DNA from: Sulfuriferula nivalis
GTDB lineage: Bacteria > Pseudomonadota > Gammaproteobacteria > Burkholderiales > Sulfuriferulaceae
DNA: 64,000 nucleotides
Direction of reading: 5' to 3'
Assembly (NCBI RefSeq): GCF_009937995.1
Contig: NZ_AP021881.1
Coordinates: 1,240,001 to 1,304,000 of the forward strand
The position numbers and the translations under genes are program-made. Positions 1 to 64,000 of the stretch are shown here, piece after piece (the stretch's first letter is position 1; the number at the start of each line of letters is the position of its first letter). Under the pieces are notes generated by a model. The model saw only the letters and a list, made by a program, of their open reading frames with translations. It was not told the DNA's origin and searched no databases.

Positions 1-304
1 GAAATCCAAATGTGCCAGCGTCTTGTGCACCAGCCCCAACGCCTGGCAATCCAGCCGCAACATTCATAGCAACATCGCTAGGCTGATACAACTTCCCAGC
101 TGCAGCAGCTTCCGCCTCAGATAAACCATAAGCAGCGGCTCTCGCGAACCCATAACTTGCAAAAGCACCAGCAGCAGCAACCATATCTGGCACTGTAGGA
201 CTCGAAGATGAATTTAACCAATTCTGTAACCACAGCCCTACAAAAGACTGATCTGGTGAAACATTCGGACTTGAACCATCCCCAACTGTAAGAACATCAG
301 ACAT
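1..304 (-). CDS. Hypothetical protein, N-terminal part (runs off window)
   Basis: A minus-strand frame is open from an ATG at 304 to the window edge, giving the first 101 residues. A GGGAG ribosome-binding site lies about 5 bases before the ATG, which supports this start. The sequence begins MSDVLTVGDGSSPNVSPDQS and becomes Ala/Gly-rich after residue 40, with no signal peptide and no hydrophobic stretch long enough to be a clear membrane span. I do not recognise the family. It lies upstream of no other gene visible here and is followed on the same strand only by sequence outside the window. The next gene upstream, at 371-1057, is on the same strand, so the two may be co-transcribed. Confidence is for the existence of a gene, not its function. 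Confidence 0.6.
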   Translation of the reverse strand, partial: MSDVLTVGDGSSPNVSPDQSFVGLWLQNWLNSSSSPTVPDMVAAAGAFASYGFARAAAYGLSEAEAAAAGKLYQPSDVAMNVAAGLPGVGAGAQDAGTFGF

Positions 305-370
305 ACATACTCCCAAAAAAATATATCAAAAGGATTAATTTAAATTCTTAACATGAGTAACTCAACACGG

Positions 371-1057
371 TTACTGATCTTTTGCCCGCCACCTAATCAA
401 TAGCTTTTTCAATTGCACTGCGTCAAATGCCAATAATGAAATCTGCCCTGCGACGAATACAGGAAGCGAATAGCCCATGAAACTTGTCGTCACGAGCACA
501 ACCAGCGCCCCAATGTCGCCTGGATGAAATGTCACTGCACCAGAGAATCCGAGCCAGAAGAACCCATAACTCGCGACTATAAAAAACAGAACCGAAAAGC
601 GAGCCACCAAACCAGCACGAGAATACAGCGAGTACCCCAACCTCTCCTCAGCATGCCTGGCATTAAAAGTCAGATCGCTCAGAAAATGATAAGATTTGAT
701 GAAAGCCAATAGATTCACAGTACCCGCCAGACAACTAAACCAAACACCTATCCCAGTCATCGCATAGCAAATATCCGCGGCGATAGGTCCATCGGCCAAG
801 CCTGGACGCAACGGAATACCTAAATAACGAACCAATTCCAAGTAAGGGATCAATAGCTTCGCTATACGAAGCGCAGATTCTGGGGTATATTTTCCTGCGA
901 TCGCCAAGGCAATCACACAAACCAGCGCAATCCCGCCCATCCAATACACCACTCGACTGGCCTGTAGTAAAAGGGGGGGGAGCGGCACCCGTCTTGCCCC
1001 ATTTCGAGTTTGCAAATTAAAATCTTGGAACACAACACCCTCCAATTCTCGGAACAT
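371..1057 (-). CDS. Hypothetical multi-pass membrane protein (228 aa)
   Basis: The frame opens at an ATG at 1057 and has about four hydrophobic segments, near residues 28-50, 96-120, 153-172 and 180-208. The N-terminal 25 residues and the C-terminal end (LKKLLIRWRAKDQ) are polar and basic, which suggests a cytoplasmic C-terminus. There is no cleavable signal peptide and no motif I recognise. It sits 66 bases upstream of the partial gene at 1-304 on the same strand and 131 bases downstream of the 397-aa membrane protein gene, so all three could form one minus-strand unit. The function is unknown. The hydrophobic pattern and length make a real gene likely. Confidence 0.65.
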   Translation of the reverse strand: MFRELEGVVFQDFNLQTRNGARRVPLPPLLLQASRVVYWMGGIALVCVIALAIAGKYTPESALRIAKLLIPYLELVRYLGIPLRPGLADGPIAADICYAMTGIGVWFSCLAGTVNLLAFIKSYHFLSDLTFNARHAEERLGYSLYSRAGLVARFSVLFFIVASYGFFWLGFSGAVTFHPGDIGALVVLVTTSFMGYSLPVFVAGQISLLAFDAVQLKKLLIRWRAKDQ

Positions 1058-1188
1058 AACGTGGCAGTATTATCCACCATCTTGTGCTAATCACATCATC
1101 GTGCTAATAATGCTGAACTCGTGCTGTCATCAATCCCTACTTCATATTAAAAATAAAGCAGTGACTAGAGCAATACACAGACATTCAT

Positions 1189-2382
1189 TCACCCATCATC
1201 AGATTTTAATTGGCAAATTATCCAGCCTATTAAAAAGGTTGGAATAATCGCATAAACAACCATTTCAAGTATTGATGCTAGAGCAACTGCAAAACCCATA
1301 TAAAATCGATTTACCGTTTCAAATGCAAACATCCCATTACCAGAGAATGGCCCAAAATAGGGCATTCCAATTGGCAGCAGACTAGCATCAGATAAGATGA
1401 CCCACGAAATGAAGAGAAGTACGATTACATTAAAGCGCATTCTAGACATTGCTTTAGGTTTTGGACGGTTATGCAAGATTGCTTGAATTTCTCTTTCCTT
1501 ATTACCTGCGTCACGACTATTGGCGTAAAGCTGCAGGCAAAAAGATTTCTTTGCTCTCCACAAAGGAATAAGAATATAAGGCCATAAAGCCGGTATTACT
1601 ATAAACAGGAAAGACCACATCAACGCATTCACCGTCGCTGCCAGCTGCCCATAATGATTGTTCATGGCATTATATTTAGCCACTGCTGGCACGATACCTG
1701 ACATCCAGTCCACATAAGCGCGCAACATTGCCAAAGACTCCAAGACATGCAATGGCATAAGCCAGGATAGCAACAATGGGAACACCACCGTGAATAACGT
1801 GGCATAGGTCATATAGCGCTTAGCCTGTTTACTAGCTTGGAAAATACCAAAGCTTTCTGTTCTATGTGCAATGGCTTTTAGTTCCTGCTGCGCTACAACC
1901 AATTGCTCTTGTCTAGTAGGTGTATTTTGTGTGACATCCATGGCGTTGTTACTGCTTTGAAGACGCGTAGACACACGTGCAATTACATTTACTGAAATGG
2001 TGCCATACGCCACACCAATAAACGCCGCAATCATGACAACACCGGGTTGATAAGGACCCAGTATAAAAACAAACAAAATAAACAAGGTAAACACAGCTGC
2101 ATGCCAATTTATCCAACGGCTATAAGTAAAGCTTCGCATATCCAATTGCTGGAATGTCCACCACAACCCAAGTAAACCCGCTATGCTGAAGCTGGATAAG
2201 ATCAGCAACCAATGAGGATAATAAATTATGCCGTTTGGTAACGTGATTTGTGTCATCTCACCATTATTTGGCCGGATGAAACCGAATCCAGCGATCAATA
2301 AAATGACTGTTTGCGCCCATGTCAGCTGCTGGAGCTTTTGTAATTGACGAGAAATTGCATTGGTTGTTTCAGTGAGTTGCAT
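1189..2382 (-). CDS. Hypothetical 8-TM membrane protein, copy 1 of a duplicated gene
   Basis: This 397-aa protein has about eight hydrophobic segments, near residues 24-37, 55-77, 93-111, 114-135, 190-219, 249-275, 318-343 and 363-392. A polar, partly helical loop between segments 4 and 5 (residues 136-189) carries a Gln-rich stretch. I do not recognise a family. A second copy at 11806-12999 encodes the same protein except for one visible change, Tyr to His in the motif GIIYYPHW near residue 52. The DNA copies are identical over most of their length but diverge in the first 150 bases of the gene and entirely outside it. A 70-bp fragment of the same gene also lies at 3512-3580. The neighbour upstream is a damaged WD40-like gene. 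Near-identity of the two long copies points to recent duplication or gene conversion. Confidence 0.75.
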   Translation of the reverse strand: MQLTETTNAISRQLQKLQQLTWAQTVILLIAGFGFIRPNNGEMTQITLPNGIIYYPHWLLILSSFSIAGLLGLWWTFQQLDMRSFTYSRWINWHAAVFTLFILFVFILGPYQPGVVMIAAFIGVAYGTISVNVIARVSTRLQSSNNAMDVTQNTPTRQEQLVVAQQELKAIAHRTESFGIFQASKQAKRYMTYATLFTVVFPLLLSWLMPLHVLESLAMLRAYVDWMSGIVPAVAKYNAMNNHYGQLAATVNALMWSFLFIVIPALWPYILIPLWRAKKSFCLQLYANSRDAGNKEREIQAILHNRPKPKAMSRMRFNVIVLLFISWVILSDASLLPIGMPYFGPFSGNGMFAFETVNRFYMGFAVALASILEMVVYAIIPTFLIGWIICQLKSDDG

Positions 2383-2512
2383 ACATCCCCCAAAAATTAT
2401 TATTTTTCACTTCCCCGTTATAACCAATAAAGGCAGGAACAGGCCATCTACTAAGACTATTGCAACGCTACCCATAACATGTAAGACCCTACACTTAAAA
2501 AAACGGCTCACT

Positions 2513-3520
2513 TCATTTATCATTTACGTTCAATATCAGCAAATCCCATCCACCGCATGCCGCTAGACTTGTCCCATCTGGAGAAAATGCCATGGAAAGA
2601 GGTGCACCAAATCTGCCCGTGGTTTCAACCTGTTGCACGAGTTCATTCGTGCTTAATTTCCAAACTTGGATCGTTTTACGCGTACGGATATTGTTGTTCC
2701 CAGAAACCAGATACTGGTCGTCATGACTAAAAGCCAGTGACAACACGGTTGAATCAACAGGCAATTATTTGACTAATTTACCTGTTTCTATATCCCAAAT
2801 TCGTATTGGATCTTTATTCACAAACGTACTGGATTTATTAGTTTTTATATTCTTTATGCCATCAGTGACACCCGTGCTAGTGCCAGTTGCAGCAAATCTC
2901 CCATCATGACTTATGGCAAGGGCTGTTGGCATATCCATATGAATATTATCTATTGATTGCTGCAGCATCCCTGTTTTGGCATCGAGCATGACTAGGCTGG
3001 ATTTTCTTTCTGGGTACTCTTGGGCAAAATCAGTCTCCCCCATGCCATATACAAGACTTTTCCCGTTCGCACTAAAAATTAGTGGGGTATTTACCATAGG
3101 CCTACCAAGGGTTCCCTCAATAGCTACAAGAGGCTTGTTCCAAACAACCTCACCCGTGCCAACCTGATAAAGCACAATTGCACTCATAAACTGATGCTTA
3201 TCATCCTTGTCTTTAATACCTATGTTTTTATCAACACCCCAGTAAATGACTGCCAATGTTTTACTGTCGGGAGAAAAAGCTATTGACTGGGCCTGAAGTG
3301 GTTGTAAATGGGACATGTCCACATACGGACCGATAATAGTGCGTATTAAGGTGCCGTCTTTAACATCCATAATACTAACGGGTCTTACACCCAATGCGAG
3401 ATAGCGCCCATCGGGACTATAAGCAACCTTGCCGATACCACGCGGCCCATCAAATGTTCTAATCACCTGATGAGTTTGGCTGTCAATAATATTCATATGG
3501 CCACCATCAACTGCAAACAC
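2513..3520 (-). pseudogene. WD40/beta-propeller-type protein, truncated and with an in-frame stop
   Basis: The minus-strand frame encodes repeated blade-like units with the signature FSPDG or SHDG followed by a short strand, for example VAYSPDGRYLALG, IAFSPDSKTLAV, LAISHDGRFAATG, IRIWDIETG and MAFSPDGTSLAACGG. This pattern is typical of WD40-like beta-propellers. The frame is interrupted by a TAA codon at about 2765-2767, directly after the blade ending IWDIETGKLVK. The same frame then continues for 83 residues with two more blades, so the stop is a nonsense change rather than a natural end. At the 5' side the gene begins at a GTG inside a junction with a fragment of the 397-aa membrane gene, so the native N-terminus is missing. 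Restart at the TTG after the stop is possible but not shown. The intact protein probably bound partners as a scaffold. Confidence 0.7.
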
Positions 3521-3580
3521 CCATTACCAGAGAATGGCCCAAAATAGGGCATTCCTATAGGTAATAAACTTGCATCAGAC
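3512..3580 (-). pseudogene. Fragment of the 397-aa membrane protein gene
   Basis: Read on the minus strand this segment encodes SDASLLPIGMPYFGPFSGNG, which matches residues near 330-350 of the membrane proteins at 1189-2382 and 11806-12999. At the downstream side it joins the WD40-like gene at a shared stretch around TGTTTGCA, which in the intact gene reads ATGTTTGCA. At the upstream side it joins a TonB-like gene fragment. The DNA has diverged from both full copies, so this is an older remnant and not part of the recent duplication. Confidence 0.75.
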
Positions 3581-3637
3581 ATCGACTCTCGTATCAATAT
3601 CGTCTGGAAATGGATCATAAGGCTCAGCTCGTTTAAT
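3581..3637 (-). pseudogene. TonB-like gene fragment, left part (split by IS66)
   Basis: The minus-strand translation RAEPYDPFPDDIDTRVD matches RAEPYDPFPEDIDARVD near the C-terminus of the TonB-like protein at 13052-13642. The fragment ends at 3637, exactly at the IS66 boundary, and resumes at 6126 on the far side of the element. The eight bases CGTTTAAT are present on both sides as the IS66 target duplication. Confidence 0.8.
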
Positions 3638-3675
3638 GTAAGCGTCCAGCCCAGCCACTCCAATCCCTTCACTAC

Positions 3676-5304
3676 TTATGGTAGTTCATTTTTAAACGGC
3701 AGCAATTCATCAATCTGGCTATTAGGCCAGACCGGTAATTTTTCCAACGTATCTTTGAGCCATGCATAGGGTTCCAAGCCATTGAGCTTGGCGGTAGCCA
3801 ACAAACTCTGAATCGCTGCAGCGCGTTTGCCTGCACGTTCTGAGCCTGCGAACAGCCAATTCTTTTTGCCGATGGCAATGGGTCGTATCGCATTTTCGAC
3901 TGGGTTGTTATCAATAGGCAAGATGCCGCTGTCCGCATAGCGTATCAGTGCTGGCCAACGCTTGATGCTGTAATCCAACGCGCGGGCTGTGCCGCTGCCA
4001 TCGGCCACTTTGACGCGAGTCTGGATTAACCAGTCATGCAGTTCGCCCAATAACGGTTTTGCCTGAGTCTGGCGCAACTGCAAACGACCTGCCGCATCCA
4101 GCTTGTCCGCAGCCTGCTCAATGGCATAGAGTGCCGCGATACGCTGCAGCGCAGCCGCTGCAATTGGACTTTGGTTGGCCGCATGCAAATCAAAGAACTT
4201 CCGACGTGCATGTGCGAAGCATGCCAGCTCAGTGATGCCTTGGGTAAATAACGCTTTATAACCAGCGTAATCGTCAACCATCAAGTGTCCTTGCCAACCT
4301 GCCAGAAAGTGCCGCGCATGCAATCCCTGTCGCCCTGGCTGATAGTCAAACACCACGATAGGCGGTGCGGATGAAGGGGATGCCAAATCACCCGTGCGGT
4401 AAGCCCACAGATAAGCTTTCTTGGTTTTGCCCGCCCCGGGGTCTAATTGTGGCACTGGCGTTTCATCCGCATGCAATACACTGCGTGCCAGCAGTAATTC
4501 AGTGAGCCTGTCGACCAACGGTTGCAACGCTACCCCCACACGTCCGACCCACTCCGCCAAGGTGGAACGCGCCAGGGTCACCTGGCTGCGCTGGGCAATG
4601 TGTTCTATACGGTAGAGCGGTAAATGATCAACGAATTTACTGATCATCACCCACGCCAGCAAACCTGATGTCGCCACGCCGCCGTCGATGACGGCAGCTG
4701 GAATGGGGGCGGCAGCAACGGTTTCGCAGTGGCGACAAGCATACTGTGGACGGATGTGTTGATGCACGGTGAACTGGGCAGGTTCGACATCCAGTTGTTC
4801 GCTGATGTCTTCACCGATTTTGATTAACGCACCACCACACGCACCGCACTGGCAAGATGCAGGCTCATGGCGATGAATGATGCGGGGCAGATGGTCAGGC
4901 AGTGGCTGACGACCTGCGCGTGGACGCGCAGGCTTGGGGATAGCGGTTGTCGCATCTTCGGTATTAGGTGTATCTGGCTGCCCGATTTGGGCTTCAATGG
5001 CCGTGATGTCGGCTGCCCAGCACTCATCAAACAACGCACGCTGCTCAGGCGAGAGCTGCTCGCTCTTGTTGGCGAAGCGGATGCGGCGGTAATAGGCAAG
5101 TTCCAGTACCAAAGCCTGGTTCTTGAGTTCGGCGTGCTGGATTTGCTTAGTCAGCGTGAGGATTTGTGCGGTGTTTTGCTGGAGTAATACTGTGTTTTGT
5201 TGAATGAGTTCAGCATCCTGTTTAACCTGCGCCAACAGCTTATCCACATACGCCGCCAAGGCGGGATCGGGGATAAATTGGGCAAGTTGTTGGGCTGAAT
5301 CCAT
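3676..5304 (-). CDS. tnpC: IS66 family transposase TnpC
   Basis: TnpC is the DDE transposase of IS66-type elements. The 542-aa protein starts at the ATG at 5304 (MDSAQQLAQFIPDPALAAYV). The frame is open for 77 codons further upstream, but those overlap tnpB and give no transposase-like sequence. In order it shows an N-terminal coiled-coil (residues about 20-70), an IS66 zinc-finger region with CQCGACGG and YACRHCE (about 155-205), and the catalytic domain with Asp in HADETPVPQ, Asp in MVDDYAGYKALF and Glu in NNPVENAIRPI. It ends with the short IS66 C-terminal domain. A 10-bp hairpin and a TATAAT box sit just before the start codon. Apparently intact. Confidence 0.95.
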   Translation of the reverse strand: MDSAQQLAQFIPDPALAAYVDKLLAQVKQDAELIQQNTVLLQQNTAQILTLTKQIQHAELKNQALVLELAYYRRIRFANKSEQLSPEQRALFDECWAADITAIEAQIGQPDTPNTEDATTAIPKPARPRAGRQPLPDHLPRIIHRHEPASCQCGACGGALIKIGEDISEQLDVEPAQFTVHQHIRPQYACRHCETVAAAPIPAAVIDGGVATSGLLAWVMISKFVDHLPLYRIEHIAQRSQVTLARSTLAEWVGRVGVALQPLVDRLTELLLARSVLHADETPVPQLDPGAGKTKKAYLWAYRTGDLASPSSAPPIVVFDYQPGRQGLHARHFLAGWQGHLMVDDYAGYKALFTQGITELACFAHARRKFFDLHAANQSPIAAAALQRIAALYAIEQAADKLDAAGRLQLRQTQAKPLLGELHDWLIQTRVKVADGSGTARALDYSIKRWPALIRYADSGILPIDNNPVENAIRPIAIGKKNWLFAGSERAGKRAAAIQSLLATAKLNGLEPYAWLKDTLEKLPVWPNSQIDELLPFKNELP

Positions 5305-5328
5305 GCTTGAATTATACCATTTCACCCC

Positions 5329-5360
5329 GCCTGAAACCAGCAATAATGCGGGTTTCAGGC
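5329..5360 (-). promoter_or_regulatory. Hairpin and -10 box between tnpB and tnpC
   Basis: Read on the transposase strand, GCCTGAAACC and GGTTTCAGGC form a 10-bp stem with a 12-base loop. It is followed by GGTATAATTCAAGC and then the tnpC ATG. A TATAAT box only six bases before the ATG would place a transcription start at or next to the start codon, giving a leaderless tnpC message. The hairpin could also act as a weak attenuator. The same unit is in the other complete copies at 35450-35481, 39538-39569 and 53511-53542. Confidence 0.5.
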
Positions 5361-5384
5361 ATGTTTTTACTGAATCATGAGTGG

Positions 5385-5744
5385 CTACACCTGCCAGTGG
5401 GCAGGGGCTGGGGCACTGAGTCTTTGCCAGTCGATACCTGTGATCAGCCAGTCCCACTGTGTGGGGGTTAAAGGATGGGTGATGGCAGCGATGTCTGGCC
5501 AGGTGAAGTGACCACGATGCAGTCGGCGTTGGCACAACCAGACCCCTGTGCCATCCCAGACCAGGAGCTTGACCCGCGTTTGGCGACGATTACGGAAGGC
5601 GTAGGCGGCGCCGTCGCAGGGACTGCGACCCAGGCGGTGCTGGATGCGCTGGGAAAGGCCATCTATGCCGATGCGCATGTCCACGGGTTCGATGACTAGC
5701 CAGACCTGGGTGGCGATGGGGCTGATGGGATGGGCAGATATCAT
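5385..5744 (-). CDS. tnpB: IS66 accessory protein TnpB
   Basis: The 119-aa protein has the IS66 Orf2 pattern: VWLVIEPVDMRIGIDGLSQ near the N-terminus, then AYAFRNRRQTRVKLLVWDGTG, then WLCQRRLHRGHFTWP. It is required with TnpA and TnpC for IS66 transposition, though its biochemical role is not well defined. Its ATG overlaps the tnpA stop by four bases (ATGA), which indicates translational coupling. Confidence 0.95.
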   Translation of the reverse strand: MISAHPISPIATQVWLVIEPVDMRIGIDGLSQRIQHRLGRSPCDGAAYAFRNRRQTRVKLLVWDGTGVWLCQRRLHRGHFTWPDIAAITHPLTPTQWDWLITGIDWQRLSAPAPAHWQV

Positions 5745-6046
5745 GGCAGTTGCCGCAACAAGTCAATTAGCCAGGGCGTGCTAGCAATGGGAAGCTCTAC
5801 CCGCCAGCCAGTGGGGCTGTGGAGCTGGAGCGTGCCCGTGACAGGCGCAGGTTGAACACTGACGGGGATGAGGGTTAGCGGTGGCTGGCGCGTGAGATTG
5901 GGCGCTGTTGTCAGCTGGCTGCGCCAGCGATAAAAGGTCTTGGCACATAAGCCGTGCTGGGTGCAATAAGCTGTGACGGTCAGTTTGGTTTGTTGCCAAG
6001 CGGTAAGGTGCGTTTGCCAAAAATCAGGCGTGTGTCGAGTAGCCAT
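5741..6046 (-). CDS. tnpA: IS66 accessory protein TnpA (helix-turn-helix)
   Basis: The 101-aa protein begins MATRHTPDFWQTHLTAWQQ and has the usual IS66 TnpA helix-turn-helix region LTVTAYCTQHGLCAKTFYRW (residues about 22-41). It is the first gene of the element, 79 bases inside the right end. Confidence 0.95.
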   Translation of the reverse strand: MATRHTPDFWQTHLTAWQQTKLTVTAYCTQHGLCAKTFYRWRSQLTTAPNLTRQPPLTLIPVSVQPAPVTGTLQLHSPTGWRVELPIASTPWLIDLLRQLP

Positions 6047-6125
6047 CTAGCGTGCCTTTCATAAAAAAGCAGCTAGATTGCATGAGTTTGGCGGGCAATG
6101 ACAGGTGGATGGGCTGGACGCTTAC

Positions 6126-6185
6126 CGTTTAATCAGCGCAATGGCTGCTTCATCAAGTATGATACTGCCAGACGACTCTATTGTT
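6126..6185 (-). pseudogene. TonB-like gene fragment, right part
   Basis: This stretch matches 13169-13227 inside the intact TonB-like gene at about 90 percent by eye (minus-strand reading SGSIILDEAAIALIK). It is the continuation of the fragment at 3581-3637 across the IS66 insertion. Similarity stops after about 6185. Confidence 0.75.
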
Positions 6186-6189
6186 TCTT

Positions 6190-6490
6190 GGGTTACCTGT
6201 GGACAATATTCTTTTTATCTGTCACCCCGTAAAGCTGGCTGAATCAATATGGGAGTTTTATGACATTTTGCCATTTGCCGCTTACAAATTCATGACTGCT
6301 GCCGTGTATTAAGGATTAGTAACCATCTTCTAAATGAAGTTAATATTTAAGCAGGTATCAACAATCCCTATTTCATTAGGTAGTTGGACAGATACTTAAG
6401 GTGAAGCCGCATTGGTACTGGATGCCAAATTTTTCTAAAGCAGACGCTTTTTAATACATTTTACAAGCCTTACTGAGTGACTCCTTTGGC
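6190..6490. repeat. Degenerate dispersed repeat, partner of 18712-19005
   Basis: Over about 290 bases this non-genic stretch can be aligned with 18712-19005. Shared blocks include GACAATATT, GCTGAATCAA, TTACAAATTCATGACTG and the last 60 bases beginning TACTGGATG. In both copies one plus-strand frame stays open over the first third and gives similar peptides (DNILFICHPVKLAES here, DNIIFICRTAKPAES there). This suggests the repeat descends from coding DNA. The 3' 60 bases also occur at 50438-50495. No intact gene is seen between 6186 and 6657. Confidence 0.65.
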
Positions 6491-6649
6491 TAAACAAGAG
6501 ATCGTTGTATCAGTATGAATAGAAGATTGCTTATGGCATATCTGCGCAGTTCAGCATGCAAGCTTAAACCTACCCTAAGAAGTTATTGCGCACTTGGATG
6601 AATTCATAGTTAGGCATCAATATAATCGGCATGCACTATAAGTCAGTGC

Positions 6650-6680
6650 AAAAGAAAGCCCGACACAAAAAGTGTCGGGC
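6650..6680 (-). terminator. Rho-independent terminator, minus strand
   Basis: GCCCGACAC and GTGTCGGGC form a perfect 9-bp stem with a five-base loop at 6658-6680. On the minus strand the stem is followed by TTTCTTTTGC. On the plus strand no T-run follows. There is no minus-strand protein gene directly upstream, so it most simply ends a transcript covering the hairpin-rich region 6690-7800. Confidence 0.8.
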
Positions 6681-6689
6681 CGAATGATA

Positions 6690-7800
6690 AATATGATTCC
6701 TCCTTAAAATCACTTTTAATGGCATTAATCTAAGCGTCGCCAAACACCTAAATTCATACCACCGACCTGCACCGCAGGCCGTAATCAATAATGAAGCGTG
6801 CAATACTCACGCTTCCCGGACGAACCTACCCCGCCAAGGGTGAGTTCGTTCTGCAAACTACCGCCAAGTAGTTTGCGATTTTCGCTTGCTGTCCGGCTAC
6901 CAACCGGACTCGTCTACTTCTCGTCGTGTCGTTTCCCCAACTCGGTTTGGCTTTCGACCAAACGTCAACATCGAAGAAACACGCTCATACGCGTCACAGA
7001 TTTTTCGGATTCGTTACATCCGCCGCCCCAGGTGCCACCCTGGTGCGCTGTTCGGCGCATTTCGCACCACTTAGACCAACTTCTTACGTTCATGCAGGAA
7101 CGCCGCTGGCTCACGCCATGGCAACGGTAAGGGGCTGGATACCCTGTTTCAGACGGGAGAACCGGGAGAAGACCCTGTCTTACTTCTAAAACCGTTGTAC
7201 TCCATGACGCTTCCACCAAATTGCAGGCACTATAGGCCCTATACGGCTTCTGCACTTTCCAGACGGCACCCTGTTTAAGGGCGCTGTTACAGGTTTAAGC
7301 TCTCAGCGCGGCTTGCAGCTTCCCAGGCGCAACCCTGGTTCACCACACGCTCGCCCGAACAGTCCAACGCACTCGCGTTGTCCATCCGATGTGCACATCA
7401 CTGTGCACGATTACGCAGCCATCCTGTCTGGCACACGTTATGCGGTTTTCCCGCATCGCCGTGGTTGAGACTCACACTCAATTTCCAGATGATCAGGTAC
7501 ACTGGGGCATTTGCTCCCCGGGCCCGTTTCGTGTTCGCACCAGTCCCACCTTCTCAGGTGATTGGCATGGGATAAAGCAGCGGGATTACGCTGTCTGTAG
7601 TAAACAGACAGGATTACTCCGCTACCTCCCCCTCGCACCGTGCAAGCTCCATTACGAGCACACGGCGCCACACGACTTGCCCTTGGCAAGGCTACCGACA
7701 CAGTCGGTATAGACGAAACAGCTTGGGCGTTGGCGCGCCCTTGCTGCTAATAAGCAGGTGTTGGCGCACCGGAACGCATCCGCAATTTCTATCGAAGAAT
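6690..7800 (-). ncRNA. Candidate large structured non-coding RNA (about 1.1 kb)
   Basis: This GC-rich block has no convincing protein frame but is packed with short perfect hairpins. On the minus strand these include GAAGCGTG/CACGCTTC (6793-6815), GCAAACTAC/GTAGTTTGC (6853-6876), GTCCGG/CCGGAC (about 6891-6909), CAACGC/GCGTTG (about 7367-7382), ATGCGG/CCGCAT (about 7440-7456), CACCT-GAGA-AGGTG (7547-7560), TGTCTGT/ACAGACA inside AGCGG/CCGCT (about 7575-7625), CTTGCC/GGCAAG and ACCGAC/GTCGGT (about 7677-7710). At least three stems close on GNRA tetraloops only when read on the minus strand: GAGA at 7547-7560, GTGA at 7107-7118 and GAAA at 6946-6962. The minus-strand terminator at 6650-6680 fits as the 3' end. 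I find no group II intron domain V or rRNA/tmRNA/RNase P motif. Its size and hairpin density resemble the large ornate RNAs of mobile elements (GOLLD, ROOL), but I cannot assign it to any class. The 5' end is uncertain. Confidence 0.6.
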
Positions 7801-7978
7801 TTTGTCCTTACTCTGTATAGTCACTGACGCGCAGTTTTCATCTTTTTATTTTCCCAGTTCAGTATTGAATTCATCAGCATTCTCATTGAATAGCAGTCAT
7901 GCAGGTATGAGAGATGTTTTTGTCTAATCCAATGAACAGTAGCTATACAAGGTTCCATCACTATAAAAGGAGCCTGTC

Positions 7979-8668
7979 ATGGCAAACCTATCGATCAAAG
8001 CACCACGTAACATGACCGCGCTGATGCAGCATATGCAGCGACTCGTCACAACTGGACACCATTACTGGACAGGGGGTCGTATCGCCATGCGCCACATCCT
8101 CAAGCTCATTGATAAATACCCTGACTTTGCCTTACAGGCGGATGCGCCAGCACGGGCATACCGCAAACGTACTGGGCGCGCCTCAGTACATCTTGTACTT
8201 CATCCTGTGGTAAGTACGAATGATATGGATATCCCGTGGTGGATGTTGTCAACCGGCGGGAAGCTGGGGCTCACTAGTGACATTAATTTGCCCGGAAAGG
8301 TACATGATGCACGCACCCTGGAAGGGCGTCTGTGGAGCGATGATTACGAACTGATGCAGTTGGAGAAGAACTATATTGCTGGCAAACCAAAAACCATGAC
8401 CTGGACCTGGCGCATGACGCCGGCACGTTTCCGGGAATGGCAGGCATTACTCATTGAACGAGTAAAGGCACGTGACATTAAGTCAGTCATGGCTGTCTTT
8501 GATCTGCTACGAGAAATGCCGCAATTTGCCGGGGTGCGGTCACAGGTGTTGCGCCTGCATTTCGATGCAAGTCGTATGCTGGTGAAATTGGGTATGCCGG
8601 GACTGGTGCCGTTGGATTTACCCGTCATGCGTATGCAGAAGTTGTGGCATGAGGATTTTGAAGTGTGA
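7979..8668 (+). CDS. Hypothetical basic protein of a serine-recombinase element (229 aa)
   Basis: The gene starts at an ATG at 7979 with AAGGAG nine bases upstream. The 229-aa product is soluble, rich in Arg, Lys, His and Trp and has no signal peptide. Visible landmarks are MQHMQRLVTTGHHYWTGGRI near residue 17, the strand-like VHLVLHPVV near residue 70, and DIPWWMLSTGGKLGL near residue 83. I do not recognise the family. A terminator follows at 8686-8726, and the next two genes on the same strand are a 72-aa protein and a serine recombinase. The context suggests a cargo or accessory gene of an integrative element. Its charge would suit nucleic-acid binding, but this is inference. The candidate structured RNA lies divergently on its other side. 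Confidence 0.75.
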   Translation: MANLSIKAPRNMTALMQHMQRLVTTGHHYWTGGRIAMRHILKLIDKYPDFALQADAPARAYRKRTGRASVHLVLHPVVSTNDMDIPWWMLSTGGKLGLTSDINLPGKVHDARTLEGRLWSDDYELMQLEKNYIAGKPKTMTWTWRMTPARFREWQALLIERVKARDIKSVMAVFDLLREMPQFAGVRSQVLRLHFDASRMLVKLGMPGLVPLDLPVMRMQKLWHEDFEV

Positions 8669-8685
8669 ATTGCAAAACGGTGACT

Positions 8686-8726
8686 ATACTGTCAGATGCC
8701 CATCATATTGGGCAGTATCATTTTTT
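8686..8726 (+). terminator. Rho-independent terminator after the 229-aa gene
   Basis: An inner stem GCCCA/TGGGC (8698-8713) is extended by an outer ATACT/AGTAT pairing and followed by CATTTTTT. It lies 18 bases after the stop codon of the 229-aa gene and separates it from the recombinase operon. Confidence 0.7.
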
Positions 8727-8818
8727 AATATCCCATCGTTCAAATTAATTAGGATATTGGATTAGCAGTAAAGCACAGAGGACAAGTAAAGAACGACGGG
8801 CTTTCCGTGAGAGAGTCC

Positions 8819-9037
8819 ATGAAAACCTCGACTGCGCAAATTATTGCGCCACATGTTTCCCACGTTATTGTGGAAACGCTATCCTTGTCATTGAAGCAAA
8901 ACGTAGATGTATCCGTTACACTAACGCTGAATAAAGATTTCTGCAGAAACTCACCAGTCAATGCCGAGTTGATGCTGACACGCAAGATGCTTGATGATAT
9001 TTTTGCAAGCATGCCGCTAGATTGTTCTGAGGAGTAA
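8819..9037 (+). CDS. Small hypothetical protein encoded directly upstream of the recombinase (72 aa)
   Basis: I chose the ATG at 8819 because GAGAGAG lies five bases upstream. An in-frame GTG at 8807 is an alternative. The product, MKTSTAQIIAPHVSHVIVE onward, alternates polar and hydrophobic residues (VDVSVTLTLN) and ends acidic. I do not recognise it. Its stop codon is three bases before the recombinase ATG, and the recombinase ribosome-binding site GAGGAG lies within its last codons, so the two are translated together. A 62-aa gene occupies the equivalent place before the second serine recombinase (55408-55596), though I see no convincing sequence similarity. A regulatory or recombination-directionality role is possible but unproven. 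Confidence 0.65.
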   Translation: MKTSTAQIIAPHVSHVIVETLSLSLKQNVDVSVTLTLNKDFCRNSPVNAELMLTRKMLDDIFASMPLDCSEE

Positions 9038-9040
9038 GCC

Positions 9041-10663
9041 ATGTCTGTTGCTTTATACGCTCGTGTTTCAACGGTTCGTCAGGCGCAGGCCGATCTGTCA
9101 ATTCCCGATCAACTAAACCGCATGCGGGAATGGTGCAAACAGAATGGTTTAGTTGTTGCAAAAGAATATGTGGAACCTGGTGCATCAGCCACCGATGATA
9201 AGAGGCCCGTGTTTCAGCAGATGATAGATGAGGCAACAAAGAAACCGCACCCTTTTGAAGCAATTATTGTCCATTCACGCTCACGTTTCTTCCGTGACCT
9301 GTATGGTTCGCTGCATTATGGGCGCAAACTCAGCCAGGTAGGAACCAGACTCATTTCTATCACCCAACCTACACCAGACGACGCAAGTGGCGAGATGATG
9401 GTGAACATGATTTCCATGATGGATGACTACAGCTCTAAGGAGAATGCAAAGCACACGAGTCGTGCGATGATGGAAAATGCCAGTAGAGGCTTCTTTAATG
9501 GATCTCGTGCCCCATTTGGTTACCAAGTGGTGGATACTGACGTGCCAGGACATAAGGGTAAGGTCAGGAAAAAGCTTGCTATTGATGACAAGGAAGCATT
9601 CATCGTGCGCAAGATCTACGGCTGGTATTTGAATGGCCTGAATGGACACTTGCTTGGCATAAAAAAGATTGCACAGGAATTAAATGAGCAGGGCCTGCTA
9701 ATGCGCGGAGGCTTATGGCGGTCACAGAAAATCCATGATGTTCTCTCAGACCCGACCTATCGGGGTGAATATAGCTACAACATGCGGGATTCCAAGAAAT
9801 GCATTATGCGCCCCGAAAGCGAATGGATCCGCTGCCAGGTAGAACCTATTGTTGAAGAGAAGGTTTTTGATGATGTTAGGCGTAAACGCGAGGCGCAAGA
9901 TCCAAAAAAGGTTGCGCTGGGTAAGGCAGTTCCCCATGCATTGACTTCGCCAATACTGCTTACAGGATTGCTAAAGTGCAGCCAATGTAATGCTGGGATG
10001 ACGCTGGCGACTGGAAAAAGCGGGCGCTACAAATATTACAAGTGCTGTAAAAAAATGAGTATTTCACCCCATGTCTGCGATACACCCAACTTGCCGATGG
10101 ATCGGATGGATAAACTCATACTGGAACGCCTGATAGAAAAGGTGCTAGCACCGGATCGTGTGACTTTGATGATCAAGGATTGGCTTAAGCATCAGGAAAA
10201 AATGCAAGGTAGTGATGATAAGACGGTTCAGGAATTGACTAGGTCTTTGAAGGTGACAGAAGATGGTTTGAATAATCTATATAGTGCAATCGAAAAGGGC
10301 ATCATTGCACTGGATTCCAGTCTGCAAAGTAGGGTAAACCAATTAAAAGATACCCGGGAAAAGATAGTAACAGAAATGGCTTTATTGAAGCGAGACAAAC
10401 CATCATTTCGAAAAATATCGCCCAAACAGGTGGCTTATGCGACGCAACGGATGAAGGAAATCTTGTTGGATACTGAGTCTGGGTACGGTAAACAGTTGTT
10501 GAATCTTCTTGTAGAAGACATAAGAGTCGATGGTAAACAGGCAACTGTACGGGGTAACTATGCGGCACTTGATCTTGCCGTTGATGGAATGAAAATGGGC
10601 ACTCCGATTGGAGTGCCCAGATTCGTCAATGATTGGTGCGCCCGAAGAGATTCGAACTCCTGA
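9041..10663 (+). CDS. Large serine recombinase (site-specific integrase), 540 aa
   Basis: Large serine recombinases cut and rejoin DNA at attachment sites through a Ser-DNA intermediate. The N-terminal resolvase domain (residues 1-150) shows VALYARVSTVRQAQADLS with the nucleophilic Ser in ARVS, and then IVHSRSRFFRD. The recombinase domain follows, with RAPFGYQVVD near residue 160 and HDVLSDPTYRGEYSYN near 230. A zinc ribbon with LLKCSQCNAGM and KYYKCC...HVCD lies near 310-350. A coiled-coil and a C-terminal segment complete it. The ATG at 9041 has GAGGAG upstream. The last codons (DWCARRDSNS) are read from the complement of the tRNA-Arg 3' end, and a tRNA terminator hairpin also lies inside the frame. 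That suggests the integrated state replaced the original C-terminus and that the attachment site lies in or near the tRNA. Apparently intact. Confidence 0.9.
   Translation: MSVALYARVSTVRQAQADLSIPDQLNRMREWCKQNGLVVAKEYVEPGASATDDKRPVFQQMIDEATKKPHPFEAIIVHSRSRFFRDLYGSLHYGRKLSQVGTRLISITQPTPDDASGEMMVNMISMMDDYSSKENAKHTSRAMMENASRGFFNGSRAPFGYQVVDTDVPGHKGKVRKKLAIDDKEAFIVRKIYGWYLNGLNGHLLGIKKIAQELNEQGLLMRGGLWRSQKIHDVLSDPTYRGEYSYNMRDSKKCIMRPESEWIRCQVEPIVEEKVFDDVRRKREAQDPKKVALGKAVPHALTSPILLTGLLKCSQCNAGMTLATGKSGRYKYYKCCKKMSISPHVCDTPNLPMDRMDKLILERLIEKVLAPDRVTLMIKDWLKHQEKMQGSDDKTVQELTRSLKVTEDGLNNLYSAIEKGIIALDSSLQSRVNQLKDTREKIVTEMALLKRDKPSFRKISPKQVAYATQRMKEILLDTESGYGKQLLNLLVEDIRVDGKQATVRGNYAALDLAVDGMKMGTPIGVPRFVNDWCARRDSNS
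10597..10618 (-). terminator. Terminator of tRNA-Arg (inside the recombinase frame)
   Basis: GGGCACTCC and GGAGTGCCC form a perfect 9-bp stem with a four-base loop. On the minus strand it is followed by ATTTTCATTCC. It lies 16 bases beyond the encoded CCA end of the tRNA. On the plus strand no T-run follows. Confidence 0.75.
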
Positions 10664-10710
10664 CCACTCGGTTCGTAGCCGAGTACTCTATCCAGCTGAG
10701 CTACGGGCGC
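10634..10710 (-). tRNA. tRNA-Arg (anticodon ACG)
   Basis: Read on the minus strand, the gene has a 7-bp acceptor stem (GCGCCCG/CGGGCGC), D-arm, anticodon stem CTCGG/CCGAG around the loop CTACGAA, the T-loop TTCGAAT, discriminator A and an encoded CCA. The anticodon ACG (inosine-modified in bacteria) reads CGU, CGC and CGA. The 3' half overlaps the final codons of the convergent serine recombinase gene, which marks this tRNA as the likely integration site. Confidence 0.97.
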
Positions 10711-10726
10711 ATCGATGAAGCGTGAA

Positions 10727-10755
10727 ATTGTAACATTACTGCTTACTAAAATCAA
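10727..10755 (-). promoter_or_regulatory. Sigma-70-type promoter of tRNA-Arg
   Basis: On the minus strand a -35 box TTGATT (10750-10755) and a -10 box TACAAT (10727-10732) are separated by 17 bases. The predicted start lies about ten bases before the mature tRNA 5' end at 10710. Confidence 0.75.
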
Positions 10756-11330
10756 CTTCAAATCAACATTTCTGCTGATATGGGGAGTTTGGCGGAGAGA
10801 GAGGGATTCGATTAAATAACATCAAAATCTCAATTAAATCAAGCCATTGCCACAAAATCAAGTTGGTTGCTAGTTACAGTTATTAGCTACAGTGCTAGTT
10901 ACAAACATAATGCGGAGCGAAGTGTATCATGCTGAGTGTAAGAGCGCTAGTTCTTTCGATAAAACACAGTTTGATCGCTACATAATGAACCTAATCCGCC
11001 TCTCATAACAAGGCCGTGTAATGTCGAGTTGATATTGAACAGACACTTTTATCCTTGTAATGTTGGTTGCAAATATGGGCTATTGAGATGCATCCTAAAT
11101 CGAACTAGTAGGTTTTAATTTGACGGAACACTATTATTAAGTTCATTGGTATATGGCTTAGTTTCTTCAGTGTTATAAAATGATATACCGCAAGTTTATA
11201 ATTATAACGATGCGTTATAATTATTTATAATAGGGTGCGTTCAAAAGCTAAGTACAACATTTTTAGAGGAAAATGTTGTATTGAAAAATATATAAGTAGA
11301 TGTGCCCAGTAACGGTGCGACAGCTCACAC
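10756..11330. other. Gene-free AT-rich stretch with two inverted repeats
   Basis: No protein or RNA gene is supported. It contains an AT-rich inverted repeat TTATAACG-ATG-CGTTATAA around 11202-11220 and an 11-bp inverted repeat TACAACATTTT/AAAATGTTGTA near 11254-11281. Neither has a T-run that would make it a clear terminator. Confidence 0.5.
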
Positions 11331-11460
11331 TGCGTATTCTGGTGAAATCCGCCACTCATAATGCTTGCAAAACCGCCACCTATAAGGTTTCAAAAGCGCC
11401 CCCCATAATGCTCGCAAACCAGCCACCGGAAATGGTTTAAAAGCGCTACCTACTTTTCGT
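11331..11460. mobile_element. Solo IS21-like terminal end (remnant)
   Basis: The stretch starts TGCGTATTCTGGTGAAATC and then repeats the motif CCGCCAC or AGCCACC about every 25-45 bases, interspersed with AATGCT(T/C)GCAAA. Multiple short direct repeats next to such an end are typical of IS21-family transposase-binding sites. The same opening occurs at 50068 and 61492. No istA or istB gene is attached here. The family name is inference from memory of IS21 ends. Confidence 0.5.
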
Positions 11461-11805
11461 GAGTTTTTGAATGGATGTTTCTGGTTGGCATAGCAGCCGT
11501 TAGTTTCGATGCAAGGTCAGACTGACCGCTTGCAACTGCGGATTCAACCGGTCGGAGATGGTGTGTTGAATGCACACTACTCGGCCTTAGCGGACTATCC
11601 TCCAGTTTGTCCTGGGTTAACTACAGGCGTCCGTTTTGTGGCATGCAGTTACATTGCCCATAGTGACGTTCGCTAAATAAGCAACGCTCTTAATCCATCT
11701 TCTGATGTTCAACGGCGCCATCAACATATCCCCATGCGGAGAATAATGTTATGAAATGGAATAACAAAGCAGAGGCAGATTCATTATAGGAAAATCAGCA
11801 TTCAT
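11461..11805. other. Gene-free stretch with dispersed-repeat pieces
   Basis: No gene is seen. The segment around 11538 (GCGGATTCAACCGGTCG) recurs at about 58999, and its neighbourhood contains several inverted GCGGAC/GTCCGC-like pieces similar to those scattered at 45100-45300 and 58900-59070. The last 10 bases already belong to the duplication that includes the 397-aa membrane gene. Confidence 0.5.
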
Positions 11806-12999
11806 TCAACCGTCATCAGATTTTAATTGGCAAATTATCCAGCCTATTAAAAAGGTTGGAATAATCGCATAAACAACCATTTCAAGTATTGATGCTAGAG
11901 CAACTGCAAAACCCATATAAAATCGATTTACCGTTTCAAATGCAAACATCCCATTACCAGAGAATGGCCCAAAATAGGGCATTCCAATTGGCAGCAGACT
12001 AGCATCAGATAAGATGACCCACGAAATGAAGAGAAGTACGATTACATTAAAGCGCATTCTAGACATTGCTTTAGGTTTTGGACGGTTATGCAAGATTGCT
12101 TGAATTTCTCTTTCCTTATTACCTGCGTCACGACTATTGGCGTAAAGCTGCAGGCAAAAAGATTTCTTTGCTCTCCACAAAGGAATAAGAATATAAGGCC
12201 ATAAAGCCGGTATTACTATAAACAGGAAAGACCACATCAACGCATTCACCGTCGCTGCCAGCTGCCCATAATGATTGTTCATGGCATTATATTTAGCCAC
12301 TGCTGGCACGATACCTGACATCCAGTCCACATAAGCGCGCAACATTGCCAAAGACTCCAAGACATGCAATGGCATAAGCCAGGATAGCAACAATGGGAAC
12401 ACCACCGTGAATAACGTGGCATAGGTCATATAGCGCTTAGCCTGTTTACTAGCTTGGAAAATACCAAAGCTTTCTGTTCTATGTGCAATGGCTTTTAGTT
12501 CCTGCTGCGCTACAACCAATTGCTCTTGTCTAGTAGGTGTATTTTGTGTGACATCCATGGCGTTGTTACTGCTTTGAAGACGCGTAGACACACGTGCAAT
12601 TACATTTACTGAAATGGTGCCATACGCCACACCAATAAACGCCGCAATCATGACAACACCGGGTTGATAAGGACCCAGTATAAAAACAAACAAAATAAAC
12701 AAGGTAAACACAGCTGCATGCCAATTTATCCAACGGCTATAAGTAAAGCTTCGCATATCCAATTGCTGGAATGTCCACCACAACCCAAGTAGACCCGCTA
12801 TGCTGAAGCTGGATAAGATCAACAGCCAATGTGGATAATGAATTATCCCGTTTGGTAACGTGATTTGTGTCATCTCACCATTATTTGGCCGGATGAAACC
12901 GAATCCAGCGATCAATAAAATGACTGTTTGCGCCCATGTCAGCTGCTGGAGCTTTTGTAATTGACGAGAAATTGCATTGGTTGTTTCGGTTAATTGCAT
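11806..12999 (-). CDS. Hypothetical 8-TM membrane protein, copy 2
   Basis: This 397-aa protein differs from the copy at 1189-2382 at a single visible residue (His instead of Tyr near position 52). DNA identity is essentially complete from the stop codon to about codon 70. Scattered substitutions appear in the first codons, and the sequence upstream of the ATG is unrelated. Here the gene follows an intact TonB-like protein gene with 52 bases between them on the same strand, which looks like the ancestral arrangement. At copy 1 only fragments of the TonB-like gene remain. The role is unknown. Pairing with a TonB-like protein hints at an envelope function. Confidence 0.75.
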   Translation of the reverse strand: MQLTETTNAISRQLQKLQQLTWAQTVILLIAGFGFIRPNNGEMTQITLPNGIIHYPHWLLILSSFSIAGLLGLWWTFQQLDMRSFTYSRWINWHAAVFTLFILFVFILGPYQPGVVMIAAFIGVAYGTISVNVIARVSTRLQSSNNAMDVTQNTPTRQEQLVVAQQELKAIAHRTESFGIFQASKQAKRYMTYATLFTVVFPLLLSWLMPLHVLESLAMLRAYVDWMSGIVPAVAKYNAMNNHYGQLAATVNALMWSFLFIVIPALWPYILIPLWRAKKSFCLQLYANSRDAGNKEREIQAILHNRPKPKAMSRMRFNVIVLLFISWVILSDASLLPIGMPYFGPFSGNGMFAFETVNRFYMGFAVALASILEMVVYAIIPTFLIGWIICQLKSDDG

Positions 13000-13051
13000 T
13001 AATCCCCCTCCCGGAAAACGGCTTAGATCCAGCTTTGATTATTAAACGTCG

Positions 13052-13642
13052 TTATTCTTTTTTTATACTTACCGAATGACTACTCGGAAATATCAAAGTT
13101 CTGGTGATAACAATCGCATCGACTCTCGCATCTATATCCTCTGGGAATGGATCATAAGGCTCAGCTCGTTTAATCAGCACAATGGCTGCTTCATCAAGTC
13201 TGATACTGCCAGACGATTTTATTAGTTTGACGTATGCCAAAGTACCATCAGGTTTAATGAATATGCTCAACTGCACTTGACCGGATAGCTTTAGCCGACG
13301 AATTTCTTCTGGATAATCTTGGTCACCTATTTTCTTAACCTTGGTTTCCCAATCCGCCATGTATTTCGCGTATTTTGGATCCCGTGGCGTGGCGCCTAGA
13401 TATAACTTGCGCGTTTTATAAACAGTATTCTCTAGAGTACTATGTTCTTGTAACTTGGGTGTTTCCAAACTCTGCTGTAATAACAGGGGCTTGTCTAATT
13501 GGTCAGGTGGCTGAGGCTGCACGATATTCGGCTGGTCAGACTTGGCTGCTTGAGAAATCGATTTTACCAAAGGTAAATCGTCTGCATAAGCAGACGCTCC
13601 CATATAGCTTAGTACAATCAATATTTTTATGAAAGTGTGCAT
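13052..13642 (-). CDS. TonB C-terminal-domain protein, exported (196 aa)
   Basis: A signal peptide (MHTFIKILIVLSYMGASAYA) is followed by a Pro/Gln-rich linker (PNIVQPQPPDQLDKP). A C-terminal domain near residues 110-185 has the TonB-like pattern GQVQLSIFIKPDGTLAYVKL then SSGSIRLDEAAI and EPYDPFPEDI. That domain in TonB family proteins contacts outer-membrane partners. The cleavable signal and the lack of a long membrane anchor differ from canonical TonB, so a periplasmic TonB-domain protein is more likely than an energy transducer. It lies upstream of the 397-aa membrane gene. Two fragments of a second copy survive at 3581-3637 and 6126-6185. Confidence 0.75.
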   Translation of the reverse strand: MHTFIKILIVLSYMGASAYADDLPLVKSISQAAKSDQPNIVQPQPPDQLDKPLLLQQSLETPKLQEHSTLENTVYKTRKLYLGATPRDPKYAKYMADWETKVKKIGDQDYPEEIRRLKLSGQVQLSIFIKPDGTLAYVKLIKSSGSIRLDEAAIVLIKRAEPYDPFPEDIDARVDAIVITRTLIFPSSHSVSIKKE

Positions 13643-13741
13643 AAATGTCTATTCAGTGATGATGTCGTTCGTTACTAAAAAACAGAAATTGTGCAACAGC
13701 CTTAAAAACCAATTGTGTGTAATGACTCACTGGAACACCCA

Positions 13742-15151
13742 TCACTTCACTGGCCACACCACACTGTCATCCACTGCATAGTATTGACAATGTTGATGGG
13801 TTTTTTTGCATGTTAGCATCGCGCTTAATATGGGGTCATCGCCTTGAGTGGAAGCTGTCCATGCCCCATCGGGTGCGACCACAAAAGCTTTTGGCTTATT
13901 GAGCGTCAGGTATTTCTCATAACCTATGCGTCCAGCAGGCGTTAAATAGGGCACCGCACTTTCATCACTAATTGGTGCAAAATTTGTCGGTATGGGTGCA
14001 GGGGTTGGACGCACCCAGGTTACATCATTATCAGCGGCATATACCTGACATATTTGCCTGTGTTGTTGACAGGCTCTTAATGCTCTTCCTAGTGGATCAA
14101 AACCACCAACGAAGGAGGCTGCCAGCCCTTTTGTAGAAAACACAAATACCTTAGGCAGCGGTTCGGTAAGGTACTTTTGATAGGTTTGCCTTCCTGCATC
14201 ATTTAAATAAGGAACCGCATTCACGTCATCAATCGCGGCATAGTGTGATGCTGGGGGAAACTCTACAGGCAGATATTCTGGATGCGTAATTGCATTTGGC
14301 ATGCCTATACTGGATAGGAAGCTATCAACCTTGGGAACCCATATCCGCATACCTTCTGGAAATCCAAGCAGATTATGCGAGTCGGTCATGAAGCGTCCAA
14401 AGGCAACAAGCTGGGCTCGTCCACCTGCAGAAGTATAATGATCAAACATACCTTGCCATACAGGTGGTGAGAACTTTGAGTCATTGTCACCATAAAACCA
14501 CAGTGAAGGAACTGAAGTTTTCGTGGCGTAACGCTCGGCACTTTGCGCTAAAACGAACTGTGTTGCTGTGCAATTGGATACGGCAATCCCTCCAACAAAA
14601 TTAATCAGTCCTTTTACACCAGGGTAATTAAGGGTGCCAAAAGCAAGGGTATTCCATCCACCAAAACTTTGCCCCGCAACGACAATCTGATTGCGGTCGA
14701 TATAAGGTTTTGTCACCATGTAGTCAATGACGGCACGAATATCCTTTGCATTGCTAAGGCCAAGCTCTTCTTGGACACAACCGTCAGCTCTTTGTTTTCC
14801 CTGAGAACCAGAGAACCCGCGCATCATAGGCAGAACCACGGCATATCCCCTAGAGAGGAAATAGTATGCGGAGTTGGTGTGGTAGTAACGAGGCTCAAGT
14901 TCGGGGTGGGTTGTACCAGATGCACCATGATTCATTACTGCCAATGGAAACGGGCCTGGGCCATCAGGCTTTAGTATAGTTACAACCAACATGGCAGGGG
15001 ATTGCGCATCTCCTGGTACATTGACTACCTCCTCATTCAAGGAAGCAATTGGCGCTATATTGCTCTCATCGGCACTAGCCAGGGCGGCATTTAATCCAAT
15101 AGTGTAAATAAATGCACTGAGTATCAACCGAAGTATTGCAGGGTGTGTCAT
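13742..15151 (-). CDS. Exported alpha/beta hydrolase (dienelactone-hydrolase-like) with tandem C-terminal repeats
   Basis: I chose the ATG at 15151 (MTHPAILRLILSAFIYTIG), which gives a signal peptide. A TTG five codons upstream is an alternative. The hydrolase core (residues about 45-300) shows LAVMNHGASG, the nucleophile elbow GQSFGGW and a candidate acid in WFYGDNDSKF. A His in TDSHNL near residue 245 may complete the triad. After it come two copies of a roughly 75-residue unit. The first runs from AAIDDVNAVPYLNDAGRQTY and the second from APISDESAVPYLTPAGRIGY. Each then continues with YLT, P(K)(V/A)FV, a Cys pair (RACQQHRQICQ or LTCKKTHQHCQ) and ends VTW or VVW. The repeats look like a paired-Cys binding module. 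The substrate is unknown. It lies upstream of the TonB-like gene on the same strand. Confidence 0.8.
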   Translation of the reverse strand: MTHPAILRLILSAFIYTIGLNAALASADESNIAPIASLNEEVVNVPGDAQSPAMLVVTILKPDGPGPFPLAVMNHGASGTTHPELEPRYYHTNSAYYFLSRGYAVVLPMMRGFSGSQGKQRADGCVQEELGLSNAKDIRAVIDYMVTKPYIDRNQIVVAGQSFGGWNTLAFGTLNYPGVKGLINFVGGIAVSNCTATQFVLAQSAERYATKTSVPSLWFYGDNDSKFSPPVWQGMFDHYTSAGGRAQLVAFGRFMTDSHNLLGFPEGMRIWVPKVDSFLSSIGMPNAITHPEYLPVEFPPASHYAAIDDVNAVPYLNDAGRQTYQKYLTEPLPKVFVFSTKGLAASFVGGFDPLGRALRACQQHRQICQVYAADNDVTWVRPTPAPIPTNFAPISDESAVPYLTPAGRIGYEKYLTLNKPKAFVVAPDGAWTASTQGDDPILSAMLTCKKTHQHCQYYAVDDSVVWPVK

Positions 15152-15201
15152 ATAACCAAGTTCCAATGTTTAAAATTTATGAAATTAATTTGCCAAATCC
15201 A

Positions 15202-15410
15202 CTATGGATTAACAGCGCTACGCCCCATTAGGCCGGTACTTGCAAGCAACCGTAATCGAGCGGAACGCCATTCTGCCATGCAACGTATTTGTTCCTGTTG
15301 TGCATCAGAGAGTGCTGTTTGTGTGTTAAGAATTTCCAGAATATCAGCCGCACCTTTTTCATACTTCCGCTTCGAACTATTGAGCGATTCTTGAGCAGCC
15401 AGATAACTGA
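15202..15410 (-). pseudogene. C-terminal fragment of a TolC-family outer-membrane efflux protein
   Basis: The minus-strand frame reads LAAQESLNSSKRKYEKGAAD then ILEILNTQTALSDAQQEQIR and AEWRSARLRLLASTGLMGR before a TAG at 15202. This is the helical C-terminal repeat typical of TolC/NodT-type efflux channels (YEKG.ADILE.LN.Q..L). No upstream coding continuation is found beyond about 15410, so only about 68 residues survive. Confidence 0.75.
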
Positions 15411-15443
15411 TTTACTGCTGAAGAAATTGCAGCGGACATAGAA

Positions 15444-15812
15444 TTACCCCCTAAAAATAATGGAAATTACAACGAAGCCCAGCATGTGCCCTAAAACAAC
15501 AAATAAAACAGGAAATAGTTTACTAAAGACTTTTATATCCTTTTTCCTTATATGACGATCAAATATTCCTATCCCTATGCACTTCCTATATATAAACAAC
15601 GCTACAAAGAACAAATTTATAAACAATATTGAGTAATTCTTTACAAGACGATCAGTATTCTGATATTCACCAAAAATTAAAAAAGTAAAAATAGAAATAA
15701 CCAACCCTAGCAAGAAATAATTCCTAATTGGCTTCAACGAATATGCATCTACTGGAAAAACCAATTCATCTTGCAAAGAATTATTCTTATCTTCTAAACT
15801 ATCGGTCATCAA
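15444..15812 (-). CDS. Hypothetical small membrane protein (122 aa, three TM)
   Basis: The product starts MMTDSLEDKNNSLQDELVFP and has hydrophobic segments near residues 33-48, 60-76 and 97-120. A basic loop (RHIRKKDIKVF) lies between the second and third. I do not recognise it. The low GC content, about 32 percent by eye, is below that of its neighbours and fits acquisition by transfer. It lies upstream of a TolC-type fragment and downstream of an IS3 end remnant. Confidence 0.6.
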   Translation of the reverse strand: MMTDSLEDKNNSLQDELVFPVDAYSLKPIRNYFLLGLVISIFTFLIFGEYQNTDRLVKNYSILFINLFFVALFIYRKCIGIGIFDRHIRKKDIKVFSKLFPVLFVVLGHMLGFVVISIIFRG

Positions 15813-15977
15813 AATACCTCATATTAAAAATCCGATACTAATCCAACAAGTTTCGATTCAAATCTATGGCACTTAAGTGCCTTTTTTGCATGTGTCCGGT
15901 TAAATTCGGATCCCATCAATGTCGTTCAACGCTCCGCTTTTGCCTGACGTGCTTACAATTCCACCCGTTGCTGTGGT

Positions 15978-16060
15978 AACCCCCCATTAATAACCATAGT
16001 TAAAAGTAGAGGTTAAGCGGCCATAGCGAGTTTGTGTTTAGGCGGGATTTCGCCAATCGT
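15978..16060. mobile_element. Solo left end of the IS3-family element
   Basis: About 75 bases, from GGTAACCCCCCATTAATAAC through GGTTAAGCGGCCATAGCGAG and onto GGCGGGAT, match the left end of the complete IS at 16323-17519. One base is missing from the terminal repeat and there are few substitutions. It has no attached transposase. Confidence 0.8.
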
Positions 16061-16089
16061 GGCTATATCCACCATAGCATCCCCGTAAT

Positions 16090-16296
16090 CTAATGACATA
16101 AAAGTTTCGGTAAAATGCCAGCCATTACTGAACCCACAAAAACAAACACAAAAAGCAAAAACAAACCTAATATCCTCGACCCAAGTGTGTTGGCAACTTT
16201 GACGGTAAATACCGCCATTGATATAGCCGACAATGCGCCAATAGTGGCAACACCCAAACCAATACAGGCTGCCTTATTACCACGCCACTCTTGCAT
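16090..16296 (-). CDS. Hypothetical small membrane protein ending LCH (68 aa)
   Basis: The frame encodes two hydrophobic segments (residues about 10-32 and 42-63) and ends GILPKLLCH. A similar ending (LLNMLCH) and a preceding GLF.VFVFV segment occur in the small frame at 18203-18352, so the two appear related. No family is recognised. The start is uncertain because the 5' end lies close to the IS3 element. Confidence 0.5.
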   Translation of the reverse strand: MQEWRGNKAACIGLGVATIGALSAISMAVFTVKVANTLGSRILGLFLLFVFVFVGSVMAGILPKLLCH

Positions 16297-16361
16297 GCCT
16301 ACGAAGTCACAACCACTAGCCAGGTAATCCCCCCATTAATAACCGCAGTTAAAAGTAGAGG

Positions 16362-17189
16362 TTAAGCGGCCATAGCGAGTTTGTGTTTAGGCGGGATACC
16401 GCCAATCGCCGTGTTTGGTCGTTCGTTATTGTAAGTCCATAACCAAGCTGTCGCAAAGTTTTGCACTTCCTCGACGGTATCGAACAAGTAATGCGCCAAC
16501 CAGTCATAGCGCACTGTGCGGTTATAGCGCTCGATATAAGCATTCTGCTGGGGGTTGCCTGGCTGAATGAAGTCAAGTTTGATACCCCGCTGTTCAGCCC
16601 ATTCCTTAGTCATATTGCTGATGTACTCAGGGCCGTTGTCACATCGAATCACCTTGGGTACGCCACGCCATTCGATGATTTGTTCCAGTGACCGAATCAC
16701 ACGTTCTGACGGCAGCGAGAAATCCACATCAATACACAAACCTTCACGATTAAAGTCATCAATGACGTTGAATAGCCTGATACAGCGGCCATCCGCTAAC
16801 TGGTCGTGCATGAAGTCCATTGACCAGACTTCGTTGATTTGTGTTGGTACGGCAAGCGCCTCTGGTTTCTCCCGTACCAGACGACGTCTGGGTTTGATGC
16901 GTAGGTTCAATTCCAGCTCGCGATATATTCTGTAAACCCGCTTGTGGTTCCAACGAAACTGTTTGGTATTACGCAGGTAAAAATAACACAAGCCAAACCC
17001 CCAGTTGCGTTGGTTGGTGGTCAAACGTATCAGCCAGTCGGCGATGAGGGCATTCTCTGACGACAGCTTAGCCTGATAGCGATAGCAGGTTTCGCTGATA
17101 TTAAAGGCAGCGCAGGCAGTACTGATGCTGATTTGCCTAGTTTGCACTACCAACACAGCCATCTCGCGGCGCAGAGATGGCTTCACCAC
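16362..17189 (-). CDS. IS3 family transposase OrfB (integrase domain)
   Basis: The 275-aa frame has an HTH_21-like segment ([20 protein letters not shown]) and the rve catalytic core with the DDE residues in [19 protein letters not shown] and [10 protein letters not shown]. It overlaps orfA by seven bases in the -1 frame. The functional transposase is expected as an OrfAB fusion made by slipping on AAAAAAG at about 17189-17195. The frame begins with GTG. It appears intact. Confidence 0.93.
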
Positions 17190-17449
17190 TTTTTTGCAAG
17201 CGCCTCTGAAACGATTTCGGCTTTGAGGCGTTCTTCAGCATACATCTTTTTAAGCCGACGGTTCTCGTCTTCCAGCTCTTTGAGCCTGGCCATCATGGAG
17301 GCATCCATGCCGCCAAATTTGGCGCGCCATTTGTAAAATGTCGCTGAACTCATGCCGTGCTCTCGGCATAGTGTAGGCACTGGCGTGCCTGCCTCCGCCA
17401 GCTTCAATATCTGCATAATCTGGTTGTCACTAAATCGGGTAGTCTTCAT
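17183..17449 (-). CDS. IS3 family transposase OrfA (helix-turn-helix)
   Basis: The ATG at 17449 ([20 protein letters not shown]) gives an 88-aa protein with a helix-turn-helix ([20 protein letters not shown]) and a leucine-zipper C-terminus ([20 protein letters not shown]). The longer frame from 17464 adds five residues with no support. The slip heptamer lies in its last codons. Confidence 0.93.
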
Positions 17450-17556
17450 GTAAAAAATCCTCAAATCCTAATTAAGAAAATTCTACTTTTAAATGCACTT
17501 ATTTGCTGGGGGGATTACCAATTTAGCGCCCCTATAGATTTAAATTAATAAATATT

Positions 17557-18102
17557 TCATTTATAGACACACTCAATACTGAGCATAGATAACAAAAACA
17601 TAACAAAGAATCCAACTGTTTCTATAAGTCCCTGCAGTGGATCTGAATCAATGCGATAGACAAATATCGCTCTATCATAAGAAAGTACGTTATATTGATT
17701 AATATCGACTTTCCAAACTTGCCTTAAAGGATTATCTGGATACAACCATAGATAAGCCACTGGTTGATTGTGTAACTTATCAACCAAACTTGAAATTGAA
17801 CGTTCATCAGGATTATTAAAGTTAATAATGCGTTGCATATACCCCACCCCTGCAGCAACAGGCTTAAAACGGATCCAGGCACCACGATGGGGTACATTTA
17901 CGACTTGCATAAAATAGGGTCCTGATCGAACCAATTGACTCTCTTTTGGAATGATAGAGTCCCCAAATCGGTAGTTCGCAAAATATCCTGACCCTGTCAT
18001 TGTTGTATAAAACATGATCAGAATTAGCCCTAAAAAAACCAACGTCAGTGGGTTTGTTCTCAAGGAAGGATTTATTTGAATTTCGAAACCAAAAAGTGTC
18101 AT
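17557..18102 (-). CDS. Hypothetical membrane protein with extracytoplasmic domain (181 aa)
   Basis: An N-terminal hydrophobic segment (PLTLVFLGLILIMFYTTMTG, residues about 19-38) and a C-terminal one (GLIETVGFFVMFLLSMLSIE, about 157-176) flank a soluble region. That region contains GAWIRFKPVAAGVGYMQRI and AYLWLYPDNPLRQVWKVDI. The arrangement suggests two membrane anchors with a periplasmic domain between. I do not recognise it. It lies between the IS3 element and a loose end of the same IS. Confidence 0.6.
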   Translation of the reverse strand: MTLFGFEIQINPSLRTNPLTLVFLGLILIMFYTTMTGSGYFANYRFGDSIIPKESQLVRSGPYFMQVVNVPHRGAWIRFKPVAAGVGYMQRIINFNNPDERSISSLVDKLHNQPVAYLWLYPDNPLRQVWKVDINQYNVLSYDRAIFVYRIDSDPLQGLIETVGFFVMFLLSMLSIECVYK

Positions 18103-18134
18103 GTTAATCCTTGTTAATAATTGGCTTTATATGG

Positions 18135-18153
18135 GATTTTTGCTGGGGGGATT
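18135..18153. mobile_element. Solo right end of the IS3-family element
   Basis: TTGCTGGGGGGATTACC is identical to the terminal 17 bases of the right end at 17503-17519. With the left end at 15978 it brackets the IS3 element and the genes at 16090 and 17557 on both sides. Confidence 0.75.
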
Positions 18154-18202
18154 ACCCGTTAACCCAACAGTCTTATAGTGGCAAAGGTTAAATTGACATG
18201 GA

Positions 18203-18352
18203 TTAATGACACAGCATATTGAGTAATGCACGTTCTGGAATTGCAACAACGAACACGAAAACAAAAAAAAGCCCCACTGTTTTTGCCCAAAAAGCCTCAA
18301 AACCTTTTATCACTAAAGCCATCATAAATATGATGGCTATAACCTTACCCAT
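18203..18352 (-). CDS. Small hypothetical membrane protein ending LCH (49 aa)
   Basis: From an ATG at 18352 the frame reads MGKVIAIIFMMALVIKGFEA then FWAKTVGLFFVFVFVVAIPE and ends RALLNMLCH. Two hydrophobic helices are apparent. It resembles the end of the 68-aa protein at 16090-16296. The frame is open further upstream through a GTG, so the true start is unclear. It may be the 3' part of a gene whose 5' part is the frame at 18392-18502. Confidence 0.45.
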   Translation of the reverse strand: MGKVIAIIFMMALVIKGFEAFWAKTVGLFFVFVFVVAIPERALLNMLCH

Positions 18353-18391
18353 AATCACAAATACAATAAAATCCACTACCGCACTAGAGGG

Positions 18392-18502
18392 CTAACTTGC
18401 CATCATTGCAAAATGACAGTTTGGAACTTGTGCCAGTACCGAGAATATTAGAGCCCCAAAGGCTGATACCAATAGCCGTGTATATAATTTTATTTTTGTC
18501 AT
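18392..18502 (-). CDS. Very short signal-peptide-like frame (36 aa), possibly the 5' part of a broken gene
   Basis: The frame starts at an ATG at 18502 and reads MTKIKLYTRLLVSAFGALIF then SVLAQVPNCHFAMMAS before a TAG. It looks like a signal peptide or single membrane helix. The downstream small membrane frame follows 40 bases later, so one gene split by a mutation is possible. Confidence 0.35.
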   Translation of the reverse strand: MTKIKLYTRLLVSAFGALIFSVLAQVPNCHFAMMAS

Positions 18503-18711
18503 ATCTGATTTTTGCTTTCCACCAATCTAACTGCAAATGGCTTACCGAAAAACACGTCTCCTATTGTTGATTTTAGGTGAAATCCCCTTGCTTACTTTCT
18601 TACTTAAGCAAGTTTGCCTTGGTAAAAGGTGGGGGAAGCTTCACTCTCTTTATTATTTTGATGGTGCGCGCTAAACTAATCATGGCGAACATCATTAATT
18701 AAGAGTGATGC

Positions 18712-19005
18712 GTAAGGACAATATTATTTTTATTTGTCGCACCGCAAAACCAGCTGAATCAACATGGAAAGTGTCTTACATTTTATCGTTATTTACTTAC
18801 AAATTCATGACTGTGGTAGTGCATTCAAGATTGGGAACAACCATTTTCCAAGAAGTCAATATTCAAGCTGGCTATCCATGTCAACGAAGAAATCCAGCCA
18901 ATATTTGAGGTGGAGCAGTCATTAGTACTGGATGTCGAAATTTGTTAAAGCAGACGCTCATTCACACATTTTTCAAGCCTTACTGAATGCCGCTTTGGCC
19001 GAGAT
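18712..19005. repeat. Degenerate dispersed repeat, partner of 6190-6490
   Basis: It aligns with 6190-6490 over nearly its whole length. The 67-codon plus-strand frame at 18705-18908 lies within it. Because the frame is only partly kept in the other copy, I do not call a gene. The last 65 bases (18926-18990) also resemble 50438-50495. Nothing else is seen between 18503 and 19339. Confidence 0.6.
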
Positions 19006-19060
19006 TCAGACGTTTGCATCAATGACAGCGATAGTCAGGAATTCGGCCTAAGCTGACATC
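18996..19060. repeat. Palindrome-bounded intergenic repeat, copy 1
   Basis: A stretch of about 53 bases runs from GGCCGAGATTCAGACG to GTCAGGAATTCGGCC, with GGCCGA/TCGGCC as its terminal inverted repeat. The same unit occurs at 26944-26998, and a part of it, inverted, at 46205-46250. The shared interior includes CAATAACAGCGATGGTCAG. It behaves like a REP-type element. Confidence 0.65.
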
Positions 19061-19339
19061 CGACTAACCTTGTTTGGATGTCAGCAATCAACCCAATAAC
19101 ATTCGGTCATAACTCCATCATCAAAGATCCATAATGCGATCAACAGCCGCTACTCTGATTGATAATTTCACCGATTTCATTCCAATCAATCAAGCGTTAT
19201 TAATTTAACGTATGATTACATCATATACGGACAGGGAAATTTATTGGGCAATTATGAATCAACAAATTACCAGAAAACAGCACGCCTTATTATTAACGAT
19301 AGTACGGATCGCTAGGTTAGCATAAAGAATGTTAGTCAT

Positions 19340-19750
19340 ATGAAATCGCTTATATCACTCACTTTGCTCTGTGTAGTCTTTCTTTCCGGCTGCAAACATG
19401 AAATTCCCCCACTTATTGCTGGTGAGGTTCGAGTTTCAAACTCAGGCAAAGTAATACAAATGAGCCCTGAGCAATTGAAGTTACTGCAGGCGTGGCTAGA
19501 AAAAAACCTGTCAAATTGGGGGCGTTGCCTGTACACGCCTCCAGCCCCGTCTGTCATAATTTTATTGCACTATGCTGATGGTTCACAAAGCGCCATGTCA
19601 TTACTTAAATTTCCTGCAGAAATAAAACAAACCACACTGCTCGCCTCGCATCTAATTGGCAGCAACCTAAGTGAACAGCCGTGCGCTGTTCAATCGTTCT
19701 CAGAAAATGAAGTTGGTGCACTTATGTCCATCACTGGAGTGTCGCAGTGA
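19340..19750 (+). CDS. Putative lipoprotein (136 aa), cassette-like gene
   Basis: The protein starts MKSLISLTLLCVVFLSGCKH with a lipobox LSGC, so Cys18 should be lipidated after signal peptidase II cleavage. The mature part has no family I recognise (EQLKLLQAWLEKNLSNWGR, then a conserved-looking YTPPAPSVIILLHYADG). It is the first of four small same-strand genes separated by attC-like sites, which suggests an integron cassette gene. Confidence 0.7.
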   Translation: MKSLISLTLLCVVFLSGCKHEIPPLIAGEVRVSNSGKVIQMSPEQLKLLQAWLEKNLSNWGRCLYTPPAPSVIILLHYADGSQSAMSLLKFPAEIKQTTLLASHLIGSNLSEQPCAVQSFSENEVGALMSITGVSQ

Positions 19751-19754
19751 ATAT

Positions 19755-19816
19755 GGCAAACTCGACAGTCAAGAGAGTCTGCACAATAGCGCCAGCCCAT
19801 TGCTTTTGCGTCGGGC
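19755..19816 (+). other. attC-like site 1 (degenerate)
   Basis: GGCAAAC (R''-like) and GTCGGGC (R'-like, consensus GTTRRRY) bound 62 bases. The interior contains GTCAAGAGAGTCTGCAC and CCAGCCCATTG, which resemble Vibrio-type attC interiors. R' has one mismatch to the consensus. Confidence 0.45.
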
Positions 19817-19843
19817 ATCATAATAAATTTCGAGGGAGTATCT

Positions 19844-20350
19844 ATGCATAACAAAAATAGTTCACTTTTTTTACTTACGCCTTTCACTGCGTTAGCGTTT
19901 ATATTTATTGCGCTTCTTGCTCCATTAACTACTTTTGCTGCCGAAACATATGATGTTGCTCTTTCGATGGTTAAGACGTTACAACTAGGAAATAATTTGG
20001 AGCCTATGAGTTATCGCGTTGCAACAACAACCCAAACGTATCTTATGATTGTTCAAAAAGCGGGAACCTTAACTGCACAGTCTCTTACAAAAGACGAGCT
20101 ACACCGATTGCAACCTAAGTATCAGGAACAATGGAATACAAACCTTGCTCGCTCATATGCGGAATTTTTTGATTCTACCGAGATGCAATCTATCACTAAC
20201 GAACAAAAATCGTCAAAATATGTCGGGAAATTTTTATCAAAGCAGAATGATGTTGGCAGAAGTATGCAATTAAAATCAACAAAACTTTTAACTGATTTTG
20301 TATCCGAGGCTATGCTTAATGTATTCACTAAAGTTAATGGTGGAAAATGA
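19844..20350 (+). CDS. Hypothetical exported protein (168 aa), cassette-like gene
   Basis: An N-terminal signal peptide (LFLLTPFTALAFIFIALLAP then ATTFAAET-like cleavage region) is followed by a mostly helical domain of about 130 residues with no motif I recognise. Landmarks are LGNNLEPMSYRVATTTQTYL, QEQWNTNLARSYAEFFDSTE and STKLLTDFVSEAMLNVFTKV. It has a GAGGGAG ribosome-binding site eight bases before the ATG. It is flanked by attC-like sites on both sides. Confidence 0.7.
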   Translation: MHNKNSSLFLLTPFTALAFIFIALLAPLTTFAAETYDVALSMVKTLQLGNNLEPMSYRVATTTQTYLMIVQKAGTLTAQSLTKDELHRLQPKYQEQWNTNLARSYAEFFDSTEMQSITNEQKSSKYVGKFLSKQNDVGRSMQLKSTKLLTDFVSEAMLNVFTKVNGGK

Positions 20351-20351
20351 T

Positions 20352-20412
20352 GCCCAGTCGATCATTCAAGCGTGACGCCGCAGGAGCGTCAAGCCCCTTA
20401 ACTTTACATAGA
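20352..20412 (+). other. attC-like site 2
   Basis: The stretch GCCCAGTCGATCATTCAAGC followed by GTGACGCC, a short loop, GGAGCGTC and AAGCCCCTTAACTTTA has the classic attC interior (TTCAAGC...GACGCC...GGCGTC...CTTAAC). The two outer cores are mutated (GCCCAGT for GCCCAAC, CATAGAA in place of GTTRRRY). It follows the stop codon of the upstream gene directly. Confidence 0.65.
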
Positions 20413-20420
20413 ATTGTCAA

Positions 20421-20849
20421 ATGAAAATGCTTAAATGGTTACTAGTTCCAGTCATCGCTTTTGCAGCTTTTATATCCTATGGCTTCATACTGGATTATTT
20501 ATCACAACTAATTCCTGTCCCAGACAAAACAAATATGCCATTTCTGCTGATGGCGCTTATTCTGCCTCAATTCCTTGCCTCTGCATCAACAGCAGTTTTC
20601 TGCGCCTATCTCTTAACTGCCCTTTATAATCGCAAAGCTATTTGGGTATCTTTTATTGTGGCTTTACCTGTACTTGTAGTTTCGTTACCGGAACTATCAA
20701 ACATTGGTAACTTAAAATCTAGTACGTTAGTTTTATTGTACGAAATGGTTGCGTATCTATCCCTTATGCTAGGTTGCTCCTTAATACTTTCAAAGCAAAC
20801 TAAAGTGCTAAATCGGCATTCAAGCGAGATGCCTAACTGTGCCATTTAA
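20421..20849 (+). CDS. Hypothetical four-TM membrane protein (142 aa), cassette-like gene
   Basis: Hydrophobic segments lie near residues 4-24, 41-66, 72-92 and 101-123. The C-terminus is polar (LSKQTKVLNRHSSEMPNCAI) and its last codons fall inside the next attC-like site, a common property of cassette genes. The family is unknown. Confidence 0.65.
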   Translation: MKMLKWLLVPVIAFAAFISYGFILDYLSQLIPVPDKTNMPFLLMALILPQFLASASTAVFCAYLLTALYNRKAIWVSFIVALPVLVVSLPELSNIGNLKSSTLVLLYEMVAYLSLMLGCSLILSKQTKVLNRHSSEMPNCAI

Positions 20850-20862
20850 TTCTAGGTTAGGA
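20806..20862 (+). other. attC-like site 3
   Basis: TGCTAAAT (R''-like) and GTTAGGA (R', last base off consensus) bound about 57 bases with the interior GGCATTCAAGCGAGATGCC and TTTAATTCTAG. It overlaps the end of the upstream gene, and its R' abuts the start codon of the next. Confidence 0.5.
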
Positions 20863-21068
20863 TGCAACCCAAGATGCTTGATGCTATTTTTGATTTTCTA
20901 TCCGAAGTCGTAACCTTTCAACTTGGAAGGTTTTATATCGTAATCATTACGTTCGGACGTTGCAAGCCGAAGATTGGTGACACCAGCCAACCTCTTGTGA
21001 GTTTATTTGGTGGAACACTAACGATCATTCTCATAGTTGGAATCTTTGCATGGATAAACCACTCCTAA
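20862..21068 (+). CDS. Small hypothetical membrane protein (68 aa), cassette-like gene
   Basis: The ATG at 20862 lies directly after the attC-like R' core, as in integron cassettes. The product has FDFLSEVVTFQLGRFYIVII and a second hydrophobic helix (GGTLTIILIVGIFAWI). An internal ATG at codon 5 is an alternative start. No family is recognised. Confidence 0.55.
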   Translation: MQPKMLDAIFDFLSEVVTFQLGRFYIVIITFGRCKPKIGDTSQPLVSLFGGTLTIILIVGIFAWINHS

Positions 21069-21087
21069 ACTCGCCAGCTACTCCGTG

Positions 21088-21172
21088 CTTTAACCCGACG
21101 CTCAACCTCATTCCCGTTGGTCGCTGGACAGTGCTAAGGTACCGCCGGCTAGCCCCACGCTGGAGGTTCAAT
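21088..21172 (+). other. attC-like site 4
   Basis: CTTTAAC and GTTCAAT bound 85 bases whose interior begins CCGACGCTCAACCTC and contains GTTGGTCGCTGGACAGTG, a pattern I associate with betaproteobacterial attC sites. The ATG of the next gene overlaps the R'-like core. The arms do not pair cleanly, so this is the weakest of the series apart from site 1. Confidence 0.4.
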
Positions 21173-21272
21173 GTCTGAAGATGATTTCGAGCCAGTAGTT
21201 CTCGAAGACCCGAAGGATCGTCGGTTGCGCCCGTTGTTTGTCGGGCGATTCGCTGATCTACTCGACTTAATT
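21171..21272 (+). pseudogene. 5' fragment of a cassette-like gene, truncated by IS91
   Basis: The frame reads MSEDDFEPVVLEDPKDRRLR then PLFVGRFADLLDLI and then enters the IS91 end at 21273. The shared sequence of the two IS91 arms begins at exactly that base, so the rest of the frame (to 21473) belongs to the element. Confidence 0.7.
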
Positions 21273-21384
21273 GTTGAACGAAGCCGCTATCGCGGAGAAA
21301 TATTCCCGAACCATCAAATTACGCAGCATAATTTCGTCTCCCCCAGCAATGGAATTTTGATTACTGTACCACGAGGAGACGACA

Positions 21385-22298
21385 TTGACAGCCCCCACAC
21401 CCATCCCCGCGCACTTCGAGCACAATCACCAGCGACTGCTGAATTGCCTCAAGCTCAGAGGCATGCAGCCTAAAACCATCGCCTTGTATTCACACGGCGT
21501 ACGGCGCGCAGCGGTGTATTTTAATGACCAGATAGACGCGCTCACCAAGCCACAATTAACCGACTATTTTGTTCGCATCCTGGATACCCATTCATGGAGT
21601 ACGCTCAAACATGATCTGTATGGACTGAAGTTCTATTATGCCCATGTACTCAGCCAACCCTGGCCAGGTGCGGATCTGGTTAAACCACCCAAGTCATATA
21701 GCCTGCCCGACATCATTACCGTCGCCCAGGCACAACAAATCTTCATGGCCACCCGCGTATTGAGCTACCGCGTATTCTTCTTCACCCTCTACAGCCTGGG
21801 CTTACGATTAGGCGAAGGCTTACGCTTGCAGGTAGGGGATATCGATGCGGATCGGATGCGGGTGCAAGTACGCAACGCCAAAGGCAACCGTGATCGATTG
21901 GTGCCGTTATCAGAGAACACCTTGCAGGTATTGCGCCGTTTCTGGCTCACCCATCGCAACCCAAGCTTGCTCTTTCCTAATCGACACGGCGGTCTTGCCA
22001 AATCGCACTTGGCACGCACCCCGCTGGATCGTGGTGGTATCCAGACCACCTTGGGTCAAGTGACCCGTGACTGTGGCTTAAAAAAAGAATTACACCACAC
22101 AGCCTGCGCCACAGCTATGCCACCCACCTGATAGAAGCTGGCATCGATTTACTCGAAATTCAGCAGATACTCGGACACCAGTCCATCCTCACCACCATCC
22201 GCTACACCCACCTCACCGAACAACGCCATCAGAGCGCACACACTCGCCTTAATCAATTAATGGAGAAATTCCACATTCATTGGGGCAAAGTCAAATGA
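21385..22298 (+). CDS. IS91-associated tyrosine recombinase, needs a -1 frameshift
   Basis: The zero frame starts at TTG 21385 (GAGGAG upstream) and gives an N-terminal SAM-like core-binding domain, then a catalytic domain with [15 protein letters not shown] (first Arg) and LLFPNRHGG. It ends at 22131 in an unrelated tail. At a run of seven A residues (22080-22086) a -1 shift continues the protein as [20 protein letters not shown] then [15 protein letters not shown], supplying HxxR, His and the Tyr nucleophile, and stops at 22298. That stop overlaps the tnpA ATG (ATGA). Both copies have the same A7 run, and the overlap with tnpA is conserved only in the shifted frame. So programmed frameshifting is more likely than a random error, although a shared loss-of-frame mutation cannot be excluded. 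Confidence 0.8.
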
Positions 22299-23410
22299 TC
22301 AGACTGGCGCACATCGTAGCAACCTACGCAGCTAAACTGCTTGCACAACACGGTCATCACCTATTGCCCAGCCAGCAAGCTGCCTTAACCGCCTTTCAAA
22401 CCTGCCGTAGCCAGATGAGCCCGAGGATGCAACTTGCCTGTGATGATTGTCAAACACCCAGCTACCTGCCACATTCCTGCGGTCATCGGCATTGCCCGCA
22501 TTGCCAGGCGCACGAATCACAGCGCTGGATAGACCAGCAATTACACAAATCCATCCCCGCCAACTACTTCATGCTCACCTTCACCGTGCCCGCCCAGTTG
22601 CGCACACTGGCCTGGCAACATCAGCGCGTCATGTATGACTTGATCACACGCTGCGCGTGGGAAACAGTCAACACCTTCAGCCAAAACGACAACAAGCTGC
22701 GCGGCAGCGCAGGGGCGGTGACTGTACTGCATACCCATAACCGCCGACTGGACTATCACCCCCATGTGCATCTCGTCATGCCCGCTGTCGCCTTTAACCC
22801 CAAACAGCGACGCATGCGTCATAAACACGGCAACTACCTGTTTAACCACAAAGCCCTGGCCAAAGTATTTCGTGCCAAATTACTGGCAGGCATCAGACAA
22901 GCAGGACTCACCCTGCCAAACGATTACCCGACCGATTGGGTGGTGGATTGCAAAGCCGTCGGCACTGGACAGCACGCTCTGATCTACCTTGGGCGCTATC
23001 TGTATCGGGGGGTGATACAGGAGAAAGACATCCTCTCCGACCGGCATGGTCAGGTCACCTTCCGTTACCGGAACAGCCAAACCAAACAAATGGAAACCCG
23101 TACCTTGAGTGGTGTAGCCTTCCTGCGACTGATACTGCAACACATTCTGCCCAAAGGCTACCGCCGCGCCCGCAACTTTGGCTACCTGCATCCCAATAGC
23201 AAACTACTCACCCAGCTACAGCTGACCCACCTATGGCGACGGAACAATCCGCCGCCAGCGCAACCCAGACCAGCGATACGTTGCCAATGTTGCGGTGGGG
23301 TGATGAAGATAGTGCGCACACGTATCAAAGCGATACCGCTAGCCACATCAGCCCCATCTATAAAACGGGAACACAGAGCAGATGACACAGGGTGGGAGAC
23401 CATGCGCTAA
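22295..23410 (+). CDS. tnpA: IS91 family transposase (HUH, Y2 rolling-circle type)
   Basis: The ATG at 22295 overlaps the recombinase stop, and I prefer it to the TTG at 22280. The 371-aa protein has an N-terminal zinc-binding region (CDDCQ, then HRHCPHCQ), then [14 protein letters not shown], the HUH motif in [11 protein letters not shown] and the tyrosine motif [12 protein letters not shown] with two Tyr four apart. It ends after a second Cys motif (CQCCGG). IS91 enzymes nick one strand at oriIS and move by rolling-circle replication. The gene appears complete. Confidence 0.93.
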
Positions 23411-23662
23411 ACCAGCCCACACCGCCCACCTGCCAGACTAGGCAGGTATGGCCGTGCTCGCCCTGAAGAAGGCTGAAATTGGGTTAACATGCCCGAAAAG
23501 CCGACTAAAAACGGTGAGTTGAATAGAATAAGTTGCTGCAATGGCAACGTGAAGGTCGTGAAATGGCGGGTGGGATGCGTAACGCGTCCAGTTATGCCAG
23601 CATAGTCAAAAAGATATTTCCATAAGCGCTCAAGCAACACCCGCCCCAGCCATGCCGGGCTT

Positions 23663-23725
23663 GTCCAACAAACGGTTCAGATTGTGGCTCGCTTCGCGAT
23701 CACAATCTAACCTTATTCGTTGGGT
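23663..23725 (+). other. attC site, left of the IS91-flanked cassette
   Basis: GTCCAAC (RYYYAAC) and GTTGGGT (GTTRRRY) bound 63 bases. The interior pairs AGATTGTG with CACAATCT around a CGC/GCG loop region. It is the inverse of the attC at 23984-24046 up to base 23721, so the two sites face opposite ways. Confidence 0.8.
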
Positions 23726-23976
23726 TCGGGTCCTCAATACTTTTCGTCGTCTTTGTAGTCGGCGGCATCAGTCTTTTTGTTTACAACCTTTATTTAATCG
23801 CTGTGGTTCTTGCCTCGCGTGGTTCTTGGTTGTCACTTACCTTTGAGGTCGCTCTAGTGATCGCTGTTATGCTGTACATCTGGATTTCGCCATTCATTAG
23901 GCAGTTGATAGTGGTCGCCATACTTGTCATTATTTCCATGGGTATGTCGCCATTCGTTGAAAGGCTGATCAGTTGA
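23722..23976 (+). CDS. Membrane-protein gene cassette between two attC sites (start unclear)
   Basis: The frame is open across the whole space between the two attC sites and encodes 84 residues with four hydrophobic stretches (ILFVVFVVGGISLFVYNLYL, LTFEVALVIAVMLYIWI, IVVAILVIISMGM). No ATG occurs near the 5' end. The first plausible starts are internal GTG codons, and upstream the frame runs into the attC. The gene therefore probably lost its 5' end when the inverted structure formed. The stop codon lies seven bases before the right attC, as in a normal cassette. The function is unknown. Confidence 0.5.
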   Translation, partial: GFGSSILFVVFVVGGISLFVYNLYLIAVVLASRGSWLSLTFEVALVIAVMLYIWISPFIRQLIVVAILVIISMGMSPFVERLIS

Positions 23977-23983
23977 CCTCCAC

Positions 23984-24046
23984 ACCTAACGAATAAGGTT
24001 AGATTGTGATCGCGAAGCGAGCCACAATCTGAACCGTTTGTTGGAC
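23984..24046 (+). other. attC site, right of the cassette
   Basis: ACCTAAC (RYYYAAC) and GTTGGAC (GTTRRRY) bound 63 bases. The halves pair as imperfect arms with unpaired extra bases around AGATTGTG/CACAATCT, the expected attC fold. IS91 sequence begins three bases after the R' core, next to CAAG. Confidence 0.85.
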
Positions 24047-24298
24047 AAGCCCGGCATGGCTGGGGCGGGTGTTGCTTGAGCGCTTATGGAAATATCTTTT
24101 TGACTATGCTGGCATAACTGGACGCGTTACGCATCCCACCCGCCATTTCACGACCTTCACGTTGCCATTGCAGCAACTTATTCTATTCAACTCACCGTTT
24201 TTAGTCGGCTTTTCGGGCATGTTAACCCAATTTCAGCCTTCTTCAGGGCGAGCACGGCCATACCTGCCTAGTCTGGCAGGTGGGCGGTGTGGGCTGGT

Positions 24299-25414
24299 TT
24301 AGCGCATGGTCTCCCACCCTGTGTCATCTGCTCTGTGTTCCCGTTTTATAGATGGGGCTGATGTGGCTAGCGGTATCGCTTTGATACGTGTGCGCACTAT
24401 CTTCATCACCCCACCGCAACATTGGCAACGTATCGCTGGTCTGGGTTGCGCTGGCGGCGGATTGTTCCGTCGCCATAGGTGGGTCAGCTGTAGCTGGGTG
24501 AGTAGTTTGCTATTGGGATGCAGGTAGCCAAAGTTGCGGGCGCGGCGGTAGCCTTTGGGCAGAATGTGTTGCAGTATCAGTCGCAGGAAGGCTACACCAC
24601 TCAAGGTACGGGTTTCCATTTGTTTGGTTTGGCTGTTCCGGTAACGGAAGGTGACCTGACCATGCCGGTCGGAGAGGATGTCTTTCTCCTGTATCACCCC
24701 CCGATACAGATAGCGCCCAAGGTAGATCAGAGCGTGCTGTCCAGTGCCGACGGCTTTGCAATCCACCACCCAATCGGTCGGGTAATCGTTTGGCAGGGTG
24801 AGTCCTGCTTGTCTGATGCCTGCCAGTAATTTGGCACGAAATACTTTGGCCAGGGCTTTGTGGTTAAACAGGTAGTTGCCGTGTTTATGACGCATGCGTC
24901 GCTGTTTGGGGTTAAAGGCGACAGCGGGCATGACGAGATGCACATGGGGGTGATAGTCCAGTCGGCGGTTATGGGTATGCAGTACAGTCACCGCCCCTGC
25001 GCTGCCGCGCAGCTTGTTGTCGTTTTGGCTGAAGGTGTTGACTGTTTCCCACGCGCAGCGTGTGATCAAGTCATACATGACGCGCTGATGTTGCCAGGCC
25101 AGTGTGCGCAACTGGGCGGGCACGGTGAAGGTGAGCATGAAGTAGTTGGCGGGGATGGATTTGTGTAATTGCTGGTCTATCCAGCGCTGTGATTCGTGCG
25201 CCTGGCAATGCGGGCAATGCCGATGACCGCAGGAATGTGGCAGGTAGCTGGGTGTTTGACAATCATCACAGGCAAGTTGCATCCTCGGGCTCATCTGGCT
25301 ACGGCAGGTTTGAAAGGCGGTTAAGGCAGCTTGCTGGCTGGGCAATAGGTGATGACCGTGTTGTGCAAGCAGTTTAGCTGCGTAGGTTGCTACGATGTGC
25401 GCCAGTCTGATCAT
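24299..25414 (-). CDS. tnpA: IS91 family transposase, right copy
   Basis: The gene is identical to 22295-23410 (371 aa, zinc-binding N-terminus, HUH and double-Tyr motifs). Its start ATG overlaps the stop of the shifted recombinase frame. Confidence 0.93.
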
Positions 25415-26324
25415 TTGACTTTGCCCCAATGAATGTGGAATTTCTCCATTAATTGATTAAGGCGAGTGTGTGCGCTCTGATGGCGTTGTTCGGTGAGGTG
25501 GGTGTAGCGGATGGTGGTGAGGATGGACTGGTGTCCGAGTATCTGCTGAATTTCGAGTAAATCGATGCCAGCTTCTATCAGGTGGGTGGCATAGCTGTGG
25601 CGCAGGCTGTGTGGTGTAATTCTTTTTTTAAGCCACAGTCACGGGTCACTTGACCCAAGGTGGTCTGGATACCACCACGATCCAGCGGGGTGCGTGCCAA
25701 GTGCGATTTGGCAAGACCGCCGTGTCGATTAGGAAAGAGCAAGCTTGGGTTGCGATGGGTGAGCCAGAAACGGCGCAATACCTGCAAGGTGTTCTCTGAT
25801 AACGGCACCAATCGATCACGGTTGCCTTTGGCGTTGCGTACTTGCACCCGCATCCGATCCGCATCGATATCCCCTACCTGCAAGCGTAAGCCTTCGCCTA
25901 ATCGTAAGCCCAGGCTGTAGAGGGTGAAGAAGAATACGCGGTAGCTCAATACGCGGGTGGCCATGAAGATTTGTTGTGCCTGGGCGACGGTAATGATGTC
26001 GGGCAGGCTATATGACTTGGGTGGTTTAACCAGATCCGCACCTGGCCAGGGTTGGCTGAGTACATGGGCATAATAGAACTTCAGTCCATACAGATCATGT
26101 TTGAGCGTACTCCATGAATGGGTATCCAGGATGCGAACAAAATAGTCGGTTAATTGTGGCTTGGTGAGCGCGTCTATCTGGTCATTAAAATACACCGCTG
26201 CGCGCCGTACGCCGTGTGAATACAAGGCGATGGTTTTAGGCTGCATGCCTCTGAGCTTGAGGCAATTCAGCAGTCGCTGGTGATTGTGCTCGAAGTGCGC
26301 GGGGATGGGTGTGGGGGCTGTCAA
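25411..26324 (-). CDS. IS91-associated tyrosine recombinase, right copy, needs a -1 frameshift
   Basis: The gene is identical to 21385-22298, including the A7 run at 25623-25629 and the out-of-frame catalytic C-terminus. The zero frame alone ends at 25578. Confidence 0.8.
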
Positions 26325-26436
26325 TGTCGTCTCCTCGTGGTACAGTAATCAAAATTCCATTGCTGGGGGAGACGAAATTATGCTGCGTAATTTGATGGTT
26401 CGGGAATATTTCTCCGCGATAGCGGCTTCGTTCAAC

Positions 26437-26674
26437 TAATGGTTCCATTCTTGAAAAAATCCCAGTCTCCTGGATTTTGCTTATATTTCTCGCTATTAAC
26501 TAAGGACCATAATCTGGTTGGCATTTTTTTGCCACTTACAGTCACAAAGGTATTGGTTCCGAGGGGAGTGGAGGCTTGCGAATTGGGTAGGTATTGGCCT
26601 TGAGGCTCACCGGCGAATGAAAAGGTCACGGTTGATATTAAAGATACCAGAAAGAACCACGCTAGCGGTTTCAT
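26437..26674 (-). pseudogene. Exported hypothetical protein, truncated at its 3' end by IS91
   Basis: The frame starts MKPLAWFFLVSLISTVTFSF with a signal peptide cleaved after FSFAG or similar. About 55 residues follow with no recognised motif (PTRLWSLVNSEKYKQNPGDW) before it meets the IS91 end. The stop it now uses (TGA) is provided by the IS sequence GTTGAACG, so the native C-terminus is lost or was very close. This could be another gene of the cassette region, but no attC is seen beside it. Confidence 0.6.
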
Positions 26675-27078
26675 GTTTTCTCTTTTTTTGGGTTAGCATT
26701 AGGATAAAAGACCACCTGTGCTGGTTTAAAATTGACCAAATCCTATGATGGTACAGCGTACTACACGGCTGTTGATAAGTCGATCCGACTGTAGTTGGTT
26801 TTGATCTCTAGTTTGAGTAGTTAATGATATTTCTCTAGAAGCTTGATGATTGTATGGTTATCGGATTTCTGTTTTAGAATAGCTCTCCTACCACAAGCGC
26901 TCATTGGCGAACCACTTCTGTCTAGCGACGGGAATGTCCGCTAAGGCCGAGATCCGGACAGTTGCGCCAATAACAGCGATGGTCAGTAATTCGGCCTTTG
27001 CGTACTGTGGCAATTTCCTGAAAAGGCAGTAAGATCAGTTTGCAGGAATGTCCGCTTCCAACTGAACCATCATGGGCT
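26675..27078. other. Gene-free stretch with a palindrome-bounded repeat
   Basis: No gene is seen. The stretch 26944-26998 (AGGCCGAGATCCGG ... TCAGTAATTCGGCCT) is the second copy of the repeat at 18996-19060, with a 7-bp terminal inverted repeat. Two AATGTCCGCT motifs at about 26933 and 27045 flank it and also recur in other intergenic regions of the window. Confidence 0.6.
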
Positions 27079-28734
27079 CTACATTTGACTGTATATTGGT
27101 CCCGACCCACCTTCGGGCGGCACCCAATTAATATTCTGCCTCGGGTCCTTAATGTCACAGGTTTTGCAGTGTATGCAATTTTGAGCATTGATTTGAAGCT
27201 TCGAACCTTCAGGGATAGAAATGACTTCATATACACCGGCCGGACAATAAAGTTGCTCAGGAGCACCAAAGTATTTGAGGTTATATTGAATCGGAACCTG
27301 CTCGTTTTTTAATTTAAGATGACAAGGCTGATTATGTTCATGGGCTATGTTCGACAGGGCAATCGAACTAAGCCGGTCAAAACTTAATTTGTTATCAGGT
27401 TTCTCGTAATAAATCGGCTCAGATTCAGTTGTGAGCTTTGTGCATAGGTGATCGGGTTGCTTATGCTTTATCGTCCAAGGCAAATTGAGCCCGATTGATG
27501 TGAGCCACAATTCCGCAACAGAAAAAAATCCCCCAACGAATGTCCCCAGTCGTGAAATCCACGGCTTGGCATTTCGGACACGATACAAGTCTTTCCATAC
27601 CCAAGAGGATTGAAGCTTTGCCATGTAGCCATCCAGTCGATCATTTGCACGCCCAGATTCCATAGCTTCAAATGCAGCTTCAGCGGCCAGCATCCCTGAC
27701 TTCATAGCATTATGACTGCCTTTTATGCGCGGGACATTCACCATGCCTGCACTGCAACCAATGAGTACGCCCCCAGCGAACACCAGCTCAGGAAGAGACT
27801 GAATTCCGCCTTCACTAATTGCACGTGCACCATAAGAAATACGACGCCCCCCCTCCAGAACCGACCGGACTTGAGGATGCTTTTTGAATCGCTGAAACTC
27901 TTCAAACGGCGATAGATAAGGATTTTGATAATCTAAATGGACTATGAAGCCGATAGAAACAAGATTTTTACCGTAGTGATATAGAAATGATCCTCCACCA
28001 GTATTATTAGTCAAAGGCCAACCAACGGAGTGCTCAACTAATCCGAGTTGATGCTTATCGGGGGAGACCTCCCAAATCTCCTTGAGGCCGATTCCGTATT
28101 TCTGAAAATTATCAGGACCTCTTAGCTGGAAATGATCTTCTGCTTTCTTGGTGAGTGAGCCCCTCGTCCCCTCCGCAAAAAACGTATAACTAGCATGAAT
28201 CTCGATCCCGGGAGAAAATTCGGCTTTCTGCGCTCCCGTAGCGTCTAACCCTAGATCTCCAGTTACAACGCCCTTCAGTGCACCAGTCTCAGTAAAGATC
28301 ACATCGACAGCAGAGAATCCGGGATAAATTTCAACACCAAGCGACTCAGCTTGAATTGCTAACCACTGACAAAGCTCGCCCAGACTTCCAATATAGTTGC
28401 CATCATTAAGCATTAATGGAGGAAGAAACCTCATGGGAAATTTGTATTTATTTTCTGCAGTTAGCCAGTAGAAGTGCTCTTGCTTCACTTCAGTTGTAAG
28501 TGGGGCACCAAGCTGATGCCATTCGGGGATCAACTCATCAAGCGCCTTCGGATCAATTACTGCTCCGGAGAGAATATGTGCACCAACTTGCGCACCTTTT
28601 TCCAGAACGCAAACACTGAGTTCTTTACTGGCATCATTCGCTAACTGTTTAAAACGAATGGCTGCAGAAAGCCCAGCTGGGCCTGCACCAACAATGAGCA
28701 AGTCATAAGTCATTACATCTCTTTGTGTGTCCAT
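27079..28734 (-). CDS. Electron transfer flavoprotein-ubiquinone oxidoreductase
   Basis: ETF-QO takes electrons from reduced ETF and passes them to the quinone pool at the inner membrane. The ATG at 28734 (MDTQRDVMTYDLLIVGAGPA, GAGAG upstream) gives 551 aa, the usual ETF-QO length. An ATG seven codons later is an alternative. The FAD-binding GAGPAGLSAAIRFKQL lies near residue 16, VCVLEKGAQVGAHILSGAV near 45, and the C-terminal 4Fe-4S cluster motif CIHCKTCDIKDPRQNINWVP near 525. It is eight bases downstream of a LysR-type regulator gene on the same strand and opposite to etfBA, which supplies its electron donor. No defect is visible. Confidence 0.95.
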   Translation of the reverse strand: MDTQRDVMTYDLLIVGAGPAGLSAAIRFKQLANDASKELSVCVLEKGAQVGAHILSGAVIDPKALDELIPEWHQLGAPLTTEVKQEHFYWLTAENKYKFPMRFLPPLMLNDGNYIGSLGELCQWLAIQAESLGVEIYPGFSAVDVIFTETGALKGVVTGDLGLDATGAQKAEFSPGIEIHASYTFFAEGTRGSLTKKAEDHFQLRGPDNFQKYGIGLKEIWEVSPDKHQLGLVEHSVGWPLTNNTGGGSFLYHYGKNLVSIGFIVHLDYQNPYLSPFEEFQRFKKHPQVRSVLEGGRRISYGARAISEGGIQSLPELVFAGGVLIGCSAGMVNVPRIKGSHNAMKSGMLAAEAAFEAMESGRANDRLDGYMAKLQSSWVWKDLYRVRNAKPWISRLGTFVGGFFSVAELWLTSIGLNLPWTIKHKQPDHLCTKLTTESEPIYYEKPDNKLSFDRLSSIALSNIAHEHNQPCHLKLKNEQVPIQYNLKYFGAPEQLYCPAGVYEVISIPEGSKLQINAQNCIHCKTCDIKDPRQNINWVPPEGGSGPIYSQM

Positions 28735-28741
28735 TTCGCTC

Positions 28742-29668
28742 TCAGGGAATGTAGGGTAATTGAATAATATCTGTGGTCGCAGCACCAGCTGTAAAGGCTC
28801 GGCATTCTTTCAGAAAGTCGCGAATGCCCGCTGTTTGAAACTTCTGCTTATGCATAACGAAGTGAAAAACCCTGCGCAGATTCAGCTTAGGCATTTCCAC
28901 AGGAACAAGGCTGCCACGCCTGAAAGCATCGCGTAGTGCGAGCCGAGAAATACATCCGACCCCTAATCCAGACTCGACTGCACGCTTAATGGCCTCTGTG
29001 TGTTCTAACTCGAGTCTGATTTTAGGGTAGACGTACTGTTTGGCGAGCGCCTGTTCAATTAACTCTCGGGTTCCGGAACCTTTTTCGCGCATGATCCACG
29101 GCTCTTGCATCAGGTCTTTTAATGAAACCTTATCCAATGCAGCCAGTCGATGTCCGGGCGCACAGAACACAACCAGTTCATCCTCTAACCAGGGTTCTAC
29201 CAGCAAATCAGGATGCGAACAGCTGCTTTCTACCATCCCAAGGTCCAAGTTGAAACCTAGTAATCCCTCGACCATAGAGGCGGTGTTGTGCACAGACAGG
29301 TTGATCTTGCTCTCGGGATAAGTCTGCAAAAAATTGACAGCAATCAAGGGCGCGAGGTAGTTCCCAATAGTCAGCGTTGCACCGATACTTAAATTCCCAT
29401 ATCCCAGACGACCAGATAGCAAATCCTCAACGCCATGAGCTCGATCAAGCAGATCTACGGCCTGAGGTAGTAGCCCTCTGCCCATGTCATTAAGCCGAAG
29501 GCTTTTACCTACTCTGTCAAAGAGAGGGGTGCCAAACTGCTTTTCAATTTCAGCCAAGGATGTGCTTGTCGCAGATTGTGAGAGTGATAGCGCCTCTGTT
29601 GCTCGAGAGATGCTCTCTACTCGGGCAACAGCAACAAAAATCTCTATTTGGCGGAGAGTGAATCTCAT
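28742..29668 (-). CDS. LysR-family transcriptional regulator
   Basis: The 308-aa protein has the N-terminal winged helix-turn-helix of LysR proteins (FVAVARVESISRATEALSLS then QSATSTSLAEIEKQFGTPLF, residues 10-55) and the co-inducer domain (LSIGATLTIGNYLAPLIAVN near 95; GLGVGCISRLALRDAF near 240). It is adjacent to ETF-QO and divergent from etfB with 101 bases between, the classic layout of a LysR regulator controlling the divergent operon and itself. The inducer is unknown. Confidence 0.93.
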   Translation of the reverse strand: MRFTLRQIEIFVAVARVESISRATEALSLSQSATSTSLAEIEKQFGTPLFDRVGKSLRLNDMGRGLLPQAVDLLDRAHGVEDLLSGRLGYGNLSIGATLTIGNYLAPLIAVNFLQTYPESKINLSVHNTASMVEGLLGFNLDLGMVESSCSHPDLLVEPWLEDELVVFCAPGHRLAALDKVSLKDLMQEPWIMREKGSGTRELIEQALAKQYVYPKIRLELEHTEAIKRAVESGLGVGCISRLALRDAFRRGSLVPVEMPKLNLRRVFHFVMHKQKFQTAGIRDFLKECRAFTAGAATTDIIQLPYIP

Positions 29669-29769
29669 AATCTATTAAATCGAACAATATTATCCAAACA
29701 ATCAATTATGCAGATATTATATGCGCCTTTAGAATGCATGTGCAACGTAAACATTAAAGGTGTTTCAAG
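29669..29769. promoter_or_regulatory. Divergent LysR/etfB intergenic control region
   Basis: This AT-rich 101 bases separates the two start codons. It contains several T-N11-A arrangements around TTATGCAGATATTATATGC (about 29706-29724) and ACAATATTATCC (about 29686-29697). I cannot single out one operator or promoter box with confidence. AAAGG before the etfB GTG serves as ribosome-binding site. Confidence 0.45.
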
Positions 29770-30519
29770 GTGAAAATTCTAGTCCCGATTAAACGTGTAG
29801 TTGATTACAACGTCCAGGTTCGACCAACTGATGATGGAAGGCAAGTTGAGCTTGCGGGCGTAAAGATGTCGCCCAATCCTTTCGATGAAAATGCGCTTGA
29901 AGAGGCGCTTCGTCTAAAAGAAGCAGGATTAGCAACGGAAATCGTTGCCGTGACTTTTGGGAACAGCATGAACCAGGATGTACTCCGGCATGCTTTGGCC
30001 ATGGGGGTGGACCGCGCTATCTTGGTTGATGTAGATAAACAGCCTGATTCATTGGGGGTGGCTAAGTTGCTTAAAGCCATTGTTAAGCGTGAGACGCCGC
30101 AACTTGTGTTGATGGGCAAACAAGCCATTGACTACGACGCTGGCCAGACACCACAAATGCTTGCCGGACTGCTAGGGTGGCCACAAGGAACCTTTGTTTC
30201 AAAGGTTGAATTCAAGGGTGAGCAAGTTGAGGTGACCCGTGAAATTGATGGTGGAACGGAAACGCTAAAACTGCAATTACCTGTGGTGATTAGTGTTGAC
30301 CTGCGTTTAAACTCCCCAAGATTTGTAAAGCTTCCCAACCTGATGATGGCAAAGAAAAAGCCGATTGAAACTTTGAGCGCCAGTGAACTGGTTCCAAACT
30401 GCGAATCGAAGCTTAAAACACTAGGTATTTCCTACCCGCCCTCCAGAAAGCCCGCACAGATGCTTACAAGTGTTGACGAGCTGATTGGCAAACTTAAAAA
30501 CGAGGCAGGAGTTTTATAA
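29770..30519 (+). CDS. etfB: Electron transfer flavoprotein subunit beta
   Basis: The GTG at 29770 is supported by AAAGG nine bases upstream. The 249-aa protein opens MKILVPIKRVVDYNVQVRP and has the adenine-nucleotide-binding-domain features of EtfB (NPFDENALEEALRLKEAG near 36, LMGKQAIDYDAGQTPQMLAG near 113 with the AMP/FAD loop, VSVDLRLNSPRFVKLPNLM-like stretch near 175). EtfB pairs with EtfA as a soluble electron carrier between flavin dehydrogenases and ETF-QO. The stop overlaps the etfA ATG by one base. Confidence 0.96.
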   Translation: MKILVPIKRVVDYNVQVRPTDDGRQVELAGVKMSPNPFDENALEEALRLKEAGLATEIVAVTFGNSMNQDVLRHALAMGVDRAILVDVDKQPDSLGVAKLLKAIVKRETPQLVLMGKQAIDYDAGQTPQMLAGLLGWPQGTFVSKVEFKGEQVEVTREIDGGTETLKLQLPVVISVDLRLNSPRFVKLPNLMMAKKKPIETLSASELVPNCESKLKTLGISYPPSRKPAQMLTSVDELIGKLKNEAGVL

Positions 30520-31463
30520 TGAGCATACTCGTTTTAGCAGAACACGATGGTCAGAAAATAAAAATCTCTACGCTGCAAGCGATAGGCGCTGCAAAGCAAA
30601 TGGGCTCTCCAGTTCATCTGTTGATTGTGGGCAACCAAATCAGAGAGGTTGTCGCAGATGCTCAGAGCTTAGAGAATGTAGATAAAGTCTTGGTCGCTGA
30701 AGCCAGCCGCTTCAATCATCTGTTGGCCGAAGACGTAGCTCCGCTTGTGGCAATGATTGCAACGGACTATCAGGCACTGGTTGCCGCACATACCTCCTTT
30801 GCAAGAGACGTGTTACCACGTACGGCAGCTTTACTTGATGTGGCAATGATTTCCGATGTTCTTGAAATTCATTCCCCTAAAACATTTAGCCGTCCGATTT
30901 ATGCAGGCAATCTGGTTGCAATGGTTCAGAGTGAAGAGTCCATTCAGGTGCTGACCATACGCGGCAACCGCTTCTCTCCAGTCAATAATAGCGATTCACA
31001 TATCGCTGTTATTGAGGCCATTGATATACCGGACTTACCCATTAATACCATCTGGATTTCTGAGGACAAGCAGGCTTCTGATCGCCCTGCGTTATCAACA
31101 GCAAAGGTCGTTGTGTCAGGTGGTCGTTCATTGGGCAGCAAAGAGCAATTTGAAAGTACCTTGGGACCTTTGGCTGCGAATCTAGGTGCGGCAATTGGCG
31201 CAACTCGGGCTGCGGTCGATTCTGGTTATGCCTCGAATGAATCACAGGTAGGGCAAACAGGCACACAGGTGGCTCCTGACCTCTATATTGCTTTAGGCAT
31301 TTCAGGCTCGATTCAACATACAGCTGGCATGAAAGATAGCAAAGTCATCGTCGCTGTGAATCTGGATCCCGATGCTCTAATTTTTCAAGTGGCTGATTAT
31401 GGGTTAGTTGCTGACTTGTTTGACGTGGTACCGCAACTAAACAATGCACTAGCCAAAAATTAA
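30519..31463 (+). CDS. etfA: Electron transfer flavoprotein subunit alpha
   Basis: The 314-aa protein has an N-terminal Rossmann-like domain (MSILVLAEHDGQKIKISTLQ) and the C-terminal FAD-binding domain with VVSGGRSLGSKEQFE near 205, ATRAAVDSGYASNESQVGQT near 230, and LYIALGISGSIQHTAGMKDS then VAVNLDPDALIFQVADYG near 260-300. These are the signature EtfA FAD contacts. It is translated with etfB (overlapping TAATG). Confidence 0.96.
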   Translation: MSILVLAEHDGQKIKISTLQAIGAAKQMGSPVHLLIVGNQIREVVADAQSLENVDKVLVAEASRFNHLLAEDVAPLVAMIATDYQALVAAHTSFARDVLPRTAALLDVAMISDVLEIHSPKTFSRPIYAGNLVAMVQSEESIQVLTIRGNRFSPVNNSDSHIAVIEAIDIPDLPINTIWISEDKQASDRPALSTAKVVVSGGRSLGSKEQFESTLGPLAANLGAAIGATRAAVDSGYASNESQVGQTGTQVAPDLYIALGISGSIQHTAGMKDSKVIVAVNLDPDALIFQVADYGLVADLFDVVPQLNNALAKN

Positions 31464-31475
31464 GAAGGGACGATC

Positions 31476-32252
31476 ATGAGCAAGTTCACATATGAAACAG
31501 TTAGCCACGTTCACCATTGGAACGATACTCTTTTTAGCTTCAAAACAACCCGTGACCAGGGCCTTCGTTTTGAAAATGGGCAGTTTGTAATGATTGGTCT
31601 TGAAGTTGATGGCAAGCCATTGCTTCGTGCCTATAGTATCGCCAGTCCTAACTATGAAGAGCATCTGGAGTTTTTTAGTATCAAGGTGTTGAATGGGCCG
31701 CTCACCTCACTTTTGCAGCACCTTAAAGTTGGCGATAAAGTTTTGGTGAGTAAAAAGCCTACGGGCACCCTTGTCCTAGCAGACTTACTTCCTGGAAAAC
31801 GTCTCTTTATGTTTTCTACAGGAACTGGACTGGCTCCGTTCATGAGTCTTATTCAAGACCCAGAGGCATATGAGCAGTATGAAAAGATTATTCTCATTCA
31901 CGGCGTTAGAACAGTTAGTGAACTGGCTTATGAAGACTTCATAAGCAAAGTTCTTCCTGAAAATGAGTTTTTTGGTGAAGAAATTCGCCAAAAGTTACTT
32001 TACTACCCGACGGTAACTCGTGAGGCATATCGTAATCAAGGCAGACTTACCGACCTAATCGAATCGGGAAAGCTTTTCGAGGACTTGGGTATCGAACCTC
32101 TCAACCCTGAAACAGATCGAGGAATGATTTGCGGCAGTCCAGCAATGCTCGATGACACGAGTGAGATGCTGAACCGCCGTGGGTTTGTTATTTCTCCAAG
32201 GACGGGGGTGCCAGGGCATTATGTGATCGAAAGAGCATTTGTTGAGAAATGA
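31476..32252 (+). CDS. fpr: Ferredoxin/flavodoxin-NADP(+) reductase
   Basis: The 258-aa protein has FAD-binding motif RAYSIASPNYEEHLEF near residue 50, the NADP-binding STGTGLAPFMSLIQDP near 110, and ICGSPAMLDDTSEMLNRRGF near 220. It ends VEK as in bacterial subclass reductases. GAAGGG precedes its ATG. It follows etfA by 12 bases in the same operon. The link suggests that electrons can move between NADPH, a ferredoxin or flavodoxin and the ETF system, but the physiological direction is inference. Confidence 0.93.
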   Translation: MSKFTYETVSHVHHWNDTLFSFKTTRDQGLRFENGQFVMIGLEVDGKPLLRAYSIASPNYEEHLEFFSIKVLNGPLTSLLQHLKVGDKVLVSKKPTGTLVLADLLPGKRLFMFSTGTGLAPFMSLIQDPEAYEQYEKIILIHGVRTVSELAYEDFISKVLPENEFFGEEIRQKLLYYPTVTREAYRNQGRLTDLIESGKLFEDLGIEPLNPETDRGMICGSPAMLDDTSEMLNRRGFVISPRTGVPGHYVIERAFVEK

Positions 32253-32541
32253 TTGGCGCGACAACCTAAAGTCCGGGAAGTTTTTCACCACCAATGCTAG
32301 CTTTCTGGCGTCATATTCTGACACGAGACCATCAAGCATGCTTGGTCGAATGACCGCTACGGTAGAGTAGGGAGGCATTTCGAGAATGGCAATTGTTGTC
32401 GTCAGCCACTATTGGTGAATGGTATTATCAGTTGATCGTCAATATTGTAGATGTACAATACTGGCAAAAGGCTGGTAAAGATTTATCACGGCATTATGAT
32501 GAAACCAGGTTGTTGATACTTCATTTGAGGTCTTGAAAGAA
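32253..32541 (+). promoter_or_regulatory. Intergenic region with perfect palindrome (candidate operator)
   Basis: TATTGTA-GATG-TACAATA at 32443-32460 is a perfect 7-bp inverted repeat with four-base spacer, about 80 bases before the next gene. It would suit a dimeric repressor. The rest of the stretch shows no gene I can support and no terminator after fpr. Confidence 0.5.
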
Positions 32542-32736
32542 ATGTTCATTTCGAAGTTTGTTAACTGGTTGACGGAGAAAAAACTGCTTCATCAATCTCG
32601 CCGCTGGCGTCGCGAAAAACTTGTGAATTTGTTTGAAGTAACGTATTCATCAGAGCAACCAAAACAACAAGCGCTAGTGGAAGAAGCCACTGTTAGCCCC
32701 AAGCTTCCAACACCGAAGACCATTAAACAAAAATAA
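32542..32736 (+). CDS. Small hypothetical basic protein (64 aa)
   Basis: I chose the ATG at 32542 (MFISKFVNWLTEKKLLHQSR). The frame opens three codons earlier at a TTG. The product is Lys/Arg/Gln-rich, and its C-terminal half is Pro-rich (SPKLPTPKTIKQK). Nothing is recognised. It lies 55 bases before the CorA-type gene on the same strand. Confidence 0.5.
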   Translation: MFISKFVNWLTEKKLLHQSRRWRREKLVNLFEVTYSSEQPKQQALVEEATVSPKLPTPKTIKQK

Positions 32737-32791
32737 ATAAGGTGATTTTGAACTGAAATTACCACGACCTTAACAGCGGGATAGTGCTGAC

Positions 32792-34141
32792 ATGAACATA
32801 GAATCTCCTATACACCAACCTACCAATCAGGAAGTTCTGCTGCAATTATTGCAAAAGCATAAACTTGTCACAGATATGCTGCATAAACAGGAGATGCCAC
32901 GTCATGAGCTCGTTGAGTCATTGGTGCGCAAGCAGAGCCTAGTACAAATGCAGCAGATTCTGAAAAAGATAGATCCTGTTGAGATCGCCCATTTTCTGGA
33001 AGACCTGCCTTCAGAGGATCAATTATATATTTGGGATCAGGTGGCTGAGGACAAAAAAGAAGCTGTCTTACGAGAAGTGACATTTGATGTTTTACAAGCA
33101 TTAGGATATCGAGAATTCAAAAAAGAACGATCAGGTATCAAAGCCTTTGACCTAAACGAAGGACGCTTGCGTGAAATCGCCATCAATAGCCGGGAAGGTC
33201 TAGTCGAGACTAAACCAATCTGGATTGACCTGGTTAATCCCTCGTTCGAAGAGCGCGTTTGGCTAGGCGATTTTTTCGGTATCGACTTGCCTGATCCAGA
33301 TGGGTTGGGTGACTTGGAATCAAGTGCTCGTTTCTATGTTGAGGAAAACGGTGAAATTCACCTGCATTCTGACTTTTTGCTCGACCGCGAGGATGTGTCC
33401 CGTAACGTAGGTGTTGGATTCATTTTGCACAAAGACATTTTGTTTTCAGTACGCAAAGAGGAACTGCCCGTTTTCAGGTTACAGCGTTTGCGTGCACTTT
33501 CGCAACCTAATTATGTGACGAATGCACGCGATGTTTTACTGGACCTCTATGCGGCTGATGCGGAATATTCAGCTGAGGCGCTTGAGGATGTATATCGCGG
33601 CCTGGAAACTGTTGGCAAGCATGTACTCAGCAAGCAAATGAGCGATGAAGATGCCGCTGCCATGTTAACAGCGATCGCACATGAAGAAATTCTGAATGGG
33701 TTAATTCGTAGAAATGTGCTGGATACACGACGTGCTGTTTCCTTCCTTATGCGCAGCCGCTTTTTAGACAAACAACAACTGGATGATGCCCAACAAATCC
33801 TACGGGATATCGAATCACTCGATGGGCATACTACTTTTTTGTTCGGCAAAATCAATTTTTTGATGGATGCGACAGTCGGCTTTATCAACATCAACCAGAA
33901 CAAAGTCATTAAACAACTGACGGTGCTCAGCGTCGTATTTATGCCACTTAATATTATTGCGGGTATGGGTGGAATGTCAGAATTCTCAATGATGACCCAT
34001 GGAATTCCTTGGCCTATTTCATATGGGGCCTTCACCATAGGGATGGGTATCGTTGCTTGGATTACCTTTTTACTGTTACGATTCTTTGAAAAACGTAAGT
34101 TGCGTAGCACTTCGGCAGCTGGCAGCAACACATCAGTTTGA
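32792..34141 (+). CDS. CorA-family divalent cation transporter with MgtE-like N-domain (449 aa)
   Basis: CorA proteins are pentameric Mg2+/Co2+ channels. The N-terminus (residues about 20-110) has helical repeats with DPVEIAHFLEDLPSEDQLYI, as in the MgtE N-domain. A CorA cytoplasmic domain follows (FYVEENGEIHLHSDFLLDRE near 188, then RLRALSQPNYVTNARDVLL near 232). The two C-terminal membrane segments are LTVLSVVFMPLNIIAGMGGM and GAFTIGMGIVAWITFLLLRF. The universal GMN signature between them reads GMG (AGMGGMSEF), as I recall for a divergent CorA subgroup, so ion choice may differ from classical CorA. It ends in a basic tail (FEKRKLRSTS). Confidence 0.88.
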   Translation: MNIESPIHQPTNQEVLLQLLQKHKLVTDMLHKQEMPRHELVESLVRKQSLVQMQQILKKIDPVEIAHFLEDLPSEDQLYIWDQVAEDKKEAVLREVTFDVLQALGYREFKKERSGIKAFDLNEGRLREIAINSREGLVETKPIWIDLVNPSFEERVWLGDFFGIDLPDPDGLGDLESSARFYVEENGEIHLHSDFLLDREDVSRNVGVGFILHKDILFSVRKEELPVFRLQRLRALSQPNYVTNARDVLLDLYAADAEYSAEALEDVYRGLETVGKHVLSKQMSDEDAAAMLTAIAHEEILNGLIRRNVLDTRRAVSFLMRSRFLDKQQLDDAQQILRDIESLDGHTTFLFGKINFLMDATVGFININQNKVIKQLTVLSVVFMPLNIIAGMGGMSEFSMMTHGIPWPISYGAFTIGMGIVAWITFLLLRFFEKRKLRSTSAAGSNTSV

Positions 34142-34216
34142 GCTGTTAAACAACATGCTGATGCCCCACACACCTTTCTAGTTAAAATACAGGTGAATAC
34201 AAAAATTAAGTGAAAT

Positions 34217-34297
34217 ATGCAAACATCCTGCAAAGGCTGTCAACACACTGACTCCTGCCGCGTTATTTGCTATGACGGTGATGATTTTTCATCCTGA
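34217..34297 (+). CDS. Cys-rich micropeptide (26 aa)
   Basis: The short frame MQTSCKGCQHTDSCRVICYD followed by GDDFSS has four Cys (positions 5, 8, 14 and 18) in a CxxC...CxxxC layout that could bind a metal or an Fe-S cluster. The ribosome-binding site is weak (AGTGA). It lies between the CorA-type gene and a small exported protein. It could be chance, but the Cys spacing in such a short frame is unusual. Confidence 0.35.
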   Translation: MQTSCKGCQHTDSCRVICYDGDDFSS

Positions 34298-34334
34298 TCA
34301 ACCAACCACCGATTTTTACTTTGAGGATTCCAAA

Positions 34335-34550
34335 ATGAACAAATTATTATCCGCTATTATCGTTGCAGCTTTTGCTGCTGTTTCCTTCTCTGCTGTTGCT
34401 GCTGATGCACCTGCACCAGCTGCTGAAGCTGCTAAAACCGAAATGGCTGCACCAGTAAAGCATAAAACCAAAAAACATCACGCCAAGAAAAAAGCCGCCG
34501 CTAAAAAAGAAACCGCTGCACCAGCTGCTGAAGCACCAGCTGCCAAGTAA
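34335..34550 (+). CDS. Small exported Ala/Lys/Pro-rich protein (71 aa)
   Basis: I chose the ATG at 34335 (GAGGA upstream), which gives a clean signal peptide MNKLLSAIIVAAFAAVSFSA ending VAA. The mature part is low-complexity: APAPAAEAAKTEMAAPVKHK then KKHHAKKKAAAKKETAAPAA. Similar small Lys/Ala-rich exported proteins are common in betaproteobacteria and may coat or buffer the periplasm. The precise role is unknown. A strong terminator follows. Confidence 0.8.
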   Translation: MNKLLSAIIVAAFAAVSFSAVAADAPAPAAEAAKTEMAAPVKHKTKKHHAKKKAAAKKETAAPAAEAPAAK

Positions 34551-34572
34551 TTAGTTCTGGGTAGTATTAAGA

Positions 34573-34596
34573 GGCAGGGATATCCCTGCCTTTTTT
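34573..34596 (+). terminator. Rho-independent terminator
   Basis: GGCAGGGATATCCCTGCC forms a hairpin directly followed by six T, 22 bases after the stop of the small exported protein. Confidence 0.93.
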
Positions 34597-34671
34597 ATGG
34601 GTGGAATTCGCCTCACCAAAGCGGGTAATTTGCATACTAATGCAGTCTGCTAATTTTACGAGCACTCAGTA

Positions 34672-34684
34672 ATGGACATAATCC
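34672..34684 (+). pseudogene. Original start of the DUF2252 gene, cut off by IS66
   Basis: ATGGACATAATCC gives MDII, and the frame resumes after the IS with ATAATCCGCAATATTCAGGC (IIRNIQA). The element was inserted after ATGGACATAATCC, duplicating CATAATCC. Read into the IS, this frame stops after about 22 codons. Confidence 0.85.
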
Positions 34685-34763
34685 GTAAGCGTCCAGCCCA
34701 TCCACCTGTCATTGCCCGCCAAACTCATGCAATCTAGCTGCTTTTTTATGAAAGGCACGCTAG

Positions 34764-35069
34764 ATGGCTACTCGACACACGCCTGATTTTTGGCAAACGC
34801 ACCTTACCGCTTGGCAACAAACCAAACTGACCGTCACAGCTTATTGCACCCAGCACGGCTTATGTGCCAAGACCTTTTATCGCTGGCGCAGCCAGCTGAC
34901 AACAGCGCCCAATCTCACGCGCCAGCCACCGCTAACCCTCATCCCCGTCAGTGTTCAACCTGCGCCTGTCACGGGCACGCTCCAGCTCCACAGCCCCACT
35001 GGCTGGCGGGTAGAGCTTCCCATTGCTAGCACGCCCTGGCTAATTGACTTGTTGCGGCAACTGCCATGA
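34764..35069 (+). CDS. tnpA: IS66 accessory protein TnpA, copy 2
   Basis: Identical to 5741-6046. Overlaps tnpB by ATGA. Confidence 0.95.
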   Translation: MATRHTPDFWQTHLTAWQQTKLTVTAYCTQHGLCAKTFYRWRSQLTTAPNLTRQPPLTLIPVSVQPAPVTGTLQLHSPTGWRVELPIASTPWLIDLLRQLP

Positions 35070-35425
35070 TATCTGCCCATCCCATCAGCCCCATCGCCAC
35101 CCAGGTCTGGCTAGTCATCGAACCCGTGGACATGCGCATCGGCATAGATGGCCTTTCCCAGCGCATCCAGCACCGCCTGGGTCGCAGTCCCTGCGACGGC
35201 GCCGCCTACGCCTTCCGTAATCGTCGCCAAACGCGGGTCAAGCTCCTGGTCTGGGATGGCACAGGGGTCTGGTTGTGCCAACGCCGACTGCATCGTGGTC
35301 ACTTCACCTGGCCAGACATCGCTGCCATCACCCATCCTTTAACCCCCACACAGTGGGACTGGCTGATCACAGGTATCGACTGGCAAAGACTCAGTGCCCC
35401 AGCCCCTGCCCACTGGCAGGTGTAG
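35066..35425 (+). CDS. tnpB: IS66 accessory protein TnpB, copy 2
   Basis: Identical to 5385-5744. Confidence 0.95.
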   Translation: MISAHPISPIATQVWLVIEPVDMRIGIDGLSQRIQHRLGRSPCDGAAYAFRNRRQTRVKLLVWDGTGVWLCQRRLHRGHFTWPDIAAITHPLTPTQWDWLITGIDWQRLSAPAPAHWQV

Positions 35426-35505
35426 CCACTCATGATTCAGTAAAAACATGCCTGAAACCCGCATTATTGCTGGTTTCAGGCGGGGTGAAATGGTATAATT
35501 CAAGC

Positions 35506-37134
35506 ATGGATTCAGCCCAACAACTTGCCCAATTTATCCCCGATCCCGCCTTGGCGGCGTATGTGGATAAGCTGTTGGCGCAGGTTAAACAGGATGCTGA
35601 ACTCATTCAACAAAACACAGTATTACTCCAGCAAAACACCGCACAAATCCTCACGCTGACTAAGCAAATCCAGCACGCCGAACTCAAGAACCAGGCTTTG
35701 GTACTGGAACTTGCCTATTACCGCCGCATCCGCTTCGCCAACAAGAGCGAGCAGCTCTCGCCTGAGCAGCGTGCGTTGTTTGATGAGTGCTGGGCAGCCG
35801 ACATCACGGCCATTGAAGCCCAAATCGGGCAGCCAGATACACCTAATACCGAAGATGCGACAACCGCTATCCCCAAGCCTGCGCGTCCACGCGCAGGTCG
35901 TCAGCCACTGCCTGACCATCTGCCCCGCATCATTCATCGCCATGAGCCTGCATCTTGCCAGTGCGGTGCGTGTGGTGGTGCGTTAATCAAAATCGGTGAA
36001 GACATCAGCGAACAACTGGATGTCGAACCTGCCCAGTTCACCGTGCATCAACACATCCGTCCACAGTATGCTTGTCGCCACTGCGAAACCGTTGCTGCCG
36101 CCCCCATTCCAGCTGCCGTCATCGACGGCGGCGTGGCGACATCAGGTTTGCTGGCGTGGGTGATGATCAGTAAATTCGTTGATCATTTACCGCTCTACCG
36201 TATAGAACACATTGCCCAGCGCAGCCAGGTGACCCTGGCGCGTTCCACCTTGGCGGAGTGGGTCGGACGTGTGGGGGTAGCGTTGCAACCGTTGGTCGAC
36301 AGGCTCACTGAATTACTGCTGGCACGCAGTGTATTGCATGCGGATGAAACGCCAGTGCCACAATTAGACCCCGGGGCGGGCAAAACCAAGAAAGCTTATC
36401 TGTGGGCTTACCGCACGGGTGATTTGGCATCCCCTTCATCCGCACCGCCTATCGTGGTGTTTGACTATCAGCCAGGGCGACAGGGATTGCATGCGCGGCA
36501 CTTTCTGGCAGGTTGGCAAGGACACTTGATGGTTGACGATTACGCTGGTTATAAAGCGTTATTTACCCAAGGCATCACTGAGCTGGCATGCTTCGCACAT
36601 GCACGTCGGAAGTTCTTTGATTTGCATGCGGCCAACCAAAGTCCAATTGCAGCGGCTGCGCTGCAGCGTATCGCGGCACTCTATGCCATTGAGCAGGCTG
36701 CGGACAAGCTGGATGCGGCAGGTCGTTTGCAGTTGCGCCAGACTCAGGCAAAACCGTTATTGGGCGAACTGCATGACTGGTTAATCCAGACTCGCGTCAA
36801 AGTGGCCGATGGCAGCGGCACAGCCCGCGCGTTGGATTACAGCATCAAGCGTTGGCCAGCACTGATACGCTATGCGGACAGCGGCATCTTGCCTATTGAT
36901 AACAACCCAGTCGAAAATGCGATACGACCCATTGCCATCGGCAAAAAGAATTGGCTGTTCGCAGGCTCAGAACGTGCAGGCAAACGCGCTGCAGCGATTC
37001 AGAGTTTGTTGGCTACCGCCAAGCTCAATGGCTTGGAACCCTATGCATGGCTCAAAGATACGTTGGAAAAATTACCGGTCTGGCCTAATAGCCAGATTGA
37101 TGAATTGCTGCCGTTTAAAAATGAACTACCATAA
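35506..37134 (+). CDS. tnpC: IS66 family transposase TnpC, copy 2
   Basis: Identical to 3676-5304. The stop codon lies three bases before a GTG that now opens the DUF2252 frame, so the downstream gene may be translated by reinitiation on the tnpC message. Confidence 0.95.
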   Translation: MDSAQQLAQFIPDPALAAYVDKLLAQVKQDAELIQQNTVLLQQNTAQILTLTKQIQHAELKNQALVLELAYYRRIRFANKSEQLSPEQRALFDECWAADITAIEAQIGQPDTPNTEDATTAIPKPARPRAGRQPLPDHLPRIIHRHEPASCQCGACGGALIKIGEDISEQLDVEPAQFTVHQHIRPQYACRHCETVAAAPIPAAVIDGGVATSGLLAWVMISKFVDHLPLYRIEHIAQRSQVTLARSTLAEWVGRVGVALQPLVDRLTELLLARSVLHADETPVPQLDPGAGKTKKAYLWAYRTGDLASPSSAPPIVVFDYQPGRQGLHARHFLAGWQGHLMVDDYAGYKALFTQGITELACFAHARRKFFDLHAANQSPIAAAALQRIAALYAIEQAADKLDAAGRLQLRQTQAKPLLGELHDWLIQTRVKVADGSGTARALDYSIKRWPALIRYADSGILPIDNNPVENAIRPIAIGKKNWLFAGSERAGKRAAAIQSLLATAKLNGLEPYAWLKDTLEKLPVWPNSQIDELLPFKNELP

Positions 37135-37137
37135 GTA

Positions 37138-38364
37138 GTGAAGGGATTGGAGTGGCTGGGCTGGACGCTTACCATAATCCGCAATATTCAGGCTTTCAAT
37201 GCAGGTCGTGACCCTGAGCGCCTTGTCATTAAGTATCGCAATATGCGATCAAGTCCTTTCATATTTTTACGCGGAACGTGTCATCTGTTTTACGATCGCT
37301 TACCACATGAACAAATGCTGGATCGTGCGCCACTGACTTGGTTATGTGGTGATTTGCATATTGAGAATTTTGGTAGTTATAAGGGCGATAATCGCCTCGT
37401 ATATTTTGATATCAACGACTTCGATGAAGCAGTGCTGGCACCGTGCAGCTGGGATCTGATTCGCTGCCTGAGCAGCATTCTGGTTGGCGCCAAGAGCATG
37501 GCAGTCAAACGGCCAGACGCCTTGGTGTTGTGCCGAAAATTCCTTGATGGATATGTAGCAGCTTTGACCAATGGTAAAGCGCGCTGGATTGAGCGCGACA
37601 CCGCTGTCGGTCTGGTCCAAAATCTGCTGGATAACCAGCGCAATCGGTCACGTACCCAATTTTTGGATAGCCGCACTGAGCGTAAGGGAAAACAGCGCCT
37701 GATACGGGTTGATGGAAAAAAAGCATTGCCAGTGAGTGATAAGCAACGTAACAAAATTATCACGTTTATGGACAGCTTTGCCAGTCAGCAGCCCAATCCT
37801 GAATTTTACCAAGTACATGATGTTGCACGTCGTATTGCTGGCACGGGTAGTCTGGGTGTAGATCGCTACATAATTCTGGTTGAGGGAAAAGGGTCACCTG
37901 ATCGCAATTATTTACTGGATTTGAAGCAGGCATTACCTTCCTCGTTATCCTCGCATCTGACCATTAAACAACCCAACTGGCAAACTGAAGCCCACCGCAT
38001 TGTAGCATTACAACAACGAATACAAGCGGTTGCAATGGCGTTTCTGCACCCAGTGGTGATCGGTAAGAAGTCCTATGTATTGCGTGGTTTGCAACCCAGC
38101 GAGGACAGAGTTACGTTGAATGGCACGAAGCAATTTCATCTTGTTGAAGGGGTGATGCAAACCATGGGTGAACTTGTTGCCTGGAGTCAATTGCGTAGTA
38201 GTGGTCGCAACAACTCGGCAACCAGTGACGTGCTAATCGATTTTGCGCATGAAAAGAAGTGGCAACAGTCGCTAATGGATGTTGCCGAAGAATGCGCTGC
38301 ACAGGTGGAGCAAGATTGGCATATTTATGCAGAGGCATTTGATGATGGTGCATTTACGAACTAG
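37138..38364 (+). CDS. DUF2252 family protein, with its start replaced by the IS66 end (408 aa)
   Basis: DUF2252 proteins have a protein-kinase/aminoglycoside-phosphotransferase-like fold. The motifs LCGDLHIENFGSY near residue 67 and VYFDINDFDEA near 85 resemble the catalytic GDxHxxN and DFD elements. The native gene began MDIIRNIQAFN. The IS66 insertion removed the first codons. A GTG at 37138 inside the IS end reads MKGLEWLGWTLTIIRNIQAF in frame through the terminal repeat into the native sequence. Only the first two residues (MD) are thus replaced by 12 IS-encoded ones. Every known core motif remains. No ribosome-binding site precedes the GTG, so expression would rely on coupling to tnpC. 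The substrate of the family is unknown. Confidence 0.8.
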   Translation: MKGLEWLGWTLTIIRNIQAFNAGRDPERLVIKYRNMRSSPFIFLRGTCHLFYDRLPHEQMLDRAPLTWLCGDLHIENFGSYKGDNRLVYFDINDFDEAVLAPCSWDLIRCLSSILVGAKSMAVKRPDALVLCRKFLDGYVAALTNGKARWIERDTAVGLVQNLLDNQRNRSRTQFLDSRTERKGKQRLIRVDGKKALPVSDKQRNKIITFMDSFASQQPNPEFYQVHDVARRIAGTGSLGVDRYIILVEGKGSPDRNYLLDLKQALPSSLSSHLTIKQPNWQTEAHRIVALQQRIQAVAMAFLHPVVIGKKSYVLRGLQPSEDRVTLNGTKQFHLVEGVMQTMGELVAWSQLRSSGRNNSATSDVLIDFAHEKKWQQSLMDVAEECAAQVEQDWHIYAEAFDDGAFTN

Positions 38365-38851
38365 CTCATAGCAGTTCGCAGTTAATTTATCGACCTTCAT
38401 AGCGCCGGTCAAATCACTAACGTTTACATGAATAAGAGAAATCCATCGGCAAAATAAACCAGCCCTAACGCGCCAAACATTAAACTAAAATACCAAACAG
38501 GTTTCTTCTTCAAGAGGCCAGCAATAGAAGATAGCAAAATTGTAATTTGCAAGAAGATCACGGCCATGCCGAATTTCTTGGAGTTGACTTGGGCAGAATC
38601 CCTGATTTGCTCTAATTTTTTAGCTTCCTGTTTAATATCTTCCTTCTCTTTTTCGTACTTTTTAACTTTCATTTCATAATCTGCAATCTTTTCCTTGTAT
38701 GCGATTAAAGCCGATCCCTGGTTTTTATTGGTCAAAGCAAGCATATCCATTTCAAGCTTTTCCGCTTGCATCGTAAGCGTCCAGCCCATCCACCTGTCAT
38801 TGCCCGCCAAACTCATGCAATCTAGCTGCTTTTTTATGAAAGGCACGCTAG

Positions 38852-39157
38852 ATGGCTACTCGACACACGCCTGATTTTTGGCAAACGCACCTTACCGCTT
38901 GGCAACAAACCAAACTGACCGTCACAGCTTATTGCACCCAGCACGGCTTATGTGCCAAGACCTTTTATCGCTGGCGCAGCCAGCTGACAACAGCGCCCAA
39001 TCTCACGCGCCAGCCACCGCTAACCCTCATCCCCGTCAGTGTTCAACCTGCGCCTGTCACGGGCACGCTCCAGCTCCACAGCCCCACTGGCTGGCGGGTA
39101 GAGCTTCCCATTGCTAGCACGCCCTGGCTAATTGACTTGTTGCGGCAACTGCCATGA
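38852..39157 (+). CDS. tnpA: IS66 accessory protein TnpA, copy 3
   Basis: Identical to 5741-6046. Confidence 0.95.
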   Translation: MATRHTPDFWQTHLTAWQQTKLTVTAYCTQHGLCAKTFYRWRSQLTTAPNLTRQPPLTLIPVSVQPAPVTGTLQLHSPTGWRVELPIASTPWLIDLLRQLP

Positions 39158-39513
39158 TATCTGCCCATCCCATCAGCCCCATCGCCACCCAGGTCTGGCT
39201 AGTCATCGAACCCGTGGACATGCGCATCGGCATAGATGGCCTTTCCCAGCGCATCCAGCACCGCCTGGGTCGCAGTCCCTGCGACGGCGCCGCCTACGCC
39301 TTCCGTAATCGTCGCCAAACGCGGGTCAAGCTCCTGGTCTGGGATGGCACAGGGGTCTGGTTGTGCCAACGCCGACTGCATCGTGGTCACTTCACCTGGC
39401 CAGACATCGCTGCCATCACCCATCCTTTAACCCCCACACAGTGGGACTGGCTGATCACAGGTATCGACTGGCAAAGACTCAGTGCCCCAGCCCCTGCCCA
39501 CTGGCAGGTGTAG
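39154..39513 (+). CDS. tnpB: IS66 accessory protein TnpB, copy 3
   Basis: Identical to 5385-5744. Confidence 0.95.
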   Translation: MISAHPISPIATQVWLVIEPVDMRIGIDGLSQRIQHRLGRSPCDGAAYAFRNRRQTRVKLLVWDGTGVWLCQRRLHRGHFTWPDIAAITHPLTPTQWDWLITGIDWQRLSAPAPAHWQV

Positions 39514-39593
39514 CCACTCATGATTCAGTAAAAACATGCCTGAAACCCGCATTATTGCTGGTTTCAGGCGGGGTGAAATGGTATAATTCAAGC

Positions 39594-41222
39594 ATGGATT
39601 CAGCCCAACAACTTGCCCAATTTATCCCCGATCCCGCCTTGGCGGCGTATGTGGATAAGCTGTTGGCGCAGGTTAAACAGGATGCTGAACTCATTCAACA
39701 AAACACAGTATTACTCCAGCAAAACACCGCACAAATCCTCACGCTGACTAAGCAAATCCAGCACGCCGAACTCAAGAACCAGGCTTTGGTACTGGAACTT
39801 GCCTATTACCGCCGCATCCGCTTCGCCAACAAGAGCGAGCAGCTCTCGCCTGAGCAGCGTGCGTTGTTTGATGAGTGCTGGGCAGCCGACATCACGGCCA
39901 TTGAAGCCCAAATCGGGCAGCCAGATACACCTAATACCGAAGATGCGACAACCGCTATCCCCAAGCCTGCGCGTCCACGCGCAGGTCGTCAGCCACTGCC
40001 TGACCATCTGCCCCGCATCATTCATCGCCATGAGCCTGCATCTTGCCAGTGCGGTGCGTGTGGTGGTGCGTTAATCAAAATCGGTGAAGACATCAGCGAA
40101 CAACTGGATGTCGAACCTGCCCAGTTCACCGTGCATCAACACATCCGTCCACAGTATGCTTGTCGCCACTGCGAAACCGTTGCTGCCGCCCCCATTCCAG
40201 CTGCCGTCATCGACGGCGGCGTGGCGACATCAGGTTTGCTGGCGTGGGTGATGATCAGTAAATTCGTTGATCATTTACCGCTCTACCGTATAGAACACAT
40301 TGCCCAGCGCAGCCAGGTGACCCTGGCGCGTTCCACCTTGGCGGAGTGGGTCGGACGTGTGGGGGTAGCGTTGCAACCGTTGGTCGACAGGCTCACTGAA
40401 TTACTGCTGGCACGCAGTGTATTGCATGCGGATGAAACGCCAGTGCCACAATTAGACCCCGGGGCGGGCAAAACCAAGAAAGCTTATCTGTGGGCTTACC
40501 GCACGGGTGATTTGGCATCCCCTTCATCCGCACCGCCTATCGTGGTGTTTGACTATCAGCCAGGGCGACAGGGATTGCATGCGCGGCACTTTCTGGCAGG
40601 TTGGCAAGGACACTTGATGGTTGACGATTACGCTGGTTATAAAGCGTTATTTACCCAAGGCATCACTGAGCTGGCATGCTTCGCACATGCACGTCGGAAG
40701 TTCTTTGATTTGCATGCGGCCAACCAAAGTCCAATTGCAGCGGCTGCGCTGCAGCGTATCGCGGCACTCTATGCCATTGAGCAGGCTGCGGACAAGCTGG
40801 ATGCGGCAGGTCGTTTGCAGTTGCGCCAGACTCAGGCAAAACCGTTATTGGGCGAACTGCATGACTGGTTAATCCAGACTCGCGTCAAAGTGGCCGATGG
40901 CAGCGGCACAGCCCGCGCGTTGGATTACAGCATCAAGCGTTGGCCAGCACTGATACGCTATGCGGACAGCGGCATCTTGCCTATTGATAACAACCCAGTC
41001 GAAAATGCGATACGACCCATTGCCATCGGCAAAAAGAATTGGCTGTTCGCAGGCTCAGAACGTGCAGGCAAACGCGCTGCAGCGATTCAGAGTTTGTTGG
41101 CTACCGCCAAGCTCAATGGCTTGGAACCCTATGCATGGCTCAAAGATACGTTGGAAAAATTACCGGTCTGGCCTAATAGCCAGATTGATGAATTGCTGCC
41201 GTTTAAAAATGAACTACCATAA
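39594..41222 (+). CDS. tnpC: IS66 family transposase TnpC, copy 3
   Basis: Identical to 3676-5304. Confidence 0.95.
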   Translation: MDSAQQLAQFIPDPALAAYVDKLLAQVKQDAELIQQNTVLLQQNTAQILTLTKQIQHAELKNQALVLELAYYRRIRFANKSEQLSPEQRALFDECWAADITAIEAQIGQPDTPNTEDATTAIPKPARPRAGRQPLPDHLPRIIHRHEPASCQCGACGGALIKIGEDISEQLDVEPAQFTVHQHIRPQYACRHCETVAAAPIPAAVIDGGVATSGLLAWVMISKFVDHLPLYRIEHIAQRSQVTLARSTLAEWVGRVGVALQPLVDRLTELLLARSVLHADETPVPQLDPGAGKTKKAYLWAYRTGDLASPSSAPPIVVFDYQPGRQGLHARHFLAGWQGHLMVDDYAGYKALFTQGITELACFAHARRKFFDLHAANQSPIAAAALQRIAALYAIEQAADKLDAAGRLQLRQTQAKPLLGELHDWLIQTRVKVADGSGTARALDYSIKRWPALIRYADSGILPIDNNPVENAIRPIAIGKKNWLFAGSERAGKRAAAIQSLLATAKLNGLEPYAWLKDTLEKLPVWPNSQIDELLPFKNELP

Positions 41223-41664
41223 GTAGTGAAGGGATTGGAGTGGCTGGGCTGGACGCTTACCTTGCATCTGGTACAAGTAAGACTTGATTGCCTTGGCCTG
41301 ATAAAAAGCCCACTGATCAGAAGCCTGGGTCTGGCTCAAGACAGAACGGGTAGAAAATCCACCCCCCTTAAATGTTGCAAGTGTTGCACACACAGCAAAT
41401 ATCACCGTCGTTAGTGCTAAGTAATTTAACCAGGGTTCTTTTATATCTTCAGCCATTTTCTTTTCTCCATTCAAGGCGGCATGATTATCAAACAGCGTCC
41501 AAATTTTTTCGGTTTCGATGATTTTCAGCGTCAGTGGAACAGCTAAAAAAGCCATACCAATTCTGGATTAGCTAAAAACAGGTGGTAAATTTAGGTGCTG
41601 ATTGGTGGGAATTATTGGTTGCTGTTTAACAGTCCTCGGTGTAGAGAGCGCTAATACTCATATG

Positions 41665-42933
41665 TCAGACTACCTGAAGCGTGTGAACCTCGACCGAGAT
41701 ATGCGATAGCCCTTGGAATCGTCGCAGTTGTGCGTGGTAAAAGGCCGGTCCACGGAGCGTTTCTTTGGTAGATACTGAAACCACTGCGCCAAGGTGGCCG
41801 GGACCAAGACGCCATACATGCAAATCGACTAGCTTGTCACCTGCCATTTCGACAGTTTCCCGTATCTTGTTTGCCATCGTATCATTGGGACTCATGTCCA
41901 TCAGAATCGCGCCAGTATCGCGCATCAGGCCATACGACCAGTTTGCGATGACCAGTGCACCGACAATACCGGCCAGCGGATCCATCCACAGCCAACCAAA
42001 CATCTGAGCCAAGAGTAAACCAATGATCGCCAACACCGAAACAGCCGCATCGGCAATGACGTGCATATAGGCGGCGCGCATGTTGTGGTCGCGAGTGTCA
42101 ACACTATGAGTATCATGTCCATGCTCTTCGAATTGAACAGCGTGTACACCATCAGGCAATGTAACTACTGCTTTAAATGCATGCGGCTCGGGAATGTCAG
42201 TAGTTGACTCCAGAAAATCAGATGTTCGCGAGAATGCGAAGACTTGACGCGTACCATCTGGCCGAATGGTTGTGACCGTCATGTCTTGCGCTGACAACTC
42301 GGCACCTTCGGTACTTACCTTCATACGAAAGACAGGTGGAACACCATCTTCGAAAATAGAGAGCGCAAACACGCCGGAAGGTGTCTTAATGAGTTGCATT
42401 TCTTCACCGTGCTCGTGCTCAGCATGTTGATCGTGGGTATGGTCATGACCGTGGCTGTGTCCATGATGATCATCGCCACTTAATAACCATGCGCTGACGA
42501 TATTGACAAGCAAACCGACGACCGCAATAGGAATTGCTTCACTGAAATGTATCGGTATCGGTGCAAGCAATCGCGCAATCGCTTCGTACCCGATGAGCAA
42601 AGCCATCATTGCTAGAATGATAGCGCTGGTAAATCCCGCGAGGTCACCTAGTTTGCCTGTTCCAAAAACAAAGTGTGGGTCGTTGGCATGCTTGCGTGCA
42701 TAAGAGTAGGCAAGTGCCGCGATCAGCATCGCACCGGCATGGGTGGACATATGCAGACCATCAGCTACAAGTGCCAACGAACCAAATAGACTGCCTCCGA
42801 TAATCTCGGCAACCATCATTACGCTACATAGCGCAATCACGGCCCATGTCTTGCGCCCGTTCTTGTCATGATCGTTTCCTAGAAAAACGTGGTCATGGTC
42901 AGCTAAAAATGGTTTTTCATAAAATGTATTCAT
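41665..42933 (-). CDS. dmeF: Cation diffusion facilitator, DmeF-type Co2+/Ni2+ efflux transporter
   Basis: CDF proteins exchange cytoplasmic divalent metal for protons. I chose the ATG at 42933 (MNTFYEKPFLADHDHVFLGN), giving 422 aa. Six membrane segments are visible with the CDF metal-site pairs ADGLHMSTHAG (second helix) and HVIADAAVSVLAI (fifth helix). Between them lies a His-rich loop of about 25 residues (GDDHHGHSHGHDHTHDQHAE) followed by an inserted soluble region of about 90 residues (TPSGVFALSIFEDG through HAVQFEEHGHD). That insertion is a DmeF trait. The upstream gene encodes a DmeR/RcnR-like repressor seven bases away, so the two form the dmeRF operon. Confidence 0.92.
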   Translation of the reverse strand: MNTFYEKPFLADHDHVFLGNDHDKNGRKTWAVIALCSVMMVAEIIGGSLFGSLALVADGLHMSTHAGAMLIAALAYSYARKHANDPHFVFGTGKLGDLAGFTSAIILAMMALLIGYEAIARLLAPIPIHFSEAIPIAVVGLLVNIVSAWLLSGDDHHGHSHGHDHTHDQHAEHEHGEEMQLIKTPSGVFALSIFEDGVPPVFRMKVSTEGAELSAQDMTVTTIRPDGTRQVFAFSRTSDFLESTTDIPEPHAFKAVVTLPDGVHAVQFEEHGHDTHSVDTRDHNMRAAYMHVIADAAVSVLAIIGLLLAQMFGWLWMDPLAGIVGALVIANWSYGLMRDTGAILMDMSPNDTMANKIRETVEMAGDKLVDLHVWRLGPGHLGAVVSVSTKETLRGPAFYHAQLRRFQGLSHISVEVHTLQVV

Positions 42934-42940
42934 TGCAGAC

Positions 42941-43216
42941 TCACTTGAAATAGCTGTGGATAATATCAATCAATTGTTCCTTGGCATCACCTTGCTCTCC
43001 CTCATGCGGCTCGACATCGATTAAGTGTGTCCGGATGTGATCCTCAAGCACGACGGCCAACAAGCCCGTCATAGCACCTCTACAACTGGTGATTTGCTGC
43101 AATACGTTGATGCAGCTACTTTCCTCAAGCAGTGCGCGTTCGATGGCCTCGATTTGTCCTCGGATGCGCCGCACGCGGTTCAGCAGTTTTTGTTTGTTGT
43201 GAATTATGTGAGACAT
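42941..43216 (-). CDS. dmeR: CsoR/RcnR-family metal-sensing repressor (DmeR-like)
   Basis: The 91-aa all-helical protein has the family pattern KLLNRVRRIRGQIEAIERAL, then ESSCINVLQQITSCRGAMTG (Cys35 is the usual metal ligand) and VVLEDHIRTHLID. Metal binding would release it from DNA and induce dmeF. FrmR-type formaldehyde sensors are close relatives, but the dmeF neighbour favours Co/Ni sensing. GATGAGAT precedes the ATG. Confidence 0.92.
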   Translation of the reverse strand: MSHIIHNKQKLLNRVRRIRGQIEAIERALLEESSCINVLQQITSCRGAMTGLLAVVLEDHIRTHLIDVEPHEGEQGDAKEQLIDIIHSYFK

Positions 43217-43230
43217 ATCTCATCTTTAAA

Positions 43231-43252
43231 TATAGGATAGGGGACTATACCA
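43231..43252 (-). promoter_or_regulatory. Candidate DmeR operator
   Basis: GGATAGGGGACTATACC is a G-tract with flanking inverted arms (GGATAG/CTATACC), the layout of RcnR/CsoR-family sites (A/T-rich arms around a G tract). It lies 15-35 bases before the dmeR start, overlapping a possible -10 TATAGT. Confidence 0.65.
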
Positions 43253-43329
43253 TAATTAAATACTCTTCTTTAATCAGTTAAAGAAGCCGTTGAATTATTT
43301 AACCGATTGCCACCGTTTTTTTATAAGAA

Positions 43330-43358
43330 TTGTCATCCTGATTTGACTACGCTAGAAT
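43330..43358 (+). promoter_or_regulatory. Sigma-70-type promoter of the porin gene
   Basis: TTGTCA (43330-43335) and TAGAAT (43353-43358) are separated by 17 bases. The start would be near 43365, leaving a leader of about 235 bases before the porin ATG. Confidence 0.65.
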
Positions 43359-43491
43359 GCGCGGGTCTTTATTAATGGAGTTCCATCTGTGGATAGTTAC
43401 TGTAGTCGATCTTGCATTGACCACGCACAGGTGAGGTAACAGCTGTCATATTCTGCTGCTATCTTGCCCAAAATGGCAGGTAGTAGCATTG

Positions 43492-43520
43492 AGCAACCGG
43501 TTCTCGGTTGCTTTCGTTTC
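43492..43520 (+). promoter_or_regulatory. Terminator-like hairpin inside the porin leader
   Basis: AGCAACCG and CGGTTGCT form a perfect 8-bp stem with a five-base loop, followed by TTCGTTTCTTCC. It lies about 80 bases before the ATG at 43600, well within the leader. An upstream stem CTTGCC/GGCAGG (about 43463-43480) could alternate with it. The layout suggests transcription attenuation. I recognise no known riboswitch motif. Confidence 0.5.
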
Positions 43521-43599
43521 TTCCTATTAGTTCTGTAATGTGCCGCTAAAGCGGTTCGAGTTTGCTTGAGCATGATTGCGTGCTCACCAAGGAGTACGT

Positions 43600-44955
43600 A
43601 TGAGTTTCAAATTTACCAAATTGCGCCATTCGGCATTCATTAACCAAGGGGTAGTTGCGCTCATCGGCACGCTATTACCTGTTATTAGCTTAGCGCAAGC
43701 GCCTGAAGATGCAAACTGGGATGCCAAATTCCAGACCACATACGTCTGGCAGAGCAAGCTTCCCTTTTCTGCCGCCTATTCTGGCCCTAACAGTTTTTCG
43801 CCAGACAAAGCGGAAAGCTATACCTTCTCAACCACCGCCTATCTCGGGCTTCGCCTGTGGCAAGGCGGTGAGTTCTATGTCACTCCTGAAATCACCCAAG
43901 GTGTGGCTTTTTCCAACTTGACGGGACTGGGTGGTTTCACAAATGGAGAAATTACCCGAGCATCGGGAAGTACCCCGACAATCTATCGACAAAAGCTTTT
44001 TTTGCGGCAAACTTGGAATCAAGGTGGTGGGACAGAGCATGTTGAAGCTGATCTTAATCAACTGGCCGGCAGTCAGGATAAGAATCGGTTCGTGCTGACT
44101 GTTGGTAACTTTTCCACTCTTGATGTCTTTGACCACAATGAATACGCTAGCGATCCCCGTACTCAGTTCATGAACTGGGGCAATATGACCTATGCAGCAT
44201 ACGACTATGCGGCAGATGCGCGTGGTTTCGGTTGGGGATTTGCTGGAGAATGGTATAAAAATGATTGGGTATTTCGCTTTGGGCGCATGACGGGTCCGAA
44301 AGAACCCAACATGCTCCCTGTTGATACAGCTATCGGTCAGCATTATGGCGATCAAATCGAGGTGGAACATGTTCATATCCTAGGTGGGCAACCCGGTAAA
44401 GTCCGTATTCTAGCTTGGCGTAATCGTGCCAGACTGGCGAGTTTTGCCGATGCGCTTGCTTATCTTGAAGCGCACCCGGGCGCGGATCAGCAAACCATTT
44501 TCAATGTACGTTCAGGTGAAAAGATTAAATATGGTATAGGTGTCAATATCGAGCAAGCTATCAATGATAATCTGGGATTTTTCTTGCGCGCTATGAAGGC
44601 CGATGGCCGTACTGAAACTTATGCGTTTACTGAAGTGGATGGATCTTTCGCCACAGGTTTAGTGTTTTCGGGGGCAAAGTGGGGGCGTGCCAATGATGTG
44701 CTTGGTCTGTCATTGATGGAAAACACTTTGTCCGCAGAGCGACGCCGCTATCTGGAAGCGGGGGGGATATCCTTCTTCATTGGTGATGGGGCATTACGCT
44801 ACCAGCCGGAACAAATATTCGAGTCTTATTACAGTTTGAATGTGTGGAAAAAAACCTCAGTTACTGCGGACTACCAGCACATCTGGAATCCGGCCTATAA
44901 CGCTGACCGAGGTCCGGTCAATATTATTTCCGCGCGACTACACACAGAATTTTAA
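43600..44955 (+). CDS. OprB-like carbohydrate porin / outer-membrane beta-barrel (451 aa)
   Basis: I chose the ATG at 43600, with AAGGAG nine bases upstream. The signal peptide ends VISLAQA. The mature protein begins with the OprB-type PEDANWDAKFQTTYVWQSKL, continues with alternating barrel strands (YVTPEITQGVAFSNL; FVLTVGNFSTLDVFDHNEYA; AADARGFGWGFAGEWYKNDW) and ends in Phe (SARLHTEF), as outer-membrane barrels do. It should be a diffusion channel in the outer membrane. Sugar specificity is not shown. Placement next to dmeRF hints that it may respond to the same stress. Confidence 0.85.
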   Translation: MSFKFTKLRHSAFINQGVVALIGTLLPVISLAQAPEDANWDAKFQTTYVWQSKLPFSAAYSGPNSFSPDKAESYTFSTTAYLGLRLWQGGEFYVTPEITQGVAFSNLTGLGGFTNGEITRASGSTPTIYRQKLFLRQTWNQGGGTEHVEADLNQLAGSQDKNRFVLTVGNFSTLDVFDHNEYASDPRTQFMNWGNMTYAAYDYAADARGFGWGFAGEWYKNDWVFRFGRMTGPKEPNMLPVDTAIGQHYGDQIEVEHVHILGGQPGKVRILAWRNRARLASFADALAYLEAHPGADQQTIFNVRSGEKIKYGIGVNIEQAINDNLGFFLRAMKADGRTETYAFTEVDGSFATGLVFSGAKWGRANDVLGLSLMENTLSAERRRYLEAGGISFFIGDGALRYQPEQIFESYYSLNVWKKTSVTADYQHIWNPAYNADRGPVNIISARLHTEF

Positions 44956-45385
44956 TATATCCAATATAAATTACCTGACTCAATAGGCATGAATTAGGAT
45001 GTAAATGAAGCCTACTTCATGCCAAAGAAAAGGCATCCATTAATTAATCAGCAATCGACGTTAATGGTACGCAGCGGCAGTAGCACTAGTAAATAGCCTG
45101 CCACAAAGCGGTCATAGTCGAACGACTTTCGTCAAGTCGAGGGGAAGGGTCGCTTAAGCCATAAAGCGTGCATACATGGTATATTTAACCAGCATTTTGA
45201 TGTCCGCTGTGTGGTGCTGCGGGCTAGCGTCCACAGTGTGCCACAAGCGGAACGTTGTGTGAACAAGTTTGACGTTCAGCTTTCAAGCGCTTAGCGGAAA
45301 TTCAATTTTATATTACTTTTAGTTTACGTCACGGCACGATGTGAATATTGAGACATTTTATTCTATGATTTCATTGGGTTTCTAA
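44956..45385. other. Gene-free stretch of dispersed-repeat pieces
   Basis: No gene is seen. A long inverted pair GGCATGAA/TTCATGCC (about 44988-45023) could end the porin message. The segment 45090-45300 carries several GCGGTC/GTCCGC pieces (for example GATGTCCGCTGTGTGGTGC) like those at 11500-11700 and 58900-59070. Confidence 0.45.
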
Positions 45386-46036
45386 ATGCGTATAGTGAAT
45401 ATTCTTGTGATTTTCTTTGGTTTTGGAATGTTACCTCTAGCTAACGCTCAGTCAGATAGTTATAAGTCTGTCCAAGCATTCGTAGCTTCGATGCCTGGGG
45501 CAACTCTTGAGTTAGAGGCGACAGGCGATTTAAATGACGATGAGCACCCAGACAGTATTGTTTCAATACTAAGAGGCGCTACCCCAAACCAAACGCGCCA
45601 GATTTATATTCTTTTTGGGTCTGATCTTGGCACTTACAAAGTTGCAGATAACTCTGGTGAAGAAATTGCCTGTTGCGGCACTACAGATGTTGAATTTGGT
45701 GATATGGAGATAACTGAGCACAGTGTTTTTTTTAGCTATCACAGACGCTGGCATAACTGTGTGAACGATACACAGTATCAATATAAACTCAATAAAAATA
45801 CGTTTAAGCTAATAGAGGTCTTATATAGCTCAACACTGTATAAAGAAGACGATGACAGTATGAAAGCGTCCGTTGAAATAAATAAAAATTTGGTAACTGG
45901 TCGTATGGTCATAACCAAATCAAAAAATAATAAAAAAAGTCAAAAGACTATTATTAAAGGCAAACCAGAGTTATTTTATTTAAAAGATGGGGGCGGGCTT
46001 GATGCCGCTGACTATAAATACGATCCATGCCAATGA
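45386..46036 (+). CDS. Hypothetical exported protein with EF-hand-like loop (216 aa)
   Basis: A signal peptide (MRIVNILVIFFGFGMLPLAN then AQS) is followed by a domain with EATGDLNDDEHPDSIVSILR near residue 47. That stretch has the DxNxDxxxD pattern of FG-GAP or dockerin calcium loops. A Cys pair (ACCGT) near residue 95 and two more Cys near 121 and 215 could form disulfides. The C-terminal half is Lys-rich. I do not recognise the family. Confidence 0.7.
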   Translation: MRIVNILVIFFGFGMLPLANAQSDSYKSVQAFVASMPGATLELEATGDLNDDEHPDSIVSILRGATPNQTRQIYILFGSDLGTYKVADNSGEEIACCGTTDVEFGDMEITEHSVFFSYHRRWHNCVNDTQYQYKLNKNTFKLIEVLYSSTLYKEDDDSMKASVEINKNLVTGRMVITKSKNNKKSQKTIIKGKPELFYLKDGGGLDAADYKYDPCQ

Positions 46037-46204
46037 ATAACAAGCACTAGTATTCTGAATACTAAACATTGAACTTCCGCTTACTGTCGTATAGCAGTCG
46101 TTCAGATAAGCTACTTTTAATATCCGCTTCGTCTCGGTTGGAGCCTTGTTCAGATGTCCGCAACCGAGACACAGCGGTAATATTAGCACATCAGCATGAA
46201 AGAC

Positions 46205-46250
46205 AGCTTAGGCCGAATTCCTGACCATCGATGTTATTGATGCAACCCTC
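46205..46250. repeat. Palindrome-bounded intergenic repeat, partial inverted copy
   Basis: CTTAGGCCGAATTCCTGACC then ATCGATGTTATTGATGCAA is the reverse complement of the interior and one end of the repeat at 18996-19060. The rest of 46037-46268 shows GTCTCGGTTG/CAACCGAGAC inverted pieces and no gene. Confidence 0.6.
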
Positions 46251-46268
46251 TTAAAACTTAAGACTATT

Positions 46269-46841
46269 TCACTTACTCATGCCCAATAGTGCCTTCTGGA
46301 TTCTGTCTATGGAAGATAACGCAGCTTCTGGAGTTCGATCGAACTGTGCTCTGATAATGGCGCCATCAACGGCGACCGCCAAAGCTTGAGCATCATACTT
46401 TTGGTTTTGAGATACTGGCAGTAAGCTGGCAATGACGTCAGTCATGTCCTGTTTGTGCCGTTGTGAGATATCGACTACTTCGGGCATGGTTTCCCCAAGT
46501 TCCCCAACGCTATTGATGAAGGCACATCCTCGAAAGTTCTTATCGTGAAACCACTCAGCCAAAGTTGGCACGAGTGCTTTGCTATCCCCACTGTGCCGAA
46601 CAAGCGCATCAATGAACCACGCCATCCAACGTTGGTGTCTATACTCCAAAAATTCAAGGATAAGATGCTTCTTACTAGGAAAGTGGCGATAGAAGGTGAC
46701 TTTCGTAACCCCCGATTTCGAAATCAGACGGTCAATTCCGGTTGCGCGTATTCCTTCTTGGTAGAAGAGGTCATGGGCAGTCAGAAGAATACGCTCACGC
46801 GCACTGGGTGCCTGTTGAGGTGCGGGATTAATAGTTTCCAT
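46269..46841 (-). CDS. TetR/AcrR-family transcriptional repressor (190 aa)
   Basis: The N-terminal HTH domain is typical: ARERILLTAHDLFYQEGIRA then LISKSGVTKVTFYRHFPSKK. The C-terminal ligand-binding part is WMAWFIDALVRHSGD onward. It is divergent from a DUF1348 gene with two palindromes between them, so it probably represses that gene and itself. The ligand is unknown. Confidence 0.93.
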   Translation of the reverse strand: METINPAPQQAPSARERILLTAHDLFYQEGIRATGIDRLISKSGVTKVTFYRHFPSKKHLILEFLEYRHQRWMAWFIDALVRHSGDSKALVPTLAEWFHDKNFRGCAFINSVGELGETMPEVVDISQRHKQDMTDVIASLLPVSQNQKYDAQALAVAVDGAIIRAQFDRTPEAALSSIDRIQKALLGMSK

Positions 46842-46850
46842 ATATGCATT

Positions 46851-46868
46851 GTAGACAACTCGGTCTAC
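46851..46868. promoter_or_regulatory. Candidate TetR operator 1
   Basis: GTAGAC-AACTCG-GTCTAC is a perfect 6-bp inverted repeat with a 6-base spacer, ten bases upstream of the tetR start codon. A related palindrome lies at 46889-46904. Confidence 0.75.
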
Positions 46869-46888
46869 ATCGCATAGACTTATTTATA

Positions 46889-46904
46889 TAGACAGTCCTG
46901 TCTA
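46889..46904. promoter_or_regulatory. Candidate TetR operator 2
   Basis: TAGACA-GTCC-TGTCTA is a perfect 6-bp inverted repeat sharing the TAGAC half-site with operator 1. It lies 22 bases before the DUF1348 start codon. Confidence 0.75.
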
Positions 46905-46925
46905 CCAACTTCCGAGGAGCCAAAT

Positions 46926-47393
46926 ATGGAAACCAAGCCACCTATTCCACCATTTACAAAAGAAACGGCAACCCACAAAGTACGCATGGCTGAAGACGCA
47001 TGGAATACCCGTGATCCAGATCGTGTCGTACTCGTTTACACAGAAGACACCCGCTGGCGAAACCGCGTCGAATTTCCCATCGGACGTGAGCAAGTGCGAG
47101 AGTTTCTTGTCCGTAAATGGGCCAAAGAGTTGGACTATCGATTAATCAAGGAGTTGTGGGGATGCTCAGGTGATCGTATCGCAGTACGCTTCGCCTATGA
47201 ATATCATGATGATTCCAGCCAATGGTTCCGTGCTTATGGCAACGAAAATTGGGAATTCAATGAGTTTGGTTTCATGATGCGTCGTTTTGCCAGTATTAAC
47301 GAACTTCCAATCAAGGAAACAGAACGAAAATTCTTCTGGCCTATTGGGCGGCGCCCAGACGAGCATCTGGGATTGAGTGATTTAGGGTTATGA
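46926..47393 (+). CDS. DUF1348 / NTF2-like (SnoaL-type) protein (155 aa)
   Basis: The protein shows the family landmarks [20 protein letters not shown] near residue 21, [20 protein letters not shown] near 42, [20 protein letters not shown] near 73 and [20 protein letters not shown] near 101. This is a small cone-shaped fold that binds hydrophobic ligands, and enzymatic function is unproven. GAGGAG precedes the ATG. Control by the divergent TetR gene is likely. Confidence 0.9.
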
Positions 47394-47607
47394 AAATGTT
47401 TCAGCGCTGGATTTCTGATTAGCACGAAGTCAGCGGTTGGGTCCGGATTGCGGATAGTTGTTCAATATGGACAGCTATTTATACATAGTTTATTAAGTCT
47501 AGTGTCCGAAAACATAAGAGATTTGTGTCAATGTTCTGATCGTACCCAATAATCAAGACTTAGCCAACAAGCAACGAAGAGTCACTTGTTGCACTAATGT
47601 ATTAGCA

Positions 47608-47799
47608 TTAAGCACTGGTGTTGATTTTATTCCCTATAGTGGATGAGCCGCTAGATTGGCTGCTAGCTTTTTCTACTTCACCCACTTTGCTTTTGTCATT
47701 ATCACCGTCGCTATCTTGCCGAACTGGCGCTTTCTGCGTTTGTAGTTGAGTTGGGGCGATATTATGATGTGTAGTACTTGAGATTCCGTTGATAGACAT
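47608..47799 (-). CDS. Small Ser/Gln-rich protein (63 aa)
   Basis: I chose the ATG at 47799 (GGAG upstream) over the ATG at 47811. The product MSINGISSTTHHNIAPTQLQ then TQKAPVRQDSDGDNDKSKVG is low-complexity. The opening MSI.GISS is shared with many small betaproteobacterial proteins of unknown function. It has no signal peptide. Confidence 0.6.
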   Translation of the reverse strand: MSINGISSTTHHNIAPTQLQTQKAPVRQDSDGDNDKSKVGEVEKASSQSSGSSTIGNKINTSA

Positions 47800-47985
47800 T
47801 TTAATCTCCATGCTGTAATTAAATGGGAAATACCCATATTAAGGTTAGCGACAACAAAAGTCGGAACTTAAATATTGATTTATATTATCTTTGTTAAAGC
47901 CCACTTAAAAGTGGCTCGCTTCGGTATGGCATTTAACAAAGTAGTTAATTTCGAATGCAGGTCTACAGATTTAGGTACCAAAACC

Positions 47986-48294
47986 TCAAGAAAATATCAT
48001 TAATTCAGCAATTAGTAAGTCATTTGTTGTAATTGCGTCAGTTGTATTGAGTACTCTTTCACCATTAGCACTGATGAACCATTCAACAATGGATTCCGGT
48101 TGGAATGTATACCATGCGGAATTATTGATGATCAGGTCAATAACTTCATGTGTATGTTGACTAAATGGGTTGTTACTAGTGTTTATTAAAGCAAGAGAAG
48201 CGCAAGGAAATTTACCCGCGTATCCTTTGTAGAAGAGTCCGCGATGCCAATATTTGTTAAAGTTGTTTGCGCAACTCTGGACTGGACACGTCAT
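47986..48294 (-). CDS. Possible hypothetical protein downstream of hipA (102 aa, uncertain)
   Basis: The frame overlaps the end of hipA by 38 bases and includes YKGYAGKFPCASLALINTSN and IVEWFISANGERVLNTTDAI, which read like real protein. The N-terminal residues (MTCPVQSCANNFNKYW) are probably a spurious extension. No ribosome-binding site is clear. It may be the remnant of a longer gene. Confidence 0.35.
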   Translation of the reverse strand: MTCPVQSCANNFNKYWHRGLFYKGYAGKFPCASLALINTSNNPFSQHTHEVIDLIINNSAWYTFQPESIVEWFISANGERVLNTTDAITTNDLLIAELMIFS

Positions 48295-49555
48295 CGATAT
48301 GCCGAAATGCTGGAGAAATACGTGCTATCTGTTCTGCCGATACGCCGAAACTCTCAAAGTGAAGCTTCCATTGCCGCACCACTCTCCAAACCCGATCTAT
48401 GATTTCGCATGCATTAGGGCCCAGCAACCCGAATCGTTCTTTAGCCGAATAAGCGTTGTCTAAATCGGCGAACCTACCATTCAGTCCAACACCCAGATGT
48501 AAGAACCGCTCGCTTGCCAAAGTGGCTCGAGGCATCACATCGTATAGGGGGCTAAGTTTCCATCCGCCTGAGGTGGTGTCCCACAGGAATGCATGGTTTC
48601 GCAGATGGTCATCGTCATTGCTTACCAGAATATTGAATACCATGCGGCCGTATAGTTCAGCTATATCTACCTTAAGGAAGTTTGTCCCGCAGTAGCGGCG
48701 CATGGCGCTGACAATGTCCATATAACTCTTATTTGGCGAATCCAGTTCCTCGCACGCAAGCAGAGTTAACGCACTGACCATGTGGTGCCTGAGCTCCATT
48801 GGCTTGTTTGTCATCGTCCAAGACCGATCAAAGCGGCGTATCAACATCACATTCTTGTCCAGCACCTCAATCACTTGTGTTTCTGGCACGTTTAAACCGG
48901 CAAGTGCAGCGAGTCGGAGGGTGGCATGTTCGATCAGTGGGATATCAATCAGGTTGTCGCTCAGACTGGGAAACTTGGCGAGCCAGAGAAGATGCTCATT
49001 ATCGCGAACACTAACTTTAGGGCGCATCCCACCCAAGCCGGTGCCGGCAATGAATATGTCTGATAATCTGTCTGGGATTGGCAGCCCAGCTTCAACTCTT
49101 TCGGCAGCCTCCAATAGGTATTGCAGTGATGGAGGAGGTTCTTGTGTGTGCTGAGCGGGTGCATCAAGTGAAGTACGGACATCTAAAGCACCAACGCGGT
49201 TGCTGCCGGCCTCCAAAAGGTAAGTAGATTCTGGCAGGCTATTTGCGGGTACTCGAAGTCGAGCCTCAATCAGTCGACGACCCCAGGCATCAGGGGCTGC
49301 ATCGCGAATACCCCCAAAAAACGATAACCCGTTGGGAGGCGTAAGTAACTTACCCTTTACACTTTCTTTTGGTTGTAACGCTAGGCCAATGGGATCTATC
49401 TCGATTGCATTGGGGCGCTCGATGTAGCGCTGCCCATAGGCAAACGTTGAGGCTACTGTTTGCTGATCCTGTTCAGTGAGGTTCAGTTTCCCAGCAGGTG
49501 AAAATTCACCGTTAATATGCGCGAAAGCATAAAGATTGGTTGTGGAAATGGCCAT
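48257..49555 (-). CDS. hipA: HipA-family Ser/Thr kinase toxin (432 aa)
   Basis: HipA kinases phosphorylate a target such as glutamyl-tRNA synthetase and slow growth; HipB neutralises them. The N-terminal subdomain (FSPAGKLNLTEQDQQTVAST) is followed by GLSFFGGIRDAAPDAWGRRL near residue 76, the Gly-rich loop IAGTGLGGMRPKVSV near 165, the catalytic FNILVSNDDDHLRNHAFLW near 325 and the metal-binding LSPLYDVMPR near 350. All key elements are visible. Its ATG overlaps the hipB stop by one base. No truncation is seen. Confidence 0.92.
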   Translation of the reverse strand: MAISTTNLYAFAHINGEFSPAGKLNLTEQDQQTVASTFAYGQRYIERPNAIEIDPIGLALQPKESVKGKLLTPPNGLSFFGGIRDAAPDAWGRRLIEARLRVPANSLPESTYLLEAGSNRVGALDVRTSLDAPAQHTQEPPPSLQYLLEAAERVEAGLPIPDRLSDIFIAGTGLGGMRPKVSVRDNEHLLWLAKFPSLSDNLIDIPLIEHATLRLAALAGLNVPETQVIEVLDKNVMLIRRFDRSWTMTNKPMELRHHMVSALTLLACEELDSPNKSYMDIVSAMRRYCGTNFLKVDIAELYGRMVFNILVSNDDDHLRNHAFLWDTTSGGWKLSPLYDVMPRATLASERFLHLGVGLNGRFADLDNAYSAKERFGLLGPNACEIIDRVWRVVRQWKLHFESFGVSAEQIARISPAFRHIDDVSSPELRKQL

Positions 49556-49896
49556 TAAAAGTCTAATTCCTTTAGTTCGGCAGCTGTGAGTCCATGCACA
49601 CGCTGAGTACGTAATCGATGTTCCATAGCAGCCAGAGAGGGATCCTCTCCTGTGAGCAATTTGAGTAAGGTTAAGCCTGGGGCAATAGCGTCGAGATAAC
49701 GCAAGATGCCTCCTAATGAGACGCCAGGATCTCCGCGTTCTAAACGTTGTGCGGTAGCGCGCGAAATGCCTGCACGCAAGGCGGCATCTGATTGTTTAAC
49801 CTGACGTGCATGGCGTAGATGTTGCAAAGCCTCGCCAATTTGGGCAGCTTGCTTGGTTAATGGAGGTGACAGGGTGGCTGATTGAGTTACACGCAT
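49555..49896 (-). CDS. hipB: HipB-like antitoxin with XRE helix-turn-helix (113 aa)
   Basis: The protein has a Cro/CI-type HTH (QSDAALRAGISRATAQRLER then GDPGVSLGGILRYLDAI). A C-terminal tail of about 40 residues may contact HipA. It is the first gene of the operon, and two palindromes upstream fit autorepression. Confidence 0.9.
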   Translation of the reverse strand: MRVTQSATLSPPLTKQAAQIGEALQHLRHARQVKQSDAALRAGISRATAQRLERGDPGVSLGGILRYLDAIAPGLTLLKLLTGEDPSLAAMEHRLRTQRVHGLTAAELKELDF

Positions 49897-49911
49897 GATT
49901 TATAAATGATG

Positions 49912-49952
49912 CTTTAAGTGGATTAAAGAGCTATTTAAGCTTCATCTTAAAT
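49912..49952 (-). promoter_or_regulatory. Tandem palindromes upstream of hipBA (candidate operators)
   Basis: CTTTAA-GTGGA-TTAAAG (49912-49928) and ATTTAAG-CTTCAT-CTTAAAT (49933-49952) are two inverted repeats with similar TTTAAG half-sites, starting 16 bases before the hipB ATG. HipB-type antitoxins usually bind several such sites. Confidence 0.65.
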
Positions 49953-50039
49953 TGTGTGAATAGTGATTGTCAACCAATATGATGCATAAATAACGCTTTA
50001 AATGAAATAAGGTCATTTTTATGAGTCGCATGCAATCTG

Positions 50040-50215
50040 TTGTTGTATCTCCAGGCGTGTGTGCGTATTCTGGTGAAACTCGCCATGTTAGATTGCACCA
50101 CAAATTGACCCATCTTTTGTATTTTAGTCTGACCCAACAAATTTGATAACTGGTCATGCAGCATGACGGTTTGCGTTTCTTGAGGTGGGTCAATATTTAA
50201 GGCAAACACTCAATC
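50040..50215. mobile_element. IS21-family remnant: istB start fused to a terminal end
   Basis: The minus strand encodes MLHDQLSNLLGQTKIQKMGQ, which resembles the start of IstB proteins, and then runs directly into the IS21-like end (GTGTGCGTATTCTGGTGAAA, plus strand 50068-50088). The rest of the element is missing. This supports the IS21 assignment of the solo ends at 11331 and 61492. Confidence 0.5.
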
Positions 50216-50242
50216 AAAGTGGCTCAATTCGGAATGCAACTT

Positions 50243-50431
50243 AACACCGGTTGATTTCTGGTCACATCTTGGTATTCTTGCTGAGCAAAAATTAGTAGTC
50301 CCCGACAAAGATACACAGGAACGTCTCGCCGTTGCATATCGAAAAATGCAGTCATTGAAACAATCCTTGATCGCCCATGAGCAAATTGCTCATGGGATGC
50401 TTTCTAGCATCAGCGAACGTTTTTTTAAATG
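50243..50431 (+). pseudogene. C-terminal gene fragment, possibly a type I restriction specificity subunit
   Basis: The plus-strand frame reads FWSHLGILAEQKLVVPDKDT, then QERLAVAYRKMQSLKQSLIA and ends SSISERFFK before TGA. Helical AEQK-type stretches like this occur at the ends of HsdS domains, but the match is weak. No start codon or upstream domain is present. A CCCATGAG/CTCATGGG inverted pair lies within it (50368-50390). Confidence 0.35.
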
Positions 50432-50437
50432 ATAAAG

Positions 50438-50495
50438 GATGCCAAATTTTTCTAAAGTGGACGCTCATCCACATGTTTTTCAAGTCTTGGGTGAC
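50438..50495. repeat. Dispersed 60-bp repeat, third copy
   Basis: GGATGCCAAATTTTTCTAAA then GTGGACGCTCATCCACATG and TTTTTCAAGTCTTGGGTGAC match 6420-6480 and 18930-18990. It ends directly at the stop codon of the 167-aa gene. Confidence 0.7.
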
Positions 50496-50999
50496 TTACT
50501 TGTAATAAGTAGTAAGCGCAATATATGAAACAAGAGCACCGCGTTCATCAGCTAAGTCTGATTTAACTTGCATAGCGTCAGCTAACTGCTGCGCATGTGC
50601 AAGAAGACGATGAGCATAAGAAACATCAGTAGCAGTGCAACGAAAATCAGCATCGTCAAGAAGCTGCTCAAACACTTTAACGCGCAAACCAAACACAGTA
50701 GCATAACCACGAACATACACATTGCGCCAAATCCCCCAGCGGCGGCCACCGCTGGAACCCGCGAGATGCTCTACAACATACTCAACATGAGAAGAAGCTT
50801 CAGTAAATGAAAAGTCTTGAGCAACAACGTGATAAGCAATCACGTCAGTAGATAGTGTTGAAGAAAAGCATAGTTCAAGTAACGGTAAAACATCATGGGT
50901 GACACGAGTCTTGCGTAAATTACGAAGCAAACGAGCAAAGCGACGAGCTTCATGAGTACGGTAAGCTGCTGGCATAGCAGAAAGTTGATTAGATAACAT
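50496..50999 (-). CDS. Hypothetical protein in a serine-recombinase element (167 aa)
   Basis: I chose the ATG at 50999, with AAGGAG nine bases upstream. The longer frame to 51290 has no support. The product has a basic N-terminus (THEARRFARLLRNLRKTRVT), a helical body with LGVEHLAGSS-like and RRWGIWRNVYVRGYATVFGL segments, and an Ala-rich C-terminus. I do not recognise it. It lies downstream of the broken serine recombinase on the same strand, past a terminator. Confidence 0.65.
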   Translation of the reverse strand: MLSNQLSAMPAAYRTHEARRFARLLRNLRKTRVTHDVLPLLELCFSSTLSTDVIAYHVVAQDFSFTEASSHVEYVVEHLAGSSGGRRWGIWRNVYVRGYATVFGLRVKVFEQLLDDADFRCTATDVSYAHRLLAHAQQLADAMQVKSDLADERGALVSYIALTTYYK

Positions 51000-51124
51000 G
51001 GTAAAACTCCTTATTAGTATTGTTGTTGTTTTAAAGGTATGAAGCATTTTTGTCTTCATAACATGTATAGCTACAGCTGCCTGGATTTGCGCATTTATTT
51101 TCAATTTAAGGGTGGGGCGTACCT

Positions 51125-51153
51125 GAGGAGGCGAGGCGAGGAGGCGAGGGAGG
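51125..51153. repeat. Purine-rich GAGGC/GAGG repeat
   Basis: GAGGAGGCGAGGCGAGGAGG followed by CGAGGGAGG contains eight GG or GGG runs in 29 bases and could form a two-layer G-quadruplex on the plus strand. It lies in the long leader or intergenic region before the 167-aa gene. Confidence 0.6.
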
Positions 51154-51214
51154 CTATAAACAACTCTGTATAAGCATCGTCCATTTTTTAGTGGCTGCTT
51201 ATATTTGCCGTTAC

Positions 51215-51252
51215 TATTATTGAATGTTGTGTTCCCATAACATTCAATAATA
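51215..51252. other. Perfect 14-bp inverted repeat
   Basis: TATTATTGAATGTT and AACATTCAATAATA flank the 10-base loop GTGTTCCCAT. There is no T-run, so it is not a standard terminator. Shorter CCA...TGG hairpins lie on each side (51181-51194 and 51262-51272). It could be a recombinase or replication site. No direct evidence. Confidence 0.6.
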
Positions 51253-51324
51253 AGAATCGCTCCATTCAGTGGGTATTCTTCAATTCGCATGACAATAGCA
51301 GCATCTGATCAGGTCGCGTAACAT

Positions 51325-51354
51325 AAAAAAGTGGGGCAACTTTCGTTGCCCCAC
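51325..51354 (-). terminator. Terminator of the serine recombinase gene
   Basis: GTGGGGCAAC and GTTGCCCCAC form a 10-bp stem closed by a GAAA loop on the minus strand and are followed by TTTTTT. It lies 17 bases past the recombinase stop codon. Confidence 0.93.
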
Positions 51355-51857
51355 CTCTTCAGAATAATGTTCAAATTTCCTCTATAACCCAACGTGTCGG
51401 TCTTGAATGCGTTGTGCTCAATTTAATATTGAATACAGTTTTAACTTTATCAAGTTCTTGTGTACTGGTGAGCTCTGCTGCAATGACACCGGGCACGATT
51501 TCTATATTAAATACGCTAGTGTATGGTTCAGGTTTTCCCATAAAGCGAATCGCTGTAAAGACTCTTGTTAACACAGCACGCGTTCTTTCCGTTGAAACAT
51601 CACTGTCAAATAGCTGAAGCAATATATCTTCAAAGTTCACATTGATCTGTTGTTCAATAGCCTGTTTGTCCAGTGCCATAATGCCTGCCTCAACGCGCTT
51701 TAGTTCCTTTTCTGCCTGACGCCGCTCGTCTAAAGTTGCGCGATATTGCTGCTCTAACTGATCGTCATCCGGCACATCGCGTATTAGCTGTAATAAGCGC
51801 TCAGTTGCGCGACTTAATCGTAAGCGTCCAGCCCAGCCACTCCAATCCCTTCACTAC

Positions 51858-53486
51858 TTATGGTAGTTCATTTTTAAACGGCAGCAATTCATCAATCTGG
51901 CTATTAGGCCAGACCGGTAATTTTTCCAACGTATCTTTGAGCCATGCATAGGGTTCCAAGCCATTGAGCTTGGCGGTAGCCAACAAACTCTGAATCGCTG
52001 CAGCGCGTTTGCCTGCACGTTCTGAGCCTGCGAACAGCCAATTCTTTTTGCCGATGGCAATGGGTCGTATCGCATTTTCGACTGGGTTGTTATCAATAGG
52101 CAAGATGCCGCTGTCCGCATAGCGTATCAGTGCTGGCCAACGCTTGATGCTGTAATCCAACGCGCGGGCTGTGCCGCTGCCATCGGCCACTTTGACGCGA
52201 GTCTGGATTAACCAGTCATGCAGTTCGCCCAATAACGGTTTTGCCTGAGTCTGGCGCAACTGCAAACGACCTGCCGCATCCAGCTTGTCCGCAGCCTGCT
52301 CAATGGCATAGAGTGCCGCGATACGCTGCAGCGCAGCCGCTGCAATTGGACTTTGGTTGGCCGCATGCAAATCAAAGAACTTCCGACGTGCATGTGCGAA
52401 GCATGCCAGCTCAGTGATGCCTTGGGTAAATAACGCTTTATAACCAGCGTAATCGTCAACCATCAAGTGTCCTTGCCAACCTGCCAGAAAGTGCCGCGCA
52501 TGCAATCCCTGTCGCCCTGGCTGATAGTCAAACACCACGATAGGCGGTGCGGATGAAGGGGATGCCAAATCACCCGTGCGGTAAGCCCACAGATAAGCTT
52601 TCTTGGTTTTGCCCGCCCCGGGGTCTAATTGTGGCACTGGCGTTTCATCCGCATGCAATACACTGCGTGCCAGCAGTAATTCAGTGAGCCTGTCGACCAA
52701 CGGTTGCAACGCTACCCCCACACGTCCGACCCACTCCGCCAAGGTGGAACGCGCCAGGGTCACCTGGCTGCGCTGGGCAATGTGTTCTATACGGTAGAGC
52801 GGTAAATGATCAACGAATTTACTGATCATCACCCACGCCAGCAAACCTGATGTCGCCACGCCGCCGTCGATGACGGCAGCTGGAATGGGGGCGGCAGCAA
52901 CGGTTTCGCAGTGGCGACAAGCATACTGTGGACGGATGTGTTGATGCACGGTGAACTGGGCAGGTTCGACATCCAGTTGTTCGCTGATGTCTTCACCGAT
53001 TTTGATTAACGCACCACCACACGCACCGCACTGGCAAGATGCAGGCTCATGGCGATGAATGATGCGGGGCAGATGGTCAGGCAGTGGCTGACGACCTGCG
53101 CGTGGACGCGCAGGCTTGGGGATAGCGGTTGTCGCATCTTCGGTATTAGGTGTATCTGGCTGCCCGATTTGGGCTTCAATGGCCGTGATGTCGGCTGCCC
53201 AGCACTCATCAAACAACGCACGCTGCTCAGGCGAGAGCTGCTCGCTCTTGTTGGCGAAGCGGATGCGGCGGTAATAGGCAAGTTCCAGTACCAAAGCCTG
53301 GTTCTTGAGTTCGGCGTGCTGGATTTGCTTAGTCAGCGTGAGGATTTGTGCGGTGTTTTGCTGGAGTAATACTGTGTTTTGTTGAATGAGTTCAGCATCC
53401 TGTTTAACCTGCGCCAACAGCTTATCCACATACGCCGCCAAGGCGGGATCGGGGATAAATTGGGCAAGTTGTTGGGCTGAATCCAT
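51858..53486 (-). CDS. tnpC: IS66 family transposase TnpC, copy 4
   Basis: Identical to 3676-5304. Confidence 0.95.
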   Translation of the reverse strand: MDSAQQLAQFIPDPALAAYVDKLLAQVKQDAELIQQNTVLLQQNTAQILTLTKQIQHAELKNQALVLELAYYRRIRFANKSEQLSPEQRALFDECWAADITAIEAQIGQPDTPNTEDATTAIPKPARPRAGRQPLPDHLPRIIHRHEPASCQCGACGGALIKIGEDISEQLDVEPAQFTVHQHIRPQYACRHCETVAAAPIPAAVIDGGVATSGLLAWVMISKFVDHLPLYRIEHIAQRSQVTLARSTLAEWVGRVGVALQPLVDRLTELLLARSVLHADETPVPQLDPGAGKTKKAYLWAYRTGDLASPSSAPPIVVFDYQPGRQGLHARHFLAGWQGHLMVDDYAGYKALFTQGITELACFAHARRKFFDLHAANQSPIAAAALQRIAALYAIEQAADKLDAAGRLQLRQTQAKPLLGELHDWLIQTRVKVADGSGTARALDYSIKRWPALIRYADSGILPIDNNPVENAIRPIAIGKKNWLFAGSERAGKRAAAIQSLLATAKLNGLEPYAWLKDTLEKLPVWPNSQIDELLPFKNELP

Positions 53487-53566
53487 GCTTGAATTATACC
53501 ATTTCACCCCGCCTGAAACCAGCAATAATGCGGGTTTCAGGCATGTTTTTACTGAATCATGAGTGG

Positions 53567-53926
53567 CTACACCTGCCAGTGGGCAGGGGCTGGGGCACTG
53601 AGTCTTTGCCAGTCGATACCTGTGATCAGCCAGTCCCACTGTGTGGGGGTTAAAGGATGGGTGATGGCAGCGATGTCTGGCCAGGTGAAGTGACCACGAT
53701 GCAGTCGGCGTTGGCACAACCAGACCCCTGTGCCATCCCAGACCAGGAGCTTGACCCGCGTTTGGCGACGATTACGGAAGGCGTAGGCGGCGCCGTCGCA
53801 GGGACTGCGACCCAGGCGGTGCTGGATGCGCTGGGAAAGGCCATCTATGCCGATGCGCATGTCCACGGGTTCGATGACTAGCCAGACCTGGGTGGCGATG
53901 GGGCTGATGGGATGGGCAGATATCAT
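53567..53926 (-). CDS. tnpB: IS66 accessory protein TnpB, copy 4
   Basis: Identical to 5385-5744. Confidence 0.95.
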   Translation of the reverse strand: MISAHPISPIATQVWLVIEPVDMRIGIDGLSQRIQHRLGRSPCDGAAYAFRNRRQTRVKLLVWDGTGVWLCQRRLHRGHFTWPDIAAITHPLTPTQWDWLITGIDWQRLSAPAPAHWQV

Positions 53927-54228
53927 GGCAGTTGCCGCAACAAGTCAATTAGCCAGGGCGTGCTAGCAATGGGAAGCTCTACCCGCCAGCCAGTGGGGCT
54001 GTGGAGCTGGAGCGTGCCCGTGACAGGCGCAGGTTGAACACTGACGGGGATGAGGGTTAGCGGTGGCTGGCGCGTGAGATTGGGCGCTGTTGTCAGCTGG
54101 CTGCGCCAGCGATAAAAGGTCTTGGCACATAAGCCGTGCTGGGTGCAATAAGCTGTGACGGTCAGTTTGGTTTGTTGCCAAGCGGTAAGGTGCGTTTGCC
54201 AAAAATCAGGCGTGTGTCGAGTAGCCAT
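53923..54228 (-). CDS. tnpA: IS66 accessory protein TnpA, copy 4
   Basis: Identical to 5741-6046. Confidence 0.95.
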   Translation of the reverse strand: MATRHTPDFWQTHLTAWQQTKLTVTAYCTQHGLCAKTFYRWRSQLTTAPNLTRQPPLTLIPVSVQPAPVTGTLQLHSPTGWRVELPIASTPWLIDLLRQLP

Positions 54229-55407
54229 CTAGCGTGCCTTTCATAAAAAAGCAGCTAGATTGCATGAGTTTGGCGGGCAATGACAGGTGGATGGGCTGGA
54301 CGCTTACACTTAATCTCGCAATGCTCATCTTAATTTCACCTAATTCATTTTCATTATGACCCTCAAGTCGTTTGCGCAATCTGTCACGAAATGCATCGAT
54401 ATGCGCTTGCGTAAATTGCTGCTTCAGTACGTATAGCAGTACCTCTTTCGTACCTGCAGTTGACACATACGAGCCCTTACGATTCGGGACACCAACTCTT
54501 CCTGCTTGACCGCATTGTGCACATATCAATGCAGGAGCTGAACCACTTGTTGCCACGCTTAACGTCGCGCTGCAAACACCGCATGTCACTAAACCCGAAA
54601 ATAAATGCTTGCTGCTTGAGCGACCAGATCGACTGAACCGGCTTTTGTTACAAACAGTCCAGATTTCATCACTGACAAGCCGCAAATGGGGTCGTTCATA
54701 TACAATTTCAGCATTTAAGGGTTTGTTTTCTCGTTTATTTTTAGCTTTAATACGAGCGCTACCATTCCATACAAATTCACCTTTATATATGTGATTGTGT
54801 AACATCTGTCTTACTGTACCTGGACGCCAATAGGCTATTGCCTCTTTTCGTGGTTTGCGTGGACAATGTATTCCCGCCTGATTCATTTGTTGTGCTATTC
54901 CGCCTAATGCCATCCCATTCTGACGCCAATCGAATATTTTTCTGACCCAAATTGCTTCTTCCTCGAATATTTCCCAGCGGGTACCGCCACTGTGTTCACC
55001 ACCCTCACGTATGCACTTATACCCAAAAGGTGGGCTTGCAATCATATAGCCGCGCTCCAACTGGCCGATCATGCCACGAATGACACGATGTCGAGTGTCA
55101 CGTACAAACTGTGCTGCAGCAGCACCCAAAACGGCATATTGAAATTGCCAATTCGGAATGTTGGAATCGACACCGTTTGTAGTAACGAGCCTTACTCCGG
55201 AATGTTCAATGCGGTCTTCCAGTTTTGCCAGTTCCATTGGCCCCCTAGCGAGACGGGAGACTTCATCAACGACTAATGCGTCAAACTCCTTGTTATCCCA
55301 GGCTTTCATTAATCTTGCGTAACCTACGCGTTTTGACAGTGCGTAAGACTGCCCTGAAACGGCCGCGTCACTGAAAATCAATTCATCGACCACTTCATAA
55401 CCCAGTG

Positions 55408-55596
55408 CTATTGCGTGTTCCCTTGTTCTTCTGATTTGATCATCGATTGAAGTAGCTCGCTGCTCTTCATCTGAGTATCTTGCGTATATTGCTGCTCGTT
55501 GCATGTGTCTGCTCCCGAATTTTGATTATTAATATCTGCGATAGCTATATCAACTAGCAGATCGATCAAGCTTTCCATTTCGCTTGAATAAGCCAT
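55408..55596 (-). CDS. Small acidic protein overlapping the recombinase start (62 aa)
   Basis: I chose the ATG at 55596 (AGTGAGGA upstream). The product MAYSSEMESLIDLLVDIAIA then DINNQNSGADTCNEQQYTQD is acidic and Gln/Ser-rich. Its last 97 bases overlap the recombinase 5' end in another frame, and both starts have ribosome-binding sites. It occupies the same place as the 72-aa gene before the first recombinase. The role is unknown, possibly regulatory. Confidence 0.6.
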   Translation of the reverse strand: MAYSSEMESLIDLLVDIAIADINNQNSGADTCNEQQYTQDTQMKSSELLQSMIKSEEQGNTQ

Positions 55597-55868
55597 GCTG
55601 TCCTCACTTTCTAAAATATGTCCTGTGCCTAATTGCTTGGCATTAACGTATAGCAACAACTTGCCGAATCTGACGATTATTTTTTAATGCATTGATACAT
55701 GCACTGAACTAGCGCTGAACCCAATTAATGTAAGAAATCGTGCTGATCTAAGTTAGATAATAAAAATCAAAATAAATGACAAATCTACGGATTCGGTAGC
55801 TATACGTAATAAGAGTTGAATGATTTAGCTCTTAAATGCTTTTTATTAATAACTGTGAGGAATGTGAA

Positions 55869-56414
55869 ATGAGTAAGGAAAATGGCGTTACGGAAAGTAG
55901 CAGAATTGGCTTGGTGGCTGGTTTGGATAGAAGTGAACTTGAGCGGCCTGGATCAGCGTTATTAGTCATGCTGCTTGATGCCGCAATACACAAGCAGATG
56001 CAGTTGCAACAACTGGCAGCTGAGCTTGGAGTGACGTACAGTTATTTGTCACAATTGCGTTCCGGATATCGCGAGATTATTAATGTTTCGGAACACTTTC
56101 TGTCACGTGCAGCGGTGTTTTTGGAAGTGCCTAGACTAGCAGTGCTTTTGGCAGCTGGGCGCATCAAGATCAGTGACTTTTATGCTGTTAGTAGTATCGA
56201 GTCGAAAATCGAACCAGCGTTACGATTTATTAAATCAGATGGCGAGCTCGGTGCCAGTATGCCTGTTTCGATTTTTGTGGCGGATCAAGATATTCAGTTA
56301 TTCATTATCGATCTCTATCAAAAACTGACACATAGAAACTTGCTTGGGCAGCCCGTGGCTTATCAGGAACTAAACGAATATGCTGCACTTGCTGTATTAA
56401 ATTTAAATGAGTAA
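55869..56414 (+). CDS. XRE-type helix-turn-helix regulator of the recombinase element (181 aa)
   Basis: I chose the ATG at 55869 (GAGG upstream) over the one at 55836. An HTH lies near residues 45-75 (LQQLAAELGVTYSYLSQLRS then GYREIINVSEHF). The C-terminal half has no recognised domain (FVADQDIQLFIIDLYQKLTH). It is divergent from the small gene/recombinase unit, with 272 bases between the starts, and may repress it as phage CI-type proteins do. A diverged copy of its 3' half plus terminator is at 61155-61450. Confidence 0.75.
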   Translation: MSKENGVTESSRIGLVAGLDRSELERPGSALLVMLLDAAIHKQMQLQQLAAELGVTYSYLSQLRSGYREIINVSEHFLSRAAVFLEVPRLAVLLAAGRIKISDFYAVSSIESKIEPALRFIKSDGELGASMPVSIFVADQDIQLFIIDLYQKLTHRNLLGQPVAYQELNEYAALAVLNLNE

Positions 56415-56435
56415 CCATATATTTGATTAATTGTG

Positions 56436-56489
56436 ACCTCCCCTTTATGGGGAGGTTTCTTATTAATAGCCACCTTTGAATGGTGGCTG
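56436..56489 (+). terminator. Terminator and second hairpin after the XRE gene
   Basis: ACCTCCCC-TTTAT-GGGGAGGT (56436-56456) is followed by TTCTTATT. A second stem AGCCACC/GGTGGCT (about 56466-56487) follows. In the duplicated copy at 61390-61444 the first stem is unchanged, and the second reads AGCCCC/GGGGCT, a paired A-T to C-G exchange. Confidence 0.85.
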
Positions 56490-56654
56490 TTATCTGATAT
56501 GGCTTTTGTCTCAATGCTGAAGGGCCTGCTACCCGGCCTAAGTCGTCTTTCATGCTGTTATGCTAATATGACCGCTGCGTGCTAATTTGCGACAGTCGCG
56601 GTTGCCTTCCAATTCGAATGTTCACCACCCAATTTCATCGCCATAGGGAGCGGA

Positions 56655-58823
56655 ATGAAACGAATCACTTGTAATAGCTTTTTCTTGTTAATTGTATTTT
56701 TTTCAGCGTCAACATGTTTTGCTGGACTTGATGAAGGACTGGCAGCATATAAAAACCACGATTTTGAAACAGCACTTCGCGAACTGAAGCCATTGGCTGA
56801 ACAAGGCAATACCATTGCACAGCTTAGGCTGGGCGATATGTACGCCATAGGTGAAGTCGTTAAGGTTGATAACGAACAGGCGTTAATCTGGTGGACAAAA
56901 GCTGCCGAGAATGGAAATCCGGAAGCACAGTTGCAATTAGGCAATGCTTTTAATGCTGGTGATCGAGTAAAGCGGAACTATGCTCAGGCAATCACTTGGT
57001 ATCGAATGGCAGCCGAACATGGATATGTCCCCGCCCAGTTTAATCTTGCCAATATGTACACTGGTAACTATTCAGGTATTCCCAAAGATGATGCGCAAAC
57101 TATTTACTGGTGGCAAAAAATAGCTGACGAAGGTAGCCCTGATTCAGCATCAATGTTAGCAGAGCGCTATTCAACTGGCACGGGAGTACCTAAAGATGAT
57201 GTAAAGGCAGTGCATTTCTGGCGAATAGCTGCCGAAAATAATACTGTGAGCAAGTACGAGGCGGCTAAACAATTAGGCGACAGTTACTATAATGGTCGTG
57301 GAATTGCACAAAATTATGTGCAAGCTGCCAATTGGTATCGAAAGGCCGCAAAGAAATTTAATGGTACTCCGGCGATGAAGGCGCTTGGAAACATGTATTA
57401 TCATGGCATTGGAGTTCCGCAGGATTATGCCCAAGCAATTACATGGTATGGGGAAGCCGCAAAGGCAAATGATTCTGATGCTCAGATGATGATGGGCAAT
57501 ATGTATGAGCGCGGCGAGGGAGTGCCAAAAAATCTTGTGATAGCGTGTGCTTGGTACGATGTCGTGGCTCTTTATGCAACAAAGCAATTACTTATCCCCG
57601 CACTTCTTGGTAACGCCTTACCACTGGATATGCAGAAACTACTGAAGCAATCGCTATCAAGTTTAATTCAAAATCAAAAGGACGCCAAGGAACGAGTTGC
57701 AAAACAACTAACAGCGGATCAGCTTCTTCAAGCAAAAGATTTGGCCAAGGCATGGACCATCGGTGATTTGATTCCTGGAATTCAGACCACGCGTTTAGCA
57801 AAAGATAGTGCTGGTGAAGGCTGCGGTCAGACTGGACTTTTTAGCGACAAACTTCAAGAAATTGATGGACCAAAAGGCGTGGCGAAAGTTGGTTCTGTCG
57901 CAGATATGACTTTTGACAGCAATGGGAATTTGTTTTTTACAGATCAGGCCTACCATACGATTCGTGAAATTAAAGTTAATGGCGAGGTAGTTAAAGTTGC
58001 GGGGCAAAGTGGCGAATATGGTTGTAATGACGGTAAAAGAAGTGAGGCACATCTGTTTAATCCTTATGGGATTGCGGTAGATAAAAATGGCATAGTTTAT
58101 TTCTATGACCATAACATGATACGCAAGGTTGATTTGGACGGAAGTGTTACCACACTTGCTGGAGTATCCAAAAACCAGGACGTTAAAGATGGCAAAGGCA
58201 AGGATGCCAGTTTCTGGGGCTATCAAGTAAAAATAACGCTAGGCCGCGACGATAATTTATACGTCGGTGATCAAAGCGGTGTCAGAAAAGTCACACCTGA
58301 TGGTGTTGTTACGACTATTGCAGGCCTTGTTAATAGAGAACAATCAATTAAGGATGGGAATGGGGTAAATGCTAGGTTCAATTTAATTCGTTCTATAACC
58401 GTTGATCAACAAAATAATATCTACGTTTTAGATGAGGGTGCTATTCGCAAAATAGGCAAAAACGGTGACGTGACCACTATAGCAAACTCAGATCCGCGCG
58501 CACATGATAGTAAAGGCTCAGACTGGGTAGCAAAGCACTGCTCTGCAGCGAGTTTGGCTATCGACCAAAAAGACAATATTTTTGTTAGCAGCGTTGGAAC
58601 AATTCGTAAAATAGACCCCGCAGGTAAAGTAAATGCTCTTGTTGATTTTAAATTAGATTGTTATGTCAGGGAGAGTTCTGATACTGGGTATTTCAGCATG
58701 CCAAGATCCATGGCAATAGACAAAGAAGGAAATGTTTATGGATTTGGAATAAACGGGCTGTTCAAGGTCAGTCCTATAGGTAAGGTAAGTCTAGTACTTG
58801 ACCTAGCCCAGAACATAAAATAA
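56655..58823 (+). CDS. Exported Sel1-repeat and NHL-repeat fusion protein (722 aa)
   Basis: A signal peptide (MKRITCNSFFLLIVFFSAST then CFAG) precedes about seven Sel1-like repeats (residues 25-310). These have the pattern AxxxLGxMYxxGxGVxxDxxxAxxWxxxAAExG, for example NGNPEAQLQLGNAFNAGDRV and TPAMKALGNMYYHGIGVPQD. A linker region (310-385) leads to a six-blade-like series of NHL-type repeats (390-720) with DMTFDSNGNLFFTDQAYHTI, GIAVDKNGIVYFYDHNMIRK and SITVDQQNNIYVLDEGAIRK. Both repeat types are protein-binding scaffolds, so this is probably a periplasmic hub. The combination of the two in one chain is uncommon. It appears intact. Confidence 0.88.
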   Translation: MKRITCNSFFLLIVFFSASTCFAGLDEGLAAYKNHDFETALRELKPLAEQGNTIAQLRLGDMYAIGEVVKVDNEQALIWWTKAAENGNPEAQLQLGNAFNAGDRVKRNYAQAITWYRMAAEHGYVPAQFNLANMYTGNYSGIPKDDAQTIYWWQKIADEGSPDSASMLAERYSTGTGVPKDDVKAVHFWRIAAENNTVSKYEAAKQLGDSYYNGRGIAQNYVQAANWYRKAAKKFNGTPAMKALGNMYYHGIGVPQDYAQAITWYGEAAKANDSDAQMMMGNMYERGEGVPKNLVIACAWYDVVALYATKQLLIPALLGNALPLDMQKLLKQSLSSLIQNQKDAKERVAKQLTADQLLQAKDLAKAWTIGDLIPGIQTTRLAKDSAGEGCGQTGLFSDKLQEIDGPKGVAKVGSVADMTFDSNGNLFFTDQAYHTIREIKVNGEVVKVAGQSGEYGCNDGKRSEAHLFNPYGIAVDKNGIVYFYDHNMIRKVDLDGSVTTLAGVSKNQDVKDGKGKDASFWGYQVKITLGRDDNLYVGDQSGVRKVTPDGVVTTIAGLVNREQSIKDGNGVNARFNLIRSITVDQQNNIYVLDEGAIRKIGKNGDVTTIANSDPRAHDSKGSDWVAKHCSAASLAIDQKDNIFVSSVGTIRKIDPAGKVNALVDFKLDCYVRESSDTGYFSMPRSMAIDKEGNVYGFGINGLFKVSPIGKVSLVLDLAQNIK

Positions 58824-59256
58824 GCATAATTAAAACAGAAAATGACCGGCAGCTTTGGAACAAGTTGACCGTCGCTTACGGGTTGTCTTGAGAAATTAGA
58901 CTTGCCAAATTACTTACCCGAAGCGGTCGTTTGCCAAGGGCTACAAAGTCTCGGTTGCAGACATCTGATCAAGGTTAGTCGGATGTCCGCTTAGGCCCGC
59001 GGATTCAACCGGTCGATGCAATTATTAGACCGACAGCTCAGTGCAGTTGTGTGAGTTCACCAATGTCCGCTGTCGGGTTGTTCAGTTGTGTTCCCTTAGG
59101 AAAATTATCACGCTCTGAAGCAAACGTCTGCCAATCGTTACTTACGACCCACAAATCACAGCCACCACTTAACGGTGAGAGTTCATTCAGTCAGCGGAAC
59201 CTGTCATTTGAATTTTTTCCATCGATGAAAACTCACCAATCTAACAATTTAATGAT
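58824..59256. other. Gene-free stretch with dispersed-repeat pieces
   Basis: No gene is supported. TTGCCAAGGGCTACAAAGTC and TCGGTTGCAGACATC resemble 62930-62965 (CGCCAAGGGCAGCAATGTCT), and GCGGATTCAACCGGTCG near 58999 recurs at 11538. Several ATGTCCGCT motifs lie here. Confidence 0.5.
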
Positions 59257-60723
59257 TTATTTCCCGAGAAATGCAGCTAGTTTATCCTTAATAAAAGGAA
59301 GTGCTTCGGCAGGTGTTTTATGATTCGGCACCTCAGCCATGGTGCCATTCACTAGATTTTCAATATGATCCTCAATGCACGCACATACATTCTCCGTGTT
59401 TTCAGCAAGAGCTAATGGAGGAAGATGAGTGGCCGCCTCATGCAAAGCTTTCTGGAATCCGTTAAGCGGAGCATTGAGTGCAGCCTGAAGCTCGCTGTCA
59501 GATATGGTATACGGCAAAGGGGTTACAGTTGCTGGCCCGTCATTACTGGGGCTATCCAGATTCAGAACGCTTTCTAAGTCGGGTGCGACTGCATCTCGAT
59601 TAGTAAGCGAACCACCAAGATTAAAACAATTTCGCACGGTTGCGATGATGGAGGTGTGGTCAAATGGATAAGGTGGCCCATTGTGGGGGAGGTTGTCATT
59701 CGGAGCGGCCCGCAATATTGTACCTTGCTTAATATAGGGCGAAACCAGTACTGCGGGCACACGCACTCCATAGCGATCAAACCCAAATGGTTGTGCATTG
59801 GTATTGTCAGGAGGGACAGCCGTAGGTGGTGGCACATGATCATAGCAACCCCCATGTTCGTCATATGTAATGATGAGTAAGGTTTTATGCCAAGTTGGTG
59901 AGTTTCTAACGGCATTGTAAACGTCGGCAATCAGCTCCTCTCCCATCCCGACGTTGTGAGGTGGGTGCTGGTCATTTGGCAGCTTCACATCAGGAAAGTA
60001 GCGGGGTTCGATGAACGAATACGCAGGAAGCCTCCCGTTTTTAGCATCCTCCTTGAAGTCATCAAAAGAATGAAAGTTTTCAAGGTGGGGCCACAAATTA
60101 CTCAAGGTAAGCGTCTGTGGAAAATCGTGGAAATAAATTCCCCAATGTTTATTGGCTTCATTCAGCCTATTGAAAATCGTGTTCATTAAGTATGGGAAAT
60201 GGCTAGGTGAATTGTTTTCATATCCGTTAGCCGTCCCTGTATGCAGAAAAAATCGATTCGGCCATGTTTGGCAAGGTGCGGAAGCGAACCACTGGTCACA
60301 TACGGCAAATTGTTTTGCTAACTGGCTTATAACTGGAACTTGAGCCTGTGTGTAATGATGCATGATAGGTTTGGGTTTGTAATTTGCCGCAGGCTCGGCG
60401 TTTTGCCTGACATAGTTGTTAACAAACCCATTCATGGATGGAGGCTGGTTTCCGGGCTTGCCATTAAGGCCAAACAATTGCATATTTATGTCCACCCAAA
60501 GCTCCCCTGGATCGGGGGTTGGGATAGACATAGATTCAGAATCAGTTGCAAGGCTACTCCACACAGGGATATCAGGCTGATCCTGAAGTGGATTTGATTC
60601 GTCTCCATTCAGCCCATCGAATGTATTATTTGAGGGGTAAAGTTTCCCAAGCATGCTGTCAAACGAGCGATTCTCAAGCATAAGAACAACGATGTGTTCA
60701 ATTTTGCTAGATAAATTTCCCAT
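59257..60723 (-). CDS. Phosphoesterase-family protein (phospholipase C / acid phosphatase type, 488 aa)
   Basis: The family motif IEHIVVLMLENRSFDSMLGK lies at the N-terminus (ENRSFD carries metal ligands). It is followed by CDQWFASAPCQTWPNRFFLH near 145, IITYDEHGGCYDHVPPP near 285, YGVRVPAVLVSPYIKQG near 320 and PYPFDHTSIIATVRNCF near 350. These enzymes split phosphate esters or phospholipids. No signal peptide is visible, unlike the exported members, so location is uncertain. It is about 488 aa, the usual size for AcpA-like proteins. The stop is at 59257. No operon partner. Confidence 0.9.
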   Translation of the reverse strand: MGNLSSKIEHIVVLMLENRSFDSMLGKLYPSNNTFDGLNGDESNPLQDQPDIPVWSSLATDSESMSIPTPDPGELWVDINMQLFGLNGKPGNQPPSMNGFVNNYVRQNAEPAANYKPKPIMHHYTQAQVPVISQLAKQFAVCDQWFASAPCQTWPNRFFLHTGTANGYENNSPSHFPYLMNTIFNRLNEANKHWGIYFHDFPQTLTLSNLWPHLENFHSFDDFKEDAKNGRLPAYSFIEPRYFPDVKLPNDQHPPHNVGMGEELIADVYNAVRNSPTWHKTLLIITYDEHGGCYDHVPPPTAVPPDNTNAQPFGFDRYGVRVPAVLVSPYIKQGTILRAAPNDNLPHNGPPYPFDHTSIIATVRNCFNLGGSLTNRDAVAPDLESVLNLDSPSNDGPATVTPLPYTISDSELQAALNAPLNGFQKALHEAATHLPPLALAENTENVCACIEDHIENLVNGTMAEVPNHKTPAEALPFIKDKLAAFLGK

Positions 60724-60935
60724 GTTTATTCCTTTATGATTAAAAATGGCTTATGCCATTAAGCCGCGATATCATATTAAACAACTAAACCATTGCTTTT
60801 GCTGACGGAAGTCGGATGAGGTATAAAAAAGGCCTGTATTTCTTCAATGCTTGGAATGTTTTCACTTGCCAGCGGTAAATCTTAACGTCTGCCGCAGCCA
60901 ATGCCTTATCCTTCTTGGCATCTTCGTCGTAATCA
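60724..60935 (-). other. Intergenic stretch before the hydrolase fragment
   Basis: No intact gene. The minus strand from about 60935 to 60800 stays open and reads DAKKDKALAAADVKIYRWQV, which may be a further decayed piece of the hydrolase locus. Confidence 0.35.
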
Positions 60936-61154
60936 TCACCCAAGTGCTAATTTAACTTCACGACCAATTTCATCAAGCAGCGCTTTCGACTGATCCAGAA
61001 TACCGGACATCCAGGCGAATCCGTGAATCGTGCCAGTGTACAGGCGGAATTTCACCGGAACACCGCTGTTCATCAGCCTGTCAGCATAGTTACGGCCATC
61101 ATCTGAAAATGGATCAAACTCTGCCGAAATTATGAATGCTGGTTGTTGAGGCTC
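60936..61154 (-). pseudogene. C-terminal fragment of an alpha/beta hydrolase (fold-3/HSL type)
   Basis: The frame reads EPQQPAFIISAEFDPFSDDG then GVPVKFRLYTGTIHGFAWMS and ends DEIGREVKLALG. The catalytic Asp (EFDPF) and His (GTIHGF) motifs of hormone-sensitive-lipase-type esterases are present, but the Ser part is absent. It is cut at 61154, where a fragment of the XRE regulator gene begins. Confidence 0.8.
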
Positions 61155-61374
61155 ATCGAAAATCGAACCAGTACTACGATTTATTAAATCGGATGGCGAG
61201 CTTGGTGCCAGTATGCCTGTTTCGGCTTTTGTGGCTGATCAGGAGCTTCAGTGATTCATTATTGATCTCTATCAAAAACTGACACATAGAAATTTGCTGG
61301 GGCAGCCTGTGGCTTATCAGGATCTAAATGAATATGCTGCACTTGCTGTAAGAAATTTGGATGAGTGAATATAT
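61155..61374 (+). pseudogene. 3' fragment of a second XRE regulator gene
   Basis: It aligns with 56203-56422: SKIEPVLRFIKSDGELGASM and LTHRNLLGQPVAYQ counterparts are visible (CGAAAATCGAACCAG, TTAAATCGGATGGCGAGC). An in-frame TGA follows ADQELQ, so even the fragment is damaged. Similarity continues through the terminator at 61390. Confidence 0.8.
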
Positions 61375-61389
61375 ATTTGATTAATTGTG

Positions 61390-61444
61390 ACCTCCCCTTT
61401 ATGGGGAGGTTTCTTATTAATAGCCCCCTTTGAATGGGGCTATT
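61390..61444 (+). terminator. Terminator and second hairpin of the XRE gene fragment
   Basis: ACCTCCCC-TTTAT-GGGGAGGT is identical to 56436-56456. The second hairpin (AGCCCC/GGGGCT) differs from its partner by a compensated base pair. Confidence 0.8.
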
Positions 61445-61491
61445 ATCTGATATGGCTTGAAAGGTCTGCTACTGTTTAATATCGCCACGTG

Positions 61492-61600
61492 CGTATTCTG
61501 GTGAAAACCGCCACCTGTAATGCTCTCAAACCTGCCACTCATTATTTTCCAAAGCAGCCACTTGAAATGACTCACCTAGCCAGCAGTAAAAGCTGATTGG
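61492..61600. mobile_element. Solo IS21-like terminal end (remnant)
   Basis: GTGCGTATTCTGGTGAAAAC then CGCCACC, CTGCCAC and AGCCACTT repeats match 11331-11460 and 50068. No transposase gene is attached. Confidence 0.5.
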
Positions 61601-61799
61601 CAATGGAGCATGGGTGTGTCTGGTAATATGTCGAAAGCAGTCGTAGAATGGCTCTGGAATCTGAAGTTTTTAATGTCGCTTACGTGCCTTCAGCGGCAGG
61701 TCGAGGTGTAAAATATACAGCATGAAAGCAGACGGTTGTGACTGACAACCTGACTCAGAGCGACCATTTAGAAATTTTCCGCATAGTAGACAGTCATTA

Positions 61800-62870
61800 A
61801 TGAATTTAATCGCCAAAAAGATAAAAATGAAGCAAGTCGCCTGTGTTATTTTTGGATGGTTGGTCCTGCTTATTAGCAATGCTCAAGGCGCAGATGAAGT
61901 GTTTCCGTCAGGTAGTTTCCCCTGTGACTTACTCTCCGATCAGCTCCATTCAGGTGAATCCTTACCTGGTCATCAATTGATTTCGACTGATATCGCATTG
62001 AAGAATGACAGTCATTTGCGCTTGGACAAAGACGTGGGCAACGGATGGTCATTGGAGAGCGTTGTCAACGGGAACCTGCACTGCCAAATTCCAACTCTTT
62101 ATCATGCAACCAGCAGTGGACGGGAGAAAATCGCAATGCCACAAGAATTTGCTGGAGGAGAGGGCGAACTTTGCCAAGGATATGTCGTCCGCCTTGCAAG
62201 CCTGAACGAAGTTCCGGCATTGCTTGAAGAAACGATCTGGGGTAGCAACTCTATTGACAAGACAGTTATCCACCTCACATTAAAGACAAATACGGGATGG
62301 GCTCGAACTTGTTCAATTACTATCTTGGCGAAGCGTCGCTATACTGTGATGGATCAATTCTGCGATGGGAACTATTGTGATGCCTTGGCAAGTATTGCTC
62401 CAAATCTCTCCGATCTTCGACACGCCAATGAAAATGGCGTAGACCAGCCTAGCAATCCAAGCGATCTGGATTTGAGAGGCACTAAACGAGACACTTTCAT
62501 GAATATGGTGCGGATAGCCGAGAAACAAGGGATTAAGCAAGATTTTGAAATACCGACTCTCGGTAAAAAACACGTACCTAGCATCTACAGCGATCGCACG
62601 TTTGTAGGATGGGACACGCAGCTTGTTCCTATTGTTTTAGATGGACACATATTTCTTGGCAAGATAGGTACGGCAGGATTTGGCACCCACTATGGTTCCG
62701 CAGATGTGCTTGCAGTCTACAAACTTTCTGGTGATCACCTTAAACCGGTTGCAGGATTCTGTCTCGATGTTGCAAGCAAAATTGTTGATAAAGTTATTGT
62801 GAATAATTCACCCGATTCAGTATCTTCAAAAACTCCCCTTATGAGACATAAAAATCCTAAAGCTCATTGA
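61800..62870 (+). CDS. Hypothetical exported protein (356 aa)
   Basis: The first ATG (61800) gives MNLIAKKIKMKQVACVIFGW; an ATG at 61827 gives a shorter and more usual signal peptide (MKQVACVIFGWLVLLISNAQ then GADE). Neither start has a clear ribosome-binding site. The mature part has Cys in FPCDLLSDQ, LHCQIPT, GELCQGY, RTCSITI and QFCDGNYCD, suggesting several disulfides in the periplasm. It ends with a basic Lys/Pro tail. I do not recognise the family. Confidence 0.65.
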   Translation: MNLIAKKIKMKQVACVIFGWLVLLISNAQGADEVFPSGSFPCDLLSDQLHSGESLPGHQLISTDIALKNDSHLRLDKDVGNGWSLESVVNGNLHCQIPTLYHATSSGREKIAMPQEFAGGEGELCQGYVVRLASLNEVPALLEETIWGSNSIDKTVIHLTLKTNTGWARTCSITILAKRRYTVMDQFCDGNYCDALASIAPNLSDLRHANENGVDQPSNPSDLDLRGTKRDTFMNMVRIAEKQGIKQDFEIPTLGKKHVPSIYSDRTFVGWDTQLVPIVLDGHIFLGKIGTAGFGTHYGSADVLAVYKLSGDHLKPVAGFCLDVASKIVDKVIVNNSPDSVSSKTPLMRHKNPKAH

Positions 62871-62968
62871 TTGGTTTGGGTTGTATAGGAGAAATTTGTT
62901 TCACTTAATTGGCTTCCCTATTACGGACGTTCGCCAAGGGCAGCAATGTCTCGGTATGCGACAGTCTC

Positions 62969-64000
62969 GTAAGCGTCCAGCCCAGCCACTCCAATCCCTT
63001 CACTACTTATGGTAGTTCATTTTTAAACGGCAGCAATTCATCAATCTGGCTATTAGGCCAGACCGGTAATTTTTCCAACGTATCTTTGAGCCATGCATAG
63101 GGTTCCAAGCCATTGAGCTTGGCGGTAGCCAACAAACTCTGAATCGCTGCAGCGCGTTTGCCTGCACGTTCTGAGCCTGCGAACAGCCAATTCTTTTTGC
63201 CGATGGCAATGGGTCGTATCGCATTTTCGACTGGGTTGTTATCAATAGGCAAGATGCCGCTGTCCGCATAGCGTATCAGTGCTGGCCAACGCTTGATGCT
63301 GTAATCCAACGCGCGGGCTGTGCCGCTGCCATCGGCCACTTTGACGCGAGTCTGGATTAACCAGTCATGCAGTTCGCCCAATAACGGTTTTGCCTGAGTC
63401 TGGCGCAACTGCAAACGACCTGCCGCATCCAGCTTGTCCGCAGCCTGCTCAATGGCATAGAGTGCCGCGATACGCTGCAGCGCAGCCGCTGCAATTGGAC
63501 TTTGGTTGGCCGCATGCAAATCAAAGAACTTCCGACGTGCATGTGCGAAGCATGCCAGCTCAGTGATGCCTTGGGTAAATAACGCTTTATAACCAGCGTA
63601 ATCGTCAACCATCAAGTGTCCTTGCCAACCTGCCAGAAAGTGCCGCGCATGCAATCCCTGTCGCCCTGGCTGATAGTCAAACACCACGATAGGCGGTGCG
63701 GATGAAGGGGATGCCAAATCACCCGTGCGGTAAGCCCACAGATAAGCTTTCTTGGTTTTGCCCGCCCCGGGGTCTAATTGTGGCACTGGCGTTTCATCCG
63801 CATGCAATACACTGCGTGCCAGCAGTAATTCAGTGAGCCTGTCGACCAACGGTTGCAACGCTACCCCCACACGTCCGACCCACTCCGCCAAGGTGGAACG
63901 CGCCAGGGTCACCTGGCTGCGCTGGGCAATGTGTTCTATACGGTAGAGCGGTAAATGATCAACGAATTTACTGATCATCACCCACGCCAGCAAACCTGAT
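62969..64000 (-). mobile_element. IS66-family insertion sequence, copy 5 (runs off window)
   Basis: Same element, minus orientation, starting at its GTAAGCG end after ACAGTCTC (62961-62968, the expected target duplication if the element is complete). Only the 3' part of tnpC lies in the window. Confidence 0.95.
63007..64000 (-). CDS. tnpC: IS66 family transposase TnpC, copy 5 (C-terminal part)
   Basis: The sequence is identical to the C-terminal 330 residues of the other copies, including all three DDE residues. The frame is open to the window edge. Confidence 0.95.
   Translation of the reverse strand, partial: SGLLAWVMISKFVDHLPLYRIEHIAQRSQVTLARSTLAEWVGRVGVALQPLVDRLTELLLARSVLHADETPVPQLDPGAGKTKKAYLWAYRTGDLASPSSAPPIVVFDYQPGRQGLHARHFLAGWQGHLMVDDYAGYKALFTQGITELACFAHARRKFFDLHAANQSPIAAAALQRIAALYAIEQAADKLDAAGRLQLRQTQAKPLLGELHDWLIQTRVKVADGSGTARALDYSIKRWPALIRYADSGILPIDNNPVENAIRPIAIGKKNWLFAGSERAGKRAAAIQSLLATAKLNGLEPYAWLKDTLEKLPVWPNSQIDELLPFKNELP

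Follow-up and report, generated by a model that had tools for sequence, protein, structure and literature searches.

A structured RNA and acpG beside a serine recombinase

The window, by which we mean the whole stretch of DNA analyzed (64,000 nucleotides of Sulfuriferula nivalis contig NZ_AP021881.1), carries two divergent units: a highly structured RNA on the minus strand, and acpG (7979–8668, plus strand), a gene recognized by profile searches and codon constraint that encodes a 229-aa AcpG protein of the TTHC007 family. The pair is followed by a 76-aa open reading frame (ORF) and then by the gene for a large serine recombinase (9041–10663, plus; Pfam Resolvase, Recombinase, and Zn_ribbon_recom; PHROG 95 integrase), whose 3′ end overlaps tRNA-Arg(ACG) (10634–10710, minus; ARAGORN and Rfam). 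Though the recombinase gene ends inside tRNA-Arg, a second (left) copy of the tRNA end was not found in the genome. Two almost identical 397-aa ORFs on the minus strand (1189–2382 and 11806–12999) flank the region containing the RNA and the recombinase, suggesting a duplication. To the left of the RNA, also on the minus strand, lie three ORFs (3676–6046) that we take to be an IS66-type transposase set.

A preliminary description had proposed that positions 6650–7800 encode a hairpin-dense, protein-poor minus-strand transcript ending in a strong terminator. Unusual structure in the region was confirmed and is stronger on the minus strand: the 1,000 nt at 6655–7654 fold at −413.6 kcal/mol on the minus strand (z −8.3) and at −336.8 kcal/mol on the plus strand (z −4.6), each judged against 20 shuffles only. 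The region is indeed hairpin-rich; however, the strands cannot be separated by a hairpin count alone: in the minimum free energy (MFE) folds of 6656–7800, the minus strand has 28 hairpin loops and the plus strand 29. GNRA loops had been assigned to the minus strand exclusively, and this holds in the MFE folds for GAGA and GTGA, with none on the plus strand, but the third, GAAA, does not form a tetraloop there. The terminator is present on the minus strand at 6681–6657, with 10 pairs (G-T pairing included) and a T-rich tail, and marks the RNA 3′ end; similarity to the closest relative stops just past it, at 6650. The terminator scan listed four terminator-like sites, compared with 1.7 in shuffled sequences. 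At the other end, the upstream limit of the RNA is better placed at about 7770. Promoter-like sites did not exceed chance in our scan, and the RNA strand had none upstream of the RNA.

A DNA search of 18 genomes of the genus recovered the RNA from one other, G002, at 91% identity. The homologous block extends from the terminator to the acpG stop codon (6650–8668, 87% identity); nothing else in the 64-kb window matches the 19.5 kb of G002 compared. A longer motif, allowing up to two mismatches, occurs in 2 of the 18 genomes, those of the window and G002. Short matches to G016 and G012 were set aside as chance, their alignments each consisting of a 25–26-bp island in otherwise unrelated sequence. 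DNA similarity to the RNA was absent from the phages and plasmids searched, and a 22-base pattern scan of genome contigs returned nothing.

Comparison with the 91%-identical relative bears out the protein-poor character of the region. Substitutions at codon positions 1/2/3 of five ORFs tested in the region number 15/9/8, 6/5/3, 8/10/1, 5/1/7, and 4/7/6, showing no sign of coding and a weak lean to position 3 in the fourth ORF alone; the same test applied to acpG gives 28/19/92. Within the RNA, substitutions fall in 38 of 750 paired columns and 53 of 392 unpaired columns. The window–G002 consensus fold has 22 pairs with a change on one side and 8 with changes on both, and no pair is broken, but these counts are weak evidence alone, because the fold derives from the same two sequences and the plus-strand counterpart behaves similarly (14 pairs changed on one side, 7 on both, none broken).

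Group II domains at the 5′ end of the RNA

The preliminary description compared this RNA to the GOLLD and ROOL families and put it forward as a possible new class. GOLLD and ROOL are often carried by mobile elements, and the size and structure of the window RNA, together with the recombinase and tRNA nearby, would be in keeping with a large ornate RNA of that kind. At Rfam thresholds, however, the whole window yields tRNA only, and no large ornate RNA family (GOLLD, ROOL, OLE, or HEARO) reached its gathering score in the window or an E value of 10 in 6500–8000. The best match in a relaxed search of the latter interval was instead Intron_gpII (RF00029; 35.6 bits, E 6e-5, below the gathering score of 40), at 7670–7567 on the minus strand, corresponding to domains 5 and 6 (D5 and D6). 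Group II introns had been dismissed because no D5 was noticed; one is present, at an unexpected end. The match lies toward the 5′ end of the structured RNA, which continues downstream for about 850 nt.

This arrangement, in which profile homology and a covariance model match place D5 and D6 5′ of D1, is that of the circularly permuted (CP) group II ribozymes, or "T-large" RNA (Roth et al. 2021, iScience, PMC8637638), a class whose name rests on its altered domain order and its likeness to group II introns. The published set comprises about 290 sequences; five members formed branched intermediates and released a small RNA circle in vitro, published circle sizes are 15–86 nt, and in Polaromonas transcripts were detected but processed RNA was not (PMC8637638). 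The window RNA is thus a real, highly structured, minus-strand RNA of an already published class, not a new one. Because it is specifically homologous to CP group II RNAs, two published loci among them, we find a new GOLLD- or ROOL-like class barely credible. The preliminary description was accordingly partly right in both observation and interpretation: the fold, the terminator scan, the codon test, and the domain and tRNA searches support a large, structured, non-coding minus-strand RNA that stops at a terminator near a recombinase and a tRNA, whereas its proposed kinship is not supported.

Relatives in other genera were found with a profile seeded with the window and G002 sequences. Round one (E < 1e-4) returned three other loci (L029, L024, and L037), and after five rounds (inclusion 0.01) 16 of 22 records scored E 0.01 or better. 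Of the RNAs already published, that of pPNAP05 was among these and was reached strongly; that of pTT8 was matched weakly (E 0.045). These relatives keep the order D5-D6-linker-D1 over approximately 350–610 aligned nt. As an independent test of them, a covariance model, R1, was built from 14 sequences (114 positions, 22 pairs), with the window, G002, and pTT8 excluded, and was searched against nine sources totaling 180,849 bases; calibration was short, and the E values are rough. R1 matched the window at 7667–7523 (44.8 bits, E 5.9e-10), G002 (44.4 bits), and the pTT8 RNA (33.5 bits, E 5.4e-7), and in the 64-kb window alone its next-best matches had E 1.2. Across the 14 model sequences, 97.7% of 307 cells in D5-D6 are paired, compared with 35–46% in slid controls. 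Covariation among homologues is likewise strong for D5-D6: 13 of the 22 pairs are changed on both sides (a value reached by 2 of 500 shuffles), and the covariation score is 0.585 (reached by 0 of 500). For D5 alone, counted in 13 sequences including the window after 4 of 17 were excluded because of longer loops, 99.3% of 144 cells are paired and 8 of 12 pairs are changed on both sides. RF00029 and the other Rfam models miss the published pTT8 RNA even at E 1, so we give no weight to a missing Rfam match.

R1 also returned nine weak places (<40 bits) from a class sample of 369 genomes. The five examined (L066–L070) showed no AcpG or RNA-profile match, and could represent canonical introns or chance matches.

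A decayed canonical group II intron, with D5-D6 lying by chance upstream of an unrelated structured RNA, would account for an RF00029 match that covers D5-D6 only and falls below the gathering score. The window RNA shares with canonical introns a D5 helix with a bulge, a D6 with a branch-point A, and the splice-site motifs GUGCG and AY, but it differs from them in carrying D5-D6 at its 5′ rather than its 3′ end and in lying outside any gene. Against decay stand the retention of the D5-D6-linker-D1 order in other genera and the close identity to G002 with its distribution of substitutions over paired and unpaired columns. The host genome also speaks against it: an RVT_1 reverse transcriptase was not found there at E 1e-3 (the control was positive in 3 of 14 genomes), and RF00029 had no other place in it, although that search missed a second CP copy too. 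We regard decay as very unlikely. The missing reverse transcriptase also makes retromobility helped in trans unlikely in this host.

Anatomy, loop–loop pairs, and variant motifs

Splice sites and the branch point were placed by position against relatives and are predictions. Read 5′ to 3′ on the minus strand, the RNA opens with two hairpins, found by hairpin scan and the same in G002, that present CGCCAA loops: K1 (7757–7770; GGUG-CGCCAA-CACC) and K2 (7725–7740; GGGCG-CGCCAA-CGCCC). A P2-like hairpin with a GCCA loop follows (7679–7692; homologue alignment and hairpin scan). D5 (7636–7667), supported by RF00029, the 13-sequence count, and R1, consists of 8-bp and 4-bp helices with the triad CGC, a GUAAUG loop, and a UU bulge. 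D6 (7569–7632; R1 match, and D6 covariation in relatives) is enlarged and contains a bulged adenosine, the predicted branch point, at 7573. The predicted splice sites, placed by alignment, would be reversed and internal: the 3′ splice site (..CCCAU) falls after 7567, the 5′ splice-site motif GUGCG occupies 7540–7536, and between them runs a 26-nt linker (7566–7541; aligned with 16 further sequences, including two published loci) that contains the hairpin CACCUGAGAAGGUG and is the predicted RNA circle.

The remainder (6690–7540) is a D1-D4-like part, assigned from profile homology to CP group II over its 5′ portion and from the fold. A pairing scan gave a candidate EBS, CGGUUCU (7158–7164), for the IBS GGGACUG, several of the seven pairs being G-U; its context resembles that of the EBS of relatives, and a second candidate 30 nt upstream pairs over eight positions. 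The usual EBS in relatives is AAUCUC after CUUUGG. EBS-IBS pairing is clear in several relatives, with joint changes in L033 and L031, compared with the two wobble-rich candidates in the window; in some others (e.g., L037, L018, and L024), no EBS was located by the scan at the expected place. Further 3′, the hairpin scan identified a D2-like hairpin with a GUGGCA loop (7028–7043), a candidate partner of the P2 loop; two hairpins with UUGGCG at the tip (6853–6876 and 6828–6841) that can pair with CGCCAA; and a third, with UUUGGCG at the tip (6727–6754), that is also found in G002.

P2-D2 and P1-3′ pseudoknots have been proposed for the class (PMC8637638), and the GCCA and UGGC loops of the window could, by complementarity, form a P2-D2 loop–loop pseudoknot. 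We counted such loops in hairpins of at least five pairs, with GCCA up to 110 nt upstream of D5 and UGGC 450–950 nt downstream. Both kinds occur at the two ends of 12 of 16 RNAs, the window and G002 both being counted. In 200 dinucleotide-shuffled sets, the corresponding count for GCCA had a mean of 0.28 and a maximum of 3, and no 4-mer of any sequence scored above 5. Several RNAs, including that of the window, have two or three hairpins of one loop kind and at least two of the other, a repetition that we did not find described in main-text portions of PMC8637638.

The published consensus has an AGC triad in D5 and a GGGCG 5′ splice site, both conserved but not class-defining (PMC8637638). Among the 19 sequences compared, AGC occurs in 15; CGC is found in the window, G002 (L005), L037, and L063, and all four of these sequences have an enlarged D6 bearing two UAAU motifs. 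The 5′ splice site reads GUGCG in the window and G002, GGGUG in L063, and GGGCG in the other 16. The window thus resembles published CP group II ribozymes in its D5-D6-D1-D4 order, bulged A in D6, P2-D2 type of loop pairing, reversed splice sites separated by a short linker that contains a stem-loop, lack of a convincing internal ORF, and adjoining divergent acpG; it differs in its CGC triad, its GUGCG motif, its enlarged D6, its extra GCCA/UGGC hairpins, and the serine recombinase and tRNA-Arg nearby.

The altered triad and 5′ splice site raise the prospect that this is a CP group II-derived RNA that no longer back-splices and serves now only as a structured partner of AcpG. Yet some canonical group II introns, such as that of Oceanobacillus iheyensis, are catalytically active with a CGC triad, and GUGCG fits the canonical intron motif GUGYG. 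Moreover, the window and G002 retain D5 pairing, the branch-point A, and both splice-site motifs, and CGC and the enlarged D6 recur together in four genomes. We therefore consider loss of back-splicing improbable, if less so than the alternatives discussed above. Back-splicing chemistry has been published for five other members, and it is expected for the window RNA by homology.

In the mechanism we propose, the minus-strand transcript would fold into 5′ hairpins, D5, D6, linker, D1, D2-D4, and terminator. GCCA loops at the 5′ end would contact UGGC loops near the 3′ end and hold the two ends together, allowing D5-D6 to dock on D1-D4. The 5′ splice site (before 7540) would be attacked by the branch-point A at 7573; the linker end released in this step would then attack the 3′ splice site (after 7567). 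By homology, the products would be a 26-nt RNA circle (7566–7541) and a branched RNA in which D5-D6 is joined to D1-D4.

AcpG, mobile carriers, and possible function

According to the preliminary description, no protein gene was available for the terminated transcript to serve, a statement that overlooked the divergent acpG. TTHC007 of pTT8 is the protein named AcpG and linked to the class (PMC8637638). A family profile built without the window and L005 retrieved the window ORF at E 3.7e-43, and one built without TTHC007 retrieved that pTT8 protein at E 1.2e-16 (both E values for a database size of 1000). For the window protein, Pfam, NCBIfam, and PADLOC gave no match at E 1, the best PHROG and PDB matches were only E 0.27 and E 0.15, and the 17 family members together yielded two weak single-member Pfam matches (best E 0.007). 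An AlphaFold model from the single sequence was poor (mean pLDDT 40.3). No match to AcpG was found in phages, and viral contigs searched with AcpG relatives or RNA motifs yielded none. In searches of open-licence PMC papers we found no later work on AcpG and, beyond the 2021 paper, nothing more than mentions of CP group II introns.

The RNA and acpG are divergent in all 20 loci where both were seen (window, L005, L018, L020, L021, L024, L025, L029–L037, L063–L065, and pPNAP05), a count biased by the fact that most of these loci were found through AcpG. In L020 another annotated gene lies between the two, and in L025 they are about 1.3 kb apart across the record start. Three loci came from the opposite direction: G383, G280, and G380 were found by the RNA model and missed by an AcpG search of the same sample, and acpG adjoins the RNA in all three. 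Within the genus, the same 4 of 18 genomes carry both RNA and AcpG, and a second RNA/acpG copy in the host genome lies on a contig of 45 kb that also carries a ParA-like gene. Across loci, AcpG protein distances and RNA distances are correlated (Mantel r 0.81 for 18 loci and 0.64 for 16 non-redundant loci; reached by 0 of 5,000 permutations), which shows co-inheritance, not contact; the two trees are not identical. Strict linkage is argued against by two AcpG relatives, L022 and L023 (among the 6 of 20 plasmid records examined), that lack an R1 match within 4 kb, and by reported CP RNAs without acpG (PMC8637638).

A fragment of acpG 57% identical to that of the window occurs in L006, a metagenome-assembled contig labeled Ktedonobacterales. 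Its other ORFs are presumably proteobacterial, and the contig may be misbinned.

From these sequence comparisons, we conclude with high confidence that the best explanation of the window RNA is a CP group II ribozyme that forms a two-gene cassette with acpG. Weighing against this explanation are the CGC triad, the GUGCG motif, the enlarged D6, the G-U-rich EBS/IBS pairing, the weak seed match to pTT8, the lack of a promoter-like site above chance, and the failure to detect processed RNA in Polaromonas (PMC8637638).

Copies of the cassette whose neighbors were examined include four near a recombinase or integrase, three of them with a tRNA gene close by. In addition to the window, with its order of RNA/acpG pair, 76-aa ORF, and recombinase, these are the G002 pair, next to tRNA-Ser and beside a DUF6538 protein whose phage-integrase match falls below threshold; the G280 pair, beside a DUF6538 phage integrase and tRNA-Ser; and the G013 pair (L029), which has a phage integrase about 2.3 kb away and no tRNA within the 9 kb scanned. 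The G013 pair is also beside cas3 (L029, 4948–8022), the first large ORF to follow acpG. No integrase was found among the few ORFs searched in L031 and L033. L020, a small plasmid of Azotobacter chroococcum that carries a CP RNA and acpG, also encodes a PrrB/RsmZ-type small RNA (3668–3811, 65.6 bits).

We infer that AcpG is most likely the protein partner of the RNA, acting as a folding or ribonucleoprotein (RNP) factor, and that the RNA/acpG pair is probably cargo serving carrier plasmids and integrative elements. More tentatively, we speculate that AcpG and the ribozyme might form an obligate RNP cassette on plasmids and tRNA-linked elements, represented in the window by a distinct lineage marked by its CGC triad, its enlarged D6, and a multi-site loop–loop lock joining the RNA ends, and that the circle or the branched RNA might act in maintenance or control of the carrier. 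Large natural ribozymes are few, CP group II ribozymes being among them, and the literature assigns these no biological role. The window locus adds to the class a divergent lineage and facts that bear on what that role may be.
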